A model generated the notes under the pieces. It did no database searches. It was given only the letters and a program-made list of their open reading frames with translations, and was not told the origin of the DNA. This document shows, piece after piece, positions 1 to 64,000 of a stretch of 64,000 bases of DNA; position 1 is the first letter of the stretch; each line of letters begins with the position of its first letter. Source of the DNA: Desulforadius tongensis (lineage in GTDB: Bacteria; Bacillota; Desulfotomaculia; Desulfotomaculales; Desulfohalotomaculaceae); NCBI RefSeq assembly GCF_016907915.1, contig NZ_JAFBCW010000014.1, forward strand, positions 1 through 64,000, in the 5' to 3' direction. Position numbers and translations under genes: made by a program.

Positions 1-594
1 AGAATCATTAATGAAAATTTAAAAAATGAGGGATGTTGGCAAATAACTACATTTTTTACTGCCATTTCATGCAATTTCTACTTGCCAAATACAATTGAGC
101 ATATGAACAACAACTGGAATGTTATAATGACTTCTCCTATATCTATTAGAAACGTGTTTACTACAAAATTAACTATCGTAGCAATTCTGATATTTACAGT
201 GCAGATATTTTTTTTAATTTTATATTTTATTGCAGGTAAACTATTGGGATTATCTACTCAAATGCCCTCGGAAACTATTGGGTGGATACTTAGAGGTTGG
301 TTTGCAGCTTTAACCATTAGTGCACTGCAGCTTGGGCTATCTATACGAATTAAAAGCTTTGCTGTTCCTATCGGAATTAGTCTCTGTTGTGTATTTATTG
401 GTTTAGGTATGTATATTATAAAATTGGGTATGTTTTTTCCTTATTCTCTTTTATCAATAGGAATGGGCGTGCTTAGCCAAGAAGGCTTAACTACTACTGA
501 CAATATCCAATTTTTTGTTATGAATATTCTTTTTACAATATTGTTCTCTTCATTTACAATTCATAGATTAAAAACAGCTGATGTAACAACGTAG
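1..594 (+). CDS. ABC-2 type permease subunit, lantibiotic-immunity-like (5' end cut by window)
   Basis: The frame is open from base 1 through a stop at 592-594, so the true start lies outside the window; the TTG at 82 is only an internal possibility. The visible 197 residues hold about five hydrophobic segments. The cytoplasmic stretch with IEHMNNNWNVIMTSPIS and then TTKL resembles the W-x5-SPIS/LPIS segment of EpiE/MutE/SpaE-type permeases that pair with an ATPase to export bacteriocins or give immunity. The ATPase partner would be upstream, out of view. Composition is AT-rich like the rest of this island. It could equally be a generic ABC-2 exporter; the substrate cannot be read from the sequence. 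Confidence 0.6.
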   Translation, partial: RIINENLKNEGCWQITTFFTAISCNFYLPNTIEHMNNNWNVIMTSPISIRNVFTTKLTIVAILIFTVQIFFLILYFIAGKLLGLSTQMPSETIGWILRGWFAALTISALQLGLSIRIKSFAVPIGISLCCVFIGLGMYIIKLGMFFPYSLLSIGMGVLSQEGLTTTDNIQFFVMNILFTILFSSFTIHRLKTADVTT

Positions 595-787
595 AAATTC
601 TATTTTAATTCGATATTCGGGAAAAATGGCATCTGCATCAATAATGTTATTTTCAACTATGCTCTGGCTGAGCTGTTCTAAAGTAATGATAGTGAGCTTA
701 CCCCGAAAAAATAGACACAACAAACGGCGTGTTTTCTAAGGAAACAAATTATAATGGACCCAAGATTTTAGACACGAAATCAGGGGG
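595..787. other. Spacer before the IS remnant, with a decayed minus-strand reading frame
   Basis: No complete gene is seen. On the minus strand an open stretch of about 40 codons (roughly 712 down to 590) encodes [17 protein letters not shown] and further residues, faintly like the C-terminal tail of a serine recombinase. It has no start and no flanking domain, so I treat it as a possible remnant only. Confidence 0.2.
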
Positions 788-1750
788 TCTTAAGATACAA
801 ATATCTGTTCGGAAGCGCTACTCACCTGAATTCAAAAGCAAAATTGTACTGGAAATTCTTAAAGAGGAAAAATCAATTTCCGAAATATCTTCAGAATATG
901 GCATCCATACTACCACCCAGCTAAGGCGCTGAAAGAAAGAAGCCGTTGAAAAGCTGCCCCAGCTGTTTTCAAATCAAGAAAATTGAAGCCGTGAAATCGG
1001 AATACGAAAAGCAAATCCAGGAATTATATGCTGAAATTGGGCGACTAACAACACAACTTTCCTGGCTGAAAAAAAATCTGGTCTCTGATCTGACCAGGGC
1101 TAAACGCGCGGCCCTGGTCAAGTGGGATAATCCTGACATCTCCATCAGAAACCTTGACATCACCTACATCCACCCGCAAAAAGGCTGGATGTACCTGGTG
1201 GCCATCATGGACTGGTACTCCCGTTACGTGGTAAGCTGGGAACTCGATCAAACTCTGGAGCTACCTTTCGTAATTGAGGCTGTAGAGAAAGCCTTGGCCA
1301 GAACCAAGCCGGAGATTATGAACAGCGACCAAGGAAGCCAGTTTACCAGCCCTCAATATAAAGCTCCTAAAAGAAGCCGGTGTCCGCATCAGCATGGACG
1401 GGAAAAGCAGGGCCACTGATAATATCTTTACAGAACGCCTCTGGCGCAGCCTCAAGTACAAAGAAGTATATCTCAAAGAATACATCAGCCCCAAGGAAGC
1501 CCGTAGGGAGATAAACCGTTATCTGCAATTTTATAATTATTTAAGGCCGCATCAATCATTGGACTATCAAACTCCAGCTGAAATTTACTTTCCACAGAAA
1601 AATAACACTTTCAAGGAGGCGGCATGTGCCGGGGAAAATATTACAAATCTGGGAACAGAGATTGGTTTATCACCTTAAAAAATAAGAATTAATCACTATG
1701 ACCAAACATATATTTGTAGCTTAAAATTTTAAAATTTGTATCTTGACAAT
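788..1750 (+). mobile_element. Decayed IS3-family insertion sequence
   Basis: The stretch holds an OrfA-like start and the end of an OrfB-like DDE integrase, but only about 0.95 kb instead of the usual 1.2-1.5 kb. An 11-base inverted match (AAGATACAAAT at 792-802, its complement at 1734-1744) brackets the coding part and may be the terminal repeats; no target duplication could be recognised. The element separates the ABC permease from the Hachiman genes. Confidence 0.5.
806..1678 (+). pseudogene. IS3-family transposase OrfA/OrfB, frameshifted and internally deleted
   Basis: Three consecutive frames each carry a piece of one transposase. Up to 932 the frame encodes the OrfA helix-turn-helix ([18 protein letters not shown], then a stop after TTQLRR). 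From 946 the next frame carries the OrfA leucine-zipper region and jumps directly into the OrfB catalytic core (DITYIHP, MYLVAIMDWYSRYVVSW, NSDQGSQFTS), so the OrfB N-terminal part is deleted. From about 1370 a third frame carries FTERLWRSLKYKEVYL, with the catalytic Glu region, and NYLRPHQSLDYQTPAE. It cannot make a working transposase. The upstream in-frame codons from 729 probably lie outside the element. Confidence 0.85.
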
Positions 1751-1778
1751 GAGGTCTACCTAGCAATAACCCAATTTA

Positions 1779-4700
1779 TCACATTTTTTCAACAAAAAAG
1801 TGAATTGTCAATTCATCATCCTCATCAGTGATTTCTTCTACAGATAAATCCAACCAACTATCCTCGCTGGCTATAAATACTACCAGATCATCCGTTAATT
1901 CAATATCTGAGATAACAAGTTTTCGATCAACAGTATACAGATCCACCATGTGGGGATTATCTTTATCTTTTGCCTCTAAAACATAGCGCATGTTTTCTTC
2001 AATTGGCTGGTAGATTTCATCCTTATCCACCGTAAGAGTAAACTCTTTACGATCAGGTTCCTCTTTTTGAAAACCAAACGCTTTTTGATAACCCAATAGC
2101 TCCAGTATTTCATCTTCATCAAATCCAAACGACTCAAAATCTTGAATAAACAAATAGCTGAACCATTTTGAAATCGCTTTGTAGTCATACGGACTGCCTG
2201 TATAATGTAACGCTAACGCCTTGGCAAGTCGCCGATTTTCAACGCCACAGGTCATCAAAACACAAGCGACCGGATGGTTAATTCCATATCTAATCATAGG
2301 AGTAAAAAAGCCCGTTAATGGAGGAAGTTCTTCTCCGCGTTCTTTAGCGATTTCATTCAAATAGACCCAAGCAGAATTCACTCCCCAAGGAAGTTTATAA
2401 CCAAATACATCTTCAATATAATTAGTTAAAGCATAAAGATCATCGATCTCATTACCAATCTCAGGGTGATTTGCTATGTCTTTTACAGAACAACCTTCCA
2501 ACCATAGATTCATGATTTCTTTCCAAGAATCATACTCTCTTTTCGGTTTTAGATCATTTAATTGAAAAAGAATAACAGCTATTTCAATTAATAATTTGTT
2601 GATGTCTAAATCTATGGTATTACCGGCTTGAAAAAACAAGTCGTAAAGTTCATCTTCATGCTCTTCCATCACTTGACAATCTCTTGGTGAGAAACCCAAT
2701 CGATAATATTTTTTTCGTTTCGTTTCTGAATCTGCAACTTTGTAAATATACTGTGTTCTTGCTGCAAGCATTTGAGTGCACTGTTCCCAAGCTTTTTCAG
2801 GATTTTTAAGTCTTCTTAGTTGAATATGGAGTAATGAATGGGATAATAGCTCCTGCAGTTGATCTGGTGTCACTTCCTGAATATCCGATTCGGCGGTTAA
2901 AGCAAGTAATTGACTATCCAACACATTTAACCAACCATAGAATGTATCTACTTCCTCATCAGGAAGCCATGAAAAATCTTGATTTGCTAACGCTTCACAT
3001 AACGCATCAAAATCCACTTTTCCATGTATTTTTTTCCATTGGTTTCTAATATATACCAAAACCTTTAGCAGTGCACTGACGATAAAAGCTTCATCCATTC
3101 CTCTCAACAGTTCTTCTCTCTGTTGCTTTTCTTTTTCGATCACTCTCCTTGGTTTTGTTAAATCTACGAAAAAAATCAAATGCCCTTCATTTTCTTTCAT
3201 CCCACGGCCAGCCCGACCGCAAATGTTCCAAAAATCAATGGGGGACACGTGTTGCTCGTAATCTTGCTGCAAACTGTGAATGAGAATGGTACGGATCGGT
3301 AAATTGACTCCCTGAGCCAACGTTGTTGTCGCTATAATTAAACGAACGACTTCATTGCGGGCAAGGTTTTCAAATTTAATACGTAAAGGCTGTGGAAGAT
3401 CCCCATGATGAAGAATCACTTTTTCTTTTAAACACTTGGTTACTAAATGATCTTCCCCTAAAAATTCAACCGCCGCTTTTAAAGCATCTTTAAAAAGTGC
3501 TTTTTTTCCTTTTGACAAGGAAAATTGAAATCCCGGATGTTCCTTTTTCCAAATCTCTAATGTTTTTAATACTTGTTCTCCCAAAGGTTTCACTGAACGT
3601 TTCTGCGCGGTAAAGATCATGATACTTCCTTCTAACGCAAATTTCACCGCTGCTTCAACAATCGCTTCCCGTGAATTATGAGGGTAGAGATTTCTTCTTC
3701 GCGGATTCACACGACGAATATTTCGTGGAATAATAAAATGAGGAACAAAGCAAGGTCGATTATCGAGATATTCCAAACGTCCGCCACTACTCCTCCATTC
3801 CAGTTCCGCCGTAAGAAAGCGAGCCGGTCTCCAATTGGAGGCAATAATCTGTTCCGAAGAGCCGCATAACCATTCGGAAAATTCCTCTGTATTGGGCAGA
3901 ACTGCGGAGATGAATAAATACCTCGGTAGGTTATATTGCAACAGTCGTTTTAACCGTTGAAGAAACATCTCATACTTTAGCCCGCGATGGGAAAAGGAAA
4001 CAATATGTCCTTCATCAACAATCACCAGACCAATTTGATCGATCAGATCGGTATTATATCTTAAAAATGCATCGATTTTTTCCGGAGTTGCCACAACAAT
4101 GCGGCTTTCCTCAACAATCAATCGTTCAAATTGACCAAATTCAAAACCGCCATACAATTCGGTTACACCAAAACCCAGAGGATGAAAAATCTTTTTCAAC
4201 CCTTTTTCTACCTCAGCTGCTAAGGAGCGAAACGGTGCGATATAAACACACAACTTGGTAGGTTCATCCAACAAAAACTGGAGTATCGTTAATTCCGCAA
4301 TGCGTGTTTTCCCAGCACTGGTTGGCATTCTTAATACATAATCCCCCCGCTCGGGTTCAAAAATGTGAGGGACGGCAGTCTTTTGGGAAGGCCACAATTC
4401 AATCACTGATGGCATACTCTTATATTGATGGATAATATATTTTCTTACTAAGTCCCCGTTCTCATGAACCAAAAGGAAATCGAGATTTTTCCAAAGTGAA
4501 TGGTCCCAATACTCCAACAGGATATAACGAGTAAAATAAAAAACCCACCACCAATCCACAAATTGATGTTCGCGGGCTAGATCAATACCAATCTCTAGAA
4601 AGTTTATTGCCTTATCAAACAGGGCTTTTTCTCCACATTTTACATACTCCACATAGTACGACAATGCACGAAAGTACGTTTCCTGAACCAATTCCCATAT

Positions 4701-5264
4701 GATTTCATCTGGATCCGCGTCCTCACTATTCCATTTTTCCTTTAATCCTTCATCCGAAAGATTAATACGCTTTAATTCTAAATATACCAAGGATCGCAGC
4801 ACTTTGATATCCTTCAAAAACAACAGCCGGAGTGCCCGGTATTCCACAGGACTATCAGTGGGAATCTCCAGTTCTTTCATCAGGACATACGAACGCGCAT
4901 AGAAGCCTGCAATGTAATAGGCCAAAGCGGAAAAAGTCAACTGCCGAATCTGTTCGGCCTTATTTTCCGTTTTATTTGAATAGAGAAACTCTAGCACTTC
5001 GGCAGCTTCTTTTAATGCTTCTCTAGCAAGTTCTGCATGTTCTGCAAAGGGCTTCATCAGCACGGCATTCATTAGCAGATAATGGGCTCCCTCAACTAGA
5101 TGTGAAACGGAAAAGTTGTAATCCGGCCACTCTTCTTCCGGCGCATGTAAATTAATGAGCACGGAACGGGAATAAGCTTGGTTTTTACTATTCTTAAAAG
5201 AACGCGATTGAAGAAAACGTTCCACATCTTTTACCAGTTCATCAGCCAATTCGTATGGGATCAT
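1779..5264 (-). CDS. hamB: Hachiman helicase HamB (superfamily 2, Ski2-like)
   Basis: This is a 1161-residue DExH helicase. Residues 1-290 are a helical N-terminal region without a recognised fold. The RecA-like core follows, with Walker A PTSAGKT at 314-320, DEGH at 417-420, an SAV motif III near 447, a TTTLAQGVNLP segment, and motif VI CGRAGRG in the second lobe; a long C-terminal domain of about 450 residues follows. Its ATG overlaps the stop of the upstream HamA gene by four bases (ATGA), so the two are co-translated. A HamA-type protein plus a large SF2 helicase is the definition of Hachiman, where HamB senses aberrant phage DNA and releases the HamA effector. All core motifs look intact, and AT content is higher than in the core genes. 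Confidence 0.85.
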   Translation of the reverse strand: MIPYELADELVKDVERFLQSRSFKNSKNQAYSRSVLINLHAPEEEWPDYNFSVSHLVEGAHYLLMNAVLMKPFAEHAELAREALKEAAEVLEFLYSNKTENKAEQIRQLTFSALAYYIAGFYARSYVLMKELEIPTDSPVEYRALRLLFLKDIKVLRSLVYLELKRINLSDEGLKEKWNSEDADPDEIIWELVQETYFRALSYYVEYVKCGEKALFDKAINFLEIGIDLAREHQFVDWWWVFYFTRYILLEYWDHSLWKNLDFLLVHENGDLVRKYIIHQYKSMPSVIELWPSQKTAVPHIFEPERGDYVLRMPTSAGKTRIAELTILQFLLDEPTKLCVYIAPFRSLAAEVEKGLKKIFHPLGFGVTELYGGFEFGQFERLIVEESRIVVATPEKIDAFLRYNTDLIDQIGLVIVDEGHIVSFSHRGLKYEMFLQRLKRLLQYNLPRYLFISAVLPNTEEFSEWLCGSSEQIIASNWRPARFLTAELEWRSSGGRLEYLDNRPCFVPHFIIPRNIRRVNPRRRNLYPHNSREAIVEAAVKFALEGSIMIFTAQKRSVKPLGEQVLKTLEIWKKEHPGFQFSLSKGKKALFKDALKAAVEFLGEDHLVTKCLKEKVILHHGDLPQPLRIKFENLARNEVVRLIIATTTLAQGVNLPIRTILIHSLQQDYEQHVSPIDFWNICGRAGRGMKENEGHLIFFVDLTKPRRVIEKEKQQREELLRGMDEAFIVSALLKVLVYIRNQWKKIHGKVDFDALCEALANQDFSWLPDEEVDTFYGWLNVLDSQLLALTAESDIQEVTPDQLQELLSHSLLHIQLRRLKNPEKAWEQCTQMLAARTQYIYKVADSETKRKKYYRLGFSPRDCQVMEEHEDELYDLFFQAGNTIDLDINKLLIEIAVILFQLNDLKPKREYDSWKEIMNLWLEGCSVKDIANHPEIGNEIDDLYALTNYIEDVFGYKLPWGVNSAWVYLNEIAKERGEELPPLTGFFTPMIRYGINHPVACVLMTCGVENRRLAKALALHYTGSPYDYKAISKWFSYLFIQDFESFGFDEDEILELLGYQKAFGFQKEEPDRKEFTLTVDKDEIYQPIEENMRYVLEAKDKDNPHMVDLYTVDRKLVISDIELTDDLVVFIASEDSWLDLSVEEITDEDDELTIHFFVEKM

Positions 5265-6076
5265 AGTTCAATCTCCTGTTCAAAAAGATCATTGATAAAA
5301 GGATGTATATCATGCAGTTTAAATTCATAGATGGATAATCCTTCAATGATATTCGATTGATTATGGAGGTTTTGGGTCGGGGTAATATGCCGGTGTTCAC
5401 TAACCAGAAAAATCAGGTACTCTTTACTGTACGGTTTTTTCATAGAAAAATGATTCAAAAAAGAATGTACCTTTCTAGCTAAATCATAATTCCCCCGCTC
5501 TATCAATCTTTCATAAATAAAATTCAATGAGGTTGGTTCAGCCTGACCATAACTTTTCTTAATGCCTTCATAAGCCTCATTTAAAATATTGGCATCATAA
5601 TGCTTTCTTACTTTTGACTCGGCAACACAAATGATACGCTGTTCTCCTTCTTCCACTCCAAATTTAAATCCGATGACATCATCACCCTTCATCGACTGTT
5701 CGGGATTTGGATTGTATCGCAACCGGTAAATCGGTACTTGATAACCTAACTGTTGCTCCATATAGGCACTGGTAACAATTTCTCCAAAATTCCCCATCCG
5801 GGTATCTCTTTTTTTCGGTCTCTTATCACGGTAAACCTCGGCCAGTGTACAATATCCCAACTCTTCCAGCGATTTGGTCAGCAGTTTCCGATCATGGTAA
5901 TGTTCCCAGATATGTTCTGCCAATGGTTTCGCGATCTTTGAGCGACTCCCAGGAAGTTCTGATAGCAAATAGTGTTTAAATTTTATAAATTCCTCTTTAG
6001 ATAAAGTATCCACCCAGTGGTGAATGAAGTTATTTTGATCTGGTAAAACAACATCCATTTGTTCTTTTAGCGCCAT
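5261..6076 (-). CDS. hamA: Hachiman effector HamA (DUF1837 nuclease)
   Basis: This 271-residue protein matches the DUF1837 pattern: GNFGE at 95-99, KGDDVIGF at 130-137, and VAESKVRK with ESK at 153-155. Together these give a PD-(D/E)XK-like D...E-x-K active site. An AAGGTGA ribosome binding site sits about eight bases before the ATG. HamA in studied Hachiman systems is a DNase held inactive by HamB; that role is carried over from the family. The pair reads as one operon, hamA then hamB. No promoter is obvious in the AT-rich leader above 6077. Confidence 0.85.
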   Translation of the reverse strand: MALKEQMDVVLPDQNNFIHHWVDTLSKEEFIKFKHYLLSELPGSRSKIAKPLAEHIWEHYHDRKLLTKSLEELGYCTLAEVYRDKRPKKRDTRMGNFGEIVTSAYMEQQLGYQVPIYRLRYNPNPEQSMKGDDVIGFKFGVEEGEQRIICVAESKVRKHYDANILNEAYEGIKKSYGQAEPTSLNFIYERLIERGNYDLARKVHSFLNHFSMKKPYSKEYLIFLVSEHRHITPTQNLHNQSNIIEGLSIYEFKLHDIHPFINDLFEQEIEL

Positions 6077-6214
6077 CAGATCACCTTACTTTAGTTACAA
6101 TGATGAAGTTAAATCTGCACATAGTTTCAGGGAAATTATTATCAGCAAGTGAACACTATTAATGTAAAAATTCTCCATAATTCTCTTAAATCCTTCACTG
6201 TTTCTAAACCTTAT

Positions 6215-6502
6215 TTACAAGATAAAAATGCATGTTTTTGCAAAATAATTTTGTAAGTTTTTGCAGCACCCCAACTTACATTTTTGGCAATTAATGGTAG
6301 AGTTCTCAAGCCTGTAACTGCTACCGGTAAATATTAAGAGGTGGCTATGGTGGATTACTCTATCAATGATTGCACTAGTTAGCTTTTCATCGTAAAAAAT
6401 ACCGTTCCACTTGCTGAATTCTAAATTTGTTGTAATAATTAGGCTTTTGCGTTCATAACAGTCTGAAATTACCTGGAACAAAAGCTGTGATCCTGTAAAA
6501 TC
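6215..6502 (-). pseudogene. istB: IS21-family helper ATPase IstB, C-terminal remnant
   Basis: The minus-strand frame encodes GSQLLFQVISDCYERKS, LIITTNLEFSKW and a late HHSHLLIFTGSSYRLENS block, which are the sensor/arginine-finger part of IstB. The Walker A and B parts are missing: the frame is closed by a stop just upstream (about 6505). Only about 85 of the normal roughly 250 residues remain, so it cannot function. It documents a second mobile-element family at the upstream edge of the Hachiman operon. Confidence 0.75.
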
Positions 6503-6644
6503 TCAAATTAAAAGCTTTAAACCACCCTTGTATTCTCAAATTAAATAATCTGCAAATAATTTTAATGCTAAAATAATTTGCGAAAAATTCTCATTTTATT
6601 TTGGTACTAAAATATTGCAACATTTGTTGCAGAAGTGATTACTC

Positions 6645-6806
6645 ATGCAGCAAATTTTTTTAACTTCAGTAACCCCAAAAGAATATTTCGATATGGGTAA
6701 AAAATTTCCCTTTCCACAACCTGAAAGCTGTCTTAATCCTGCCTGCCTTGTACAAATACCACCTAAAAAGCATGGGTTCTACAGCCGCAATTGTATCTAT
6801 AACTAA
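6645..6806 (+). pseudogene. DUF6431-type transposase, N-terminal fragment
   Basis: A 53-codon frame starting MQQIFLTSVTPKEYF and containing FPQPESCLNP, then PPKKHGFYSRNCI, resembles the start of transposases annotated with DUF6431 (a Cys-rich ribbon followed by a GFYSR/GFYER motif). It stops at 6804-6806, where the next gene's sequence begins in another frame. The element was therefore cut by recombination at about 6790-6803. Too short to act. Confidence 0.55.
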
Positions 6807-7278
6807 CCGAATAGGAAAAGACCAATTTAGGTATGTGTTTTCCAGATTAATTGAAGAAGCTAATGATAACTTTTTTATTGATGCTGAAGTTCAAGTTGTA
6901 AATGAAGAAATAGAAATAATTAAAGCATTAAAAAGTTTTGATAAAATTAATACATTAGTAATTACACTACACCCATCTAACCCTAGCAACAGAATAATCT
7001 GGAAAAAAATAGATGAAAGACTAAAGAACATGCGTGCGGAAAAATATCGGGCAGTATATAATAGTAGTGAAGGGTTAATAATTGACCAGTCAGACGAAAC
7101 GTTTGGTCAAATTATGATGGCTAGTGACGGATACGGTAAAGCTGAATTACATGGTTTAAAAAATAATGAAAAAAAAACAGCCAGCACTGAAAAAGTACCT
7201 CAAGATAGTACTTTGAGTGAAGTTAACGTTGCTATTATTGATAAATTTAAGGAAATTTGGAATAGGATGAGAAACTAA
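6748..7278 (+). CDS. Hypothetical soluble protein, probably 5'-truncated by a recombination junction
   Basis: The continuous 176-codon frame begins at TTG 6748 (ATG alternative at 6772). Its first 15-20 codons overlap the transposase fragment in another frame, so the native N-terminus is probably lost. Native-looking sequence begins at about NRIGKDQFRYVFSRL and runs through VITLHPSNPSNRIIW, KKIDERLKNMRAEKYR and MMASDGYGKAEL to a charged C-terminal helix. The layout reminds me of the C-terminal half of DUF4747 proteins, a comparison from memory that I could not check. The stop codon overlaps the start of the membrane-protein gene by one base, so the two were or are co-translated. No function can be assigned; the defence-island context suggests an accessory role. 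Confidence 0.5.
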   Translation: MYKYHLKSMGSTAAIVSITNRIGKDQFRYVFSRLIEEANDNFFIDAEVQVVNEEIEIIKALKSFDKINTLVITLHPSNPSNRIIWKKIDERLKNMRAEKYRAVYNSSEGLIIDQSDETFGQIMMASDGYGKAELHGLKNNEKKTASTEKVPQDSTLSEVNVAIIDKFKEIWNRMRN

Positions 7279-7775
7279 TGAAATTAAAAAACATTTTCCT
7301 CTGCTGGGACTTTATTACAGCAACGGCAATCACTTTAATATTGTGGTTGTTACTCCCAAGCAGTGTTGCAGGTACGTTTGCTAAAGATATATATGGCATT
7401 GCAATACCAGTGCTATCTATTGTTTTTTCTGTATACTTTGCAGCGCTTGCAATAATTATTTCATCTGGAGACAATGATTTCATTAGTTTCTTGGAAGAGG
7501 ATGGTTCCTACACTGAAATAATAAATTCTTTTAAGTATTCCCTTATCATTACCCTTATATCATTAGTTTTTTCAATATTACTTTTTGGCTTTACGTCGTA
7601 TAAGCTGATATTATCAATATTGTCTCAAAACAAGAATCTTTTTGCAGTATTTGTTTTTTTATTTAGTTACTCCTTATTCACTGTATTTAATTCTAGCATG
7701 GACGCTATAACATACGTTAAATATCGTATAAAGTTTACGGAAATTAAGCGACAAAGACAAAGAGATAGTTATTAG
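7278..7775 (+). CDS. Small membrane protein with four predicted helices
   Basis: This 165-residue protein has four hydrophobic stretches, about residues 12-28, 38-62, 88-110 and 120-140. An acidic loop (SSGDNDFISFLEEDGS) lies between the second and third, and the tail is basic (KFTEIKRQRQRD). No family is recognised. Its ATG overlaps the stop of the preceding soluble protein by one base, and a strong terminator follows directly, so the two form a closed bicistronic unit. A soluble sensor with a small membrane partner is the architecture of many abortive-infection pairs, but that is inference from layout alone. Confidence 0.65.
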   Translation: MKLKNIFLCWDFITATAITLILWLLLPSSVAGTFAKDIYGIAIPVLSIVFSVYFAALAIIISSGDNDFISFLEEDGSYTEIINSFKYSLIITLISLVFSILLFGFTSYKLILSILSQNKNLFAVFVFLFSYSLFTVFNSSMDAITYVKYRIKFTEIKRQRQRDSY

Positions 7776-7797
7776 CCCGGACCCTAAGCCGGGCTAA
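7772..7797 (+). terminator. Intrinsic terminator after the bicistronic unit
   Basis: TTAGCCCGG pairs perfectly with CCGGGCTAA across an 8-base loop, followed by ATTTGTCTT. It overlaps the stop codon of the membrane-protein gene. Confidence 0.75.
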
Positions 7798-7935
7798 TTT
7801 GTCTTCTCTTAAATCACTCTCACCATGCAGGAATGTAAGCAAATGATGTCAAAATAATGCGCACAGGAACATTTGTTCCACATTATTGCAAGCAGTTACT
7901 AATATTCCAAAAACAACATTAAGGGATGAATGAGT

Positions 7936-8128
7936 ATGTCCGGCCATATCAAACAAGAAGGAACAGGCAAATAGAAAATAGTAATCGAGGCCGGCAAGGA
8001 CCCGGCCACCGGAAAGCGGAAGCAGAAGACTTAATGGTGAGCTGCTGTCGGAATTAAAGCAGGGCTCTTATGTGGAGCCAAGCAAAGTTACTGTTGGTGA
8101 ATGGCTTGCCACTAGGCCCCTGGAATAA
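7936..8128 (+). pseudogene. Tyrosine integrase, N-terminal arm-binding remnant
   Basis: The frames encode MSGHIKQEGTGK, a stop, then KIVIEAGKDPATGKRKQ, another stop and an internal deletion, and finally ELLSELKQGSYVEPSKVTV with GEWLAT before a last stop. This is the AP2-like plus SAM-like N-terminus of phage/ICE tyrosine recombinases (normally MSGHIR-x-RGKGSW... GTYVEP-x-KMTVGEYL). The catalytic domain is gone. It lies 85 bases from the 3' end of tRNA-Val, the usual position of an integrase at a tRNA attachment site, and so marks an old island boundary. The rest of 7800-8170 shows no gene. Confidence 0.75.
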
Positions 8129-8173
8129 GGCGAAAACATCAAAATAATTCAATCGAGTACCAAAATAAAACAA

Positions 8174-8198
8174 CCCGGCACCATTCCGTGGTACCGGG
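8174..8198 (-). terminator. Terminator downstream of tRNA-Val
   Basis: On the minus strand CCCGGTACCA pairs with TGGTGCCGGG across a 5-base loop, with one G-U pair, followed by TTGTTTTATTTTGG. It directly follows the 3' end of the tRNA. Confidence 0.75.
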
Positions 8199-8213
8199 AA
8201 CTCTTGATTTTTC

Positions 8214-8288
8214 TGGTGGGCGGGAGAAGAATTGAACTTCCGACCTCTTGCGTGTCAAGCAAGCGTTCTCCCACTGAACTACCCGCCC
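8214..8288 (-). tRNA. tRNA-Val (GAC)
   Basis: This 75-base cloverleaf has a perfect 7-bp acceptor stem (GGGCGGG/CCCGCCC), D-arm GTTCAGTGGGAGAAC, anticodon stem CTTGC/GCAAG around loop TTGACAC with anticodon GAC, T-loop TTCAATT and an encoded CCA. Its 3' end faces the integrase remnant, so it is a plausible past attachment site. Confidence 0.95.
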
Positions 8289-8343
8289 ACAACTATACTG
8301 CAGGTATATTATGCAATATGAACTTTTAAAAGTCAAGGTCGTT

Positions 8344-9477
8344 TTACCGGCTATTTAATATATCCTGCCATATTTTAAACAGCATTCCCCGCTTCCTTAC
8401 TTTTTCTTTAGCCACCAGCGGCACCAGCCCTACTTCCTGCCCGTTTAATGTTACCACTGCATATCCCAACTGCTGCCCTTTTTTTACCGGAGCAGTTGTG
8501 CTGGCTGATATATTTACTTTTAACCCCACATTATTACCATCAATCGGTAAATTAGCCCTCATTGTTTCCTCCGCCACCAGTTGAACATACCTTTTGACCC
8601 CCTCTTTAACCTCCAGCTCACCTAAAATCTGGCCCTTTTCTATCACCGTCTGCTCCTTAAATTCATTAAAACCATATTCCAGCAGCCTGGCAGCATCTTT
8701 ATACCTGTTGCGGCTGTGCAGCACCACTGCTATTAACTGCCGGTTGCCGCGGGTGGCCGAAGCAATTAAGCAGTTGCCGGCCCGGGCAGTGGTGCCGGTT
8801 TTCACCCCATCCACACCGGGGTAATCACTGCGCAGCAGACGGTTGGTGCTGCGCACTTTTTTTTCCCGGTTGCCGCTTTCCCAATGGATGGTCGCTTCTT
8901 TGGTTCTTACCAATTGGGCAAAGGTGGAATTTTGCAGGGCATAGCGCGTTATCTTTGCTAAATCATAGGCGGTGGAGTAATGGTTGGGCACAGAGTAACC
9001 GTTGGTGTTTACAAAGTTAGTGTTAACAGCCCCCAGCGCCAGCGCCTTTTGATTCATCAGGCGAACAAAATTTTTCTCACTGCCCCCCACATGCTCGGCA
9101 ATGGCCACGGTGGAATCGTTGGCGGAATATATCAACGCCGCCTTGATCAGTTCCCTTAGTTTTATCTTTTCCCCCGCTTTAAGGTATATTTGTGAACCGA
9201 TGTAAATATTTTGTGCCCGTTTGCTCACAACAACCACGTCATTGGGGCTGCCCAGTTCAATGGCCAGTATGGCGGTCATAATCTTTGTCAGGCTGGCGGG
9301 AGAGCGTCTTTTCTCCGCATTTTGGGCATAGAACACCTGCCCCGTCTCCGCATCCATCAAAATCGCTGCGCGGGCCGTTATTTTCGGTTCACCGGCAGAT
9401 GCCCCCCCGGGGTTGATTACATTGAGCAAAAAGAATATGGAAAAAATATATAAATACATATTTTTAAACATCATCAA
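8344..9477 (-). CDS. dacF: D-alanyl-D-alanine carboxypeptidase (DacF/PBP5 type)
   Basis: This 377-residue serine DD-carboxypeptidase trims the terminal D-Ala of peptidoglycan stem peptides outside the membrane. An N-terminal signal peptide (residues 1-28) precedes the three penicillin-binding motifs, SLTK at 62-65, SAN at 118-120 and KTG at 226-228, all at family-typical spacing. A C-terminal beta domain (PBP5_C-like) from about 285 ends in a basic WQDIL tail that may form an amphipathic anchor. It stands alone between the tRNA and the divergent pdaB-like gene. The family includes sporulation forms (DacF) and vegetative forms (DacA); I favour DacF from the size and the neighbouring sporulation genes, but DacA is possible. 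Confidence 0.88.
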   Translation of the reverse strand: MMMFKNMYLYIFSIFFLLNVINPGGASAGEPKITARAAILMDAETGQVFYAQNAEKRRSPASLTKIMTAILAIELGSPNDVVVVSKRAQNIYIGSQIYLKAGEKIKLRELIKAALIYSANDSTVAIAEHVGGSEKNFVRLMNQKALALGAVNTNFVNTNGYSVPNHYSTAYDLAKITRYALQNSTFAQLVRTKEATIHWESGNREKKVRSTNRLLRSDYPGVDGVKTGTTARAGNCLIASATRGNRQLIAVVLHSRNRYKDAARLLEYGFNEFKEQTVIEKGQILGELEVKEGVKRYVQLVAEETMRANLPIDGNNVGLKVNISASTTAPVKKGQQLGYAVVTLNGQEVGLVPLVAKEKVRKRGMLFKIWQDILNSR

Positions 9478-9627
9478 GCCTCCTTACGGTTTTTTTATTG
9501 TTGCTGCCTTGGAGTGTATTTATTTATGCCTTTATTAAATTCCATTTTTTACACAAATATCATGGTGCTAATATTATCCCTAGCAAAATATGTATAGCTT
9601 AGAAAATAATATAAGGTGGTGTAAGTT

Positions 9628-10398
9628 TTGCGAGTTTGGACTTTTAACCTTTACAAATGGAGAAAGCGGTTGCCTATCATAGCAGCTTTTCTGGCGGTGG
9701 CAGTGGTGCTGACAACAGCCGTTATCCGCACCAACAATGTTACCACTACCAGCGGGGAAAACATTGTAAAACCCCAGCAGGCTGCATATTACCGGGTAAA
9801 AACAGATCAAAAAGTTGTGGCTTTAACATTTGACTGGAGCTACGGCACCAAGGTGGCCCAGCCGGTACTGGACATTTTGAAGGAAAGAAATATCCGCTGC
9901 ACTTTCTTTATTTCCGGCCCCGCCGCTTTAAAATACCCGGAAATATCCAAACGGATTGCTGCAGAAGGGCATGAAGTGGCCAGTCACGGGCACGAGCATG
10001 TTGATTTAGATAAGCTGCCCAAAGAAAAAATTAAAGAGAATATTCTTAATGCCCATAAAAACATTAAAGAAGCCACCGGCAAAGAAGCTAAACTGCTCCG
10101 CTGTCCCAACGGCGCCTGGAGGGGAGCAGTTTTGGAAGCAGCCAATGAAGTTGGATATACCGTAATTCAGTGGGACACCGATTCACTGGACTGGTTTAAA
10201 GACCGCAGTTCCGCCCAAATTGCCGAAAAAGTATTAAAAGAAGTGCACCCGGGAGATATTATTTTAATGCATGCCAGCGACGTTACCGACCGCACTCCGG
10301 AGGCTTTACCAATCATTTTAGACGGTTTAGAAAAGGAAGGGTATAAAATAGTTACCGTATCTGAACTGCTTAAGTACGGGCCTGGTACCACAGATTAA
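9628..10398 (+). CDS. pdaB: Sporulation-type polysaccharide deacetylase (PdaB-like)
   Basis: This 256-residue protein has an N-terminal membrane anchor (residues 15-34) and a NodB-homology domain from about 60. The first motif is TFDW (67-70) in place of the usual TFDDG, as I recall for PdaB proteins, followed by SYGT. Motif 2 is SHGHEH (119-124), motif 3 is RCPNGAWR, and motif 5 is ILMHAS. PdaB is needed to keep spores stable after engulfment in Bacillus. The start is a TTG with AAGGTGG eight bases upstream. The gene is divergent from dacF and convergent with the PAP2 gene, sharing a terminator with it. Confidence 0.85.
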   Translation: MRVWTFNLYKWRKRLPIIAAFLAVAVVLTTAVIRTNNVTTTSGENIVKPQQAAYYRVKTDQKVVALTFDWSYGTKVAQPVLDILKERNIRCTFFISGPAALKYPEISKRIAAEGHEVASHGHEHVDLDKLPKEKIKENILNAHKNIKEATGKEAKLLRCPNGAWRGAVLEAANEVGYTVIQWDTDSLDWFKDRSSAQIAEKVLKEVHPGDIILMHASDVTDRTPEALPIILDGLEKEGYKIVTVSELLKYGPGTTD

Positions 10399-10409
10399 AC
10401 AGTACTTAA

Positions 10410-10442
10410 AAGAGGTGCGGGAATCGCTGTCCTGCACCTCTT
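10410..10442. terminator. Convergent terminator between pdaB-like and PAP2 genes
   Basis: AAGAGGTGCGGGA pairs with TCCTGCACCTCTT (one mismatch). The T-tract is better on the minus strand (CTCTTTTAAG), but the hairpin sits between two converging stops and can serve both. Confidence 0.65.
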
Positions 10443-10477
10443 GTCATCGGCTTTTAAAAAACAAAAGGGCAGGAATT

Positions 10478-11098
10478 CTACCGATGAGAACTCCTGCCGT
10501 TAACAGCAGCAAAAAGAAATGATAAGGGCAGCTGAAAGCAGCGCCAGTGCACAACCAACTGGCCGCAGATTATACCCAAAACAGCCCCGGCAATAACATC
10601 CAGGGGATAGTGCACCCCTACATAAACCCGGGAAAAACCAATGGCCAGCGCTAAAAACACCGGCAGCCACTTAAACCGCCGCCATGATTTTGCCAGCACC
10701 ACAGCACAGGCAAAGGATGTGGCGGTGTGTCCCGATGGGAAGGAATACGAATCCAGGGGCTGCACCAGTGTTTTGATGCCCGCCAATACTAAATAGGGTC
10801 TTTCCCGTTCAATTACATTTTTTAATAATTCCTGGCTTAAAAAATAACTAAAAGTTAAAGCAACCACCGTTAAAAGGGCTGCTCTTTTTTTCTGTTCCGA
10901 ACCGGTTATATACATCAGCAGTGCACAAGTGAGCCACAGCACCCCACCGCTACCCAAATGAGTAATAAAAGGCATTATTTTATCTAAGAACGGCCGGCGC
11001 CACTGGTATACCTGCATAAACATTTCCGCATCTATCTGCTGGATGATATGCAGTGCGGTGAGTAAAGCATCCAAGTATTTACACTCCTTTAACGCCAA
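10478..11098 (-). CDS. PAP2-family membrane phosphatase
   Basis: This 206-residue integral membrane protein carries the three PAP2 phosphatase motifs: K93-x6-R100-P101, PSGH at 121-124 and SR-x5-H around 156-163 (SRVYVGVHYPLD). Such proteins dephosphorylate lipid pyrophosphates; BcrC-like members recycle undecaprenyl pyrophosphate for cell-wall synthesis. The start overlaps the upstream dedA-like gene by 10 bases, so they share a transcript. The pairing of DedA (undecaprenyl-phosphate flippase family) with a PAP2 phosphatase fits a joint role in lipid-carrier recycling. Substrate specificity is inferred. Confidence 0.85.
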   Translation of the reverse strand: MALKECKYLDALLTALHIIQQIDAEMFMQVYQWRRPFLDKIMPFITHLGSGGVLWLTCALLMYITGSEQKKRAALLTVVALTFSYFLSQELLKNVIERERPYLVLAGIKTLVQPLDSYSFPSGHTATSFACAVVLAKSWRRFKWLPVFLALAIGFSRVYVGVHYPLDVIAGAVLGIICGQLVVHWRCFQLPLSFLFAAVNGRSSHR

Positions 11099-11712
11099 CC
11101 GGCCCGGCGGCGAATTAGGTAATAGACTACCAGCAGTAAAACCGCCACCGCCACCACTGCATCCAGCCGGTGAAACCAGGGCTTAATCTGCTGCCAGTTT
11201 TCTCCCAGTTTTACCCCGGCATAAGTCAGTAATATACTCCAGGGCAGCGAACCGAGAAAAGTATATATTACAAATTTTTTAAAATTCATACCGGCCAGCC
11301 CGGCGGGCAGCGATATAAAAGTACGGATTATCGGCATTAACCTGGTAAAAAATACGGTAGCCTCGCCATAACGGGCAAACCAGCGGTCGGCCAGCTCAAT
11401 TTTCGATCTTGAGATGCCGATATACCGGCCGTACCTGAATAATAACGGGCGCCCGCCCAGCAAACCAAGATAGTAAGAAGCTACAGAGCCGACAGTACCC
11501 CCGATTGTGCCGGCCATCACCGCGCCCCAAAAGTTTAACTGCCCGGTGGACACCAGGTAGCCGCCAAAGGGCAGAATTAACTCGCTGGGCAGCGGAATGT
11601 TGGCAGATTCTATGGCCATACCGACAGCAATACCCCAGTAACCAAGGGCAGCAATGAAATCCGTCACCCAGGCAAAACTTTCTTCAATTAATGAGTAGAT
11701 ATACTCCAGCAT
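11089..11712 (-). CDS. DedA-family membrane protein
   Basis: This 207-residue protein matches DedA/VTT: an early ESANIPLPSELILPFGG segment with the conserved Glu and Pro residues, and FTRLMPIIRTFISLPAG around residue 125, with the Arg-Pro-Arg pattern of the re-entrant helices. Family members (UptA, DedA) move polyprenyl-phosphate carriers or phospholipids across the membrane. It lies 41 bases after the S41 protease gene and overlaps the PAP2 gene, so an S41-dedA-PAP2 envelope operon is likely. Confidence 0.88.
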   Translation of the reverse strand: MLEYIYSLIEESFAWVTDFIAALGYWGIAVGMAIESANIPLPSELILPFGGYLVSTGQLNFWGAVMAGTIGGTVGSVASYYLGLLGGRPLLFRYGRYIGISRSKIELADRWFARYGEATVFFTRLMPIIRTFISLPAGLAGMNFKKFVIYTFLGSLPWSILLTYAGVKLGENWQQIKPWFHRLDAVVAVAVLLLVVYYLIRRRAGWR

Positions 11713-11753
11713 AACTAACCTCCCAATTTAATCTGCTACCCTTTAGAATACCT

Positions 11754-13196
11754 TTAATCTTCAATTACAGTTACTGTATTATCTTTTACGGTACAGTTAA
11801 TACCTAATTTTTTTAAATCTGTAACTGAAATATAAGAAATACCTTCGGATAACTCCACCGGGTGAATGGTTTTACCGCTGTCCAGGGGAATAAAAAATCC
11901 CGTATCACCTTTGGTGGCCTGTATTCCATTGCGCTGTTCATCCAGGTTAACTGTACAGCCCAGCGCTTCCATGGTAAAGCGCAGCGGAACGTAGTAAACG
12001 CCATCTTTATTGTAAGGCTTACCAACGATATATATTTTCTCGCCGTTTAACTGGGCTTCATTTTTATCGATGGTGAAAATGATTTCCTGCTGATCAGTTG
12101 GCTGTATAATTTGTCTGGCTACATGCAAAGCTAATCCCGGTGAAAGAACCTGTTTATCGGGCATTATACCGGTACCATCAATAAACTCTCCACCGGGCAG
12201 TTGGTACCTGGCCATGGTCAGCTTTAGTGCCCCACCGTTGGACAGGTTAAACACTGTCTGCACAGTACCCTTACCATAGGTTTGGCTGCCCACCACAGTG
12301 GCCACTCCATGATCCTGCAGTGCCCCGGTTAAAATTTCTGCCGCACTGGCACTGCCCTCGTTAACTAAAATTACAACGGGCAAGCCTTTTACTTCAACCG
12401 GTGTAAAACTGCGGTAAACCTGTTTTTCGTTATATCGATCTACAACACTAACCACTTTTTTCCCCACCGGCAAAAAGTGGTCGGCCATGCGTACCGCAGC
12501 CATTAAATAACCACCGGGATTGTCACGCAGGTCTAAAATTAGCCCCTTTACCTTTTTAGCTTTAAGCTCCTGCAGGGCAGCAGCAAAATCACCGGCGGTA
12601 TTTTCGCCAAAACTGTCGATATTGATGTAACCAATGTTATTAAACATTACTTTAGAAGTTACAGTGGGAGCATTTACCTCTGCCCTGGTTAAAGTGGCAT
12701 CAAAATACTCCCCGTTGCGGCAAATTTTTAACTTTACTGCGGTGCCCTCCGGGCCCTTGATTTTAAATCCCACAAAGCCCAGGGGAATATCCTTTATATC
12801 TTCACCGTCAACAGCAACTATTACATCACCGTGCTTTAAACCGGCCTTTTCCGCCGGGGAGTTTTTAAAAACTTCCACCACCCTTACATATCCCTCATAT
12901 TGTTCCATCCTTATTCCGATGCCCACGTAATCACCGTTTAAAGAATCAGAAAACTCCTGCAGTGAATCTGGTGTCATGTATTGGGTATAGGGATCGTCAA
13001 GGGCTTCCAGCATACCCTCAATGGCACCATTAACCAGAACATCCAGTTCCGGCTTATCAACGTGATTGTTTAATGTGTAATCCAAAATTTCTTCAATAGT
13101 GGTGGCACCATCAACATAATCATCAAAAGCCGCTGCCGGCTGCACACAAACCAGCATCATAAAAGCTATCAGTATAAATGTAAGCCTTTTAAACAA
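11754..13196 (-). CDS. S41 C-terminal processing protease with copper-amine-oxidase-like C-terminal domain
   Basis: This 480-residue secreted protease has a signal peptide (residues 1-23), an N-terminal helical region, and a PDZ domain at about 85-165 (GIGIRMEQYEGYVRVV). The S41 catalytic domain follows, with nucleophile Ser in NEGSASAAEI (about 283-286) and Lys in TYGKGTVQ (about 310). The last 110 residues form a stalk domain of the copper-amine-oxidase N-terminal type (DGVYYVPLRFTMEALG), which in Firmicutes typically decorates cell-surface enzymes and is not itself an oxidase. Forespore-linked CtpB in Bacillus is the closest functional parallel; that role is inferred. It is divergent from polA. 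Confidence 0.88.
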   Translation of the reverse strand: MFKRLTFILIAFMMLVCVQPAAAFDDYVDGATTIEEILDYTLNNHVDKPELDVLVNGAIEGMLEALDDPYTQYMTPDSLQEFSDSLNGDYVGIGIRMEQYEGYVRVVEVFKNSPAEKAGLKHGDVIVAVDGEDIKDIPLGFVGFKIKGPEGTAVKLKICRNGEYFDATLTRAEVNAPTVTSKVMFNNIGYINIDSFGENTAGDFAAALQELKAKKVKGLILDLRDNPGGYLMAAVRMADHFLPVGKKVVSVVDRYNEKQVYRSFTPVEVKGLPVVILVNEGSASAAEILTGALQDHGVATVVGSQTYGKGTVQTVFNLSNGGALKLTMARYQLPGGEFIDGTGIMPDKQVLSPGLALHVARQIIQPTDQQEIIFTIDKNEAQLNGEKIYIVGKPYNKDGVYYVPLRFTMEALGCTVNLDEQRNGIQATKGDTGFFIPLDSGKTIHPVELSEGISYISVTDLKKLGINCTVKDNTVTVIED

Positions 13197-13326
13197 AAAA
13201 AATCACCTCATTAATGTAATTTTTAACAGTAACTAATTCTATAATTCTGTCTAATCTCCTGCCGGCAGGTATTAGGAAGTTAGGCGGTGAAATAATAATT
13301 AACATTAAAAGAGGTAGGTGCTATAC

Positions 13327-15981
13327 GTGTCCCAAGATACTTTAATTGTAGTGGACGGCAACAGCCTGGTATACAGGGCCTTTCATGCCATCCCCCTTTT
13401 AACCACCACCCGTGGTTTAATAACCAACGCCGCTTACGGATTTACCAATATGCTGTACAAAATTTTACAGGATGAACAACCGGAATTGGTGGCGGTGGTA
13501 TTTGATAAAGGCAGGGTTACCTTTCGCACAGAACAGTACAGCAGCTACAAAGCCAACCGCAAGGCAATGCCCGATGAACTGCGGCCCCAGTTTCCAATAA
13601 TAAAGGATATACTGCAGGCCATGAATATTAAGGTGTTTGAATTAGATGGTTACGAAGGTGACGATTTGATCGGCACCATTGTGGCCAAAGCAGAAAAAAA
13701 CGGCCTTAACACACTGGTTGTTACCGGTGACCGGGATGCACTGCAGCTGGTTTCACCCCGCACCAAGGTATTAATGACCCGCAAAGGCATCACTAATTTA
13801 GATATTTACGACGAAGGCAAGGTTTGGGAGCGCTTTGGTATTTACCCCAACCAGTTTATAGACTTCCGGGCGTTAACGGGAGACAGCTCAGACAACATTC
13901 CCGGGGTGCCGGGCATTGGAGAAAAAACCGCTGCCAAACTTTTGCAAAAATACCACAGTTTAGATGAAATTTTTAATCACCTGGATGAACTGCCCAAGCG
14001 GCAGCGGGAAAAATTGCAGCAGCACCGGGAGCAGGCACTGTTATCCAAAAAACTGGTTACCATTGAACAAAACGTACCCATTGAAGTGGATTTAACCCAG
14101 TGTACCTACCGTTCCCCCGATTACCATCGCCTGCTGGAATTGTTTACCGAATTGGAGTTTAAATCTCTGGTGAAATTAATAATTGGCAGCGATGGGAGTA
14201 AAAACGGTAAAAACAAAAAGGCTGCTCATGAACAGCCGGCGGTGGATACTTTTAAAGTGGGATATCAAAAGATAACCAAACCAGAACACCTGGATACTTT
14301 ATTAGAAGAGGTTAAAAACACAGAAGGGATTTCTCTTGTACTGAACGGCACCGCTGAAACCGGTGTGTCTGCGGCGGCAATAGCCACCGGAAAACAGGTC
14401 TACCAGCTGCCGGTGGAGGGAAAACCGGATGAGTATTTGCAGGTATTAAAGGAAATTTGTGAAGATGATCAGGCAATTATTTACTGTCATGACGGCAAAA
14501 GCGCCATTTGGATGCTGCACCATCACGGCATAAAGCTAAATAATTTAGGTTTCGACACCATGGTGGCATCCTATTTATTAAATCCCGCTTCCCCCAGCTT
14601 GGAATTAGAAGACATAGCACTGCAAAACCTGGGGGTTGTGCTTCCTTCCAAGGGGGAGGCAGCACTGCCCGCCAGGGCGGAAGTGATAAAAAAACTGGTT
14701 CCCGTACTAAGGGATAAGCTGAAACAGCAGCAGGAAGAACGGCTGTTTTATGAGGTGGAACTGCCCCTGGTAAAGGTTTTAGCTCAAATGGAAATTACCG
14801 GCCTGGCTGTGGATAAGCAGGGGCTGGAAGAAATGTCTGCCGAATTGGGCCGGCGTATTGATGAACTGACCGTTGAAATACATGCACTGGCAGGAGAAAA
14901 ATTTAACATTAATTCCCCCCGCCAGTTGGGCAAAATACTGTTTGAAAAATTAGAGCTGCCGGTGATTAAAAAAACCAAAACGGGCTATTCCACAGATGCT
15001 TCGGTGTTGGAACAACTGGCAGAAAAACATGAAATAGTGGATAAAATACTGCAGCACAGGCAGTTAACAAAATTAAAATCCACCTATGCCGACGGTTTGG
15101 CCGCTTTAATCAATAAAAATACCGGTTGTATTCATACCACACTGCATCAGACGGTAACCGCCACCGGCCGGTTATCCAGTGCAGAACCAAACTTGCAAAA
15201 TATTCCCATCCGATTGGAATTGGGACGGCGGATCAGAAAAGTGTTTGTGCCCCGTGATAAAAACAATGTAATTCTTACTGCAGATTACTCGCAGATTGAG
15301 CTGCGGATACTGGCTCACATGGCAGGAGATCCCGGCTTTATAGAGGCTTTTAATCAGGGACAGGATATTCACACCCGCACCGCCAGCGAAGTCTTTGGGG
15401 TGCCCATTGATAAAGTAACCGCTGAAATGCGCAGCAAGGCCAAGGCAGTTAACTTTGGTATCGTGTACGGCATCAGTGAGTACGGTTTGGCCCGGGATAT
15501 TAAGGTAAGCCGGGCGGAAGCCCGCCGGTACATTGACAACTATTTCGCCCGCTGTCCCGGGGTGAAAAACTATATTGACCGGGTAATAAGGGAAGCAAAG
15601 GATAAAGGATATGTTACCACGCTGTTAAACCGCCGCCGTTATCTGCCCGATCTTTTCAGCCCCAACCGCATGGTCCGCAGTTTCGGAGAACGGGCGGCCA
15701 TAAATACACCTATCCAGGGCAGTGCAGCAGATATTATCAAACTGGCCATGATACGCATTAACAAGGAGCTGGAAGAAAGAAAGCTGCAGGCCCGGATGGT
15801 GCTGCAGGTTCACGACGAATTGATTTTTGACACTCCCGCAAGTGAGATGCCGGAGCTGGTAGAAATAGTAAAAGATTGTATGGAAAACGCCATGTCACTG
15901 GATGTACCTCTGGTGGTGGATATCAAAACCGGACCCAACTGGTACGAAGTAAAACCCATAGAGGAGCAGCACCATGCCTGA
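13327..15981 (+). CDS. polA: DNA polymerase I
   Basis: This family A polymerase has about 884 residues: an N-terminal 5'-3' flap exonuclease (VVDGNSLVYRAFHAIP, then GDSSDNIPGVPGIGEKTA), a middle 3'-5' exonuclease-like domain, and the polymerase with motif A DYSQIELRILAHM, motif B RSKAKAVNFGIVYG and motif C VLQVHDELIFD. The middle domain lacks the DxE metal ligands (the strand reads ISLVLNGT), so proofreading is lost, as in Bacillus Pol I. I place the start at GTG 13327, which has TAGGTG six bases upstream; an earlier in-frame GTG at 13318 overlaps the ribosome binding site. First gene of a polA-mutM-ytaF-coaE cluster. Confidence 0.95.
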   Translation: MSQDTLIVVDGNSLVYRAFHAIPLLTTTRGLITNAAYGFTNMLYKILQDEQPELVAVVFDKGRVTFRTEQYSSYKANRKAMPDELRPQFPIIKDILQAMNIKVFELDGYEGDDLIGTIVAKAEKNGLNTLVVTGDRDALQLVSPRTKVLMTRKGITNLDIYDEGKVWERFGIYPNQFIDFRALTGDSSDNIPGVPGIGEKTAAKLLQKYHSLDEIFNHLDELPKRQREKLQQHREQALLSKKLVTIEQNVPIEVDLTQCTYRSPDYHRLLELFTELEFKSLVKLIIGSDGSKNGKNKKAAHEQPAVDTFKVGYQKITKPEHLDTLLEEVKNTEGISLVLNGTAETGVSAAAIATGKQVYQLPVEGKPDEYLQVLKEICEDDQAIIYCHDGKSAIWMLHHHGIKLNNLGFDTMVASYLLNPASPSLELEDIALQNLGVVLPSKGEAALPARAEVIKKLVPVLRDKLKQQQEERLFYEVELPLVKVLAQMEITGLAVDKQGLEEMSAELGRRIDELTVEIHALAGEKFNINSPRQLGKILFEKLELPVIKKTKTGYSTDASVLEQLAEKHEIVDKILQHRQLTKLKSTYADGLAALINKNTGCIHTTLHQTVTATGRLSSAEPNLQNIPIRLELGRRIRKVFVPRDKNNVILTADYSQIELRILAHMAGDPGFIEAFNQGQDIHTRTASEVFGVPIDKVTAEMRSKAKAVNFGIVYGISEYGLARDIKVSRAEARRYIDNYFARCPGVKNYIDRVIREAKDKGYVTTLLNRRRYLPDLFSPNRMVRSFGERAAINTPIQGSAADIIKLAMIRINKELEERKLQARMVLQVHDELIFDTPASEMPELVEIVKDCMENAMSLDVPLVVDIKTGPNWYEVKPIEEQHHA

Positions 15982-16801
15982 ACTACCGGAAGTGGAAACA
16001 GTTAAACGCTCGCTGGAAAAATTAATAACCGGTTTAACCATTATAAATGTAGATGTTTTGATGCCTAAGATTATTAAGAGCCACACCGCCCAGGATTTTA
16101 AAAAGCTGCTTATGGGCAGTGAAATAAAAAAACTGGGGCGCCGCGGCAAATACCTGCTGGTATATTTGAGCGCTAATAAAGTTCTGGTCATCCACCTGCG
16201 GATGACCGGGCGGTTGGTTTTATTAAAGGATAACGCAGAACTGCCTAAATACACCCATGTAATATTCTATTTGGAAAATGACAAACGGCTTATTTTTGCC
16301 GACATGAGGCAGTTCGGACGTATAGACCTTTTGCCGGAAGAAGAGCTGGCAAACATGCCCGGACTGAAAAAATTAGGCCCGGAACCGTTAGAAAAAAAAT
16401 TTAACCCGGAGTATTTGAAAAAAGAACTAAAACGACGCCGCACAAAAATAAAAGCCCTATTGCTGGATCAAACCTTTGTGGCCGGTTTAGGCAACATTTA
16501 TGCCGATGAGGCTTTACACCTGGCTAAAGTACACCCGGAACGCCCAGCCCGGGATTTAACTGCTGAAGAAATAGTTAATCTTTATAACGCCATTGTAACC
16601 GTACTGCGGCAGGGCATAAAAAACCGGGGCACTTCATTTAGTGACTATGTAGACGGGGAAGGCAACACCGGCAGCAATCAAAACATGTTAAAAGTCTACC
16701 GGCGGGAAGGTAAACCCTGCCACTGCTGCGGCAGCATTATTAAGCGCAAAAAAGTTGCCGGGCGCAGTTCATGCTTTTGTCCTCAATGCCAGCAGCTTTA
16801 A
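15974..16801 (+). CDS. mutM: Formamidopyrimidine-DNA glycosylase
   Basis: This 275-residue base-excision repair enzyme removes oxidised purines such as 8-oxoguanine. The start MPELPEVE supplies the catalytic N-terminal Pro and Glu-2. The beta-clamp Lys lies in GRRGKYLL and the helix-two-turn-helix in QTFVAGLGNIYADEAL. A C-terminal Cys4 zinc finger (C-x2-C-x16-C-x2-C) ends the protein. It overlaps the end of polA by 8 bases, so the two are translationally coupled, linking glycosylase and repair polymerase. Confidence 0.95.
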   Translation: MPELPEVETVKRSLEKLITGLTIINVDVLMPKIIKSHTAQDFKKLLMGSEIKKLGRRGKYLLVYLSANKVLVIHLRMTGRLVLLKDNAELPKYTHVIFYLENDKRLIFADMRQFGRIDLLPEEELANMPGLKKLGPEPLEKKFNPEYLKKELKRRRTKIKALLLDQTFVAGLGNIYADEALHLAKVHPERPARDLTAEEIVNLYNAIVTVLRQGIKNRGTSFSDYVDGEGNTGSNQNMLKVYRREGKPCHCCGSIIKRKKVAGRSSCFCPQCQQL

Positions 16802-16877
16802 GAAAGGTCTAGCATGCACCAAAAAATATGCCCTCTCATAGTATGAATGTAGACTAATGTAACGGGAGGGAAAGTTT

Positions 16878-17522
16878 TTGGAGCTGCTTACCATAGCCGT
16901 ATTTGCTCTGGCTTTGAATATGGATGCCTTGGGAACAGCCGTTGCCTATGGGGCTCGGAAAATTAAAATTCCCTTTTCCTCGATAATCATTATCAGCTTA
17001 ATGTCGGTATTGTCCATCAGTATTTCTATGTCTATTGGCCACATGCTGGCCAGTATACTGTCTGAAACTTTTGCCCACCGGCTGGGTGGTTTAATATTGA
17101 CAGGCATTGGCAGCTGGCTTTTGATTCAGGCCTGGCAGGAAACTAAAAATGAAGAGCAGGAAGAAGTTAATAAAACCGAAACTACGCTGATGCAAATTCG
17201 CATCCGGGCACTGGGACTGGTAATTCAAATACTGCGCGAACCATCAAAGGCTGATCTTGATAAATCCGGTGTTATTAGTTCCCGGGAGGCAATTCTGTTG
17301 GGTACCGCACTGGCCATGGACGCCTTTGGAGCAGGTTTTGCAGTATCCATGATGGGGTTTAACCCCATTCTCACCGGCATAGTGGTGGGACTGGGACATA
17401 TAATGTTAACTTATGCCGGTTTAATAATGGGCAACGGGTTTGCCGCCACCGGCATCGGCCGGAAAATGACCGTTCTGCCCGGGTGCATCCTCATTGCCAT
17501 GGGGCTATTTAAAATCTGTTAA
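16878..17522 (+). CDS. ytaF: Sporulation membrane protein YtaF (MntP-like fold)
   Basis: This 214-residue polytopic membrane protein is related to the MntP/CadD-type exporters. It has two repeats with a conserved Asp in a helix: ALNMDALGTAVAYGARK near the start and ALAMDAFGAGFAVSMMG at about 145. A charged cytosolic loop separates the halves. YtaF is transcribed during sporulation in Bacillus and sits beside coaE/mutM/polA there too, so synteny supports the name. The start is TTG 16878 with GGAGGG eight bases before. Transported substrate unknown. Confidence 0.85.
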   Translation: MELLTIAVFALALNMDALGTAVAYGARKIKIPFSSIIIISLMSVLSISISMSIGHMLASILSETFAHRLGGLILTGIGSWLLIQAWQETKNEEQEEVNKTETTLMQIRIRALGLVIQILREPSKADLDKSGVISSREAILLGTALAMDAFGAGFAVSMMGFNPILTGIVVGLGHIMLTYAGLIMGNGFAATGIGRKMTVLPGCILIAMGLFKIC

Positions 17523-17569
17523 TTTTAGTAAAAAAACTAGAATTACAAAATTAATTTCAGGTGATAAAA

Positions 17570-18184
17570 ATGACTGTAATAGGATTAACAGGCGGTATAG
17601 CCAGTGGGAAAACCACAGTAGCTAACTACCTGGCTCAGCTGGGAGCAAAGATAATAGATGCCGACGCCGTAGCCAGAGAAGTAGTCACTCCCGGCAGCCC
17701 AGCTCTAAGAGAAATCGTGCGTGCCTTTGGACCGGGCGTTTTGCACACTGATAAAACGTTAAACAGGAAAAAATTAGCCGCTATAGTTTTCAACGATCCT
17801 TCAGCTTTACAAAAATTAAACGGTATCACCCATCCCAGAATTACTGAAATTGTTTTAAATAAAATAAATGCATTTAAAAGGAATAGTAATTCGCCTCAAG
17901 ATATGCTATTATTAATGGCGCCGCTGTTAATAGAAGTGGGACTGCATAAACTTGTGGACAAAGTATGGGTGGTGCATATCGATGCCGGTACTCAATTGCA
18001 GCGGGTCATGGAAAGGGACAACCTTACCAAAGATGAAGCGTTAAAACGCATCAATGCACAATTACCGGAATCCCATCGTTTAAAATATGCCCATGAAATT
18101 ATCGATAACAGCGGTTCTTGGGAAAATACCCGCAAACAAATAGAAAAACTATGGTTTAAATATACCGGATGTGTTAGTCAGTAA
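17570..18184 (+). CDS. coaE: Dephospho-CoA kinase
   Basis: This P-loop kinase of about 204 residues phosphorylates the ribose 3'-OH of dephospho-CoA, the last step of CoA synthesis. Walker A is GGIASGKTT near residues 8-16, followed by IIDADAVAREV (substrate-binding Asp) and the LLIEVGLH segment of the CoA domain. An ATG at 17570 with AGGTGAT six bases upstream is preferred to the GTG at 17561 that overlaps that site. It sits 47 bases after ytaF in the conserved polA-mutM-ytaF-coaE order. Confidence 0.94.
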   Translation: MTVIGLTGGIASGKTTVANYLAQLGAKIIDADAVAREVVTPGSPALREIVRAFGPGVLHTDKTLNRKKLAAIVFNDPSALQKLNGITHPRITEIVLNKINAFKRNSNSPQDMLLLMAPLLIEVGLHKLVDKVWVVHIDAGTQLQRVMERDNLTKDEALKRINAQLPESHRLKYAHEIIDNSGSWENTRKQIEKLWFKYTGCVSQ

Positions 18185-18228
18185 CTGCAGTGCATATATT
18201 TGCCACATAGCAAATAGTTGTCGGAGTG

Positions 18229-18813
18229 ATGGTGTTGGCCCTGTTAAAAAGAAAAGGTAACGGTGTTAAAAGGTGCGTTTTATTTGCTTTCATCATTGTC
18301 CTTTTGATATTCAAAGCTGGTGACATAGGCAGAAAAATTTATCCCTTCCCCTACCGTGAAACAATTACCCAACATGCCGTAGCTAATAACATCGATCCCA
18401 ACCTGCTAGCAGCATTAATTAAAACGGAAAGCAGCTTTGACCCTCATGCCAATTCCCCGGCAGGTGCCAGGGGGCTGTTGCAAATTATGCCCGACACCGG
18501 GCGCTGGATAGCAGAGCAAATGGGCCAATCAGATTTTAAGCCGGACCAGTTATACAACCCGGAAACAAGCATCCGCATGGGGGCATGGTATTTGGCTAAT
18601 TTGAAGGATGAATTTAAAGGCAACCAAACACTAATGCTGGCCGCCTATAACGCCGGCCGCGGCAACGTAAAACAATGGCTGGAAAACCAGCACTGGACCG
18701 GCGAATCAAAGAATATAGACCAAATTCCCTTTCCTGAAACAAGGTACTATATAAGAAAGGTAATGCTTAATTATAAAATATACAGCTACCTATACGATGG
18801 TAATAAACTATAA
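18229..18813 (+). CDS. Membrane-anchored soluble-lytic-transglycosylase domain protein
   Basis: This protein of about 194 residues has a single N-terminal anchor (CVLFAFIIVLLIFKAGD) and an SLT/goose-lysozyme domain. The catalytic Glu is in LIKTESSFDPHA, followed by GARGLLQIMPDTG, PETSIRMGAWYLA and AAYNAGRGNV. It cleaves the MurNAc-GlcNAc bond of peptidoglycan outside the cell. The exact start is unclear: GTG 18226, ATG 18229 and GTG/TTG 18232-18235 all lie close to a GGAG at 18223-18226. It follows coaE by about 45 bases. Confidence 0.9.
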   Translation: MVLALLKRKGNGVKRCVLFAFIIVLLIFKAGDIGRKIYPFPYRETITQHAVANNIDPNLLAALIKTESSFDPHANSPAGARGLLQIMPDTGRWIAEQMGQSDFKPDQLYNPETSIRMGAWYLANLKDEFKGNQTLMLAAYNAGRGNVKQWLENQHWTGESKNIDQIPFPETRYYIRKVMLNYKIYSYLYDGNKL

Positions 18814-18831
18814 AAATCCGTAAAAAATCCC

Positions 18832-18860
18832 TTGCAGTGAATATAGCACTGTGTTATAAT
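18832..18860 (+). promoter_or_regulatory. Sigma-A promoter of tRNA-Leu
   Basis: TTGCAG (18832-18837) and a perfect TATAAT (18855-18860) are separated by 17 bases and lie 20 bases before the mature tRNA 5' end. Confidence 0.85.
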
Positions 18861-18880
18861 ACCTACTGTCAGTGAAACGT

Positions 18881-18965
18881 GTCGGAGTGGCGGAATCGGC
18901 AGACGCGCACGTTTGAGGGGCGTGTGGGGTGACCCGTGTGGGTTCAAGTCCCACCTCCGACACCA
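18881..18965 (+). tRNA. tRNA-Leu (GAG)
   Basis: This 85-base class II tRNA has acceptor GTCGGAG/CTCCGAC, anticodon stem CACGT/GCGTG around TTGAGGG giving anticodon GAG, a variable arm, T-loop TTCAAGT and an encoded CCA. Confidence 0.95.
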
Positions 18966-19098
18966 GTGCATTTCCACACATCATTAGGTGTTAATATATC
19001 AGGGTTTTGTGTCTGTACTGGATCAGCGTATCAATATATGCTGGTCTTTTTTAACGTAGGGGCATTAACCAGCTGCTCATCAAACCCGGGAAAGGGCA

Positions 19099-19599
19099 CT
19101 ATTCTGCTGCTTTTGCTAAAGTTTCTAATCGAGCTACCTTGGCCACAAGATAACCGGTATTTATTTCAACATTATCTAACTTACTCTCGATACGTTCAAA
19201 CCGCACATTTTGGATTTCTCTGTCATCATACAAACCCCGAATCTTTTCAATAACTTGGTTCTCTATACGGGATTCTAATCGGAGTTGATTTTTTTCTACT
19301 GCTTCTATGCGGGTCTCCATTGACTTCATACCGGTTTCCACTGCTTCTATGCGGGTCTCCACTGACTTCATACCGGCTTCCACCGCTTCTATGCGGGTCT
19401 CCATTGACCTCATACCGGTTTCCACCGCTTCTATGCGAGTTTCTACTGCTTCTATGCGGGTTTCTACCGATTTTATACTGGTTTCTACTGCTTCTATGCG
19501 GGTTTCGAGTTTAGTTAGGTCATTCCGAGTCTCTTTCTGGCCTTCGATTAAAGCTTGCAGCTGCTGTAATACCAGTTCTTGAAACTTATTATTATCCAT
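19099..19599 (-). CDS. Heptad-repeat coiled-coil protein
   Basis: This 166-residue protein consists of a short N-terminal helix (MDNNKFQELVLQQLQALIEG), about nine repeats of the heptad RIEAVET/GMKSMET, and a C-terminal helical segment with DNVEINTGYLVAKVARLE. The pattern predicts one long parallel coiled coil. There is no signal peptide or membrane segment. Repeat copies differ by only a few codons, which points to recent expansion by slippage. Similar proteins of unknown role are common in clostridia. A good ribosome binding site (GGAGAGTAGGT) precedes the ATG. Function unknown. Confidence 0.8.
   Translation of the reverse strand: MDNNKFQELVLQQLQALIEGQKETRNDLTKLETRIEAVETSIKSVETRIEAVETRIEAVETGMRSMETRIEAVEAGMKSVETRIEAVETGMKSMETRIEAVEKNQLRLESRIENQVIEKIRGLYDDREIQNVRFERIESKLDNVEINTGYLVAKVARLETLAKAAE
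19290..19511 (-). repeat. 42-bp coding tandem repeat (two heptads per unit)
   Basis: The word GCTTCTATGC recurs at 19301, 19343, 19385, 19427, 19448 and 19490 on the plus strand, giving spacings of 42, 42, 42, 21 and 42. Units therefore gain or lose whole heptads in frame. They encode RIEAVETGMKSME-type heptad pairs. Confidence 0.9.
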
Positions 19600-19984
19600 A
19601 CCTACTCTCCTTTCTAAACCGAAATATCGCCATCGTTGAAACCTATTTCATGTTCGGCAGCATTAACACCTGCACTATTGTCATCTTTCAAGCAGTCTAG
19701 AAACAACTCAATATTTCCTGCTACTACTTCGACAATTCTTCTTCTACTCCTTCTCTGTCAGAGTAAGAACCACGATGAATATTCTTTTAAGCAAATCCTA
19801 AAATACCCTTTCAAAAAACAATACAAAAAAACAGACTTCCAAGCTTTAACATCAGGAAAGATAACAGTGCTTTCAGGTGTTCTCTTGCAAAAGAGCAGTG
19901 CTGTCAAAGTAAGGTGAAAAGTTTTTTCATACACATATCTCCCATTTCAATATTTTGACAAAATAAATAACCCGGTGTTTGAGG
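19600..19984. other. Gene-poor spacer with a short minus-strand reading remnant
   Basis: The minus strand from about 19750 down to 19614 is open and encodes VEVVAGNIELFLDCLKDD and a further 20 residues, but it lacks a start codon and a recognisable domain. The plus-strand frame at 19636-19917 has no ribosome binding site and odd composition. I see no supported gene here. Confidence 0.4.
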
Positions 19985-19989
19985 CCGAG

Positions 19990-20265
19990 TTATTTAGCAG
20001 CTATGTTTACTGTTTTAGCTGCTCCATCCCAGGCCATCTGGCAGCCAGTGCTTCGCCCAGGTAGCGTACCGGGATGAAGGTTCTGCCGTTTTTAATTACC
20101 GGGGCGGTGTTTATTGTTTGCACAACCGGTTGGGCGGGTTGTCTTCTTCATCAAAAACGATATACCAATCAGGATGTCTGGTATCACCCCCTTCCCCGCC
20201 ATTACCGGGAATAATTTCTGCGAATGCGGGGCTTTGGGGCAGTAGGGATACCTCCTCAGCTGTTC
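19990..20265 (-). pseudogene. Copper-amine-oxidase-like stalk domain, frameshifted fragment
   Basis: On the minus strand, one frame encodes PAFAEIIPGNGGEGG and DWYIVFDEED. After a first frameshift (about 20140) a second frame encodes PVIKNGRTFIPVRYLGEAL, and a third encodes QMAWDGAAKTVNIAA before a stop. Joined, they give a secreted protein with the VPVRYLGEALG-WD signature of the same domain found in the S41 protease. At least two frameshifts and the small size make it a decayed gene. It lies just downstream of the WYL regulator. Confidence 0.7.
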
Positions 20266-20275
20266 TAATTTTCTC

Positions 20276-21292
20276 TTACTTCCGGTAAAGTTTTAAAATA
20301 TCTTCCGCCATTCTACACATTTCTTCTCTTAACCAGCTTGGTTCCAGCACTTCTACGTTGCTTCCCCACTGAATAATCCAGGTTTTCATTTCTTTTATTC
20401 CGCAAACATTATAAGTAATAATCACCGAACCATCGGCCAACTCTTCTTCCACTGCCTGCGATGGGTGGTAAATAACGTTTTTAACCCGGTGGGACACACC
20501 GGGGCTGAATTTTAATTTAACTTTACAAACACTGCCATCGTTAATTACACCCCAACTGTTGGCCATATACTCCTTGAGATTAAAATCGTCAGGGTAATTA
20601 AATTTTTCTGAAGTATAGGGAAAAACATCTTTTATTTGATCAACGCGGAATACCCTGATGCCTTTTCTTTCCAGGCAGTAGGCCACCAGGTACCAGTTCT
20701 GGCGCTTGCAGATAAGGCCATAGGGTTCAACCACTCGTTTACTTTCTTCCTGCTTGTATCCCACAAAATAACGTATTTTAACCCGGTAGCACTCTTTCAG
20801 TGCTTGTATCAGCTTAGTAAACCGGTCTCCCACCATTTTAGGTTCCACCAAGGTTTCTTCAACCAGGTGAATGCGGTTCTGCAGCCGTTCCACCGCCAGT
20901 TCTTTAGGGTCATAGTGGTATTTAAACAACGTAGATACCAGTGCATCCTTAAGCTCATTTAAGTGCCCTGATAGGGCAGAACCTTTTTGCTGGAGCAAAC
21001 TTAAAAACAACACCGTGGCTTTTTCCGGGCTTAAACTGGGCAGGTAACCTGCCTCTAAGTTGTAGTAAGTTCTTTTAACTCCATTTACAACCTTTTCTTT
21101 TCTTATTAAGGGGACTCTAAAATCATTTTCAATGGCATTTAAATCTCGCTCTATAGTCTTTTCTGATACTTCAAATTTTTCTACCAGCTCTTTTTTAGTT
21201 ACACCTCCATATGGTGTTTTTTTGTTTATTAAATCAATGATCATGTTAATGCGCAGATTTTTTGTTACGTCTTTTTTAGGTGCAGCAGCCAT
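20276..21292 (-). CDS. WYL-domain transcriptional regulator
   Basis: This 338-residue protein has an N-terminal winged helix (KKELVEKFEVSEKTIERDLNAI), a middle helical region, and a WYL domain at about 165-235 (RQNWYLVAYCLERKGIRVFRVDQI), ending with a WCX-like extension that contains WIIQWGSNVEVLEP. WYL regulators bind a ligand, possibly nucleic acid, and often control DNA-repair or phage-defence genes. It is encoded on the same strand downstream of the helicase-nuclease pair, with the small zinc ribbon between. Target genes are inferred from location only. Confidence 0.88.
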   Translation of the reverse strand: MAAAPKKDVTKNLRINMIIDLINKKTPYGGVTKKELVEKFEVSEKTIERDLNAIENDFRVPLIRKEKVVNGVKRTYYNLEAGYLPSLSPEKATVLFLSLLQQKGSALSGHLNELKDALVSTLFKYHYDPKELAVERLQNRIHLVEETLVEPKMVGDRFTKLIQALKECYRVKIRYFVGYKQEESKRVVEPYGLICKRQNWYLVAYCLERKGIRVFRVDQIKDVFPYTSEKFNYPDDFNLKEYMANSWGVINDGSVCKVKLKFSPGVSHRVKNVIYHPSQAVEEELADGSVIITYNVCGIKEMKTWIIQWGSNVEVLEPSWLREEMCRMAEDILKLYRK

Positions 21293-21383
21293 TTGTAATA
21301 CCCCCCGGCTTAACTAATATCAAGAAAATTAACAATATTTTTCGCCGGGATACTGCAAAAACCTTCTCTAAAATACGACAAAA

Positions 21384-21575
21384 TCAATCATAGAATACAC
21401 TACCTATCACTTTAACTACCTCCCCCCTCCTACAGCAGCTGTTTATTTTTTCTGTATTTTCCCTGGGTATATTAGAAATATCGGTCCCGCAGTAGGGGCA
21501 TATCCACTCACCTTTCGATGACGCACTGTAAGATTTTTTACCGCACTTAGGGCAGACTTTAAAATACACTATCAT
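21384..21575 (-). CDS. Small zinc-ribbon protein
   Basis: This 63-residue protein starts MIVYFKVCPKCGKKSYSAS and continues with WICPYCGTDIS, a classic CPxCG-x(n)-CPYCG zinc knuckle pair, followed by a 25-residue tail with a CC pair. No enzyme domain. It could be an anti-sigma-like or DNA/RNA-binding adaptor. It lies between the WYL regulator and the helicase-nuclease genes. Function unknown. Confidence 0.65.
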   Translation of the reverse strand: MIVYFKVCPKCGKKSYSASSKGEWICPYCGTDISNIPRENTEKINSCCRRGEVVKVIGSVFYD

Positions 21576-21682
21576 TCGCCTCCGTTAAGCCCTTGGGGCT
21601 ATGATGTCATCATCAGCACTGAAGATACCGTAACCTATTGTAACTGCGTCCATTAGACACCAGTTTGTCGGTAGGTAAAAAA

Positions 21683-21708
21683 AATATCGCCTCAAATTAG
21701 GCGATATT
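21683..21708 (-). terminator. Terminator after the helicase-nuclease operon
   Basis: A perfect 10-bp stem (AATATCGCCT/AGGCGATATT) with a 6-base loop is followed on the minus strand by a run of eight T. It starts nine bases after the stop of the UvrD-like gene. Confidence 0.9.
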
Positions 21709-21716
21709 ACTAACAT

Positions 21717-24700
21717 CTATTCACACAGCAGGCGGTAACTGCAGTATTCACACCCTTTTGTCTTCCGGGCCGGGTATTCTTCACGCAAAATAGCTGATCC
21801 CATGTTTATCAGCTCCGCTTCTGCATCATTTAAACCAGCATCAACTTTAATTACCTCCCCTTCGTTTAGGTGCCATAACTCTAGTTCAATGTTTTCTATC
21901 TGAGGGAAAATCCTTTTTACCGCACAGGCATATAAACGGAGCTGCAGAGAATAATTTTCAATTTTCTCAACATCTAATACCCGGTTCGTTTTAAAGTCGA
22001 TAATTTTTGCCTTGCTCCCGTCAATTTCCAACCTGTCTATGTACCCTTTAAACTCCAGCGTACCTTCTTCAAGTTGGTATACAGTATGAAATTCCTTTTC
22101 AGTATATATATTTCCACTATTTGATTTAGTTGATAAACTGATGTAATTGTTAACGCAGGCAGAGGCAGTATCTCTATAACGCTCTCTGTACTTATCAACC
22201 GGAAGCCCTAATAAAACGGCCTCTTTTTCTAACAATAGCTCTACGTCCTCTTGATCTTTAAATGTTTCTTTACGCTGGATAGCATTGTGCACAATGCTCC
22301 CTAACAGGACAGCATCATATTCCTGTACTGCTCTATCTTCCTGGCCAGGATCAACATCCTCTGCCGGTATACCCATCACAGTACTGTAATAGTACTGTCT
22401 AGGACACTTTTTGTACTGCAGCATACTGGTAAAACTTAAGGATAGGTGTTTTTCTTCGTCCTTGGCTGGTTCTTTGTCCGGCCAGGATAATATTGTATTT
22501 AAAACCTGTTCTTCGCAGCCGTCACCTGCAGGTGAGCTTTCAGCATCATTTATATTACCCTGCCACGGCAGACAGTATTTACCAAGCTCATCATCGCCAA
22601 TAATACTAATTATTTCTTCGTAGTATTGGGGCAGACTTGTGTTTCCCTTTGGCTCATCAGCAAGAAGGTATACTCTATCTTCAGCTCGTGTCAGCGCCAC
22701 ATAAAATACCCTGCGGTCTTCATCCAGGGCTGTTTCTTTAAATAATGCTTTATTGTTAATTAACCCGGCATTATTAAGTACATTTTTAAACTGCGATATT
22801 GAAAAAATATTGCCGTATTTAACTGTATTTTTAATTAACAGTCCCTGCTTATCGTCCCATACCAGGTTGGGATACCTGGGAGAAAACGGGAACCTGCCCG
22901 GAACTACCTGTACCAGAAAAACATATTTAAATTCCAGCCCCTTGGCCTTATGCACGGTCATCAAATGTACAGCGTTTTCTTCACTGGAACCTGCTTCTGC
23001 TTCATCATCCTGGTATACTTCTAACAGGCGGATAATATCATCAAGGCCTACCGTCCCGTGCTTGCCTTCAAAGTCCGCCAGGGTACTGCGCAGCTTATTA
23101 ATGTTGGCCAAACTGTGCAGCACTTCATTTTCCGGCTTGGTATACAAATACTGCAGGTAGCCGCTGTTGGTGAGTATATAATCTAAAAGTACCGGGGCCG
23201 ACAGGCTGTCTTTTAAATTTAAAGCATTTCTAAATAGCTTTAGCAAACGTTTTATTTTTACCACTGCTGTTTTGCCAAAACTAGTTTCATCAAAGTCTGC
23301 TGCCAGTGCTTCATAAACGTCAAGCTTGCGCTTCATGCCTTCCTCGGTCTTTTCCCAGGTATTTGATAATTGGTAGAGCTGGTTGTCAGTTAGTCCCACC
23401 GGCGGGCGCATCAATATCCAAAGCAGGCTGTTTTTATCGGTGGGATTATTGATAATCCTTAGGTATGCGAGGATATCCTGTACTTCTAGTCTTTCATAAA
23501 ATCCGGTTCCGCCCAGTGTACGGTAAGGAATACTTCTTTTACGCAGTTCATCTTCAAAGAGCTTGCAGTATTTCAAACTGCGGAAAAGCACCGCAATATC
23601 CCCGGGGCGGCAGCCATCCCTTACTAACTTTTGTATTTCATTGGCCATTACTTTGGCCTGAGTTTCTTCATCATAAAGGGCTACCAGCACATGGCCCTTA
23701 CCTTGTTCAGCGTCATCTCTTCCCGCCTGCAGACGAATTTTATCTTCCTTATTTTTAAACTGCTCCTGCTGGGTGATGAAGAAATGTGAAACATCCAAGA
23801 TACCCTTTTTTGAACGGTAGTTGGTATTCAGGTGTACCTCTTTCCCTCCCCACAGCGCTGCTGCAAAATCACCCATGTTTTCTGGTCTGGCATTACGCCA
23901 GGCGTAGATAGCCTGCTTCTCATCACCCACCACGGTGACATTGGACATTTTATCATCAGCAGCCAACAGGCTCAGCAGTTTAAATTGTGATTCACTGGTG
24001 TCCTGGAATTCATCCACGAAAATATGTTTAAACTGGCTGCGGTAAGCAGCTAGCAGCTCTTTATTGTCTTTTAAAAGCCGGTAGGTCATAAAAATTAGGT
24101 CAGCAAAGTCCATGGCATCTTCACTGGCCAACCTGGTTTGGTATTCCCGGTAAGCAAGATAGATAAAATTAATCCATTCTTCTTCCAGCAGCAGGTGCAC
24201 CTCTATGTCATCAAGTTTATTTAGAATAGAACTTTTTGTCTTCCCTTTGGCACATTTCTCCACTACATCCTGCAGCCGGCAGCTGTTGTCTCTAAATTCC
24301 TCCAGCTTGGCCAGTGCTGTAACCCGGAACTCCATGGGTGTTAAAAATGAATCTTTCAGTTTGCTTACTAGATCATAAATCTCTGCCGTCATTACCGGGA
24401 CTTCTGCAAAGGGCAGTTCTTGAAAGCTGTTCAAATCTATATCACCAGTACCTACATTAAGATTCAAAATGTCATCTATTACACTGTTAAAAATCACCTT
24501 ACTTTCTAGGTCGGTGAGCACAGTAAATTCCGGGTTCCAGCCAATGCGCAGGGAGTTTTCCCGCAGTATTCGTGAGCAGATGCTGTGGAATGTACCAATC
24601 CAGGCATTTAACATGGCACTGTCCCTGCTGAATAAGTTAATTTCCCGGCAGAGTCTGGCTATACGGTTTCTCATTTCGGCAGCAGCCTTATCAGTAAAGG

Positions 24701-24887
24701 TAAGGGCCAGCAGATTTTCCGGCGACCAACCTGGATTATCTGCCAGGCAGTGAACATAACGGGATGTAAGAGTGCGCGTTTTACCTGTACCTGCCCCGGC
24801 TGTAATTTTGAGGGGTTTATTTAATGGGGCCGTTACAGCATCCTTCTGCTGTGGGTTTAAATCATCAAGATATACCTGTTTATTCAC
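21717..24887 (-). CDS. UvrD/Rep-type helicase fused to an iron-sulfur PD-(D/E)XK nuclease (AddA/AdnB-like)
   Basis: This protein of about 1056 residues is an SF1A motor followed by a RecB-type nuclease. The helicase motifs are AGAGTGKTRTL (near residue 30), LTFTDKAAAEMRNRI, DEFQDTSESQF, GDEKQAIYAWRNA, MTVHKAKGLEFK and VALTRAEDRVYL. The nuclease domain has IIDFKTNR as the D-x-K strand, flanked by a KKCPRQYYY Cys and a terminal C-x2-C-x5-C (CEYCSYRLLC), a pattern that usually binds 4Fe-4S in AddB/AdnA-type nucleases. I choose the GTG at 24887, preceded by AAGGGGGG, giving an 8-base overlap with the upstream gene; an ATG 87 bases earlier would add a non-conserved tail. The expected role is double-strand-break end resection with the upstream subunit. 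Confidence 0.85.
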   Translation of the reverse strand: MNKQVYLDDLNPQQKDAVTAPLNKPLKITAGAGTGKTRTLTSRYVHCLADNPGWSPENLLALTFTDKAAAEMRNRIARLCREINLFSRDSAMLNAWIGTFHSICSRILRENSLRIGWNPEFTVLTDLESKVIFNSVIDDILNLNVGTGDIDLNSFQELPFAEVPVMTAEIYDLVSKLKDSFLTPMEFRVTALAKLEEFRDNSCRLQDVVEKCAKGKTKSSILNKLDDIEVHLLLEEEWINFIYLAYREYQTRLASEDAMDFADLIFMTYRLLKDNKELLAAYRSQFKHIFVDEFQDTSESQFKLLSLLAADDKMSNVTVVGDEKQAIYAWRNARPENMGDFAAALWGGKEVHLNTNYRSKKGILDVSHFFITQQEQFKNKEDKIRLQAGRDDAEQGKGHVLVALYDEETQAKVMANEIQKLVRDGCRPGDIAVLFRSLKYCKLFEDELRKRSIPYRTLGGTGFYERLEVQDILAYLRIINNPTDKNSLLWILMRPPVGLTDNQLYQLSNTWEKTEEGMKRKLDVYEALAADFDETSFGKTAVVKIKRLLKLFRNALNLKDSLSAPVLLDYILTNSGYLQYLYTKPENEVLHSLANINKLRSTLADFEGKHGTVGLDDIIRLLEVYQDDEAEAGSSEENAVHLMTVHKAKGLEFKYVFLVQVVPGRFPFSPRYPNLVWDDKQGLLIKNTVKYGNIFSISQFKNVLNNAGLINNKALFKETALDEDRRVFYVALTRAEDRVYLLADEPKGNTSLPQYYEEIISIIGDDELGKYCLPWQGNINDAESSPAGDGCEEQVLNTILSWPDKEPAKDEEKHLSLSFTSMLQYKKCPRQYYYSTVMGIPAEDVDPGQEDRAVQEYDAVLLGSIVHNAIQRKETFKDQEDVELLLEKEAVLLGLPVDKYRERYRDTASACVNNYISLSTKSNSGNIYTEKEFHTVYQLEEGTLEFKGYIDRLEIDGSKAKIIDFKTNRVLDVEKIENYSLQLRLYACAVKRIFPQIENIELELWHLNEGEVIKVDAGLNDAEAELINMGSAILREEYPARKTKGCEYCSYRLLCE

Positions 24888-27873
24888 TGCAGTTCCCCCC
24901 TTGGTTTTCAATATCGCTGCAGAACTGCTTGTAACTGCAGTGGTAGCAGTTCCCTGGTTGGGCCAGAAATTCACCCTGGCAGATCTGCTCTATCACTTCA
25001 TGAAACTTATCCCTAACCACTCCATTTAAAATACCTGGACATATTTCTTTATCACCGCTTCCTCCACCTACCAGTTGGAATGTTCGTGGAGTAGGTTCCT
25101 CTTTTAAATAGTAAAGTGTCAACCGGGATATATTTATGCCCGGCATCACCTCTTTTAAAGCCCAGTAATAAATCGGCAGCTGCAGGTCTTCAGGTTTGTA
25201 CTCACCATCACCAGAGGGCATAAATTTTTTGCGCAGTGTTTTATATGCAGCCGCCTTACTTGTTTTATAATCTATAACTTCATAGCTTCCATCAGGTAGT
25301 TTGTCAATTCTATCAATAAATCCCCTGAGGTTAAAGTTATCTGTCTGCCATTTAATGCTGTGTTCCCTGTAAACAACTTCTCTACCGTCTTCCCAGTACT
25401 CTTTTTCCCTTTCCAGGTAAGAAAAAACCATTTCTTTAGCCCTGCGCTGCTGGTCTTTCCCCACCAGCAGGTGACTGAATTCATACTTGTTTACAACGCC
25501 CTGCAGTATCCGCTCCATTTCTTTTCCCAAATCTTCACTGGAAGATAAAAATGGGTATTTATCATGAAATTTCTCCAGTACACTATGCACCAGCGAGCCA
25601 AATGTCAAGTTTTCATTCCCCTGCTCTTCCAGGCGCAGCACCTTACTGAAGAAGAACTGCCTGGGACAATTTAAAAAATCCCTGATGCCGGAAGCACTGA
25701 CATAAGGTGCTCCTTCAAACTGCACTGGTTCCTGGGGCAGGGGTATGAAAAACTCCGGTTTAACTTTCTCCTCCGGCAGATTGTCAAAATATTCCCTGCC
25801 CCTAAGTATTTCTTCCACGCCCTTATATAAACAGCGTGCTGCTAAAACGCAGGCAGCAGTGTTTTTACCGTAGTTAACCAGAGGCAGTTCCATACCTGCT
25901 GCGGCTTTGGCTTTATTCTCAGGTTCTTCCCAGCCCAAACCATGCTTAAGCGCATTTTCCCTGCAGATATCTTCAAAATTCAGAAGCCGGTATACATATA
26001 CAGAAGGTATTGCTTCCGGCCTGCCGGGGTATTCCTTGGCAAAGGAAATATATACCCTCTCTTTAGCTGCCTTTAAAGCTTGGATAAAAAATTGTTCTTC
26101 CTGCTTCTTAATTTGTTCACTGGTCAGTACCCCGGCTGGTTTCAGCGGCCCCATGCCATTAAATAATATTTTGATTTCACTGCTTGAAAAATAGTGCTGT
26201 GGACTGCGCGGCGCAGGAATTATACCGTCTACTGCTCCCAGAATAAATACATACTTTCTTTCTATGCTTTCTGCCCGCCTGATATTAGCCACAGCCACTG
26301 CTGCAGTTTCTTCCTTTTGTTCTTGGTGTATTATCCTAAAGCCCGACTGTTCCCAGACATTTAAAAAGTCTTCAACAGTAAGCTTCCTACCACAGGTCTC
26401 CCGCAGTGAGTTTATATAACGGGCTGATGTAATGGTTTCTTTTATCCTATTTACAGCACTGCGTCCATCTTCACTGCCAGCAGCAAGCAGGTACAGCTTA
26501 AATTTTTTTACCACCTGCTCCACTGCTTCCACTGCACTATCCTGCCCGTTTCTGTGGGCTAGGTCTAAAACAGCTTTAACTGCTTTCCGGTGGTCAACTT
26601 CCAGATCATTTATCATGCTTTTAAGATATTCAATTAATCGGATCCCTTCTTCCCTGGCAGCAGCAATCCAACGCCTGCACTGGTAACTATCAATTCCAAC
26701 AACGGGAGAAGTAAGCAGCTGGTAAAGCCGGTTGTCATCAGCAGGGTCCAGAATGAATTTTAATGTATTAATAATAAATTTTAAATAAGTGTCTTGATAC
26801 CACCGTTCAACTATATCAGCATAGTATAAAATTCCATTGTTTTTTAATATTTCTAAAAGGTTAGGATGATTATTTAAGTCACGGTAAAAAACAGCACAGT
26901 CTTCCAGGGCTGCCCCGCTGTTTAGCAATTCTTTTATTTTAGAGGCCAGCCATGTCACTTCATCCACTGACTTTTCTGCCGGTACCAGCACTGTTTCCGG
27001 TTTGGCAGATACAGCCTTCAGTGACGGCTCAAAAAAAAGTGACACCACTGCCGTCAACCCCTGCTGTGCGCCGGTAATTTTTTTAACTTCTTTGTGCCCC
27101 AATCCGAAAAAAGATAATACATCCCAAAGTTCTTCACCTTGTGAGTTTGCTAGATAATCAACAGCATCTATATAAGCTGTTACATTTGAACCATTATCTG
27201 ATAGTAGTTTTATCAGTTTGAGGTAAACAACATCTATATCCTGGGCACCGGCCAGTATTATGTATTTGAATTTACCTGCTAAGTGTTTGGCCAGCTGCAG
27301 GTCATTTTCTAATTGGTTAAGCAGCAGCTGGGTTAGCCCCTGGGGGGTATAATTCCCGGTTTTTTGACACAAATTTTTAAAACTAGCATAGATGTTTGCC
27401 ATGTCTATGAATTTTGAGTTGCCTTCAACCTGGGCCCATTTTTTAAAATCCCCTGCGCTGATGTTATTTAGTTCCAGCATATTGGCAAAATTCATGGCCT
27501 GCAGTAAAAATGATCTTTTGCCCTGCACGGATTTAAAAACACTTTGCAGTTCTACCCGTCCAGCTGCTTCTTGGAATAATACATACTGCTTCCAACCTCT
27601 AATAAATTCAAGATCTCGTTTTAAGTTAAGGGGATACCTGTACCTAAGTTTGCTGCTAAAACCTGCACCGGTTAATACCCATAATTCACCATAACCGTTT
27701 GGTAAGAGATTAATAATTTCCTTCTTAATACCTTCAACTATCTTTCGCCTGGAAGCCAGTATTAATATGTTTTCAGCAGCAGCACCTTTTCCCAGTAATT
27801 TACTAACCTCTTTCATTACCTGTTCTTTAATGCTTTCACCCGGGGAGATTATTTCTGCATGCAAAACCTTCAC
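24880..27873 (-). CDS. AddB-like subunit with iron-sulfur PD-(D/E)XK nuclease
   Basis: This 997-residue protein starts MKVLHAEIISPGESIKEQ. It has the AddB/Rep-like inactive-helicase layout but no visible Walker A (GxxGxGKT): the matching region reads GKGAAAENILILASRR. The C-terminal nuclease has FIDRIDKLPDG and YEVIDYKTSK, with the iron-staple pattern NCPRQFFFS plus CYHCSYKQFC (C-x2-C-x5-C). It most likely forms a heterodimer with the overlapping UvrD-like gene, analogous to AddAB or mycobacterial AdnAB, in double-strand-break repair and possibly phage DNA degradation. First gene of the operon; the 290-base upstream gap carries only hairpins. Confidence 0.82.
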   Translation of the reverse strand: MKVLHAEIISPGESIKEQVMKEVSKLLGKGAAAENILILASRRKIVEGIKKEIINLLPNGYGELWVLTGAGFSSKLRYRYPLNLKRDLEFIRGWKQYVLFQEAAGRVELQSVFKSVQGKRSFLLQAMNFANMLELNNISAGDFKKWAQVEGNSKFIDMANIYASFKNLCQKTGNYTPQGLTQLLLNQLENDLQLAKHLAGKFKYIILAGAQDIDVVYLKLIKLLSDNGSNVTAYIDAVDYLANSQGEELWDVLSFFGLGHKEVKKITGAQQGLTAVVSLFFEPSLKAVSAKPETVLVPAEKSVDEVTWLASKIKELLNSGAALEDCAVFYRDLNNHPNLLEILKNNGILYYADIVERWYQDTYLKFIINTLKFILDPADDNRLYQLLTSPVVGIDSYQCRRWIAAAREEGIRLIEYLKSMINDLEVDHRKAVKAVLDLAHRNGQDSAVEAVEQVVKKFKLYLLAAGSEDGRSAVNRIKETITSARYINSLRETCGRKLTVEDFLNVWEQSGFRIIHQEQKEETAAVAVANIRRAESIERKYVFILGAVDGIIPAPRSPQHYFSSSEIKILFNGMGPLKPAGVLTSEQIKKQEEQFFIQALKAAKERVYISFAKEYPGRPEAIPSVYVYRLLNFEDICRENALKHGLGWEEPENKAKAAAGMELPLVNYGKNTAACVLAARCLYKGVEEILRGREYFDNLPEEKVKPEFFIPLPQEPVQFEGAPYVSASGIRDFLNCPRQFFFSKVLRLEEQGNENLTFGSLVHSVLEKFHDKYPFLSSSEDLGKEMERILQGVVNKYEFSHLLVGKDQQRRAKEMVFSYLEREKEYWEDGREVVYREHSIKWQTDNFNLRGFIDRIDKLPDGSYEVIDYKTSKAAAYKTLRKKFMPSGDGEYKPEDLQLPIYYWALKEVMPGINISRLTLYYLKEEPTPRTFQLVGGGSGDKEICPGILNGVVRDKFHEVIEQICQGEFLAQPGNCYHCSYKQFCSDIENQGGNCSE

Positions 27874-28047
27874 TCCCTAAAAATAGTATGTACCCGCGGT
27901 TCCGTTATATTTTAATGTCATTAAACCCAATTCTGCACTCTTTCTGCTGCATCCCAAAAAGCAGTTAAACAGCCTGCAGTTTCATTCGACATCAATCAAG
28001 TTATTTCTTTCTTAATTCATATAACATACAGCTACATTGTAACACAC

Positions 28048-28084
28048 AGCAAGAAACCGGGCTTTGAATGACCGGTCTCTTGCT
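28048..28084. other. Hairpin upstream of the AddB-like gene
   Basis: AGCAAGA-aa-CCGG pairs with CCGG-tc-TCTTGCT across an 11-base loop. On the plus strand it is followed by ATTTCTTCTC, weakly terminator-like. No plus-strand gene ends nearby, so its role is unclear. Confidence 0.4.
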
Positions 28085-28126
28085 ATTTCTTCTCAATCTC
28101 TTCGTAAGTCTTTTGAGTGGTAAAAA

Positions 28127-28153
28127 GCAATTACCCTTTCGAAGAGCAATTGC
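28127..28153 (-). terminator. Terminator at the end of the hydantoin operon
   Basis: On the minus strand GCAATTGCTCTT pairs with AAGGGTAATTGC (two G-U pairs) and is followed by TTTTTACC. It lies 10 bases after the permease stop codon. Confidence 0.75.
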
Positions 28154-28162
28154 CTTTTTGTG

Positions 28163-29512
28163 TTAAATATTTGGACTTATACTTTCCTGCTTTTTAAATT
28201 CATTCCAATGCTCCGGGGTAAAATGATCCAGTGCAGCTTTTGCTTTAACCTTCATGCATACATAATAAGATATCCCTGTTGCAATCAAAGATTGAACCGC
28301 CGGCAGCCCCATGGGGTTAACATATTGTGTGTAGTAACCAAACAGGGTGCCAACAACAATTGCGATTGTAGCCATCCAGTTCCAACCTGGGTTGTCCACC
28401 CATTCCTGATTTCTAACTAAGAAGAAATCTACAAATATAACACCGGCAATAGCGGGGTAAATTAGGGCGGTCATATAAAGGAAATCCATAAAGTAATCCA
28501 AAATTCCGGCCAAGGCTGCACCAATGGCAATTAAAGTACCGATGAAAGTAAGCAGGGCACGGCCTTTACCTGAATTTACGTTCAACAAATTAGCTAATGC
28601 TAAACCCATGCTGTAATTATTAACTAATTGACTGGTCCAGGTGGCAAACCATAAAATAAGGAAACCCCAGAAAGGAAAACCAAGGTTAACCATTACCTGA
28701 ACAATATCCGCACTTCCAACCCCCACTGACATAATGGCCCCTACATAAAATAATGGAAATCCGACACCAATAATACCAAGGGGGATTAAAATATTATCTT
28801 TTATTTTCGGTTTTGCATAACGGGTATAGTCAGAAGAAATTACCCATTGGGAAACATTTACCCCTATCACCAGACTAACAGCCGCTAAGAAAGTCATGGT
28901 CGGCTCCGGGGACCAAGAGGATATTTTTTCCCAACCGATGTTTTTTAAGGCCAAAATTATGCTGGCGATAACCAGTATTAACCCTGCGGGAACAGCTAAA
29001 TAATCTGTCCATTTCATGGAAGAATAACCAATAATTGATGGAATTGCAAATATTAAACCTATAACTACAGTAACCACTGCCCAGGCTAACCATTGTTTAG
29101 TGTAATCAATACCAACCATTACAGAAATTGCATTTCCGGCAACAGATGTCTGAACCGCCCACCAGCCAAGGGATACAATAAAAATTGTCAAAGCTACAAT
29201 AACTTTAGCCTGTGCAGACCCAAAGCTGGAACGGGCGATAACTGAAGAAGATCGACCCGTTTTAGCTCCAATATACCCGCCGATGGCATTGCCAGCCCAT
29301 TGGAATACTATTAAAGCTGTAAAGAGGATCCAAAATACTGATGACAAACCAAAACTTGCTGTAAGCATGGCGCCCACCATCAACACCGGAATGGTGAATT
29401 CTAATCCGCCGAAAATCATAGCCGGTGTTAACCAATGCTGTCTTTCAGACATAGGGATTGACGCCAAAGCTGTATCCCTTTCCATTGAACTGTTTATTTT
29501 TTTCTCTTCCAA
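28163..29512 (-). CDS. NCS1-family nucleobase/hydantoin permease (CodB-like)
   Basis: This 449-residue transporter has about twelve membrane segments. The N-terminal MSERQHWLTPAMIFGGLEF, then GGYIGAKTGRSSSVIARSSFG and SLGWWAVQTSVAGNAI, match the NCS1 cytosine/purine/allantoin/hydantoin group. It is the last gene of the hyu operon, 72 bases downstream of the M24 gene and closed by a terminator. The neighbours make a hydantoin or related ring more likely than cytosine as substrate, because no cytosine deaminase is present; this is inference. Two short pieces of this gene reappear in the mosaic at 38389-38579. Confidence 0.88.
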   Translation of the reverse strand: MEEKKINSSMERDTALASIPMSERQHWLTPAMIFGGLEFTIPVLMVGAMLTASFGLSSVFWILFTALIVFQWAGNAIGGYIGAKTGRSSSVIARSSFGSAQAKVIVALTIFIVSLGWWAVQTSVAGNAISVMVGIDYTKQWLAWAVVTVVIGLIFAIPSIIGYSSMKWTDYLAVPAGLILVIASIILALKNIGWEKISSWSPEPTMTFLAAVSLVIGVNVSQWVISSDYTRYAKPKIKDNILIPLGIIGVGFPLFYVGAIMSVGVGSADIVQVMVNLGFPFWGFLILWFATWTSQLVNNYSMGLALANLLNVNSGKGRALLTFIGTLIAIGAALAGILDYFMDFLYMTALIYPAIAGVIFVDFFLVRNQEWVDNPGWNWMATIAIVVGTLFGYYTQYVNPMGLPAVQSLIATGISYYVCMKVKAKAALDHFTPEHWNEFKKQESISPNI

Positions 29513-29584
29513 AAATTTTCCCTCCTTATTTCAATGTTTAACGTTATATGCAAATTATCTAATAAATAAATGAATATGTTTTTG

Positions 29585-30670
29585 CTAACCTACTCTGATT
29601 AATTCCCGTGGATAATTGTTCAATCTTTCAGCACCTTCACTGGTAACCACCACAATGTCTTCAATTCTAACGCCGAATTTACCGGGTAAATAAATACCGG
29701 GTTCAACACTGACAACCATTCCTTCTTCTAATAACCGGGAGTTAGTTGGTGCCAAATATGGTTCCTCATGAACCTCCATCCCAATACCATGGCCGGTGCG
29801 ATGGGTAAAGTACGAACCATATCCTGCTTTGTCAATGATGTTTCGGGCCACCTGGTCAATATCTTTCATTGGTACACCGGGCTTAATGGCTTTAACTGCT
29901 TCATCCTGTGCCTTTTGAACTACACTATAAACCTCTTTGAATTCCCGGCTTGGTTCGCCAATAATAAAGGTGCGAGTAATATCAGAACAATAATGTTCCT
30001 TAATTCCACCCATATCGATAACAACTGAATCTCCTTCTTTAAGAACAGTATCATCTGGGTGGTGATGTGGAACTGCTGCATTACTTCCGGCAGCTACAAT
30101 TGCATCAAAGGAAAGTTGGTCAACTCCCTTTTGTTTGAAGAGACTTTCAATCTCTCGCACCACTTCTTTTTCTGTTATTCCAGGCTTTAATAATTTGCTT
30201 ACACTGTCCATAATTTGATCAGCGCAAAGTGCAGAATCTTTCAAATATTTTAGTTCCAGATTGTCTTTTTTAAGGCGCAGTGCTCCTAGAATATTATCAC
30301 TTCCAACAAAGGAAAGTGGTAATAGACTCATCAGTTGAATCAAATTCCCACTTGGCCACTGATTATCAATAGATACTTTTCCCTTTTCAGGTAATAAATT
30401 AGCTAATAATTCAATAGGTGAGTCTCCGTCTTTCCAAAACAACCTGTCAACACTCTTGGGTGGATTAACCTGCTCCTTGGTCATTTCATGAACAATCATT
30501 GTAGGTGTACCTGTTTTAGGGATTACAATAGCTTGTAACCTTTCATGAGAATCGAGCCATGTTCCGCTAAAGTAGAAAAAGTTCGGGGAAGAAGTGACAA
30601 CTACTGCATCTATTTCATTTTCTGCAAGCAATCTCCGGGCCTTTACAAATCTCTGTTCAAAAATATTCAA
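29585..30670 (-). CDS. M24 metallohydrolase (Xaa-Pro peptidase/creatinase fold)
   Basis: This 361-residue pita-bread enzyme has a creatinase N-terminal domain (1-125) and a C-terminal catalytic domain carrying the five usual metal ligands: Asp in VVIDMGG, Asp in CSDITRTF, His in GHGIGMEVHE, Glu in VSVEPGIY and Glu in GVRIEDIVV. All ligands being present favours a metal-dependent peptidase over metal-free creatinase. Inside a hydantoinase operon it may hydrolyse the ring-opened product or a dipeptide-like amide; annotation as Xaa-Pro dipeptidase is the family default. It is separated from the cupin gene by a stem-loop. Confidence 0.85.
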   Translation of the reverse strand: MNIFEQRFVKARRLLAENEIDAVVVTSSPNFFYFSGTWLDSHERLQAIVIPKTGTPTMIVHEMTKEQVNPPKSVDRLFWKDGDSPIELLANLLPEKGKVSIDNQWPSGNLIQLMSLLPLSFVGSDNILGALRLKKDNLELKYLKDSALCADQIMDSVSKLLKPGITEKEVVREIESLFKQKGVDQLSFDAIVAAGSNAAVPHHHPDDTVLKEGDSVVIDMGGIKEHYCSDITRTFIIGEPSREFKEVYSVVQKAQDEAVKAIKPGVPMKDIDQVARNIIDKAGYGSYFTHRTGHGIGMEVHEEPYLAPTNSRLLEEGMVVSVEPGIYLPGKFGVRIEDIVVVTSEGAERLNNYPRELIRVG

Positions 30671-30700
30671 ACCTTCACCTCCTACATAAATTGTTTTTAT

Positions 30701-30730
30701 CGGGGTCCTGCCTTAATAGACAAGACCCCG
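30701..30730. other. Intercistronic stem-loop in the hydantoin operon
   Basis: CGGGGTC pairs perfectly with GACCCCG across a 16-base loop in the 66-base gap between the cupin and M24 genes. On the minus strand it is followed by ATAAAAAC, not a T-run, so it looks like a processing or stabilising hairpin rather than a terminator. Confidence 0.55.
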
Positions 30731-30736
30731 ACTAAT

Positions 30737-31072
30737 TTATCGTTTAATTATAGCCCACACTATTTCACAATCTTCATTACCATCGTTAATTGACCAGTGT
30801 TCTTCTCCGGCGGGAATAAAGGCAGCCTGTCCCCCGGACAGCCTATACTCTTTGCCACCGCTTACAGAAAGCAGCGAGCCTTTGAGTATTAAGGAATACT
30901 CATCACCATCATGGGCACCTGCACCTTCAGCAGGAACCCTGGTTCCCGGTGGTATCACTACTGTTCCAAAGGTTACTTTCGCATCTTTATCAACATTTTC
31001 ACCAAACAAGGTTTTTATAATGATATCGGAGCGCTTATCTGCCTCTACATCTGCCGCAGTTACTATTTTCAA
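30737..31072 (-). CDS. Small cupin protein
   Basis: This 111-residue single-domain cupin has the two cupin motifs: GAHDGDEYSLILKG (G-x-H-x-E-like, with His and Glu ligands) and GQAAFIPAGEEHWSIN (G-x5-P-x-G-x2-H). A metal-binding beta barrel of this size is often an isomerase or a sensing accessory in catabolic operons. Its start follows the HyuB stop by three bases, so it belongs to the hydantoin operon. The reaction is unknown; a racemase/isomerase-like accessory role is possible. Confidence 0.78.
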   Translation of the reverse strand: MKIVTAADVEADKRSDIIIKTLFGENVDKDAKVTFGTVVIPPGTRVPAEGAGAHDGDEYSLILKGSLLSVSGGKEYRLSGGQAAFIPAGEEHWSINDGNEDCEIVWAIIKR

Positions 31073-31075
31073 TTA

Positions 31076-32821
31076 CTATTCTCTCCTTTGACGCTCTTCT
31101 GTGAAGCCTTCTACTGCAAAGGTTTCAGGGTTAATTATTACACCATAATCTTCCCTTGCTTGTTCTACGGTGATAAATTCATTCTTCACATCCATCGCTA
31201 CCTTCTCAGGGTTGCGTTTCAAGGGATCCCCATATCCCCCGCCTGTGGCGGTGATTAAGCGAACAACATCGTTTTTATTCAGTGGGTAGCGCGCACATTT
31301 ACCAAACGGCCCGTCTTTTTCACCATTGGCCTTTATGATTTCAAACTCATTGCGCGAACCGTCTTTTCCGCCGTTGAACCCCCAGGGTAGAAACTTATGA
31401 CGGCCAAAGGTTGCCGTCAGCATCTGATTATCAGTCATTGCCCTGTAAGAACGGATAACACCGGAGCCGCCGCGGTATTCACCTGCACCAGCACCGTCCG
31501 CACGGAAGCTGTATTCGTCAACCATAATTCCATAGCGGGTTTCAGCAACTTCAACCGGTACGTTAAAGGTTTCACCGTCACCGATACAGAATTGGCCTGC
31601 TTCCCCGTCTTTGCCCTGACCGGCACCCCAACCACCAACGGATGGTTCTACAATCAAGAACGGCTCATTGGTATCCTGGTGCATACCGGCAACAATTACA
31701 GCACATACAGATAACAGGTGACCCGCTGTCAGGCGATGGGGAACTACCGGGGCCAACGCCTTCCAAACCAAATCGGTACCGTAAGCCATAGTTTTCCAAT
31801 AAGTTGATACTGCTGCCGGACGCTCACAAGAAAATATTGACCCTTTTTCGGCTATAATCTCAAGCGGGCGGAAAATCCCGTCATTCACATCCTGTGATGG
31901 GTTTGTAACGGCCAAAAATACTGTTCGTACCGCAGAAACAAGAGCTGCATAAGAAGTGTTAACCGGCCCCAGCACCTGGGGATGACTGCCTGTAAAGTCA
32001 CAGATAAATTTGTCATCGGTAATGGTAACTTTAACCTGCACTTTAAGCGGGCCATTGCCCAAGCCATCATCATCAATGTAGTCCACTGCTTCAAAAGTTC
32101 CTTTTGGCAGTTTGGCTAATTCTTTGCGGGTAATTTGTTCACCATGTTCAAGTAAACGGTCGATGGATGCTAATACCAAATCTTTACCATATTTGCCGCA
32201 AAGTTCAATAAAACGTCTTTCTCCGGTTCGGAGCGCAGCAACTTGAGCCCACATATCCCCTAATGAAAGATCAGGGAAACGAACATTGGCAGCAATAATA
32301 TCTACCAGAGGTTGGTTTACTTTACCCTCCTCAAAGAGCTTAACACATGGGAACTGCAGTCCTTCCTGGTATATCTCGGTAGAGTCAGTGGTCCAGGATC
32401 CGGGATCCTTACCGCCCACTTCTGTCCAGTGTGCTTTATTGGCTGAAAACGCTACCAGTTCCCCCTTATAGAAAATAGGCATTACCAAACCCACGTCAGA
32501 AAGGTGGGAACCGCCGCCCATATAGGGGTCGTTAATAATAATGATGTCTCCCGGCTTAAGGTCTCCTTCTTTATTAAACTTCTCTAATGTCGCTTTAACC
32601 ATAAAGGTAAGCAATCCGATAAACCCTGTTACACCGTTGCCCTGGGTAAGAAGGTTTCCTTTGGCGTCCGTCAGACCGCTGGCATAGTCCAGCACCTCGT
32701 AAATAATTGGGCTCATGGAAGTACGGGCCAGGGCATAAAACATTTCATCACCAATTGCGGTAAGTGAATCCTTTACTATATCAAGGGTAAACGGATCAAT
32801 ATTAATATTTTGATTGGTCAT
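31076..32821 (-). CDS. hyuB: Hydantoinase B / oxoprolinase subunit B family protein
   Basis: This 581-residue HyuB-family subunit begins IDPFTLDIVKDSLTAIGDEM and carries GDIIIINDPYMGGGSHLSD, KAHWTEVGGKDPGSW, the GxxPQVxGPVNT segment and the C-terminal TATGGGYGDP. With HyuA it forms an ATP-dependent cyclic-amide hydrolase acting on N-methylhydantoin, hydantoins, 5-oxoproline or acetophenone-type substrates, depending on the subfamily. It is separated from hyuA by four bases. The overall length matches bacterial HyuB (520-600). Confidence 0.9.
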   Translation of the reverse strand: MTNQNINIDPFTLDIVKDSLTAIGDEMFYALARTSMSPIIYEVLDYASGLTDAKGNLLTQGNGVTGFIGLLTFMVKATLEKFNKEGDLKPGDIIIINDPYMGGGSHLSDVGLVMPIFYKGELVAFSANKAHWTEVGGKDPGSWTTDSTEIYQEGLQFPCVKLFEEGKVNQPLVDIIAANVRFPDLSLGDMWAQVAALRTGERRFIELCGKYGKDLVLASIDRLLEHGEQITRKELAKLPKGTFEAVDYIDDDGLGNGPLKVQVKVTITDDKFICDFTGSHPQVLGPVNTSYAALVSAVRTVFLAVTNPSQDVNDGIFRPLEIIAEKGSIFSCERPAAVSTYWKTMAYGTDLVWKALAPVVPHRLTAGHLLSVCAVIVAGMHQDTNEPFLIVEPSVGGWGAGQGKDGEAGQFCIGDGETFNVPVEVAETRYGIMVDEYSFRADGAGAGEYRGGSGVIRSYRAMTDNQMLTATFGRHKFLPWGFNGGKDGSRNEFEIIKANGEKDGPFGKCARYPLNKNDVVRLITATGGGYGDPLKRNPEKVAMDVKNEFITVEQAREDYGVIINPETFAVEGFTEERQRRE

Positions 32822-32825
32822 TTCA

Positions 32826-34868
32826 TTACACCCCCGTCTTAATAATCAAGTTGCCGTAATGATCTACAGTTACAGACTGCCCCGGATAAACGACGGTAGA
32901 TGCCGATTGTTCTTCTACTATAGCAGGACCCTCAATGGTTACCTCGGCGGCCAGTTTTTCACGGTCATATACTTTGGTTTTAATCCAACCTTCTTCTTCA
33001 TAAAGAACCGGTCTTATTTCTTTTAATGCTTCTTCTGCATTACCGCCCACTTTATCCAATTTATATAATTCCGGTTTTTGAACAGTTCCAAAGGCAACCA
33101 AGTGCAGGTTAACAATCTCGGTCTGGGCCTCTTCCAATTTAAAGGTATAATGCTGTTCATGGATATCATGGAAGCGGCTAATCACTTCTTTAACCGTTTC
33201 TTCGTCCATTTCCCCATTGGGCACCGGAACTTTAACGGTATGTTCCTGCCCCAGGTAACGCATGTCTGCATAACGTGAGAAAATTACCTTATCCTGCTCA
33301 ATACCTTGGCTCTGATATTGCGCCAGCGCCTCTTCTTCAATTATCTTCCACTCTTTATTTAACTGATCAAGGTCAACCTCATTGAATCGTTTAATGTAAG
33401 TCTGAACAAAGTCACTGCGCAGATCAGTCATTAACATGCCCCAGGCCGAGAACACTGAACCCGCTACCGGAACAATAACCTTGCTCACACCCAGTTCTTT
33501 GGCCAACGCAGCTGCGTGCATCGGGCCGCCGCCGCCAAAGGCTACCATGGCAAATTCACGGGGGTCATAACCTCTTCTTACAGAAATTAACTTTAAGGCA
33601 TTTAACATGTTGGAATTGGCAATACGGATAATACCCAGCGCTGCCTCATCTACCGACATGTTGAAGTGCTTGGCCACTTTTTCATAAATGGCTTCTTCTA
33701 CTTTATCTAAGTCCACTTCGTTATCAAAGTTTTTGGCAGACAAACGCCCGGTAATTAAGCTGGCATCTGTGGTTGTAGGTTCAGTACCACCGCGCCCGTA
33801 AGCAACAGGCCCAGGCAGTGCCCCTGCAGACTGGGGGCCAACCTTCAGTGAACCGGCATCGTCAATCCAGGCAATGGAACCACCACCATTACCAATTTCA
33901 ACAATATCAACCACCGGCACTTTAATCGGGTATCCGGCTGTGCGGTCTGTCTTTTCAATTTTATATTCGGTAGTAACTTTCACTTCACCATTATCAATTA
34001 GTGAACATTTTGCGGTCGTTCCACCGATATCGAAAGCAATAATATTCTTCTCGCCTATAATCTGACCTAAAACCGCGGCACCAAAAACACCGGCTACCGG
34101 GCCGGATTCCACCATATTGATAGGTGTAACTTTGGACTGGGCAAAGGTAGTGGTACCGCCGTTAGACTGCATAATATATTTACGGCCTTCTGCACCAATC
34201 TCACTTAACCTGGATTCCAGCCTGTCAATATATTTTGATGCTACGGGTTTAACATAGGAGTTTAATACACAGGTACTGGTGCGTTCATACTCACGCCATT
34301 CTTTGGTTACTTCGTGGGAAGCGGTAACTGCCACTTCCGGCCAAAGTTCCTTAATTACCTCTACAGTTTGCTGCTCGTGTACGGGATTAGCATATGCGTG
34401 AAGATAGGCTACTGCAATAGCTTCAACATTTTCTTTCTTAAAGTATTCAACTATATTTTTAATTTGTTCTTTATTTAAGGGAGTTAATACCTCTCCTTTA
34501 TAATTCAAGCGTTCTTCCACTTCCCTGCGCAAATAACGCGGAACAAAGGGAGCCGGCTTTTGGTAGCGAATATTAAACAAATCAGGACGGTTGCCGCGTG
34601 CTATTTCTAAAACATCACGAAATCCCTTTGTGGTAATGAGCCCTGTTTTAGCACCTTTACGTTCAGTTAAAGCATTAATAATAACAGTTGTACCATGAAT
34701 GAAAGTCTCAATTTCTTTTGCATTTATACCACTTTTTTCAATAACATCTATAACCCCTTGTTCAAAGTTGGGAGGCGTGGTATGACTTTTGGCAATTGTA
34801 GTTTTTCCTTGCTCATCAACGGAAACCAAATCTGTAAAGGTTCCCCCAATGTCAGTTGCGACCCGCAT
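32826..34868 (-). CDS. hyuA: Hydantoinase A / oxoprolinase subunit A family protein
   Basis: This protein of about 680 residues is an ASKHA-fold ATPase subunit: MRVATDIGGTFTDLV at the N-terminus (phosphate 1 loop), HGTTVIINALTERKGAKTGLITTKGF, then AFDIGGTTAKCSLI (second loop), NGGGSIAWID and AFGGGGPMHAAALA. I choose the ATG at 34868 with AAGGGTGG upstream; 24 further upstream codons are open but not conserved. It uses ATP to activate a cyclic amide for hydrolysis with HyuB. A 71-bp piece of this gene appears in the mosaic at 38499-38569. Confidence 0.9.
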   Translation of the reverse strand: MRVATDIGGTFTDLVSVDEQGKTTIAKSHTTPPNFEQGVIDVIEKSGINAKEIETFIHGTTVIINALTERKGAKTGLITTKGFRDVLEIARGNRPDLFNIRYQKPAPFVPRYLRREVEERLNYKGEVLTPLNKEQIKNIVEYFKKENVEAIAVAYLHAYANPVHEQQTVEVIKELWPEVAVTASHEVTKEWREYERTSTCVLNSYVKPVASKYIDRLESRLSEIGAEGRKYIMQSNGGTTTFAQSKVTPINMVESGPVAGVFGAAVLGQIIGEKNIIAFDIGGTTAKCSLIDNGEVKVTTEYKIEKTDRTAGYPIKVPVVDIVEIGNGGGSIAWIDDAGSLKVGPQSAGALPGPVAYGRGGTEPTTTDASLITGRLSAKNFDNEVDLDKVEEAIYEKVAKHFNMSVDEAALGIIRIANSNMLNALKLISVRRGYDPREFAMVAFGGGGPMHAAALAKELGVSKVIVPVAGSVFSAWGMLMTDLRSDFVQTYIKRFNEVDLDQLNKEWKIIEEEALAQYQSQGIEQDKVIFSRYADMRYLGQEHTVKVPVPNGEMDEETVKEVISRFHDIHEQHYTFKLEEAQTEIVNLHLVAFGTVQKPELYKLDKVGGNAEEALKEIRPVLYEEEGWIKTKVYDREKLAAEVTIEGPAIVEEQSASTVVYPGQSVTVDHYGNLIIKTGV

Positions 34869-34912
34869 GGTTAACCACCCTTCTATAAAATTTATAGTTT
34901 CCCGCTGTCTCT

Positions 34913-35476
34913 TTAAAAGATCACCGGTGTCAATACGCACAGTATCTTTGCTTTTTGTTCCAATGGATTAAACCAGAAATGAGGTAATTTAGATGGATAA
35001 TGTATTGAATCTCCTTTTTTTAACAAATACTCTTGGCCATCCACATTAAAAATAACAGCGCCTTCTAAAACGTAGAAGAATTCCTCTCCAGGATGACTAA
35101 ATTTTGCTTCATGCGTTTTCCCGGGGTCCAGGGTAACAAGAAGGGGTTCCAATACTTTTCCCGAAAATTCCCCGCTCAATCTCGTATATTTAGCACTTGA
35201 ACCTTCAATGCGAAAGGTTTTTTGTTCTTCAGCCTTAACTACAAAATTTTTATTCTGATAACTGTCAAAAAAAATGGTTATAGGGACATTTAATGCATCA
35301 GCAATTTTTTTTAAAGAAGTAATGGCTAATGAGGATGTGCCCCTTTCTACCTGGGAAAGGAAACTAACAGATAATCCTGTTTTTTCACTAAGATCTTTTA
35401 AAGTTAGATTTTGCTGGTTACGTAGTTCACGGATTTTTTCGCAGATTTCTTTAATTTTCTTCACTCCTTTTTGCAT
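34913..35476 (-). CDS. XRE-family regulator with C-terminal cupin
   Basis: This 187-residue protein has an N-terminal XRE helix-turn-helix (IRELRNQQNLTLKDLSEKTG, SVSFLSQVERGTSSL), a short linker, and a cupin-2 domain at about 105-185 (HPGEEFFYVLEGAVIF, KKGDSIHYPSKLPHFW). The type senses a small ligand in the cupin barrel, as in PuuR/SutR-like regulators, and usually controls the adjacent catabolic genes. It is first in the hydantoin operon, 44 bases before hyuA. The AT-rich upstream zone carries direct repeats that could be its operator. Confidence 0.87.
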   Translation of the reverse strand: MQKGVKKIKEICEKIRELRNQQNLTLKDLSEKTGLSVSFLSQVERGTSSLAITSLKKIADALNVPITIFFDSYQNKNFVVKAEEQKTFRIEGSSAKYTRLSGEFSGKVLEPLLVTLDPGKTHEAKFSHPGEEFFYVLEGAVIFNVDGQEYLLKKGDSIHYPSKLPHFWFNPLEQKAKILCVLTPVIF

Positions 35477-35539
35477 TCTAAAAACTGAAAATCCTTAAAG
35501 TTAAATGGGAAATTATGCTGTAGATTAAATATTTATTAT

Positions 35540-35571
35540 TTTACTTTAATAAATTACACATTTACTTAAAT
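35540..35571. promoter_or_regulatory. Candidate operator upstream of the XRE-cupin regulator
   Basis: TTTACTTTAAT (35540-35550) and ATTTACTTAAAT (35560-35571) repeat the core TTTACTT with a 20-base period, two helical turns, about 65-95 bases before the regulator start. AT-richness makes chance possible. Confidence 0.3.
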
Positions 35572-36007
35572 TTTTCCTGCTGCACTATAAAAATTTTTAT
35601 AAAATTTTTACACTGACATTGTACAAAATTTGTTAGTTTTTTAGACATTTTAAACATCAAAAAAGGCGAAGCCTTTAATCTTAAAAAAATCCCACGGATA
35701 ATTCCATGGGATTCCCTTACCTCAGTCCACTACCATAGAAATCTTTTTAAGTATATGATCTCCTGGAATTTTATTGTATAATGATGAGTAAAAGCTTAAT
35801 TGCTTTGGCTCCAGTCGAAGCATGAAAAAAACCTTAAAATCAAGGCTTGAGGCACTTTTTCTGTTTTTGAACCGAAGTTACCCCTAACTAACGTGATTTT
35901 ATAGAGACTTTTTCACCAGTCTCGAACCGTCCCCTTGGCTTTGAAAAATTTTTTCATGCAAAGCTAGTGATCAAAGCTATATACTAAAAGCCATGATACC
36001 AGGTTTT
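35572..36007. other. Gene-free AT-rich spacer with hairpins and a possible IS end
   Basis: No coding region is supported. Hairpins are present: AAAGGC-gaa-GCCTTT (about 35662-35676) and ATCCCACGG-ataatt-CCATGGGAT (about 35688-35712). Around 35910-35935, GAGACT-ttttcacc-AGTCTC is followed by GAACCGTCCCC, a motif I associate loosely with ends of decayed insertion sequences; unproven. Confidence 0.35.
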
Positions 36008-36619
36008 TTATATTTTGGCATCATTATAATTTTCAATAAGAAATGCTTCGAGCTGCTTAAAAAATTCCCAATGAGTATTTATTGTACCTTTAACTTTTTC
36101 ATTTGTCACTGTAGAAAGACTATCATCTAAAGATATTGTATTCAAGGAAATACTATAATTACCAAAGCTTGCTAATGTCTCAATTATTATAGGCCTAGGA
36201 ATATCATGATACTTTTCTATAATGTTAACATTATCAAATGGAGAAATAATTTGATAAAAAACTATACCTTTTTTAGAATTACTAGGTGTAAAAATCAAAT
36301 TTACTTTAACTAAATTTTTATGCTGTTTGTCTTGAAAGAATATTTCATATTTAGACGGCTTTTCTACATTATCATCTATGCTATCTGATTGCCTTGAATC
36401 AATTTTAAGACCTTCTGGAAATGTATGAGACATCATTGTTGTCTCATTTTTACTAATAATTTCAAAATTGAGTGGTTTAAAGTTATTTAAAACATTAGAA
36501 TGTAATTCTTCAAAATTAGCATATGAATCTTCTTTAAATGTCGCCTGATTATTACACCCAATAACGCTTGTAGTAACAAATAACATAAAAACGATAAGAA
36601 ACAAATAAATTCTTCTCAT
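36008..36619 (-). CDS. Putative lipoprotein of unknown function
   Basis: This protein of about 203 residues has a short basic N-terminus, a hydrophobic core and a lipobox TSVIGC, so it is probably exported and lipid-anchored. The mature part is mixed alpha/beta with KYEIFFQDKQ and an ending GTINTHWEFFKQLEAFLIEN. No family recognised. The ATG at 36619 (about 12 bases after AAGGAGG) is preferred to a TTG at 36628 lying three bases from that site. AT-rich, like the surrounding degraded region. Confidence 0.6.
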   Translation of the reverse strand: MRRIYLFLIVFMLFVTTSVIGCNNQATFKEDSYANFEELHSNVLNNFKPLNFEIISKNETTMMSHTFPEGLKIDSRQSDSIDDNVEKPSKYEIFFQDKQHKNLVKVNLIFTPSNSKKGIVFYQIISPFDNVNIIEKYHDIPRPIIIETLASFGNYSISLNTISLDDSLSTVTNEKVKGTINTHWEFFKQLEAFLIENYNDAKI

Positions 36620-36793
36620 ATCAAACAACTTCCTCCTTAAACCACTATATAATAATTAAGGATAGGTATAATACCTACCCTTAATTATAGATTTACCAAA
36701 TTCTAATAGGGAATGAAATTGATAAGTAGTTGGGATGAATAATACAACCAGCCGGTTCAGTATAATAAACATAAACCCATTTACACAAAATAA

Positions 36794-37077
36794 TTTACAC
36801 TCCCTCCGGGAACCCCAGAATCTTCTTATAGAGCTTATGAAAGGGTTTCCATGGACCCTGTAAGCGGTAATGCTTTAACTGCAGAAGAAAATGGTTGCTC
36901 CGGTTTTACGATTCACGGTGGTGATCCTGAAGCCAATACTGATGCAACTTGGTACAATTACGCCCAACATACGGTTGCATCAGGATATCTAGCAATAACC
37001 AAGATGCCTTAATTAAAAAGATTAAAGAAATTGCAAGTGCAGATGCGGTAGGCAAAGTTACAGTAAATAACATCTAA
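36794..37077 (+). pseudogene. L,D-transpeptidase (YkuD family), frameshifted fragment
   Basis: The first frame encodes RAYERVSMDPVSGNAL and CSGFTIHGGDPEANTD. A shift of frame at about 36960 then joins RPTYGCIRISSNNQDALIKK and a KVTVNNI tail to the stop at 37075-37077. The HGG and YGCIR pieces are the two halves of the YkuD catalytic motif. The N-terminal half of the gene and any start are missing; the frame is closed by a stop at 36791. The remaining sequence to 37115 is not coding. Confidence 0.75.
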
Positions 37078-37115
37078 GCAAGTAGTGTGCTCAAGGGTAG
37101 GGTTTAGCCCTACCC

Positions 37116-37892
37116 TTAATACTTAAATCTATAGTTAGGACTAGGCATATTTACTATTTCTTCACGTGATACAGCTCTTATAAACTCAATACTATCTTGA
37201 TTGTTAAAATATCTATAAAGTTTAAATTTGTTTGGAGGATATTCACTTACAAAGTCAAGTCCTTCACCGTTACGATGCCATAGAATGTAAGCGATAGTAA
37301 TATAATCGTTTTCTGTTGGAATTAGTGATAAGAAATTTTTATCCAGATCATAAATTGCTAGATTGCTTTTTGAGGTATTGCCGAAGGCAAAAGCCAATTT
37401 GTTTTTGTCGGGTGACCAACTGTAAGCGTGAATTGTTTCTACGAATCCATTTTTAGCTGTTTTCAACATGTCATTTAGCATGAAATGTTCTCCTGTATTA
37501 AGATTAACAACAAGTACTTTATAACCGTAGTGATAAAATAATTTTAAGGCCAGGTAATCTTTATTTGCTGATAAACCTACTGAACTAATTGATAACGGTT
37601 TTTCTGTGAACATAATTTCGAAGTTCTTGTTCTCTTTTTTTATCATAATGGAAGTTATGACTGAATTAGAAAGGTATTTTTCTTTTGCAAGGGATTTATT
37701 GGCTATTAATGTTATATTATCTTCTTTCCATGGTACTAGCACCCGACCGTTCTCCAGTATAGGTGACACGTCGAAATCTAGCTTTTTATCATTAAGAGTA
37801 ACGGTAACTAGTTCAGCAGCCATAACACTACTTGGTAAACTGGCTACTAAAAATACTCCAACCAAGAGAAACGCTAACCACTTCTTCTTCAC
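37116..37892 (-). CDS. Secreted protein with short stalk-like N-terminus and propeller-like repeats
   Basis: This protein of about 258 residues has a clear signal peptide (KKKWLAFLLVGVFLVASLPSSVMA). A short piece then resembles the first half of a copper-amine-oxidase-like domain (LNDKKLDFDVSPILENGRVLVPW). The rest has WSPDKNKLAFAF and LAIYDLDKNFLSL blades typical of TolB/WD-like beta propellers. Only two or three blades fit, so the protein may be shortened. I prefer GTG 37892 (eight bases after AGGGGAG) over TTG 37898. Function unknown, likely cell-surface. Confidence 0.6.
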   Translation of the reverse strand: MKKKWLAFLLVGVFLVASLPSSVMAAELVTVTLNDKKLDFDVSPILENGRVLVPWKEDNITLIANKSLAKEKYLSNSVITSIMIKKENKNFEIMFTEKPLSISSVGLSANKDYLALKLFYHYGYKVLVVNLNTGEHFMLNDMLKTAKNGFVETIHAYSWSPDKNKLAFAFGNTSKSNLAIYDLDKNFLSLIPTENDYITIAYILWHRNGEGLDFVSEYPPNKFKLYRYFNNQDSIEFIRAVSREEIVNMPSPNYRFKY

Positions 37893-37974
37893 TGGCAAAA
37901 CTCCCCTTGAAATTTTCTCTATAAAGTATTAACGAAAGTAACTACTATTTGGTTCCCTCACAACTACCACATTT

Positions 37975-38388
37975 TTACTCTCCCAGTGACTTCAATATCC
38001 TTTCGTATTCGTCCCGGTTACCCTCGTCATTTACAAGCATATATCCCTGAACGTGAATTCCATTTTTAGTAAAAGCATATTGACATCTATATTTAGCCCA
38101 AGGGAAAATATCGCTTATTTTTCCCGGCGCTTCTAAACTGTCAGTAAATATTATTTGTTCTTCTCGGTCTGGACTTGGGTCTTTTATCTGGGTTACCATC
38201 AACACTTCAAATTTCCCCGGGTCATACCACAGTTGTTTTACCATCTTTTCAGTCGGTATCCCTGGGTTATCCCATAAATATTCCGTAGTGTTGAAATCGT
38301 TCCGGTAGATACTTAGGAGTAATAAGGTCATAACCGGACTGATTTTTTGCTTCCTCTGCAGTTACCTGTACATACCCCTGCCGCAATC
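37975..38388 (-). pseudogene. DUF4367-like protein, frameshifted and 5'-truncated
   Basis: An ATG at 38331 gives a 118-codon frame, but the upstream sequence in another frame encodes VTAEEAKNQSGYDLITPKYL, a typical DUF4367 opening (EEA...PKYLPE). It continues to a stop shortly after, while the downstream frame picks up EYLWDNPGIPTEKMVKQLWY and KFEVLMVTQIKDPSPDREE. A frameshift around 38285-38300 therefore splits one gene. Its 5' side ends abruptly at about 38388, exactly where the mosaic of hyu-operon fragments begins, so the gene was also truncated by that rearrangement. The 118-codon frame alone could still be translated. Confidence 0.65.
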
Positions 38389-38579
38389 GCTGTAATTATT
38401 AACTAATTGACTGGTCCAGGTGGCAAACCATAAAATAAGGAAACCCCAGAAAGGAAAACCAAGGTTAACCATTACCTGAACACTATCCGCACTTTCACTA
38501 TCATGGAAGCGGCTAATCACTTCTTTAACCGTTTCTTTGTCCATTTCCCCATTGGACACCGGAACTTTAGCCTGTGCAG
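38389..38579 (-). repeat. Three-part mosaic copied from the NCS1 permease and hyuA genes
   Basis: Bases 38389-38495 match 28610-28716 (permease) with one or two differences. Bases 38499-38569 match 33164-33234 (hyuA) with two differences. Bases 38563-38579 match 29201-29217 (permease) exactly, joined through the shared word AACTTTA. On the minus strand it encodes a chimeric peptide with ETVKEVISRFHD fused to VQVMVNLGFPFWGFL. The order of the pieces does not match the operon, so it is not a simple deletion of a second copy. Confidence 0.9.
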
Positions 38580-38640
38580 CCGAACTTAAATCTACTTCCC
38601 TGTACTCACTTTGGGTTGATAAAAATTTTCATCTGCCGTA

Positions 38641-39297
38641 TCAGCCGACTTCTTGGACATAACCGTTTTTAAGGTTCAAAATTTTATCTCCCAAAAATCG
38701 GGCCTCTTCTTCATCATGGGTTACTATAATAAACGGTATTTGCCACCGCCGGTGCAGTATTTTAAGCTCCCTTCTAAGGTTAATTCTCATATCTCTATCC
38801 ACAGCACTAAGGGGTTCATCTAAAAGCAGCAGCTTGGGCTGCACTGCCAACGCCCTGGCCAGAGCAACCCGCTGCTTTTCTCCACCGGAAAGCTGATACG
38901 GATAGCGTTCAACTAAATGTCCAACTCCAAAAGATTCCAGTAATTCCATACAATAATGCTCACATGAATTTCTCCGCTGTTTTTTACTTCTGAGCCCGTA
39001 CATTACGTTTTCTCTAACCGTTAAATGGGGAAAGAGAGCGTAATCCTGAAAAAGATAGCCAATATCTCTATACCGGGTAGGCACGTTGATCTTTTCTGCG
39101 GAAGAATATAAAACCTTGCTGTTAAGTTTAATCCACCCTGTGGAAGGGGTTAACAATCCTGCCAGGCAGTGTAAAATTGTGGTCTTACCCGCACCTGAAG
39201 GAGCCCATAATACCATGATTTGATTTTTCAGCTTAAACTCTACGTTTAAATCAAAACGCCACAGTTTTTTACTAAAATTAACTTCCAGCACCTTCAT
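38641..39297 (-). CDS. modC: Molybdate ABC transporter ATPase (ModC-like, lacking the Mop domain)
   Basis: This ATPase of about 218 residues has Walker A APSGAGKTT, Q-loop LFQDYALFPHLT, signature LSGGEKQRVALARALA, Walker B LLLLDEPLSAVD and switch His in IVTHDEEEA. The protein ends shortly after the ATPase core, so the C-terminal molybdate-binding (TOBE/Mop) domain of classic ModC is missing. ATG 39297 (MKVLEVNF) is chosen, a 20-base overlap with modB; upstream in-frame codons are not conserved. It powers molybdate or tungstate uptake with ModA and ModB. Confidence 0.85.
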   Translation of the reverse strand: MKVLEVNFSKKLWRFDLNVEFKLKNQIMVLWAPSGAGKTTILHCLAGLLTPSTGWIKLNSKVLYSSAEKINVPTRYRDIGYLFQDYALFPHLTVRENVMYGLRSKKQRRNSCEHYCMELLESFGVGHLVERYPYQLSGGEKQRVALARALAVQPKLLLLDEPLSAVDRDMRINLRRELKILHRRWQIPFIIVTHDEEEARFLGDKILNLKNGYVQEVG

Positions 39298-39961
39298 CAC
39301 CGCTCGCATTCTTTTTCGTCCACCGGTTAACACAGTATATCACTGCAAAACTAAAAACGGTAATTATAGTTACCAGCGCCCTGGCTGTGGCATTGTCACC
39401 GGCTTCCACCGCAAAGTAAATAGCCAACGGCATGGTTTGGGTTTGACCGGGTATATTACCTGCCACCATCAAAGTGGCTCCAAATTCACCCATCGCCCGG
39501 GCAAAGGACAATACCACGCCGGCAATTATGCCGGGCAAAGCCAGCGGCAGAGTGACAGTGAAGAAAATCCTCACTTCCCCGGCGCCCAGTGTTCTGGCCG
39601 CCTTTTCATAGTTCACATCTACACTTTTAAAGGCAGCACCGGCACTTTGATACATAAGCGGAAAAGACACTACAGTGGCAGCCAGCACAGCAGCCCACCA
39701 GGTAAATATTATTGTAATTCCCATATTGTATAATGTTTTCCCCAAAATACCGTTTTTGCCGATAAGCATCAGTAAACCATAGCCAACTACCGATGGAGGC
39801 AATACCATGGGCAGGGTAATAATTGCTTCCAATATATTTTTGCCGGGAAAATCACGCCTGGCCATCAGTCTGGCCAACGGCAGCCCCAGGCAGGTAACAA
39901 CCAAAACGGCAATTAATCCCACCCGGATTGATAAAATTACCGGATGCCAGTCATTCAGCAT
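39278..39961 (-). CDS. modB: Molybdate ABC transporter permease
   Basis: This 227-residue permease has five to six membrane helices and the EAA loop (KAARTLGAGEVRIFFTVTLPLALPGI). The ITLPMVLPPSVVGYGLL and RAMGEFGATLMVAGNIPGQT segments are hallmarks of ModB/CysU-type permeases. It lies nine bases after modA and overlaps modC. The substrate could be molybdate or tungstate; the Moco-enzyme operon directly upstream favours molybdate. Confidence 0.9.
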   Translation of the reverse strand: MLNDWHPVILSIRVGLIAVLVVTCLGLPLARLMARRDFPGKNILEAIITLPMVLPPSVVGYGLLMLIGKNGILGKTLYNMGITIIFTWWAAVLAATVVSFPLMYQSAGAAFKSVDVNYEKAARTLGAGEVRIFFTVTLPLALPGIIAGVVLSFARAMGEFGATLMVAGNIPGQTQTMPLAIYFAVEAGDNATARALVTIITVFSFAVIYCVNRWTKKNASGDEGAGS

Positions 39962-39970
39962 AATATCACC

Positions 39971-40756
39971 TTAGTTATTCAGAGGTATAAAACCGTACTG
40001 GGCAAATATTTCAGCAGCTTCTTTTGAAGCCAGGAATGAAACGAATTTGCGCGCTTCTTCTTCATTTCTGCTGCTTTTAAGAACTGCCACCGGGTAAATA
40101 ATAGGCTTATGAGTGTTTTCAGGCGCCACCGCCACCACCTTGGCATTTTTCGCCAAGAGAGCATCTGTATTATATACCAGACCGGCATCAACATTCCCCG
40201 TATCAACATAGGACAGCACCTGACGGACAGTTTTGGCCAGCAGTAATTTTGATTGCAATTGTTCCCATATATTTAGCGATGTTAATACCTCTTTGCCATA
40301 GCGACCTGCGGGTACAGACTCCGGCTCCCCGATACTGATCTTAGATACCTCCGGTTTGATTAGATCTGAAAAATCTTTGATACTGCTGTCTTTGCTCACC
40401 AGCAGCACTATCCGGTTGGATACCAAGTTCTTACGGGAATCCTCTATAATCAACTGTTTTTCTGCCAGGGCATCCATCTTAGCTTTACTGGCAGAGATAA
40501 ATACATCTACCGGAGCTCCTTCTTCTATTTGTTTTTGCAAAGTACCCGAAGAAGCAAAATTGTAATTAATGGTAACATTAGGATTTCGCTCGGTATATAC
40601 CGCTTTTAATTCATTGGCCACATCCGTTAAGCTGGCCGCTGTAGAAACGGTTAATTCTACCTTTTGGGCAGCAGTTTCTTTTTCCCCGAAACTGCAGCCT
40701 GCAGCGGCAGGCATTAAACAAAGCAATAAAGTAATTACTACAAATAATTTTTTCAT
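39971..40756 (-). CDS. modA: Molybdate-binding lipoprotein
   Basis: This 261-residue periplasmic-type binding protein has a lipobox ending AAAGC (Cys-21) for membrane anchoring. The ligand-site patterns are STAASLTDVANELKAVY, FASSGTLQKQIEEGAPVDVFISA and the late DTGNVDAGLVYNTDAL, all typical of ModA. A GAGGGAGGAG site precedes the ATG. It leads the modABC operon, which follows the aldehyde oxidoreductase operon behind a structured leader. Confidence 0.92.
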   Translation of the reverse strand: MKKLFVVITLLLCLMPAAAGCSFGEKETAAQKVELTVSTAASLTDVANELKAVYTERNPNVTINYNFASSGTLQKQIEEGAPVDVFISASKAKMDALAEKQLIIEDSRKNLVSNRIVLLVSKDSSIKDFSDLIKPEVSKISIGEPESVPAGRYGKEVLTSLNIWEQLQSKLLLAKTVRQVLSYVDTGNVDAGLVYNTDALLAKNAKVVAVAPENTHKPIIYPVAVLKSSRNEEEARKFVSFLASKEAAEIFAQYGFIPLNN

Positions 40757-40846
40757 TATTATATCTCCTCCCTCTTAAAAATCTAAATCTGTATTTGCAT
40801 TTATAACCCGGTACCTGCTGCAACATTCCCCCCTTCTTTAAGTAAA

Positions 40847-40976
40847 AAACCACTGTATAAACAGCGGTTGTGGTTTATTAAAAATATTTAATTGTACCCC
40901 TGTGACAGTACAAAAGGGGTTCACCAGGACAACCGCCCGGTTGAAAAATACGCAATTAACAATCACGTATTACATA
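40847..40976 (-). promoter_or_regulatory. Structured modABC leader with terminator and possible antiterminator
   Basis: On the minus strand the leader folds into CAACCG-gg-CGGTTG (about 40930-40943) and ACCCC-loop-GGGGT (about 40896-40920), then a terminator hairpin (40847-40876, AAACCAC...GTGGTTT) followed by TTTTTT. The left arm of the terminator contains ACAACCGC (complement at 40864-40871), which is perfectly complementary to GCGGTTGT of the first hairpin (complement at 40929-40936). Pairing of these two would break the terminator, the layout of an attenuator or riboswitch. No known class is recognised. Confidence 0.5.
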
Positions 40977-40981
40977 TAACG

Positions 40982-41596
40982 TTACCTGGGTAAGGTACTA
41001 TATACCTTATTCATCAGCCGTAAGCGAAAACCAAAACGACCGTACAGAATAATGTTTAAACAACCATAATCCTGGTATATGTTAAACAGGTTTTTCAGCG
41101 GCATACCCAGTAAATGACACAATATCATTCTATTTACCCCGGCATGACCGACAATTAATATATTCCCCTTGCTGTTCGAAATTAGTTTATGAAATGCAGC
41201 AACAACCCTTTTACTTAAGTCGGCAAAACTTTCCCCATCGGGCGGCCGATAGTTTGCAATATCCTCACCACGCTTTTTAAACTGCTGTGGGTAATGCCTG
41301 CAAACTTCTTCAAAAGTCTTCCCTTCCCACCGGCCCAATTTAATTTCACGCAGCTCTTGGCATACAGTCACAGCGGCACGATGCTTCTCGGCAATTATTT
41401 CTGCCGTTTTTACCGCCCGCTGCAGGTCACTGCAGTAAATGCCGCTGATTTGAGCACAACTGAGTTCCTGCTGCAAACGCTTAGCCTGGCTGATTCCTTT
41501 ATCACTTAGCGGCAGGTCTATTTGTCCAATAAACCGTTTTTTGCCTATGGTATCTACTTCTCCATGCCTAACTAAATATATTAACCTTTGTTCCAC
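40982..41596 (-). CDS. Histidine phosphatase family protein (CobC/PhpB-like)
   Basis: This 204-residue phosphoglycerate-mutase-fold phosphatase has the catalytic RHGE at residues 10-13 (YLVRHGEVDTIG), FIGQIDLPLSDKG, a mid-protein Glu in LREIKLGRWEGK and the second His in ILIVGHAGVNRM. The closest well-known member is alpha-ribazole phosphatase (CobC). Here it is the last gene of the Mo-hydroxylase operon, overlapping the NTP-transferase gene by 16 bases, so a nucleotide or cofactor-phosphate substrate is equally possible. Confidence 0.8.
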   Translation of the reverse strand: MEQRLIYLVRHGEVDTIGKKRFIGQIDLPLSDKGISQAKRLQQELSCAQISGIYCSDLQRAVKTAEIIAEKHRAAVTVCQELREIKLGRWEGKTFEEVCRHYPQQFKKRGEDIANYRPPDGESFADLSKRVVAAFHKLISNSKGNILIVGHAGVNRMILCHLLGMPLKNLFNIYQDYGCLNIILYGRFGFRLRLMNKVYSTLPR

Positions 41597-42714
41597 GCTA
41601 TTACCTTCTTTTCCAGCGCCTCTCCCAGCTTATCATCCACACGTTTTTTGATAATGCGGGCATTTTGAAACCGGGTCAGTACCGCTTCCATAATATTGGG
41701 CTTATGTGCATACTTTTCCCTGGCCTCTTCAAATCTAATTTCCAACGGCACCAAACAATCTTCTTTAATCAACTTGTCCGCCAGATATACAACTTCTGCC
41801 TCGGTAACCGGTTTTTCTTGGGGTACGGCAATGTCCATGTGACAGGCCACAATTTCAGCTACTTCGGCAAAACCCAGCTGCCGCAGTATTGCAGCCCCGG
41901 TTTGGGCATGGCCGGGCTTACCCTTGGCCAGGTCATGCAGCAGTGCAGCCGACGTAATTAAATCCACATCCAAACGGCAGCCGGTTTTGTTTAAAGCTAT
42001 GGCCAATTCCTTAGCCAAACCGGCCACTGCCCGGCAGTGGTTAACCACCCGTGGGGCAGCTCCAAATTTATTTAGTATTGCCAGGCATTCCGCCGCGGTG
42101 GGAATATGCTGCCGCCGATGGTACGCCAATATCTTTTGATAATCATCTTTGGTGTCCATATCCATCAGCACCCCTTCATCAGCCACTTCCAGTTTCAGGG
42201 AATCGTCCGGGTATTGACTCAGCAGCGCCCTTAAACCTCCCGGTTTGTTCCAGGAGATTATATCTTTTATATAAAAACTGGAAATCAGCGGGGGATGTCC
42301 CTTCCGCCCTTGGAAACAGGGATATATAATTCCGGTTCCCCTGTGCCGGAATGCCTGTAAGATTTCTTTAACGGTCTGTACTCTAACCAGCGGAATGTCA
42401 GCAGGCAGTAAAAAGAAAGCCTCCACACCGGTTTCCAAACTCTTTACCCCCGCCAAAACAGACGAAAACATCCCATCGGCATACCGGTGGTTATAAATTA
42501 TTTCAACTTCCAGAGACTGCAGTACCGGAATAAGCATGGCGGCATTGTGGCCCACAACCACCCGCACATCTTCTATCCCGGCCTGGCGAAAGGTATGTAC
42601 CGGTTTTTCTATTACTCTGCCGGCACCCAAAGGCAGCAGCGGCTTAAATAATCCCATGCGGGAAGAATACCCGCCCGCCACCACCAAAGCCGCTATTTTT
42701 CCCCCTGGTTTCAT
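41581..42714 (-). CDS. MobA-like nucleotidyltransferase fused to an HD domain (DVU_1551 family)
   Basis: This 377-residue fusion has, at residues 1-195, a MobA/MocA-type transferase (VVAGGYSSRMGLFKPLLPLG, then LLPADIPLVR with its metal Asp) that would attach CMP or GMP to molybdopterin. Residues 205-377 are an HD phosphohydrolase (LLHDLAKGKPGH, CHMDIAVP). Fusion of a Moco-nucleotide transferase to an HD hydrolase suggests making and removing or proofreading the nucleotide in one polypeptide. The mop enzyme family uses molybdopterin cytosine dinucleotide, so CTP is the likely donor (inference). It overlaps xdhC by four bases. Confidence 0.85.
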   Translation of the reverse strand: MKPGGKIAALVVAGGYSSRMGLFKPLLPLGAGRVIEKPVHTFRQAGIEDVRVVVGHNAAMLIPVLQSLEVEIIYNHRYADGMFSSVLAGVKSLETGVEAFFLLPADIPLVRVQTVKEILQAFRHRGTGIIYPCFQGRKGHPPLISSFYIKDIISWNKPGGLRALLSQYPDDSLKLEVADEGVLMDMDTKDDYQKILAYHRRQHIPTAAECLAILNKFGAAPRVVNHCRAVAGLAKELAIALNKTGCRLDVDLITSAALLHDLAKGKPGHAQTGAAILRQLGFAEVAEIVACHMDIAVPQEKPVTEAEVVYLADKLIKEDCLVPLEIRFEEAREKYAHKPNIMEAVLTRFQNARIIKKRVDDKLGEALEKKVIAWNKG

Positions 42715-43760
42715 TTGTTCAGCCCGGCCCTAATTTTGATTAGTTCAGCCACAATGCTCACTGCTATTTCTTCCGGCGTCTCTGCTTCAATTTCCAAACC
42801 AATGGGGGAGTGTACCCGGGCCAGGTCTTTATCAGTAAATCCTTCATCAAGCAGAGCACGGTAAATGGCATCCCGCTTTCTTTTACTGCCAATCATGCCG
42901 ATATACCCGGCACCGGTGGTTAAAGCCTGCTGCAGCACCGTTTTATCGTGGACATGTCCTCTGGTAACTATAACCAGGTAGCTATCCCGGTTAATTTTCA
43001 AATCCTTAAAAGCCTCCGCGAAGGAATTTAACAATATTACCCGGTGAGCAGATTTAAATCTTTCCCGGTTGGCAAACTCCTGCCTGTCATCCAACACCAC
43101 CGTTTCAAAGTCCACCATTGCTGCCAGCGGGCTCAGTTTTTGAGCCACATGCCCGGCGCCAAAAATATAAAGCGTACCGGAAGTGCGTACCGGTTCCACC
43201 AGAAAAGTTTTACCCTCAACGGTAAGCACCCGAGGATACCTGCCAACCGCGCCGGCAGTAAGTTTTGCCGCCATGTTATCATTAAAAATCCTTTCCCCTA
43301 CGGTGGTACCATCATGCTTTATCAGGCATCGCCTGCTGCCAGTTTTACCGGCAGCGGTTTCAAAAAGTTGGGTTACCAGTACAGCTTTTTTGCGCTCAGT
43401 CCGGGAAGCGATAAACTGGCGATAAACTTCTGCATTATTGTTATCGGCGGCATCAATATAGTCAATAAGTACCTCCACCTGTCCCCCGCAGATCATGTCC
43501 ATTTGTTCAGCATCTGCCCCGGTGAGGTTAAACTTTTTAATGATGGGCTGCCCGGCTTTCATTACCCCTGCTGCCAGCCGCTGAACCTCGGCTTCCACTG
43601 TCCCTCCACCAATGGTGCCGATAATAGTGCCATTACCACGCACTATCATTTTAGTGCCTGCGGTGCGCGGGGAAGAACCCAACTTACTAAGAATTGTTGC
43701 CAGTGCAAAACTTTCATTACTATTTAACAGCCGCAGTATACTGTCAAATATTTCTTTCAC
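42711..43760 (-). CDS. xdhC: XdhC/CoxI-family Mo-hydroxylase maturation protein
   Basis: This 349-residue protein has an N-terminal XdhC/CoxI domain (ILSKLGSSPRTAGTKMIV, GTIGGGTVEAEVQRLA) and a C-terminal Rossmann domain (LYIFGAGHVAQKLSPLA, then VLDDRQEFANRERF and VIVTRGHVHD). XdhC proteins bind and sulfurate the molybdenum cofactor before insertion into XDH-type apoenzymes. Embedded in the mop operon with 4- and 17-base overlaps on either side, it is expected to serve the Mop enzyme at 50228-52969. Confidence 0.9.
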   Translation of the reverse strand: MKEIFDSILRLLNSNESFALATILSKLGSSPRTAGTKMIVRGNGTIIGTIGGGTVEAEVQRLAAGVMKAGQPIIKKFNLTGADAEQMDMICGGQVEVLIDYIDAADNNNAEVYRQFIASRTERKKAVLVTQLFETAAGKTGSRRCLIKHDGTTVGERIFNDNMAAKLTAGAVGRYPRVLTVEGKTFLVEPVRTSGTLYIFGAGHVAQKLSPLAAMVDFETVVLDDRQEFANRERFKSAHRVILLNSFAEAFKDLKINRDSYLVIVTRGHVHDKTVLQQALTTGAGYIGMIGSKRKRDAIYRALLDEGFTDKDLARVHSPIGLEIEAETPEEIAVSIVAELIKIRAGLNK

Positions 43761-45078
43761 AACCTCTCCCCCTTAAATCCCGAATTATCCTTTTAGCTGT
43801 ACCGGTATTGGACCATTCCGCTGTGCTGAATGCAGCCGGAGCCAGCTGTAAAATACCTTCCGCCACGGCTTGCTGTACCTGCGGTATATTGGCCAAGGCA
43901 TTATTAATGGAATTCCGCCCCTTCTCTTCCCATCCCGCCAAAAATTTTGCTTCGATGTGTAAAATGTTTGTTCCGCCTTTAGCTGTGATAAAAGCATTAA
44001 AATCGAGCATACCATCCACCGCAAACAGCGCTTCATCCAGTTGAGACATGATAAGTTCTCTACCGGGTGCCAATTCAATAACCCCTGCCAACCGCCCCTT
44101 TACAGTATCCATCCTCCGCAATACTGAACCGCAGGGGCACCGTTCGGGGATAAAACGTGACAAATCACCGGTGCGATAGCGAATTAAAGGCATACCAACT
44201 CTAGTTAAAGTTGTAAACACCACTTCTCCCATTTCGCCCTGCGGCACCGGTTCCCCTGTCCGGGGATTGATAATTTCTACATATAAATCTGCCTCCCGCA
44301 TGTGATAACCGGCCAGAGCCCGGCACTCCACCCCGCCCCCCAAGCCCATTTCAGTCATTCCGTAGTGATTAAATACTTTACAGCCCCAGATTCTCTGCAG
44401 TTCCCGCACCACGGCAGCGGGTACATAATCGGTGCTCAGCAGCACGCTTTTTAATCGATACGCCCCGGCATGCTCACTGCACCTGGCCAGAGCCAGCGCC
44501 TGCACCGGTATTCCCACCAATGAATCAACTCTTTCTTGATTCATAATCTTGATGGTCTCTCTCACATCGCCCAGCGGGCCGTGAAGTATACCCACTGCCC
44601 CCAATCTATTTAAAGCTTTTAATAACAAATCCCCCACACTGCCCGGTCTGGTACCCGGCAGCATAATCAGCACCCTGTCTCCCGGTTCCACCAGCACAGA
44701 CATACCGTGATGAAAAAAGTCAACGGTCAATTCCTGGTCACCGGCTGTAAAGAAAACCCGCTTACCGCCGCCGGTGGTTCCGGAGCTGGTTAAAGACACC
44801 ACCCGGCGGATTTCACTCTGGGATACACATAGAAACCGAAGCGGGTTTTCTTTAATATCCGCAGCACTGGTAAACGGCAGGTGCCTTATGTCTTCCAGTC
44901 TGGATAAACCTGCTCCTGGTAGGTGAGCAAATTTTCTGCGGTAAAAAGCACTGCGATTTCGAACTAAATCAAGGGTTTCATTCAATCTATAAAGCTGATA
45001 ACTGTTAATGATTTCCCTGGTCAGCCGGCTGCACCCTATTTTCCTTTGTATCCATGCTTCCAGTGGTGTGATTTCCAT
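43744..45078 (-). CDS. AMP-dependent CoA-ligase-like protein (DVU_1553 family)
   Basis: This 444-residue adenylate-forming enzyme resembles phenylacetate-CoA ligase/coenzyme F390 synthetase: SLTSSGTTGGGKRVFF (phosphate-binding loop), FNHYGMTEMGLGGG, YRTGDLSRFIPERCPCGSV with two Cys, and a C-terminal ferredoxin-like lid. The ATG at 45078 has GGAGGCGGCGGA in front and lies 74 bases inside the upstream radical SAM gene. In the aldehyde oxidoreductase operon it might activate a carboxylate for cofactor modification or use the acid product; which is unknown. Confidence 0.82.
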   Translation of the reverse strand: MEITPLEAWIQRKIGCSRLTREIINSYQLYRLNETLDLVRNRSAFYRRKFAHLPGAGLSRLEDIRHLPFTSAADIKENPLRFLCVSQSEIRRVVSLTSSGTTGGGKRVFFTAGDQELTVDFFHHGMSVLVEPGDRVLIMLPGTRPGSVGDLLLKALNRLGAVGILHGPLGDVRETIKIMNQERVDSLVGIPVQALALARCSEHAGAYRLKSVLLSTDYVPAAVVRELQRIWGCKVFNHYGMTEMGLGGGVECRALAGYHMREADLYVEIINPRTGEPVPQGEMGEVVFTTLTRVGMPLIRYRTGDLSRFIPERCPCGSVLRRMDTVKGRLAGVIELAPGRELIMSQLDEALFAVDGMLDFNAFITAKGGTNILHIEAKFLAGWEEKGRNSINNALANIPQVQQAVAEGILQLAPAAFSTAEWSNTGTAKRIIRDLRGRGCERNI

Positions 45079-46438
45079 TCCGCCGCCTCCCGGACCGGTA
45101 CAGAGAACGCCCCTCCCTGTCCGTTAGATTGTAGGCACAAAAGGGAATAATATTGCCCTCGGGGTTTACCACATGAATACAACAATCCCGCACTCGCTCT
45201 AAATCCAAGTTCCACACATCTTGAAAAGCCATGCCGGAAATGGTAAAGGAATGAGTACGCACCCGCTGTAAAAATATATCCCACCCATCCAAACCAGCAC
45301 ATTTTGTATTCACTTCCACTTGGGGAAAACCCCAGTATTTGGATACAAAACTGCGGGCTTTTTGGGAGCCCTCTTCCGCCAGTTCAACACTGCCGCAGCA
45401 GCCGGGTTGATGCTTGGTCCAGCACTTTAATTTCCCACCGGGCATGAGCACAAAATTGCCGTGAAAGGAACAAAGGGCATTTTCACAGCCCGGGGGACGA
45501 AAATGTTCCTCCTTTATCATCCCGGCCGTCTGCTTTACAATTTGAGTAATCACTTCGGGAATGGTGATACGCTGCTCATCGGTTGGCGGCTTGGGATAGC
45601 GGCCAAAATAACTTACCGGCTGAAAATGCACTCCCCGAACCGCAGGCAGGTATTTCAAGGCAAACTTAATGATTTCTCCAATGTTATGAGTATTTACCCC
45701 GGGCACCAGGGTGGGCACCAGCACTATCCCTATATTTTGGGCGGCGCAATTTTCAATGGCCGCTATCTTTTGGGACAGCAGATCACTGCCCCTCAGCTTT
45801 CGGTATATGGCTTCCTCTGTGCCATCAAACTGTAAAAATACCGAATTTAGACCGGCTTTTTTAAGCTCTTGAACATAACCTGGATCTTCAGCCAGGCGCA
45901 AACCATTGGTATTAAGTTGAATAAAATTGAAACCCATTTCTCTGCCCAGGGCCACTATCCGAGGCAGGTCGCCGCGTACCGTGGGTTCTCCGCCGGAAAG
46001 CTGAATGTTATATGGTCCACCGGCATCAAGCAGCCTTTGATACCAGCCTCTGATTACTTCTAAATCCGGATCACTTGACATACCTGTACCGGAATCGGCA
46101 AAGCAAAATGTACATTTGAGATTACAGCGTTGGGTAACTTCCAGCAAAGCAGTACAGGTATGCTGGCGATGCCGGGCACATAACCCACAATCAAAGGGGC
46201 AGCCCCTTTCCACCTCTGTAAAGCAAACTTTGGGGGCAGTGGGTATCTTGGGCCTGGTCCACGATTGGAAATCAGGCTTTCCCCGCCATATCAGTGTCTG
46301 GAAAAAGCCATGTTCCGGGCAGCTTTTTTCCAAGTACACCCTGTCGCCCCGGGCCACTCTAACAGCGGGAATTTTCTTTAAACACTCCGGGCACAGGCTT
46401 TCGGTTGTGGAAAGTATTTTCCCCCGCTCAATACTCAC
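45005..46438 (-). CDS. Radical SAM protein of the Mo-hydroxylase operon (TrsS-like)
   Basis: This 477-residue protein has an N-terminal zinc-ribbon-like segment (LCPECLKKIPAVRV, KSCPEHGFFQT), a Cys-rich GCPFDCGLCARH motif and the radical SAM cluster CNLKCTFCF (C-x3-C-x2-C) at about 108-115, then LSGGEPTVRGDLP. The C-terminal part has further Cys residues (CENALCSFHGNF, CWTKHQPGCCGS, CAGLDG) consistent with auxiliary clusters. It resembles proteins annotated TrsS, some of which are selenoproteins; here no in-frame TGA is read through. The 24-residue tail extends into the ligase gene. Its substrate is unknown. Confidence 0.8.
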   Translation of the reverse strand: MSIERGKILSTTESLCPECLKKIPAVRVARGDRVYLEKSCPEHGFFQTLIWRGKPDFQSWTRPKIPTAPKVCFTEVERGCPFDCGLCARHRQHTCTALLEVTQRCNLKCTFCFADSGTGMSSDPDLEVIRGWYQRLLDAGGPYNIQLSGGEPTVRGDLPRIVALGREMGFNFIQLNTNGLRLAEDPGYVQELKKAGLNSVFLQFDGTEEAIYRKLRGSDLLSQKIAAIENCAAQNIGIVLVPTLVPGVNTHNIGEIIKFALKYLPAVRGVHFQPVSYFGRYPKPPTDEQRITIPEVITQIVKQTAGMIKEEHFRPPGCENALCSFHGNFVLMPGGKLKCWTKHQPGCCGSVELAEEGSQKARSFVSKYWGFPQVEVNTKCAGLDGWDIFLQRVRTHSFTISGMAFQDVWNLDLERVRDCCIHVVNPEGNIIPFCAYNLTDREGRSLYRSGRRRNGNHTTGSMDTKENRVQPADQGNH

Positions 46439-46881
46439 CGGCCTTCACCCGCAGTGTTTATGCCCTGGTCTGCCAGTATTGCTTGTACCTTACTGTAGGT
46501 GGCAGCCACTATATTGCCGCATTTCACAGCATCAATTTTCTGCTTGGGATCACCGCCTAATATATCGGTACAGTTAATACCGTTACTGCCAAATTGTTCT
46601 TCAAACCATGACACCAGCTGGTCTACCATCACGTTTAATTGGGGATTTTCACTTTCATTTACTTTCCCCCGGCCGGCATAAAGCCCCAGTAAGCATACCC
46701 CGCCGGTTAAGGCACCGCATATTTTCCCACAAAAACCCAATCCCCCGGCCAAGCCGCTGCCGGCACGAATTAAGTCGGGGTTTTCTTTGCCCTGACGCTC
46801 CAGGCCCAGCATCAGCAGTATTTGACTGCATTTAAACCCCTGCTGTGCCAATTCAAACATCCGAAAGGCTGCCTCAGACAT
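46435..46881 (-). CDS. C_GCAxxG_C_C family protein (DVU_1555-like)
   Basis: This 148-residue protein has the spaced Cys residues of the family: KCSQILLML (variant of C-GCAxxG), GGLGFCGKICGALTGG, GINCTDILGGD and KCGNIVAATY. The family is thought to bind a metal cluster or act in redox relay, often next to molybdopterin or selenium enzymes. It overlaps the radical SAM gene by four bases. Specific role unknown. Confidence 0.85.
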   Translation of the reverse strand: MSEAAFRMFELAQQGFKCSQILLMLGLERQGKENPDLIRAGSGLAGGLGFCGKICGALTGGVCLLGLYAGRGKVNESENPQLNVMVDQLVSWFEEQFGSNGINCTDILGGDPKQKIDAVKCGNIVAATYSKVQAILADQGINTAGEGR

Positions 46882-46896
46882 ATATATCCCCCTTTG

Positions 46897-47625
46897 CTAT
46901 AACCTGCGGGCAATAAGCAAAAAATACCCCACTTTAGCTTTGTTGACCATCTTTTGTACTTCCCGCCCCCGCTCTGCATTTTTCAATACCTGCTGCCAAA
47001 AATTAATCATGGAACCATGGGCAAATATCAACTTTACTGCCAGGTCCTTTAAAAGTTCGGAATGATCTTCCCACTGCAATATTTCAAAACCGGCACTGAT
47101 TATTTCATCCAACCAGGCCTGTTTGGTACGGGCACCGTTTAGGCAGCAATCCATGGGAAAGTTATGCCAATTGATCCCGGTACACTCTTTCCTGGTATAA
47201 ACATCTGATACAACCAACCGGCCATTTTCTTTTAATACCCGGTGTATCTGCTGCAATGTTTGTTTTAAATCTTCCATTAATGACAGGGTGCATTCTGCAA
47301 AAACCCCGTCCATCTCACCGCTGGCAAAGGGCAGACTCTCGCCCCTGCCCATCACCAAGGGCAGATCACAGTTCCTCTTCCGGCCCAAAGACAGCATTAG
47401 CGGCGAAGGATCAACCCCTACCGCATCAAGCCGGTATTTCATCAACAGTCGTTCCACCGTAGCACCGGTGCCGCAGCCGACATCCAGCACCCTGGCACCC
47501 GCAGAAAAAGAGCAGTAAGCCACAGCCCGGTCAGTAAGAGTAAATCCACCCGGCCTTACTGTTTTCCCGGTAACCTGCCGCACTGCTCTGCCTTCATAAA
47601 CCCGGCATATTTCTTTTAAAGCCAC
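46897..47625 (-). CDS. SAM-dependent methyltransferase (DVU_1556-like)
   Basis: This 242-residue class I methyltransferase has motif I VLDVGCGTGATVERLL, the acidic loop GVDPSPLML, motif II/III DGVFAECTLSLM and LKENGRLVVSDVYTR. The fold is of the UbiE/arsenite-methyltransferase-like Methyltransf_11 type. It lies between the small redox protein (3-base gap) and the C_GCAxxG_C_C gene (15-base gap). Together with the radical SAM and ligase genes it suggests a small-molecule or cofactor modification rather than protein methylation; inference. Confidence 0.85.
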   Translation of the reverse strand: MALKEICRVYEGRAVRQVTGKTVRPGGFTLTDRAVAYCSFSAGARVLDVGCGTGATVERLLMKYRLDAVGVDPSPLMLSLGRKRNCDLPLVMGRGESLPFASGEMDGVFAECTLSLMEDLKQTLQQIHRVLKENGRLVVSDVYTRKECTGINWHNFPMDCCLNGARTKQAWLDEIISAGFEILQWEDHSELLKDLAVKLIFAHGSMINFWQQVLKNAERGREVQKMVNKAKVGYFLLIARRL

Positions 47626-47628
47626 TGG

Positions 47629-47838
47629 TTACTTATCCTCAAGCGTTCTTTCCACTTCCACCATTTTTCCCCGGGCTAAATCTTCGGTTATAAGCACCAG
47701 CCCGCATTGGGGACATTTCAGCAGTTCCACCGGGAAGGAACTGCCCAAATAACTTACGTTTACCCGGCCGGGTTGTAAATCACAATCACATTTAAAACAG
47801 CGCCACGGATTTTTAGTTCTATCCGGCATGTAGCCCAT
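47629..47838 (-). CDS. Small CxxC zinc-ribbon/redox protein (DVU_1557-like)
   Basis: This 69-residue protein has CFKCDCDLQPG and LLKCPQCGLVLI, two CxxC knuckles with a beta hairpin (VNVSYLGSSFPVEL) between them. A mononuclear rubredoxin-like iron or zinc site is likely. It lies three bases before the methyltransferase start and 11 bases after the flavoprotein, so expression is coupled. It could be an electron carrier for the radical SAM protein or for the flavin/Fe-S protein. Confidence 0.75.
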   Translation of the reverse strand: MGYMPDRTKNPWRCFKCDCDLQPGRVNVSYLGSSFPVELLKCPQCGLVLITEDLARGKMVEVERTLEDK

Positions 47839-47849
47839 ATCTTCACTTC

Positions 47850-50153
47850 CTAACCAAGTTCCATACGGTGACTGTAAGCATTGTAAACTTCAATACCGTC
47901 ACCTTTGAAAGCATATTCCACCCAATAGGTTACAGATGCCAGTTTATGACAGGCCAAAAATCTGCCGTTATCAGGATTAATAAATTTCCGGCCTGTTTTT
48001 TCTGCCCATGCTATTGTCTTTTGAATATCTTCTTTTAATATAAATCTCTGTTCTAAAATGTCCTGCACACTGTCGTCGATATATAACTTTATACTTTCAT
48101 AATCGGAAATTGGTTTCATTTTTTCTCCCCAAAATTCATCGAGTAATTTATATTTCAAATGCACCCTGTTTTCATGTCTCTGGGAATAACCCGGTCCCTT
48201 TCTCTCTGCCAGTACGTCCAGGTACTCACCATAGATCAAATCCAACAGGTGCAATGCCCGTTTACCCCGGGAAGCAAAAAAGTCCCGGCACATGGCACAA
48301 TAGGTTAGATAATCGGCAGTGCTTTCATTAATACGCCTTTCTATAACTTCGCTGCACAGCTCCGGATTGGACGAATACATCAATCCCCCGTATCCACAGC
48401 ACCGGGTTTTCTCTTTGTTGTAGGGCAGCTCTTCCACTTCATACCCCAGCTGTTTTATCACGCTGCGCACACTTTCATGGATATGTTTTTCCCACCTGGT
48501 GCTGCACGGGTCATGCAGGGCCAGTTTTTTAATTTTATTTCTGCGGGCTGTTTCCGGCACCCCTTTTTGCCTAAACACCTCCCACAGGAATAAAATTTTT
48601 ATTTCCGGTAAATGAGTTTTAAAGATTTTATAACAGGTGGGACAGGCCAATATTAACTGCGGCTGGCCCATTTCACGCCACTTCGTTTGTATTTCTTCCA
48701 GCGCCGATTGAAAAAGCCTTTCTTCACCGGCCCATTCCGCCGGAACACCACAGCAGCGCAGCATTATTCCCACCCCTCCGGTCAGCTTTTCCTGCAGGTA
48801 AGAGTATACCTGCATTACCTGCCGGGAATGGGAGGCACTCAGCTGGCAGCCGGGAAAAAATACAAAGGTACTGGCATCGGTGCCGGGTTGGTGGCGGTTA
48901 AGAGCAAATTTTTCACTGTTGTTAAACATCATGTCCCGCAAAGGAAAATCAAAGGCAGATGGGGGCATTTTCCCCCTCTGCACCATGCTGCTGCGGGCCT
49001 GCTGGCAAACTTCTCCCATATTAAAACCATTTGGACAAACAGCTTCACATAAACCGCACAGGTTGCAGGAATTTATCATTTTGTTGGCATGGTGCATACC
49101 CATTACGATGGATTCGTTGTTGTAAATCTCCCGTACATATCTTTTGGGATAACTGCCAAACTCAGCCAAATAGGTGCATGCTTTTACACACTCCAAACAT
49201 TGACACTGCAGGCATCTACCCGCTTCCGCCACCGCCTCTTCCTTACTATAGCCCTCGGCATCAGCCTTCTGTACCCTTGCCAGGGGTTTTACCCCCCGGG
49301 TGCTTGTGTAAAGGCGTGTGCGATAGGGCCCTTCGTTTTTCCGGGACGCTGTAAGGGACACTCCCTGAAGGTAACGATCTATAGAAACAGCAGCCCGCCG
49401 GCCAAGAGAAACAGATAAAACCGGTGAATAGCCGGCCTCATCAACGATCATACTGCCACCGGCAAAAACCCCCTCCCACCGGGTGGAAAAAACAGCCGGA
49501 TCACTTTGCAAATCAGCATTAGATAAAGATTTCGTTCCCATACCCAGGTATACCGCATCAAACTGCCGCTGCAAATCAGGCAGCAGTATATCTCTACCCA
49601 CGCAGGTACTTAACTTTAGTTTCACTCCCAGTTTCTCTAATACCGCAAATTCACCGGCTGCTATTTTTTTGGTCAGTGCCGGCGCGCAGTATGTCCATAT
49701 CCTGCCGCCAAGGTAATTTTTCGCTTCAAACACCACTATGTCGTATCCCTTTTGGGCCAAATCATAGGCTGCCGTTAAACCGCTCAATCCCCCTCCTACC
49801 ACCGCCACCTGCTTGTTTTTTTTAGGTAAAATTTTTATCTTCTGCCGGGAAGGGGAGTAATTCTGCACACAAAACCTTTCCAAATCCCCAATGGCCAGGG
49901 CATCACCGGCTTCACTTCGTTTACAGACAGCTTCACAGGGGCGGTCACAAATTCTGGCTATAATCCCGGGAAAGGGCAGTTTTTTCTGCAAAATTTCATA
50001 TGCAGCCTTAAAATTTTCTTTATTAATGGCAGCCATAAAACCACGCACATCAACATGCACCGGGCAAGCAGCAGTACAGGCAGGATAATGCTCCTGAGTG
50101 CACTTGGCTTCCAAATCCCGTAATTCTTTTTGTTCCATACCCCGATCACTCAC
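47850..50153 (-). CDS. FAD-dependent oxidoreductase with two ferredoxin clusters and CCG domains
   Basis: This 767-residue electron-transfer protein has a GltD-like Cys-rich N-terminus (CTAACPVHV, CDRPCEAVCKR) and an FAD Rossmann motif VAVVGGGLSGLTAAYDLA near 112, although the flavin domain is only about 190 residues long. Cluster motifs CLQCQCLECVKAC and CNLCGLCEAVCP lie near 317 and 367. Two HdrB/GlpC-type CCG blocks (FFPGCQLS...RCCGVPAEW; DPCSTRWE...RCCGYGGL) follow. CCG domains bind non-cubane clusters and handle thiol/disulfide or quinone chemistry. It is second in order after mop and probably moves electrons from the aldehyde oxidoreductase. The shortened flavin domain may lack an NAD site. 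Confidence 0.85.
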   Translation of the reverse strand: MSDRGMEQKELRDLEAKCTQEHYPACTAACPVHVDVRGFMAAINKENFKAAYEILQKKLPFPGIIARICDRPCEAVCKRSEAGDALAIGDLERFCVQNYSPSRQKIKILPKKNKQVAVVGGGLSGLTAAYDLAQKGYDIVVFEAKNYLGGRIWTYCAPALTKKIAAGEFAVLEKLGVKLKLSTCVGRDILLPDLQRQFDAVYLGMGTKSLSNADLQSDPAVFSTRWEGVFAGGSMIVDEAGYSPVLSVSLGRRAAVSIDRYLQGVSLTASRKNEGPYRTRLYTSTRGVKPLARVQKADAEGYSKEEAVAEAGRCLQCQCLECVKACTYLAEFGSYPKRYVREIYNNESIVMGMHHANKMINSCNLCGLCEAVCPNGFNMGEVCQQARSSMVQRGKMPPSAFDFPLRDMMFNNSEKFALNRHQPGTDASTFVFFPGCQLSASHSRQVMQVYSYLQEKLTGGVGIMLRCCGVPAEWAGEERLFQSALEEIQTKWREMGQPQLILACPTCYKIFKTHLPEIKILFLWEVFRQKGVPETARRNKIKKLALHDPCSTRWEKHIHESVRSVIKQLGYEVEELPYNKEKTRCCGYGGLMYSSNPELCSEVIERRINESTADYLTYCAMCRDFFASRGKRALHLLDLIYGEYLDVLAERKGPGYSQRHENRVHLKYKLLDEFWGEKMKPISDYESIKLYIDDSVQDILEQRFILKEDIQKTIAWAEKTGRKFINPDNGRFLACHKLASVTYWVEYAFKGDGIEVYNAYSHRMELG

Positions 50154-50175
50154 TTCAATATGTACTAAACGGGAT

Positions 50176-50212
50176 GCGAACCCAAATAAACAAAATGTTT
50201 ATTTAGGTTCGC
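50176..50212. other. Strong stem-loop between mop and the flavoprotein gene
   Basis: GCGAACC and AATAAAC pair with GTTTATT and GGTTCGC across a 5-base loop, with short internal bulges. No T-run follows on the minus strand, so it looks like an mRNA processing or 3'-stabilising element inside the operon rather than a full terminator. Confidence 0.6.
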
Positions 50213-50227
50213 TCCTCAGTCAATTAG

Positions 50228-52969
50228 TTATTTCCCGGCAGCTTCTTTAGCCTTTAGACCGGCCAGTACTTTTTCCGGCAAAGCCGGCAGTTCGGTGATG
50301 CGCACGCCGCAAGCGTTGTAAATGGCGTTAATGATGGAAGCATGGGGACTTGTCAGCGGCAGTTCGCCCACCCCGGAGGCACCAAAGGGGCCCAGTTCCC
50401 TGGGAGTTTCCACATAGATAATTTCAATGTTATCCGGGGCATCTTTAATGTACGGCAGGCCGCAGCCCACCAAAGTTGTGTGTTTCTTTAAATCTTCAAA
50501 GTCTTCGGAAAGGGCCAGGCCGATACCTTGAACCAATCCGCCGTAAATTTGGCCGTCCACCACCAGTTTGTTGGCGATTACCCCCACATCGGCGGCCACA
50601 GTCATTTTTACAACCTGGGTTTTTCCGGTGTTGGTATCCACTTCAACTTCAGACATGAAAACTGCGTACATGTAAGTGGGGAATGGGTTGCCCTGCCCGT
50701 TTTCATCACAGGCGGTACAAGGAGCAGCCCACTTGCCGTCGTAGCGCAGCGGGATATTTTCCGCCACCATTTCATCATAGGTCCTGTAAGTACCGTCATC
50801 TTTTTTCATGGCATTTAACAGCAGTTCACACCCGGCTTTAATGGCATTGCCCACCACAACCTGGGAACGACTGCCACCGGCGGGACCACCATTGGGACAA
50901 ACAGACATATCATTCAAAATAAGTTTAATCTGCTCCGGTTTAATCCCCAGGGGCCTCAATGCTTCGTGAGCGGTGGCCAAGCATCCCATGTCTGCCCCCT
51001 GGCCATGATCATGCCAGCAGGTGGCCACTGTAACACCATCTTTGGTCAGCTCCACCCAGCATTCCGCCGCATCGGGACCGTCCAAGCCGCAGCCGTAAAC
51101 ACCGATGCTCACTCCTACCCCCCGCTTCTTATCGGCGGTGGATTCCTTTTTAGCCCTTTCCAGTGCTTCCTGGTATTTGGGACGTATTTTGTCAATCAGC
51201 TCAGGCAGGCTGTAGACATCCGGCTCACATCCCGTGGGAGTGGTGTCACCGGGCCGGTAAACATTTTTATACCGCAGCTCCAGCGGATCCATACCCAATT
51301 TTTCAGCCAATTGGTCCATTAGAACTTCTGAGGCAAATTCACTTTGAGGCGAACCGTAAGCCCGGAAAGCGGAGCCCCAGGCATGGTTGGTACAAACTGT
51401 GCGGCCAAGACCCCGAATATTGGGAATGTTATACCCGGCACCGATAAACTGGGCCCCCCGGACGGTTAATAAATCGCCAAATTCGGAATAGGGACCATGG
51501 TCTACCGTCCAATCACTTTCCATGGCTAAAAGTTTACCTGCCTTATCGGCAGCAAACTTCAAGTTGATAAAGAACGGCGACCGCTTACCGGTATAAGTTA
51601 TCTGCTGGTACATGTTAAAGTTCAGGAAAACGGGCTTACCGGTAGCCATGCAGGCCACTCCCAATAAAGCCTCAATGGTGGGGCTGAATTTATAACCAAA
51701 GGTTCCCCCCGCCGGGTTCTGTACCAGAATCAATTTTTCCGGTTCAATGCCCAGTCCCGGTGCAATCATGGCGTGGTGAAGGTGTAAGCCGATGCTCTTG
51801 GAATGAATTACCAGCCGCCCCTCTTCATCATAGTACGCGAAACCAACGTCCGGCTCCATGGGCAGGTGGGGTTGGCGTCCCACATAGAAACTGTCTTCCA
51901 CCACCACGTCGGCCTTCTCCATAACCGGCTTGGTATCTTCGCCTTTTGCAATCTTTTGTTCGAAATAAACATTAGGGGTTCCGGGGTGAATTTCAATGGC
52001 ATCATCTGCCATCGCTGCCGGGGCACTCATATAAGCAGGCAGTTCTTCCAGCTCAACTTTAACTTTTTCCGCCGCTGCCCGGGCATTTTCTTCGGTATCA
52101 GCACAAACAATGGCAATGGCATCTCCATACTGGAATACCTTTTTGTCGCAAAGGATCGGCCTGTCCCAACCATCCCCTTTGTTGCTGGGGAAAGTAATCA
52201 AACCGGTAATGCGGTTTTTGCCCTTTACATCTTTATGGGTGAGAACCCTGTATACCCCAGGCATTTCCTCCGCTTCAGAAGTATCGATAGAAAGAATATT
52301 GGCGTGGGATACTTTGGCCTGAACCAACGCCAAATGCAGCTTTTCAAAGGGTAATTTATGGCCCAGGTCAGCACCGTAGTCAAGGGTACCGGTAACTTTG
52401 GCAATGGCAGAAGGCCGTGGTTGTTTAGTCCCCCATACCCTTCCTTCTTTGGGAAGTTTGTAAGCCAACTCTTCCTTGGTAATTTCACCGCGCAGTACCC
52501 GGGCAGCATCCATCACAGCATCCACCAGCGGCTTATAACCGGTGCAGCGGCAGGCATTGCGGTGTTTATGGAACCATTCCCGCACTTCCTCCCGTGTGGG
52601 GTTCGGATTGGTGTCCAATAAACCCTTGGCCGAAATAATAAAGCCGGGACTGCAGAAACCGCACTGGGCAGCACCGTGAACGGCCCATGCCAGCTGTATG
52701 GCGTGCAGATTATCCGGAGTACCCAAACCTTCAATGGTGGTAATATCGGCTCCGTCGGGAACTCTCTTCATCCGAGTAACGCAGGAGCGGATTACTTTCC
52801 CATTCATAATTACCGAGCAAGCACCGCATTGACCCCGGCCGCAGCCGACTTTGGTGCCGGTAAGTCCCAGCTGTTTGCGGATCACATCTGCCAAAGATGT
52901 TTCCGGGTTAACGATTACAGTTCTCGTTACCCCGTTGATGGTAATAACCTTTTTAAGCACCTTTTTCAC
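50228..52969 (-). CDS. mop: Molybdenum aldehyde oxidoreductase (Mop family)
   Basis: This single-chain 913-residue xanthine-oxidase-family enzyme oxidises aldehydes to acids. The N-terminal plant-type 2Fe-2S domain uses Cys 43, 48, 51 and 63. The second 2Fe-2S domain uses Cys 103, 106, 140 and 142 (CGFC, CRC). The molybdopterin domains carry GGTFGYKFSP, GSAFRAYGSPQSEFA and the catalytic Glu at 869 in GASGVGELPLT, the same number as in the Desulfovibrio gigas enzyme. There is no FAD domain, so electrons must leave through a partner, probably the flavin/Fe-S protein encoded next. The cofactor should be molybdopterin cytosine dinucleotide. It is the second gene after the Moco riboswitch. Confidence 0.93.
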   Translation of the reverse strand: MKKVLKKVITINGVTRTVIVNPETSLADVIRKQLGLTGTKVGCGRGQCGACSVIMNGKVIRSCVTRMKRVPDGADITTIEGLGTPDNLHAIQLAWAVHGAAQCGFCSPGFIISAKGLLDTNPNPTREEVREWFHKHRNACRCTGYKPLVDAVMDAARVLRGEITKEELAYKLPKEGRVWGTKQPRPSAIAKVTGTLDYGADLGHKLPFEKLHLALVQAKVSHANILSIDTSEAEEMPGVYRVLTHKDVKGKNRITGLITFPSNKGDGWDRPILCDKKVFQYGDAIAIVCADTEENARAAAEKVKVELEELPAYMSAPAAMADDAIEIHPGTPNVYFEQKIAKGEDTKPVMEKADVVVEDSFYVGRQPHLPMEPDVGFAYYDEEGRLVIHSKSIGLHLHHAMIAPGLGIEPEKLILVQNPAGGTFGYKFSPTIEALLGVACMATGKPVFLNFNMYQQITYTGKRSPFFINLKFAADKAGKLLAMESDWTVDHGPYSEFGDLLTVRGAQFIGAGYNIPNIRGLGRTVCTNHAWGSAFRAYGSPQSEFASEVLMDQLAEKLGMDPLELRYKNVYRPGDTTPTGCEPDVYSLPELIDKIRPKYQEALERAKKESTADKKRGVGVSIGVYGCGLDGPDAAECWVELTKDGVTVATCWHDHGQGADMGCLATAHEALRPLGIKPEQIKLILNDMSVCPNGGPAGGSRSQVVVGNAIKAGCELLLNAMKKDDGTYRTYDEMVAENIPLRYDGKWAAPCTACDENGQGNPFPTYMYAVFMSEVEVDTNTGKTQVVKMTVAADVGVIANKLVVDGQIYGGLVQGIGLALSEDFEDLKKHTTLVGCGLPYIKDAPDNIEIIYVETPRELGPFGASGVGELPLTSPHASIINAIYNACGVRITELPALPEKVLAGLKAKEAAGK

Positions 52970-53012
52970 CTCTCCCTTGTTTTGATAATCTTAAATTTTA
53001 AGTTGTTATTTT

Positions 53013-53030
53013 AAATACACCGGTGTATTT
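53013..53030. promoter_or_regulatory. Perfect 18-bp palindrome upstream of mop
   Basis: AAATACACCGGTGTATTT is a perfect inverted repeat without a loop, 44 bases before the mop start codon and in the 126-base gap after the MoeA-like gene. The lack of a loop points to a protein-binding operator more than an RNA hairpin. The regulator is unknown. Confidence 0.45.
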
Positions 53031-53095
53031 TCCAACCACATACTCAAATTTATGTCTATAAAAGCCTTCCTACTCTTGGCCTTCAAATTTCGAAA

Positions 53096-54121
53096 TCAAC
53101 TTCCCTTACCAAAACCGCAATCCGGGTAACGGCATTCTTTACAGTTGATACACAAGCCTCCATGGGCCAGGTGAACAATATCTTTACGGGTTAACCTTTC
53201 CCCTGCCAGTATGCGTGCTATAACCAGATCGAAAATGCTGGCCCTGTAATACATCACGCAGCCGGGCAGACCAAGTATCGGTACATTACCAATATAAGCC
53301 AGCATAAACATCGCCCCGGGCAGTGTGGGAGCACCATAGGTAACTATGTCTCCACCGGCAGCTTTGATGCCCGCGGGAGAAACATCGTCAGGGTCCACCG
53401 ACATACCACCGGTGACGGTAATTACTTCGGCTCCAGCGGCAAGAAAATCATTAATTGCCGCTACAATCATCTCGATACTGTCGGATACAAACTTCTGCCC
53501 GATAACCTCGCTGCCAAGTTCTTTCATTTTTTGGCGTATAACCGCTCCAAACCTATCTTCAATTCTCCCGTTATATACTTCACTTCCGGTGGTTACTATA
53601 CCCACCCTGCAGCACTTAATGGGTTTAACTTCTACAATTGGGTAATTATTTCGACATATTTCCTCAATATTCCGAATTTTATCATCCTTAATCACCAGGG
53701 GAATAATTCTAGTACCGGCTATGTTTTTGCCCTTACTAACTATTTGGTTGGAATGTAAAGTAGCAAACATCACTTCATCTACGAAATTAATTTCATACAG
53801 CGCTTCTATGTTGATTTTCAGCAGTCCGGTATGTGCCGCAATTAAATTCACCTTGCCTTCACCGGGCTCGGTCAGCGTTACCCCGGAACCGGCAGCAGCT
53901 TTGGCTATTCTAACGGCAGCTTCATTTTCATGAACCATCCCGTCGCTCAAGTCCAGCACATACAGGTGCTCTTTGCCAATATCCAGTAGCCTGGGTATAT
54001 CTTCTTCCCGAACGATATGTCCCTTTTTAAATGCTCTGCCTTTAAACTTTCCCGGTATTATCTGCGTAACATCATGGCAAAGAACCGTTCCAACGGCCTC
54101 CCGCACGGGTAAGACTTTCAT
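53096..54121 (-). CDS. Molybdopterin-binding MoeA/MoaB-like protein with Cys-rich tail
   Basis: This protein of about 341 residues resembles molybdopterin-binding proteins: an N-terminal region like MoeA domain I (MKVLPVREAVGTVLCHDVTQI), then the MPT-binding domain (VGIVTTGSEVYNGRIEDRF, VTGGMSVDPDDVSPAGI, PGAMFMLAYI, ILGLPGC). The tail ends CINCKECRYPDCGFGKG, a C-x2-C-x2-C-x4-C pattern that could bind iron-sulfur or zinc. ATG 54121 follows AAAGAGGGTG; the ATG 24 bases upstream is less well placed. It is directly controlled by the Moco riboswitch and precedes mop, fitting a role in metal insertion into or delivery of the cofactor. Confidence 0.85.
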   Translation of the reverse strand: MKVLPVREAVGTVLCHDVTQIIPGKFKGRAFKKGHIVREEDIPRLLDIGKEHLYVLDLSDGMVHENEAAVRIAKAAAGSGVTLTEPGEGKVNLIAAHTGLLKINIEALYEINFVDEVMFATLHSNQIVSKGKNIAGTRIIPLVIKDDKIRNIEEICRNNYPIVEVKPIKCCRVGIVTTGSEVYNGRIEDRFGAVIRQKMKELGSEVIGQKFVSDSIEMIVAAINDFLAAGAEVITVTGGMSVDPDDVSPAGIKAAGGDIVTYGAPTLPGAMFMLAYIGNVPILGLPGCVMYYRASIFDLVIARILAGERLTRKDIVHLAHGGLCINCKECRYPDCGFGKGS

Positions 54122-54199
54122 AATAACACCCTCTTTCTTTGACATCAGTTAAATATTAAACAGCATTATTGCCCCCTTTTCCGGCATACTGAAAATAAA

Positions 54200-54237
54200 A
54201 AGCCAAGGTGCGGTATAAAGCAACAGCACCTTGGCTT
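54200..54237 (-). terminator. Terminator of the Moco riboswitch expression platform
   Basis: AAGCCAAGGTGC and GCACCTTGGCTT form a perfect 12-bp stem, followed on the minus strand by TTTTATTTTC. It sits between the Moco aptamer and the MoeA-like gene, so cofactor binding would decide premature termination. Confidence 0.9.
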
Positions 54238-54260
54238 AAATTAACAGCAAGAATAACTGC

Positions 54261-54352
54261 GCTCCTTTCCACACCGGGAGGCTTACCGGTTTCCCTGTAA
54301 ACCCTAACGGCCTTACAGTCATAGCTAAACCTTAGACTGTTAGGCTCGGAGC
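54261..54352 (-). promoter_or_regulatory. Moco (molybdenum cofactor) riboswitch aptamer
   Basis: The minus-strand RNA starts GCUCCGAGCC and ends GGAGC (closing stem GCUCC/GGAGC). Inside are the conserved AAACCGGUAAGCCUCCC block and two further hairpins (UAACAGUCU/GACUGU; CCGUUAGGG). This matches the Moco RNA motif known upstream of molybdate transport, Moco synthesis and Mo-enzyme genes. It lies before a MoeA-like gene and mop, the expected targets, with a terminator directly downstream. Confidence 0.85.
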
Positions 54353-54528
54353 ATTATTTACAACCCTTATTCTTTCATTTCAACCAGTTTAAACTTGGTC
54401 TTACAGTTAATTAACTAAACTTCACCTTAATTTTATTCCCCTCAGCAACAGTTAGTCAATACAAAAAAATCGATATATTTTTTCTTTTTCCGCAATTTAC
54501 AACTTTTTCAGGTTAGTTGAAAAAGAAA

Positions 54529-54560
54529 AAAGTTACCATACTATGTAGTGTGGTAACTTT
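54529..54560 (-). terminator. Terminator after the chemoreceptor gene
   Basis: AAAGTTACCA pairs with TGGTAACTTT, with an inner AC/GT pair, followed on the minus strand by TTCTTTTTC. It is seven bases after the stop codon. Confidence 0.85.
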
Positions 54561-54566
54561 AAAACT

Positions 54567-55442
54567 TTAGTCATTAAAATTTCTAACCAATTGTTCCATT
54601 TGCAAATTTATTTCGGTTAACTGGGTGGTCATTTCTTCTAGAGCATTTGTCTGCTTTTGTACATAATTAGAATTCCTACCGATGGATTCTGATATTTTAT
54701 TAAAAAAATCTTTAATTTCCATAATTACCCTGGTGGTTTCCTCTACAGATTTGGCACTGGAATTAGCCATTTTACGAATTTCGGTAGCTACCACTCCAAA
54801 CCCCCTGCCGTGGTCACCGGCCCGGGCTGCTTCAATGGCTGCGTTTAATCCCAGCAGGTTACTGCGAACAGCTATTTCTTCAATAGCCTCCAGGATGGAA
54901 TTTACCTGCTCCATTTTAGCTTTCGCCTGGCCAGCCATTTCAGCCATCTCACTGCTGCTGGAAGCTATGTGTTGGGCGGAGGCAGACAGTTCTTGGATAG
55001 AAGCGGTAGCTTCTTCCACCCGGGAATAGACCTCTTGAGCAGCCTGGCTGACATTATCAGCAGTTAACTCCTGAACAATCTTCGATTCTACAATCCTTAT
55101 ACCAATCCGGGCTATGGGTTTATTTTTGTTGGGGTCACCGGATATACCCAATCCGGCTATTCTCTGCCCGTTAAATACAATGGGTGCCGTATAACCGGGG
55201 CGCACCCCGCTGAGATGCTTGCAGTCTTCCTCGGTGATAAATGCCTCATCAATTTCACCGGCCAATAACTTTTTAGCGCCCTCGTGAACCGTTCCCCGCC
55301 TTTCCGGTTGTGTGGTGACAATAATCACACCACCCCTACCCATGATGTGTACGTCTTCACCTGTCTCCTCGGATATTATTTGAACAACATCAGGACCGAT
55401 TCGCTCTAAAATCTTGTACAGATTATCATCGGAATAAGACAT
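54567..55442 (-). CDS. Soluble chemoreceptor with a sugar-diacid-recognition-like sensor
   Basis: This 291-residue protein has no membrane segment. Residues 1-115 resemble the CdaR-type diacid recognition domain ([56 protein letters not shown]). Residues 120-291 are a methyl-accepting signalling helix pair with the hairpin tip ([28 protein letters not shown]). It should signal to CheA/CheW from the cytoplasm in response to an internal organic acid. It stands alone with its own terminator next to the mop operon, whose product is a carboxylic acid; a link is speculative. Confidence 0.85.
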
Positions 55443-55610
55443 ATAATTATACCACCTTTAGTACTCTAAAATACTTTTAAAATTTATATTATTATGTAAT
55501 ATATTCGATAAAATTCGAGATAAAAAGCAAAAATCCCTGCTAAATATCTTAAGATTTTAACCTTTCCCCTATTTTTGAATTATTTAAAACCTCCCCTAGG
55601 CAAAAAATAA

Positions 55611-55630
55611 AGAGAGGTGACTCCCCCTCT
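55611..55630 (-). terminator. Terminator after metE
   Basis: On the minus strand AGAGG pairs with CCTCT across a short loop and is followed by TTATTTTTTGCC. A second perfect hairpin, CCGGCAGA-aa-TCTGCCGG (55635-55652), lies just before it and may assist. The remaining sequence up to 55690 is non-coding. Confidence 0.7.
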
Positions 55631-55689
55631 ATTTCCGGCAGAAATCTGCCGGCCACTCAACAGTGGACAGCAGTATATTTAGATTAATA

Positions 55690-57987
55690 TTAACCTTTAA
55701 ATTTAAGCCTTATTTTTTGGGCTGCATTAACCATATTTTTTAAGCTGGGTACCGTTTCCGCCATATCCCTGGTTTTTAATCCACAATCCGGATTTACCCA
55801 AACCTTATTTATATCAAGTTTTTGGCTGATTTTTAATAGTATCTCTTCAATCTCTTTTTCTTTTGGTATTCTGGGCGAATGAATATCATATACTCCCGGT
55901 CCAACTTCCTGGCTGTAGTTATGTTCTTTTAATGTATCCAATAAAGACAAATCTGATTTTGCCGCTTCAAAAGAAATTACATCTGCATCCATCGCTTCTA
56001 TCTCTTTAATGATATCAGCAAATTCACTATAGCACATGTGGGTGTGTATTTGAGTTTCGGGTTTAACTGAAGAATGAACAAATCTGAAAGATTTTATCGC
56101 CCAGTCCAAATAGTCTTTTTGCCAATCTTCTTTTCGTAATGGTAGTTTCTCTCTCAGTGCAGCTTCATCTATTTGTATGATTTTTATTCCTGCCGCTTCT
56201 AAATCCATTACTTCCTCTTTTATCGCCAAAGCAATTTGAAATGCTATCTCTTTCAAACTGATATCTTCCCTGGGGAACGACCAGTTCAGTATGGTGATTG
56301 GACCGGTAAGCATTCCTTTTACAGGTTTTTCGGTCAAACTTTGAGCATATTTAATCCACTCCACAGTTATGGGCTTCTCTCTCTTGACATCTCCAAATAT
56401 AATGGGCGGTTTTACACATCTTGTACCATAAGACTGTACCCATCCATTTTCTGTAAATAAAAAGCCCGCTAGATTTTCCCCAAAATATTCCACCATATCA
56501 TTTCTTTCAAATTCACCGTGAACCAGTACATCCAGTCCTATTTCCTCTTGTAATTCAATTACTTCCCGGATCTTTTCTTTTATTTTCTGCCTGTATTCTG
56601 TTAAAGTTATTTCACCTTTCTTATACGCCCTTCTCAACTTCCTTACTTCGCTGGTTTGAGGAAAAGATCCTATTGTAGTGGTGGGAAGAAAAGGTAGTTT
56701 TAAAATCTCCTGCTGTTTTTTAATCCTCTCATCAAAGGAAGGTTTTCTTATAAAATCCTCATCTTTAATATTATTTATTTTCGTTCTTACATCTTCAAAG
56801 TAAAACTCTTTATTAGTAATTTTTTCTTTCTTTATTTGGGCATTTTTAATAAATTTCTTATTAACTAAATAATTTCCTTCTTGAAGTAATTCTCTCAGTT
56901 CTGATAACTCAGTTAATTTTTCTTCTGCAAAAGCCAGCTGCTGTTTATATTTTTCTGCTATCTTTACTTCTCCTTTTAAGGTATAGGGAACATGCAGCAG
57001 GGAACATGAAGTATTTAAAACCACCCGGTCTTTATTTACATATTTAAATACCGTCTGCAATTTCTCCATAGTTTGCCGGTAATTATTCCGCCAAATGTTT
57101 TTACCATTTATAAGCCCTGCAAATAACAATTTGTCCCCGGGAAAACCATACTGCGCTATTAGCTCAATGTTCTTTTCCCCTTCTACCAAATCAAGGGCTA
57201 CAGCATCAAAATTTAAAGAAACTATTTCTTTATAAATATCTCTTATATCTCCAAAGTAAGTTTGTAATATAACCTTTACTTTCCCTTTTTGGGGTAAAAG
57301 TTTTTCATACATCCTTACAAAATTATTAATATCTTCACCGGTTAGATCCATAACAATCTTAGGCTCATCTATTTGGACAAACTCAACGGCTAACTCATTT
57401 AGTATATTAAAAATATGTTCATAAACCCTTAATATTTGATCACAATAGTCAAAATATTTTTTTCCCGCCGCTTTAATTTTGGCTAATTTTAAAAAGGTAA
57501 AGGGCCCAATTAAGACCGGTTTTGTTTTAATTCCCAATTCAAGTGCCTCTTGATACTCGTCAAAAACTTTACTGCTGTTCAGTTTGAACTCTACGCCGTC
57601 TTCAATTTCAGGCACAACATAGTGATAGTTTGTGTTAAACCACTTTTTCATTTCCAAGGCCTTAACATCGTATTTTTCATCTTGATATCCCCGGGCCATG
57701 GCAAAACAGGTGTCTAACTGATCCAAACCAATTTCTTTGTACCTGTTGGGTACAGCATTTAACATCAAGGCCGTGTCCAGAAAGGTATCATAAAAAGAAA
57801 AATCATTTGAAGAAATTAAATCAATACCTTTCTCCTTTTGCACCTGCCAATGGATTTTTCGCAGTTTTTTCGCTTCGGCCAGTAAATCTTCTTTAGGTAC
57901 ATGGCCTTTAAAATACCCTTCTACTACTTTTTTTAATTCTCTCCGGGCACCTATTCTCGGGTACCCTACCACTGACAATGCTACCAT
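55690..57987 (-). CDS. metE: Cobalamin-independent methionine synthase
   Basis: This 765-residue enzyme transfers a methyl group from methyltetrahydropteroyl-polyglutamate to homocysteine. Both barrels are present: the N-terminal half starts VVGYPRIGARRELKK, and the catalytic half has TTIGSFPQTSEVRKLR, HGEFERNDMVEYFGE, MLTGPITILNWSFPRED, the zinc ligands His and Cys in HTHMCYSEF, and the late Cys in VNPDCGLKTRD. AAAGGAGGA precedes the ATG. The gene is under a cobalamin riboswitch, the usual logic that shuts off this slow enzyme when B12 (for MetH) is available. Confidence 0.95.
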   Translation of the reverse strand: MVALSVVGYPRIGARRELKKVVEGYFKGHVPKEDLLAEAKKLRKIHWQVQKEKGIDLISSNDFSFYDTFLDTALMLNAVPNRYKEIGLDQLDTCFAMARGYQDEKYDVKALEMKKWFNTNYHYVVPEIEDGVEFKLNSSKVFDEYQEALELGIKTKPVLIGPFTFLKLAKIKAAGKKYFDYCDQILRVYEHIFNILNELAVEFVQIDEPKIVMDLTGEDINNFVRMYEKLLPQKGKVKVILQTYFGDIRDIYKEIVSLNFDAVALDLVEGEKNIELIAQYGFPGDKLLFAGLINGKNIWRNNYRQTMEKLQTVFKYVNKDRVVLNTSCSLLHVPYTLKGEVKIAEKYKQQLAFAEEKLTELSELRELLQEGNYLVNKKFIKNAQIKKEKITNKEFYFEDVRTKINNIKDEDFIRKPSFDERIKKQQEILKLPFLPTTTIGSFPQTSEVRKLRRAYKKGEITLTEYRQKIKEKIREVIELQEEIGLDVLVHGEFERNDMVEYFGENLAGFLFTENGWVQSYGTRCVKPPIIFGDVKREKPITVEWIKYAQSLTEKPVKGMLTGPITILNWSFPREDISLKEIAFQIALAIKEEVMDLEAAGIKIIQIDEAALREKLPLRKEDWQKDYLDWAIKSFRFVHSSVKPETQIHTHMCYSEFADIIKEIEAMDADVISFEAAKSDLSLLDTLKEHNYSQEVGPGVYDIHSPRIPKEKEIEEILLKISQKLDINKVWVNPDCGLKTRDMAETVPSLKNMVNAAQKIRLKFKG

Positions 57988-57994
57988 CTTAAAA

Positions 57995-58051
57995 TTCCTC
58001 CTTTAAAATTATTTGGAGGAAATAGACACAATTATATTAAATTGTCTCTAT
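57995..58051 (-). promoter_or_regulatory. metE expression platform: Shine-Dalgarno-sequestering hairpin
   Basis: On the minus strand TTCCTCC (complement 58015-58021) pairs with the metE ribosome binding site GGAGGAA (complement 57995-58001) across 13 bases. Just upstream a second strong hairpin (58022-58051, ATAGAGACAATT/AATTGTGTCTAT) could compete. This arrangement fits control of translation initiation by the cobalamin aptamer upstream. Confidence 0.65.
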
Positions 58052-58082
58052 CTCCATCTTCTCACCCAAAGAATGAGATATT

Positions 58083-58253
58083 GTTATAAGGCAGGTCTCC
58101 TGGCTTCTCTTCAACCTACTTTCTTTCCCTTCCCATCTTCCAGTGAAGACAGTGGATTATGAAAGATTTCGTCAGAGTTACAGTAGTGGGGGCTGCTCAG
58201 GATTTGCACCTGATTCCCTATTATCCCAACCTAAAAGAAGGGCACCTTATAAC
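58083..58253 (-). promoter_or_regulatory. Cobalamin riboswitch aptamer
   Basis: The minus strand reads GGUUAUAAGGUGCC, GGGAAUCAGGUGCAAAUCC, UGAGCAGCCCCC, CACUG...GAAG and GAAGCCAGGAGACCUGCC, ending CCUUAUAAC. These are the conserved boxes of the B12-box aptamer with its closing P1 stem (GUUAUAAGG/CCUUAUAAC). It lies upstream of metE. Confidence 0.95.
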
Positions 58254-58333
58254 CATGTGGTAACATGTAAGATAATTTTTAATGCATTCACACGGGATTG
58301 TCAAGACTTTTTAATCAAAAGCCGCAAAAAATC

Positions 58334-58367
58334 AACCCACCAATCGCATTACTGCAAAAGGTGGGTT
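58334..58367 (-). terminator. Terminator after the TAXI-TRAP operon
   Basis: AACCCACC and GGTGGGTT pair perfectly and are followed on the minus strand by GATTTTTTG. It lies about 40 bases after the permease stop, between that operon and the metE riboswitch. Confidence 0.75.
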
Positions 58368-58405
58368 TTCCTTTATAAATGTCAAGCCACCCCTAGGGTA
58401 TGAGA

Positions 58406-60658
58406 TTACCGGCTAATTTTTATTCCGGAATTCCGGGATCTGAACTTTTGGTTGGCATAAATAAGCACAAACACAGCAAGCCCGATTATGTCGGTAATTA
58501 ATTGAGCGTAAAGCAGGCCCAAACCGGCAGCTACCAGTAAAATTCTTTCGGTAATGGTCAGGGACCTGTCGATATATCCCACCACAGCAGTACCCAGGCA
58601 AAACATACCCAGGATTGCAGTGCCAAGAGCCAGAACCAGACTGCCAAGGGTAACGTCTACCATTAAGAGTTCCGGCGACAGTACAAACATATACGGCACC
58701 AGGAAAGCACCTACCGCAATCCGTACCGACTCGAAAGCTGTTTTCATGGGGTTGCTCTGGGCCAGGCCCGAACCGGCATAAGCGGCCAGTGCCACCGGCG
58801 GCGTAATGTCCGCCACAATACCAAAGTAAAATACAAACAGGTGTGCAGCAATGACCGGTACATTGTCAAAGGCCAAAAGGGCCGGCGCCGCCATGGTGGC
58901 GGTAATAACGTAATTGGCAGTGGTAGGAAGACCCATACCTAAAACGATGCTGGCTATCATGGTGAAAAACATGGTTAACAACAGCTTTCCACTGGCCAGA
59001 CTCAGTATTCCGCCGGAAATTCTCAGCCCCAGGCCCGTCAAAGTTATAACCCCCACAATAACACCTGCCGCCGCACAGGCTGCAATTACCGGTAAAGCTA
59101 CCCGGGCCGACTGGGCCAAAATATCCAAAAGCTTGGCCGGGGTCAGCTTGTATTCCAGCTGGCCCTGCTTACCCAGCAGGTAAGCAGCTATCAACACAAT
59201 GATGTTCATTAACAAGGCAGTGGCAATACCCATTAAAGCTGCCCGCATGGCCGACTGGCCGATGCACAGAATGACAATGATAACGACAATGGGCAGTAAA
59301 AGATACCCCTGCTTAGCAAGCAGCGAAGTAACGCTGGCCAGTTGACTGCGCGGAACGCCCATAATACCCACTTTTTTAGATTCATAATGCACCACAATGA
59401 ACTGTCCCACAAAAAACAGTAAAGCCGGAAATACAGCCGCTTTAATGATTTCGGAGTAAGGCAGACCGGTAAATTCAATCATTAAAAAGGCAGCTGAACC
59501 CATGATGGGGGGCGTAATTTGCCCACCTGTGGAGGAAGCAGCCTCTACAGCTGCAGCAAATTCCGGCTTATAGCCCGAACGTTTCATCATCGGAATGGTA
59601 AAGGCCCCATTACCAACAGTGTTGGCAACGGAACTACCGGTAATGGTACCTGAAAAAACGCTGGTCAGAATACCAACCTTGGCCGTACCACCGGTCATCC
59701 AGCCGGTTAAAGACATGGCCAGGTCGGTAAAAAATTTTTCCAGTCCCGTTTCTTTTAAAATTACACCAAACATTAAAAACAGGTAAATAAAAGTGGCTGA
59801 TATGGAAATGGGAATACCGAATATGCCTTCCAAGCTTAAGAAAGAATGGGAGATAATCCTTTCTACGCTAAATCCCCTTTGCTGAAAAAACGCGGGCATG
59901 TACGGTCCCACGTAGGCATATACCAGCAAAAGAAAGGCCATCACCACAATGGGCACCCCCACCGATCTCCTGGCAGCCTCCAAAACCAGCAAAATACCTA
60001 TTGCGGCCATGAGATAGTCCAAATCATTGTACATGCCAACACGGGAAATTATATCTTCATAAAAAAAGAATTGGTAAAACCCGGCACAAAGCCCCAGACC
60101 GGCTAAAATGATGTCTGGTAGGGGAACACCGTGGTATTGTTTGTTGTAATATTTGGCTAACTGGAATAAAAACAAAACTGCAACGATGCCCATTGTTACG
60201 GGTAGGGATATTTCATCCAGAAAATAAAGGTAGCCAGCCACACCCATCAAACAAACGGTAGGCAGCCAGTTATACCAGGAAACCTTTACATACTCCTTTT
60301 TATTACCGGGGTACAACAGAAAAATCAAGCCCAAGGCCATAGCCACGTGAAAGCCCCGCTGCTGATTGGAAACCAGCGTGCCGAATATGGCAGTATAAAG
60401 CTGAAATAAACTCAGTACCACACAAAGTGCTAAAACAACCCAACGCCACCGGCCCAGGCCTTCCTGTTTTTTAGAAGCAGCTCCGGCATCATATTTTTCC
60501 ATTATTTCCTGGGCTTTTTTCTCATGTTCCTCCATGTTGTTCCCGGAAAGAATTTCTGCATCGATATCCACTTGTTTTGCTGCAGTTTCCCTATAATTCT
60601 GCAGTTCGTCCAAATTTTCATGTCCGTTATTCAGTTCATGCTGGTAGTTTTTACTCAT
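58406..60658 (-). CDS. TRAP transporter fused permease (4TM + 12TM)
   Basis: This protein of about 750 residues is the fused DctQ-DctM permease typical of TAXI-TRAP systems. A soluble charged N-terminus of about 70 residues is followed by the small-subunit helices and then the large subunit with AASSTGGQITPPIMGSAAFLM, GMGLPTTANYVITATMAAP and PPVALAAYAGSGLAQSNPM, the hallmark DctM repeats. ATG 60658 (MSKNYQHELN) with AGGTGATGCT upstream is preferred over an ATG 39 bases earlier. It pairs with the TAXI binding protein in the same operon. Confidence 0.92.
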   Translation of the reverse strand: MSKNYQHELNNGHENLDELQNYRETAAKQVDIDAEILSGNNMEEHEKKAQEIMEKYDAGAASKKQEGLGRWRWVVLALCVVLSLFQLYTAIFGTLVSNQQRGFHVAMALGLIFLLYPGNKKEYVKVSWYNWLPTVCLMGVAGYLYFLDEISLPVTMGIVAVLFLFQLAKYYNKQYHGVPLPDIILAGLGLCAGFYQFFFYEDIISRVGMYNDLDYLMAAIGILLVLEAARRSVGVPIVVMAFLLLVYAYVGPYMPAFFQQRGFSVERIISHSFLSLEGIFGIPISISATFIYLFLMFGVILKETGLEKFFTDLAMSLTGWMTGGTAKVGILTSVFSGTITGSSVANTVGNGAFTIPMMKRSGYKPEFAAAVEAASSTGGQITPPIMGSAAFLMIEFTGLPYSEIIKAAVFPALLFFVGQFIVVHYESKKVGIMGVPRSQLASVTSLLAKQGYLLLPIVVIIVILCIGQSAMRAALMGIATALLMNIIVLIAAYLLGKQGQLEYKLTPAKLLDILAQSARVALPVIAACAAAGVIVGVITLTGLGLRISGGILSLASGKLLLTMFFTMIASIVLGMGLPTTANYVITATMAAPALLAFDNVPVIAAHLFVFYFGIVADITPPVALAAYAGSGLAQSNPMKTAFESVRIAVGAFLVPYMFVLSPELLMVDVTLGSLVLALGTAILGMFCLGTAVVGYIDRSLTITERILLVAAGLGLLYAQLITDIIGLAVFVLIYANQKFRSRNSGIKISR

Positions 60659-60708
60659 AGCATCACCTGTCTTCTCTTTTTGGCAAGGGAATAACACGGG
60701 GGGAGCTA

Positions 60709-61230
60709 TTAAAACACATCAAAAAAGGGCTTAACGTAAAAATCTACATAAGTGCCGCCCTTGGTAACATCCGCAAAACGCAAGCTGGTATCATCACCAA
60801 AAAGCAGGGTATGATCAGCCACCACCTGCCCCACTCTTAAAGGCACGCGATCAAAAGTGCGGTTTTGATATGTGATTTTATAACAGCCATCTTCAACGCT
60901 GAAAGTAGTTTTTTCATTGGCCAGCTGCTCCGGGCCGACGGGTAAATTGGAACCAAAAGAATCATAATACATTTCCTTCAGCGCCAGTGTATGACTATCT
61001 TTCACACAGTAAACTTCCTGCACCGGCTGCTTGGTAATGGAATGTATATAACGCAGAGTAAAACACTCGTCAATCGCCATTCCCTTGCGAAACAACACCT
61101 TACCCGTCTGATGCTCCTGAACAATTAAAACGGCCGGTGGTACCGCCAGCCAAGCTGCCGGCACCACCACCAAAAGCAAAAGCACAGTTATTTTAAGAAA
61201 ACAAAACCTGTTAAAACCACCGCTGGTCAT
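60709..61230 (-). CDS. DUF1850 protein of the TAXI-TRAP operon
   Basis: This 173-residue protein has one N-terminal membrane segment (VLLLLVVVPAAWLAVPPAVLI) and the DUF1850 pattern FTLRYIHSITKQPVQEVY and YYDSFGSNLPVG, a small beta domain outside the membrane. DUF1850 is almost always encoded beside TAXI-type TRAP genes but its role is not established. It starts two bases after the binding-protein stop, so it is translationally coupled. Confidence 0.9.
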   Translation of the reverse strand: MTSGGFNRFCFLKITVLLLLVVVPAAWLAVPPAVLIVQEHQTGKVLFRKGMAIDECFTLRYIHSITKQPVQEVYCVKDSHTLALKEMYYDSFGSNLPVGPEQLANEKTTFSVEDGCYKITYQNRTFDRVPLRVGQVVADHTLLFGDDTSLRFADVTKGGTYVDFYVKPFFDVF

Positions 61231-61232
61231 GC

Positions 61233-62222
61233 TTACTTAAGAACGCCCACTTCTTTGAAATACTTTTCCGCTCCCGGATGCAGCGGTACCGGGGCAAAAC
61301 CCTTCACAGCATTGTCTAAAGAAATCTGGTTGCCGCGGGCGTGCGCACTGGCAATGGTCTCGATGTTCTCATACATATTTTTGGTCAAGTTGTAAACCAA
61401 ATCTTCATCCATATCCGCAGGCACATAGAGGGAAGCCCACTGGGCAACGGTGTGACCTACCTCGTCCTCACCCTCGTAAGTGCCGGCAGGAATTTCAAAG
61501 GGACTGAAAGCAGGTTCGCTTTCCAAAAGCTTCTTCAGGCCTTCCCCTTCAATATCAACAATATTAACCGGAACCGCCGTAGTAATGTCCACTATGTTGG
61601 CTGCCGGAACTGCCAAAACAGCAAAAGCAGCATCCAAGTTGCCGTCCTTTATCTTTCTTGCCGCATCAGCAAAGGTATCTTGGAACTTTTTAATGTCTTT
61701 ATCCGGATCAATGCCATAGGCCTGTAAAATCTTCACGGCAGAAGAAGCGGTTCCGCTGCCCACAGGACCGATGGATACCCGTTTACCTTTCAGGTCGGCA
61801 ATGGTTTTGATACCCGAGTCTTTAGGAGCAATAACCTGCATAATTTCCGGGTAAATAACCCCGGCACCGGCAATGTTATTCACCGGGCTGCCCTTAAAGT
61901 CCCCTTCACCTTTCCAGGCTGCCTGGGCAACTCCGTTCATGGCCATGGCCAGGTCGGTTTCCCCGCTGGATAAAAGGCGAATGTTTTCCACCGAAGCACC
62001 GGTAGACTGAACGGTAACTTTTACACCTTCAATCTTTTGGCTCCATACATCAGCAATGGCACCGCCCAGCGGGTAATAAGTACCGCCGGTACCGCCTGTG
62101 GCCATCAGCAGGTTCTTAACTTCTGTGCCCCCTCGATCATCCTTACCGGTTCCTCCACATCCCACCGTCACCAACGATACTGCTAACACCAGAGTGAATA
62201 AAAGTAGCAATGACTTGCGCAT
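61233..62222 (-). CDS. TAXI-family solute-binding lipoprotein
   Basis: This 329-residue protein has a lipobox LVTVGC (Cys-22) and the TAXI features GGTGGTYYPLGGAIADVW, NGVAQAAWKGEGDFKG and GKRVSIGPVGSGTASSAV (the helix that contacts substrate carboxylates). It would capture glutamate-like or other carboxylates outside and deliver them to the fused TRAP permease. TAAAGGAGGAGGT precedes the ATG. Ligand not predictable. Confidence 0.92.
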   Translation of the reverse strand: MRKSLLLLFTLVLAVSLVTVGCGGTGKDDRGGTEVKNLLMATGGTGGTYYPLGGAIADVWSQKIEGVKVTVQSTGASVENIRLLSSGETDLAMAMNGVAQAAWKGEGDFKGSPVNNIAGAGVIYPEIMQVIAPKDSGIKTIADLKGKRVSIGPVGSGTASSAVKILQAYGIDPDKDIKKFQDTFADAARKIKDGNLDAAFAVLAVPAANIVDITTAVPVNIVDIEGEGLKKLLESEPAFSPFEIPAGTYEGEDEVGHTVAQWASLYVPADMDEDLVYNLTKNMYENIETIASAHARGNQISLDNAVKGFAPVPLHPGAEKYFKEVGVLK

Positions 62223-62605
62223 AAAATACCTCCTCCTTTATTTTTTGAAAATTGAGGCAACTTGCAAAACAGGCCGCTGCCGGCCATATTCCGCCCCAAT
62301 TTATCCCACTGGTAACGGTCTGTCCACCGTCCATATACTTTTTTCCGGTATATAATGCCGGCAGAACACACCGCACCCAGCAAATGAATTTTAATCACGA
62401 GCGAAAGCGAAACTGAAATATATATATTCATCATTTTTTATTTAAATTCCTTCTTGAATGGACAAATATTTCTTTGCCAGAGAAAATTACCCTTTAATGA
62501 AAGGCCCGGTTATAATTAGTTCCGCTTAAATTTCATAATGCTGCTTTTTAAATTTATAATTTGAGATTTTCCCTAAATGCAAATATTGATATAATTAGTT
62601 TCTAG
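62223..62605. other. Divergent promoter region between TAXI operon and GltD-like gene
   Basis: A 383-base AT-rich gap without a supported gene; open frames here are short and lack homology features. The only clear signal is an extended -10 (TGATATAAT, 62587-62595) directed at the GltD-like gene, about 52 bases before its start, with no good -35. Confidence 0.5.
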
Positions 62606-62647
62606 ATGACAAATTGTTTATTTACTTCTTACAGGGAGATGATTTTA

Positions 62648-63889
62648 TTGGGCAGACATATTATTGAAGAAGCAAATAAATGCCTGCAGTGCAAAAAACC
62701 GAAGTGTAAAGAGGGCTGTCCCGTTAACACACCCGTTAACGAAGTTATTAAAATGCTCTTGGATGGAAATATAGTCCAGGCAGGAAAAACATTGTTTCAA
62801 AACAACCCCCTGTCGGTTGTATGCAGCCTGGTTTGTCCCCACGAAATACAATGCGAAGGCAACTGTATATTAGGGAAAAAAGGCAACCCGGTACAGGTGA
62901 GTTCCATAGAAAACTACATTTCTGATTACTATCTAAATCACTTCAAACCTATTAACAAAGCAAACCCAAATAAAAAGGTTGCTATTGTGGGTTCCGGCCC
63001 GGCCGGAATTACCATTGCATTTATCCTTGCGGCCAAGGGTTACGATATCACCATCTTTGAAGCTCACGATAAAATAGGCGGGGTTTTGCGCTATGGTATC
63101 CCGGAATTCCGGCTGCCTAAAAATATCTTAAGCAGATTAAAAGAAAAGTTACTGGCCATGGGGGTTAAAATCAGGCCCAATACTTTGATTGGCCCGGTAA
63201 TTACCATAGATGATTTGTTCAGAGACGGCTATAAAGCGGTATTTATCGGTACGGGAGTTTGGAAACCGAAAAAAATGAATATTAAAGGTGAAAGCCTGGG
63301 GCATGTTCACTATGCCATCGACTATTTAAAAAATCCCCGGGTGTATAATTTAGGTCAAAGGGTATGTATCATCGGGGCAGGTAATGTAGCCATGGATGTT
63401 GCCAGAACAGCCCTGAGGGAAGGTGCCAACGACGTTTATATCATGTACAGAAAGGGCCCGGAAGATATTACAGCCCGGGATTATGAAGTAAACTACGCCA
63501 AAATAGACGGGGTTAAATTCATATTTTACAAGCAGCCGGTAGAAATATTGGATCAAGGCATTAGGTATGTTGAAACCCAAAAAATAACTGATGATACAGG
63601 GACGGAAAAATTAATAACAGTAGAAAACTCCGGTGGTATTTTTCAAGCGGATTCCGTGATTATAGCCATCAGCCAAGGTCCCAGAGATAATATAGTATCT
63701 AACACCAAGGGAATTGAAATAAATAAATGGGGATTGGTAATTACCGATGAGTTCGGCAGAACTACCAGAGATGGTGTTTTTGCCTCCGGAGACGTTGTTA
63801 CCGGAGCCAAAACAGTGGTAGAAGCTGTAAAGGTTTCTAAAAAAGTTGCCCAAGCCATAGATGAGTATGTAAGTTCATTAAATATGTAA
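62648..63889 (+). CDS. GltD-like NAD(P)-dependent flavoprotein oxidoreductase
   Basis: This protein of about 413 residues is related to the glutamate synthase small subunit. Cys-rich Fe-S motifs open it (CLQCKKPKCKEGCPV, CSLVCPHEIQCEGNC), followed by FAD site VAIVGSGPAGITIAFIL, GGVLRYGIPEFRLP, NAD(P) site VCIIGAGNVAMDVARTA and a final GVFASGDVVTGAKTVVEAV. The TTG at 62648 with GGGAG nine bases before is preferred; earlier starts (62606, 62639) are poorly spaced. No glutamate synthase large subunit is adjacent, so it may be a stand-alone ferredoxin:NAD(P) oxidoreductase (NfnB/SudA-like). Confidence 0.85.
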   Translation: MGRHIIEEANKCLQCKKPKCKEGCPVNTPVNEVIKMLLDGNIVQAGKTLFQNNPLSVVCSLVCPHEIQCEGNCILGKKGNPVQVSSIENYISDYYLNHFKPINKANPNKKVAIVGSGPAGITIAFILAAKGYDITIFEAHDKIGGVLRYGIPEFRLPKNILSRLKEKLLAMGVKIRPNTLIGPVITIDDLFRDGYKAVFIGTGVWKPKKMNIKGESLGHVHYAIDYLKNPRVYNLGQRVCIIGAGNVAMDVARTALREGANDVYIMYRKGPEDITARDYEVNYAKIDGVKFIFYKQPVEILDQGIRYVETQKITDDTGTEKLITVENSGGIFQADSVIIAISQGPRDNIVSNTKGIEINKWGLVITDEFGRTTRDGVFASGDVVTGAKTVVEAVKVSKKVAQAIDEYVSSLNM

Positions 63890-63900
63890 GCAATGTAAGC

Positions 63901-63935
63901 AAAAAGTCCTGGGAAAATTTTCCTAGGGCTTTTTG
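63901..63935. terminator. Terminator between the GltD-like gene and the converging last gene
   Basis: AAAAAGTCCTGGGAA pairs with TTCCTAGGGCTTTTT (two G-U pairs), with T-runs on both strands, so it can stop both converging genes. Confidence 0.85.
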
Positions 63936-63941
63936 CTGCTG

Positions 63942-64000
63942 TCAAATCAATCTCAGCAGCGTAATAATACCAAAGATTGTAATAAGAACCCCGGAAATCC
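63942..64000 (-). CDS. C-terminus of a putative membrane protein (cut by window end)
   Basis: The last minus-strand codons encode ISGVLITIFGIITLLRLI and a stop (TGA at 63942-63944), a hydrophobic helix as at the end of a membrane protein. Only 18 residues are visible, so no family can be named. Confidence 0.35.
   Translation of the reverse strand, partial: ISGVLITIFGIITLLRLI

Follow-up and report, generated by a model that had tools for sequence, protein, structure and literature searches.

The window analysed here is a stretch of 64,000 nucleotides of Desulforadius tongensis DNA. It contains, on the forward strand, a soluble open reading frame (6748-7278, 176 amino acids, TTG start) followed by an intact gene for a 165-residue four-helix membrane protein, a putative RexB-like effector (7278-7775, ATG start). 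The TAA stop codon of the soluble frame and the ATG of the membrane gene have base 7278 in common, and an intrinsic terminator with a terminator-like stem of 10 pairs lies at the end of the unit on the same strand (7771-7798). Chance alone would be expected to produce 1.5 terminator-like sites in the region; five were detected. The layout described in the original prediction, namely a two-gene unit with a one-base overlap, a 165-residue four-helix membrane protein and a closing terminator, is present in the sequence in full. When 6799-7775 was shuffled 2000 times, no open run exceeded 136 codons, compared with 165 for the membrane frame. On comparative evidence both frames are real genes, because homologues exist elsewhere.

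The soluble frame matches the Pfam family DUF4747 (PF15931) with an E-value of 1e-8 and 35.4 bits, against a curated cut-off of 27. Residues 43-152 align to profile positions 142-251 of 257, and the match fails to qualify as a full-length domain. Intact homologues score similarly against the same profile (P0001, 33.6 bits; P0003, 37.3 bits; both above the cut-off of 27). Homology to the family is confined to positions 6799-7278 of the frame, which encode the C-terminal approximately 158 residues of a DUF4747 protein, a putative RexA-like sensor. This part is 42-45% identical to the intact 284-residue protein of locus L006 and aligns with it from about residue 112 onwards. A reading of the soluble protein as a type II dehydroquinase was dropped, as its E-value of 0.12 falls below the cut-off. 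PADLOC gave no match for either the soluble or the membrane protein of the window. The earlier statement that neither product matches a known family is therefore overturned for the soluble protein and stands for the membrane protein, to which no library gives a name. Assignment of either protein to a housekeeping family, which had been named beforehand as grounds for rejecting the prediction, did not occur.

The first 17-18 codons or so of the called soluble frame (6748-6798, forward strand) derive from the insertion element, in a frame different from that of its transposase, and are not part of DUF4747; their codon-position GC content is unlike that of the DUF4747 part. They belong to the left part of an insertion element on the forward strand (6494-6798), truncated at 6798, in which the start of the transposase frame occupies about 6646-6798. 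Copies that are 94% identical (G000:C16:49252-49556) and 85% identical (G000:C22:10071-10362) lie elsewhere in the genome, and both alignments stop at 6798. A further copy is found at G000:C4:103585-103826. All of the genome copies examined are partial or decayed; the transposase begins MQQIFLTSVTPKEYF..., and no Pfam or NCBIfam model matched its N-terminal 53 residues. Because insertion-element DNA runs to 6798 and DUF4747 coding begins at about 6799, the sensor gene is, as judged from its sequence, cut by a mobile element at the 6798/6799 junction, with its own start and approximately 115-120 N-terminal residues (about 40% of DUF4747) gone. The suspicion that the soluble gene had lost its N-terminus is borne out by this comparison with intact homologues. 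It is improbable that the truncated fusion frame still functions, for example by regulating the intact membrane protein in shortened form. The frame has no interruption after the TTG or after an internal ATG and still overlaps the membrane gene by one base, but its start region is out-of-frame insertion-element DNA, the N-terminal residues of intact homologues are absent, and promoter-like sites in the region occur at chance level only.

The membrane protein shares 38-47% identity with the partner proteins encoded beside four other DUF4747 genes and 26% with that of a fifth. An AlphaFold2 model built from a four-sequence alignment has four long helices and a mean pLDDT of 85.9. The best-conserved stretch, SVYFAALAIIISSGDxxFIxFLExxGxY, comprises the last part of helix 2 together with the loop that follows. 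A basic C-terminus (KRQRQRD) points to a cytoplasmic position for both termini and the loop between helices 2 and 3. Matches to CASP and presenilin lay far below the cut-off and are attributable to hydrophobicity.

The unit lies in a defence and mobile-element setting, as originally described. The neighbouring Hachiman system is confirmed on the reverse strand, with HamA (5261-6076; PADLOC E 1.7e-42 and Pfam HamA) divergent from the unit and the HamB helicase at 1779-5264 (PADLOC E 1.2e-202). Both Hachiman frames (1779-6076) are open and the system looks intact, unlike the adjoining elements. In addition to the element at 6494-6798, there is an IS3-type remnant (946-1678, rve_3) and an IS21 IstB remnant on the reverse strand (6218-6481). 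An N-terminal integrase-like fragment, read by eye, lies at about 7936-8130 beside a tRNA-Val(GAC) gene (8214-8288, reverse strand) that marks the edge of the variable island. This integrase-like remnant (KDPATGKRKQK / NGELLSELKQGSYVEPSKVTVGEWLATRPLE) is interrupted by stops and a frame change, and the piece of it that was tested had no Pfam match. A junction between a dacF-type gene and tRNA-Val(GAC) is common to four relatives (L058-L061), and the genes beyond the tRNA differ in each; the junction is likely an integration hot spot. Since the relatives share the dacF-type gene and tRNA-Val and then diverge, Hachiman, the DUF4747 pair, the insertion-element remnants and the integrase-like fragment are placed in a variable stretch at the tRNA, as expected of an old integrated island. 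The pair has a GC content of 31%, Hachiman 39%, and the remaining window from 8344 on 44%.

Twelve other loci carry a soluble gene of 280-330 codons directly upstream of a membrane gene of 160-210 codons. Their hosts are bacteria of the same phylum, cyanobacteria and Armatimonadota, together with a phage contig. A search started from DUF4747 gave L004, L006, L007, L019, L020, L021 and L033, and a search with the membrane profile only gave L026, L027 and L031, with L029 and L030 as weaker matches. The soluble gene comes first in 12/12 loci, the pairing is one-to-one, and the stop-to-start distance ranges from -35 to +80 bp. The same gene order is seen in L043, a truncated locus that runs off its contig. 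The membrane profile alone is unspecific at E-values around 1e-6, because its matches to an ABC-permease-like gene (L028) and probably to L032 are due to chance; L029 and L030 (E about 1e-5) are accordingly weak members, included chiefly for their gene order. A chance Pfam match to a sugar epimerase-like gene (L008) was also discarded. Intact homologues are present in L006, L019 (a plasmid of Picosynechococcus PCC 8807), L020 and L033, and the two genes are adjacent in every locus found, so that the refuting case named beforehand, homologues that never adjoin, did not arise.

The pair is rare. Of 398 genomes of the phylum, 3 pass the DUF4747 cut-off, Desulforadius tongensis included, and the profile of the clade itself finds a match in Desulforadius tongensis only among 113 genomes of the class. 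A single-sequence search of genome contigs gave no match, and an alignment-based search gave two loci. The phage collection held no relative of the intact L006 sensor and one relative of the L004 sensor (30%). Among viral structures, the best match of the membrane model is A0A8S5S8H0 (TM 0.70, E 3.5e-3) and the second-best match of the soluble model is A0A8S5S8L2 (E 7.6e-7), both proteins of Siphoviridae sp. ctylc9. That both models match proteins of a single phage may be taken as an independent sign of pairing.

The surroundings of the relatives include both mobile and defence genes. Three of them appear prophage-like from their gene content: L045 (the L007 pair), with RecT and an SPP1-type portal; L046 (the L004 pair), with a portal and a minor-tail-like protein; and L049 (the L030 pair), with RecT and a serine recombinase. 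L033 and L043 are sequences of viral contigs. In L051 (the L029 pair) a complete type I restriction-modification operon lies directly upstream; a small metalloprotease-like gene, named by eye, is located between this operon and the pair (L051:9540-17099), and the arrangement resembles the layouts of restriction-modification and immune operons described for CapKS. The neighbourhood of L019 contains dndD/dndE, that of L048 (the L027 pair) contains PDC-S37, NERD-helicase and DUF262-like genes within about 10 kb, and that of L044 (the L006 pair) contains PDC-M24B. No obvious defence genes were seen near L020 and L021.

Broken sensor genes recur among the relatives. A frame change in the sensor with a membrane gene that is still open is seen at L021:9980-10824, which is from a metagenome assembly, and at L043:5001-5860, and the DUF4747 sensor gene of L009 has three stops. 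A nonsense mutation has been published for a Rhodococcus homologue of Butters gp30 (PMC7542560). These cases could be assembly errors, which could explain some of them, or a real tendency toward loss of the sensor.

Prophage-encoded antiphage pairs of a cytoplasmic and a four-pass membrane protein have been described as Sbash gp30/gp31, CarolAnn gp44/gp43 and Butters gp30/gp31, and the authors reported weak HHpred matches to DUF4747 and drew the likeness to RexAB (PMC6426596, PMC6426606, PMC7542560). A 2026 paper places operons of a 'DUF4747/CarolAnn prophage system' behind CapK/CapS (PMC13373217). The combination of DUF4747 with a four-pass membrane protein is thus an already named kind of phage defence (PMC13373217, PMC6426606, PMC6426596; for Butters, PMC7542560), so that the description of the unit as unrecognised does not hold. 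As in the DUF4747/CarolAnn system, the soluble protein of the window is DUF4747, the partner lies downstream, and the setting is one of prophage and defence genes, restriction-modification genes included (PMC13373217). The window copy differs in lacking the N-terminal 40% or so of DUF4747. Its upstream neighbours are Hachiman and mobile remnants, whereas those operons follow CapK/CapS; no CapK/CapS-like gene was recognised here by a survey that used no CapK model. Sbash and CarolAnn share with the window an overlapping soluble and four-pass membrane gene in that order, and are prophage-borne abortive-infection systems. In contrast, their sensors have 370-372 residues and no detectable sequence similarity to the DUF4747 clade, and the published link to DUF4747 is a weak HHpred match.

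Sequence profiles do not connect the clade to these systems. With hhalign, the soluble profile gave probabilities below 1% against RexA, CarolAnn gp44 and Butters gp30, as did the membrane profile against CarolAnn gp43 and Butters gp31, and the match of the membrane profile to RexB was marginal (E 0.0056, probability 6.6%). The RexA and RexB models of PADLOC and Pfam found no match in the DUF4747 clade, whereas lambda RexA and RexB do match their own models. Structural comparison gave a different picture. In a Foldseek search of the PDB with a model of the intact L020 soluble protein, CENP-N/Chl4 took rank 1 and others, lambda RexA (8twq) ranks 2 and 4, and RdgC rank 8 (probability 1.00), with TM-scores of 0.2-0.3 and E-values of about 2e-3. 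CENP-N is the human counterpart of Chl4. Residues 18-145 of the model are mostly at pLDDT 60-78. The match to a RexA/RdgC/CENP-N fold group is only a hint, because the model is poor (mean pLDDT 50). RdgC, Iml3 and Chl4 are the structural relatives named for RexA in its crystal paper, and non-specific DNA binding is known for RexA, Sbash gp30 and CarolAnn gp44 (PMC11077077). In P. putida RexABpp, RexApp binds DNA, also non-specifically, and RexBpp is a four-helix, membrane-damaging protein (PMC12894663).

Since the profiles do not connect, apart from the marginal match to RexB, the RexA-like reading rests on layout and fold. Lambda RexAB and RexABpp have the same layout as the window pair, Foldseek suggests a RexA-like fold, and RexB, too, is a small membrane protein of four helices. 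The missing profile homology to RexA/RexB and to CarolAnn/Sbash, together with a fold match that depends on a low-confidence model, would also suit a separate two-component membrane defence that merely resembles RexAB, in which the four-helix protein does not form a channel and DUF4747 responds to a cue that is not DNA. We consider this unlikely, as the top PDB matches belong to the RexA/RdgC/CENP-N fold group, layout and size are those of RexAB, and DUF4747 has already been grouped with CarolAnn (PMC13373217). The Butters pair offers another model: gp30/gp31 have the same soluble and four-pass layout, are co-dependent, and were modelled with the soluble protein as the antiviral effector, kept at the membrane by its partner until infection (PMC7542560). 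Such a mechanism is very improbable for the DUF4747 pair, whose profiles match neither Butters gp30 nor Butters gp31; moreover, the growth-stopping part of P. putida RexABpp is the membrane protein (PMC12894663).

Overall, we favour, with a probability of about 0.7, the reading of the unit as a decayed RexAB-like abortive-infection pair, carried by a mobile island next to tRNA-Val and Hachiman. What is observed is that the soluble protein belongs to DUF4747, that its N-terminus is lost and where the junction lies, that the two genes adjoin in all relatives found, and that a membrane fold is predicted; the sensor and effector roles, DNA binding and depolarisation are inferred. An intact DUF4747 protein would most likely be a cytoplasmic, dimeric DNA-binding sensor of RexA/RdgC-like fold. 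On encountering phage replication structures or a protein of the phage during infection, it would activate its membrane partner, probably via the conserved loop that joins helices 2 and 3 on the cytoplasmic side (SSGDxxFIxFLExxGxY), and the activated partner would permeabilise or depolarise the inner membrane, so that the infected cell is stopped and the infection aborted. The abortive-infection layout of sensor plus membrane effector first suggested for this unit was a good guess, with the roles themselves putative.

Both genes are required for defence in Sbash and CarolAnn (PMC6426596, PMC6426606). Because the window sensor lacks its N-terminal part as well, the window copy has very probably lost its function. 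This agrees with the earlier remark that the copy may be inactive: the sensor has neither its N-terminal part nor its natural start, and the membrane gene retains an open frame. The pair belongs, in broken form, to an already known kind and is not an unrecognised system. As a fossil it has little functional value, and serves chiefly as a pointer to intact relatives. It also points to a gap in the defence catalogue, in that no PADLOC 2.0 model matches either protein of the pair or close relatives. It is possible, if rather doubtful, that DUF4747 pairs form a separate and widespread bacterial branch of immunity missed by PADLOC 2.0, with a RexA/RdgC-fold sensor and a four-helix effector, carried on chromosomes, plasmids and prophages, in which the sensor tends to be lost and the membrane gene kept. 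The pairs of L006, L019, L020 and L033 provide intact material for asking whether DUF4747 pairs are RexAB-like.
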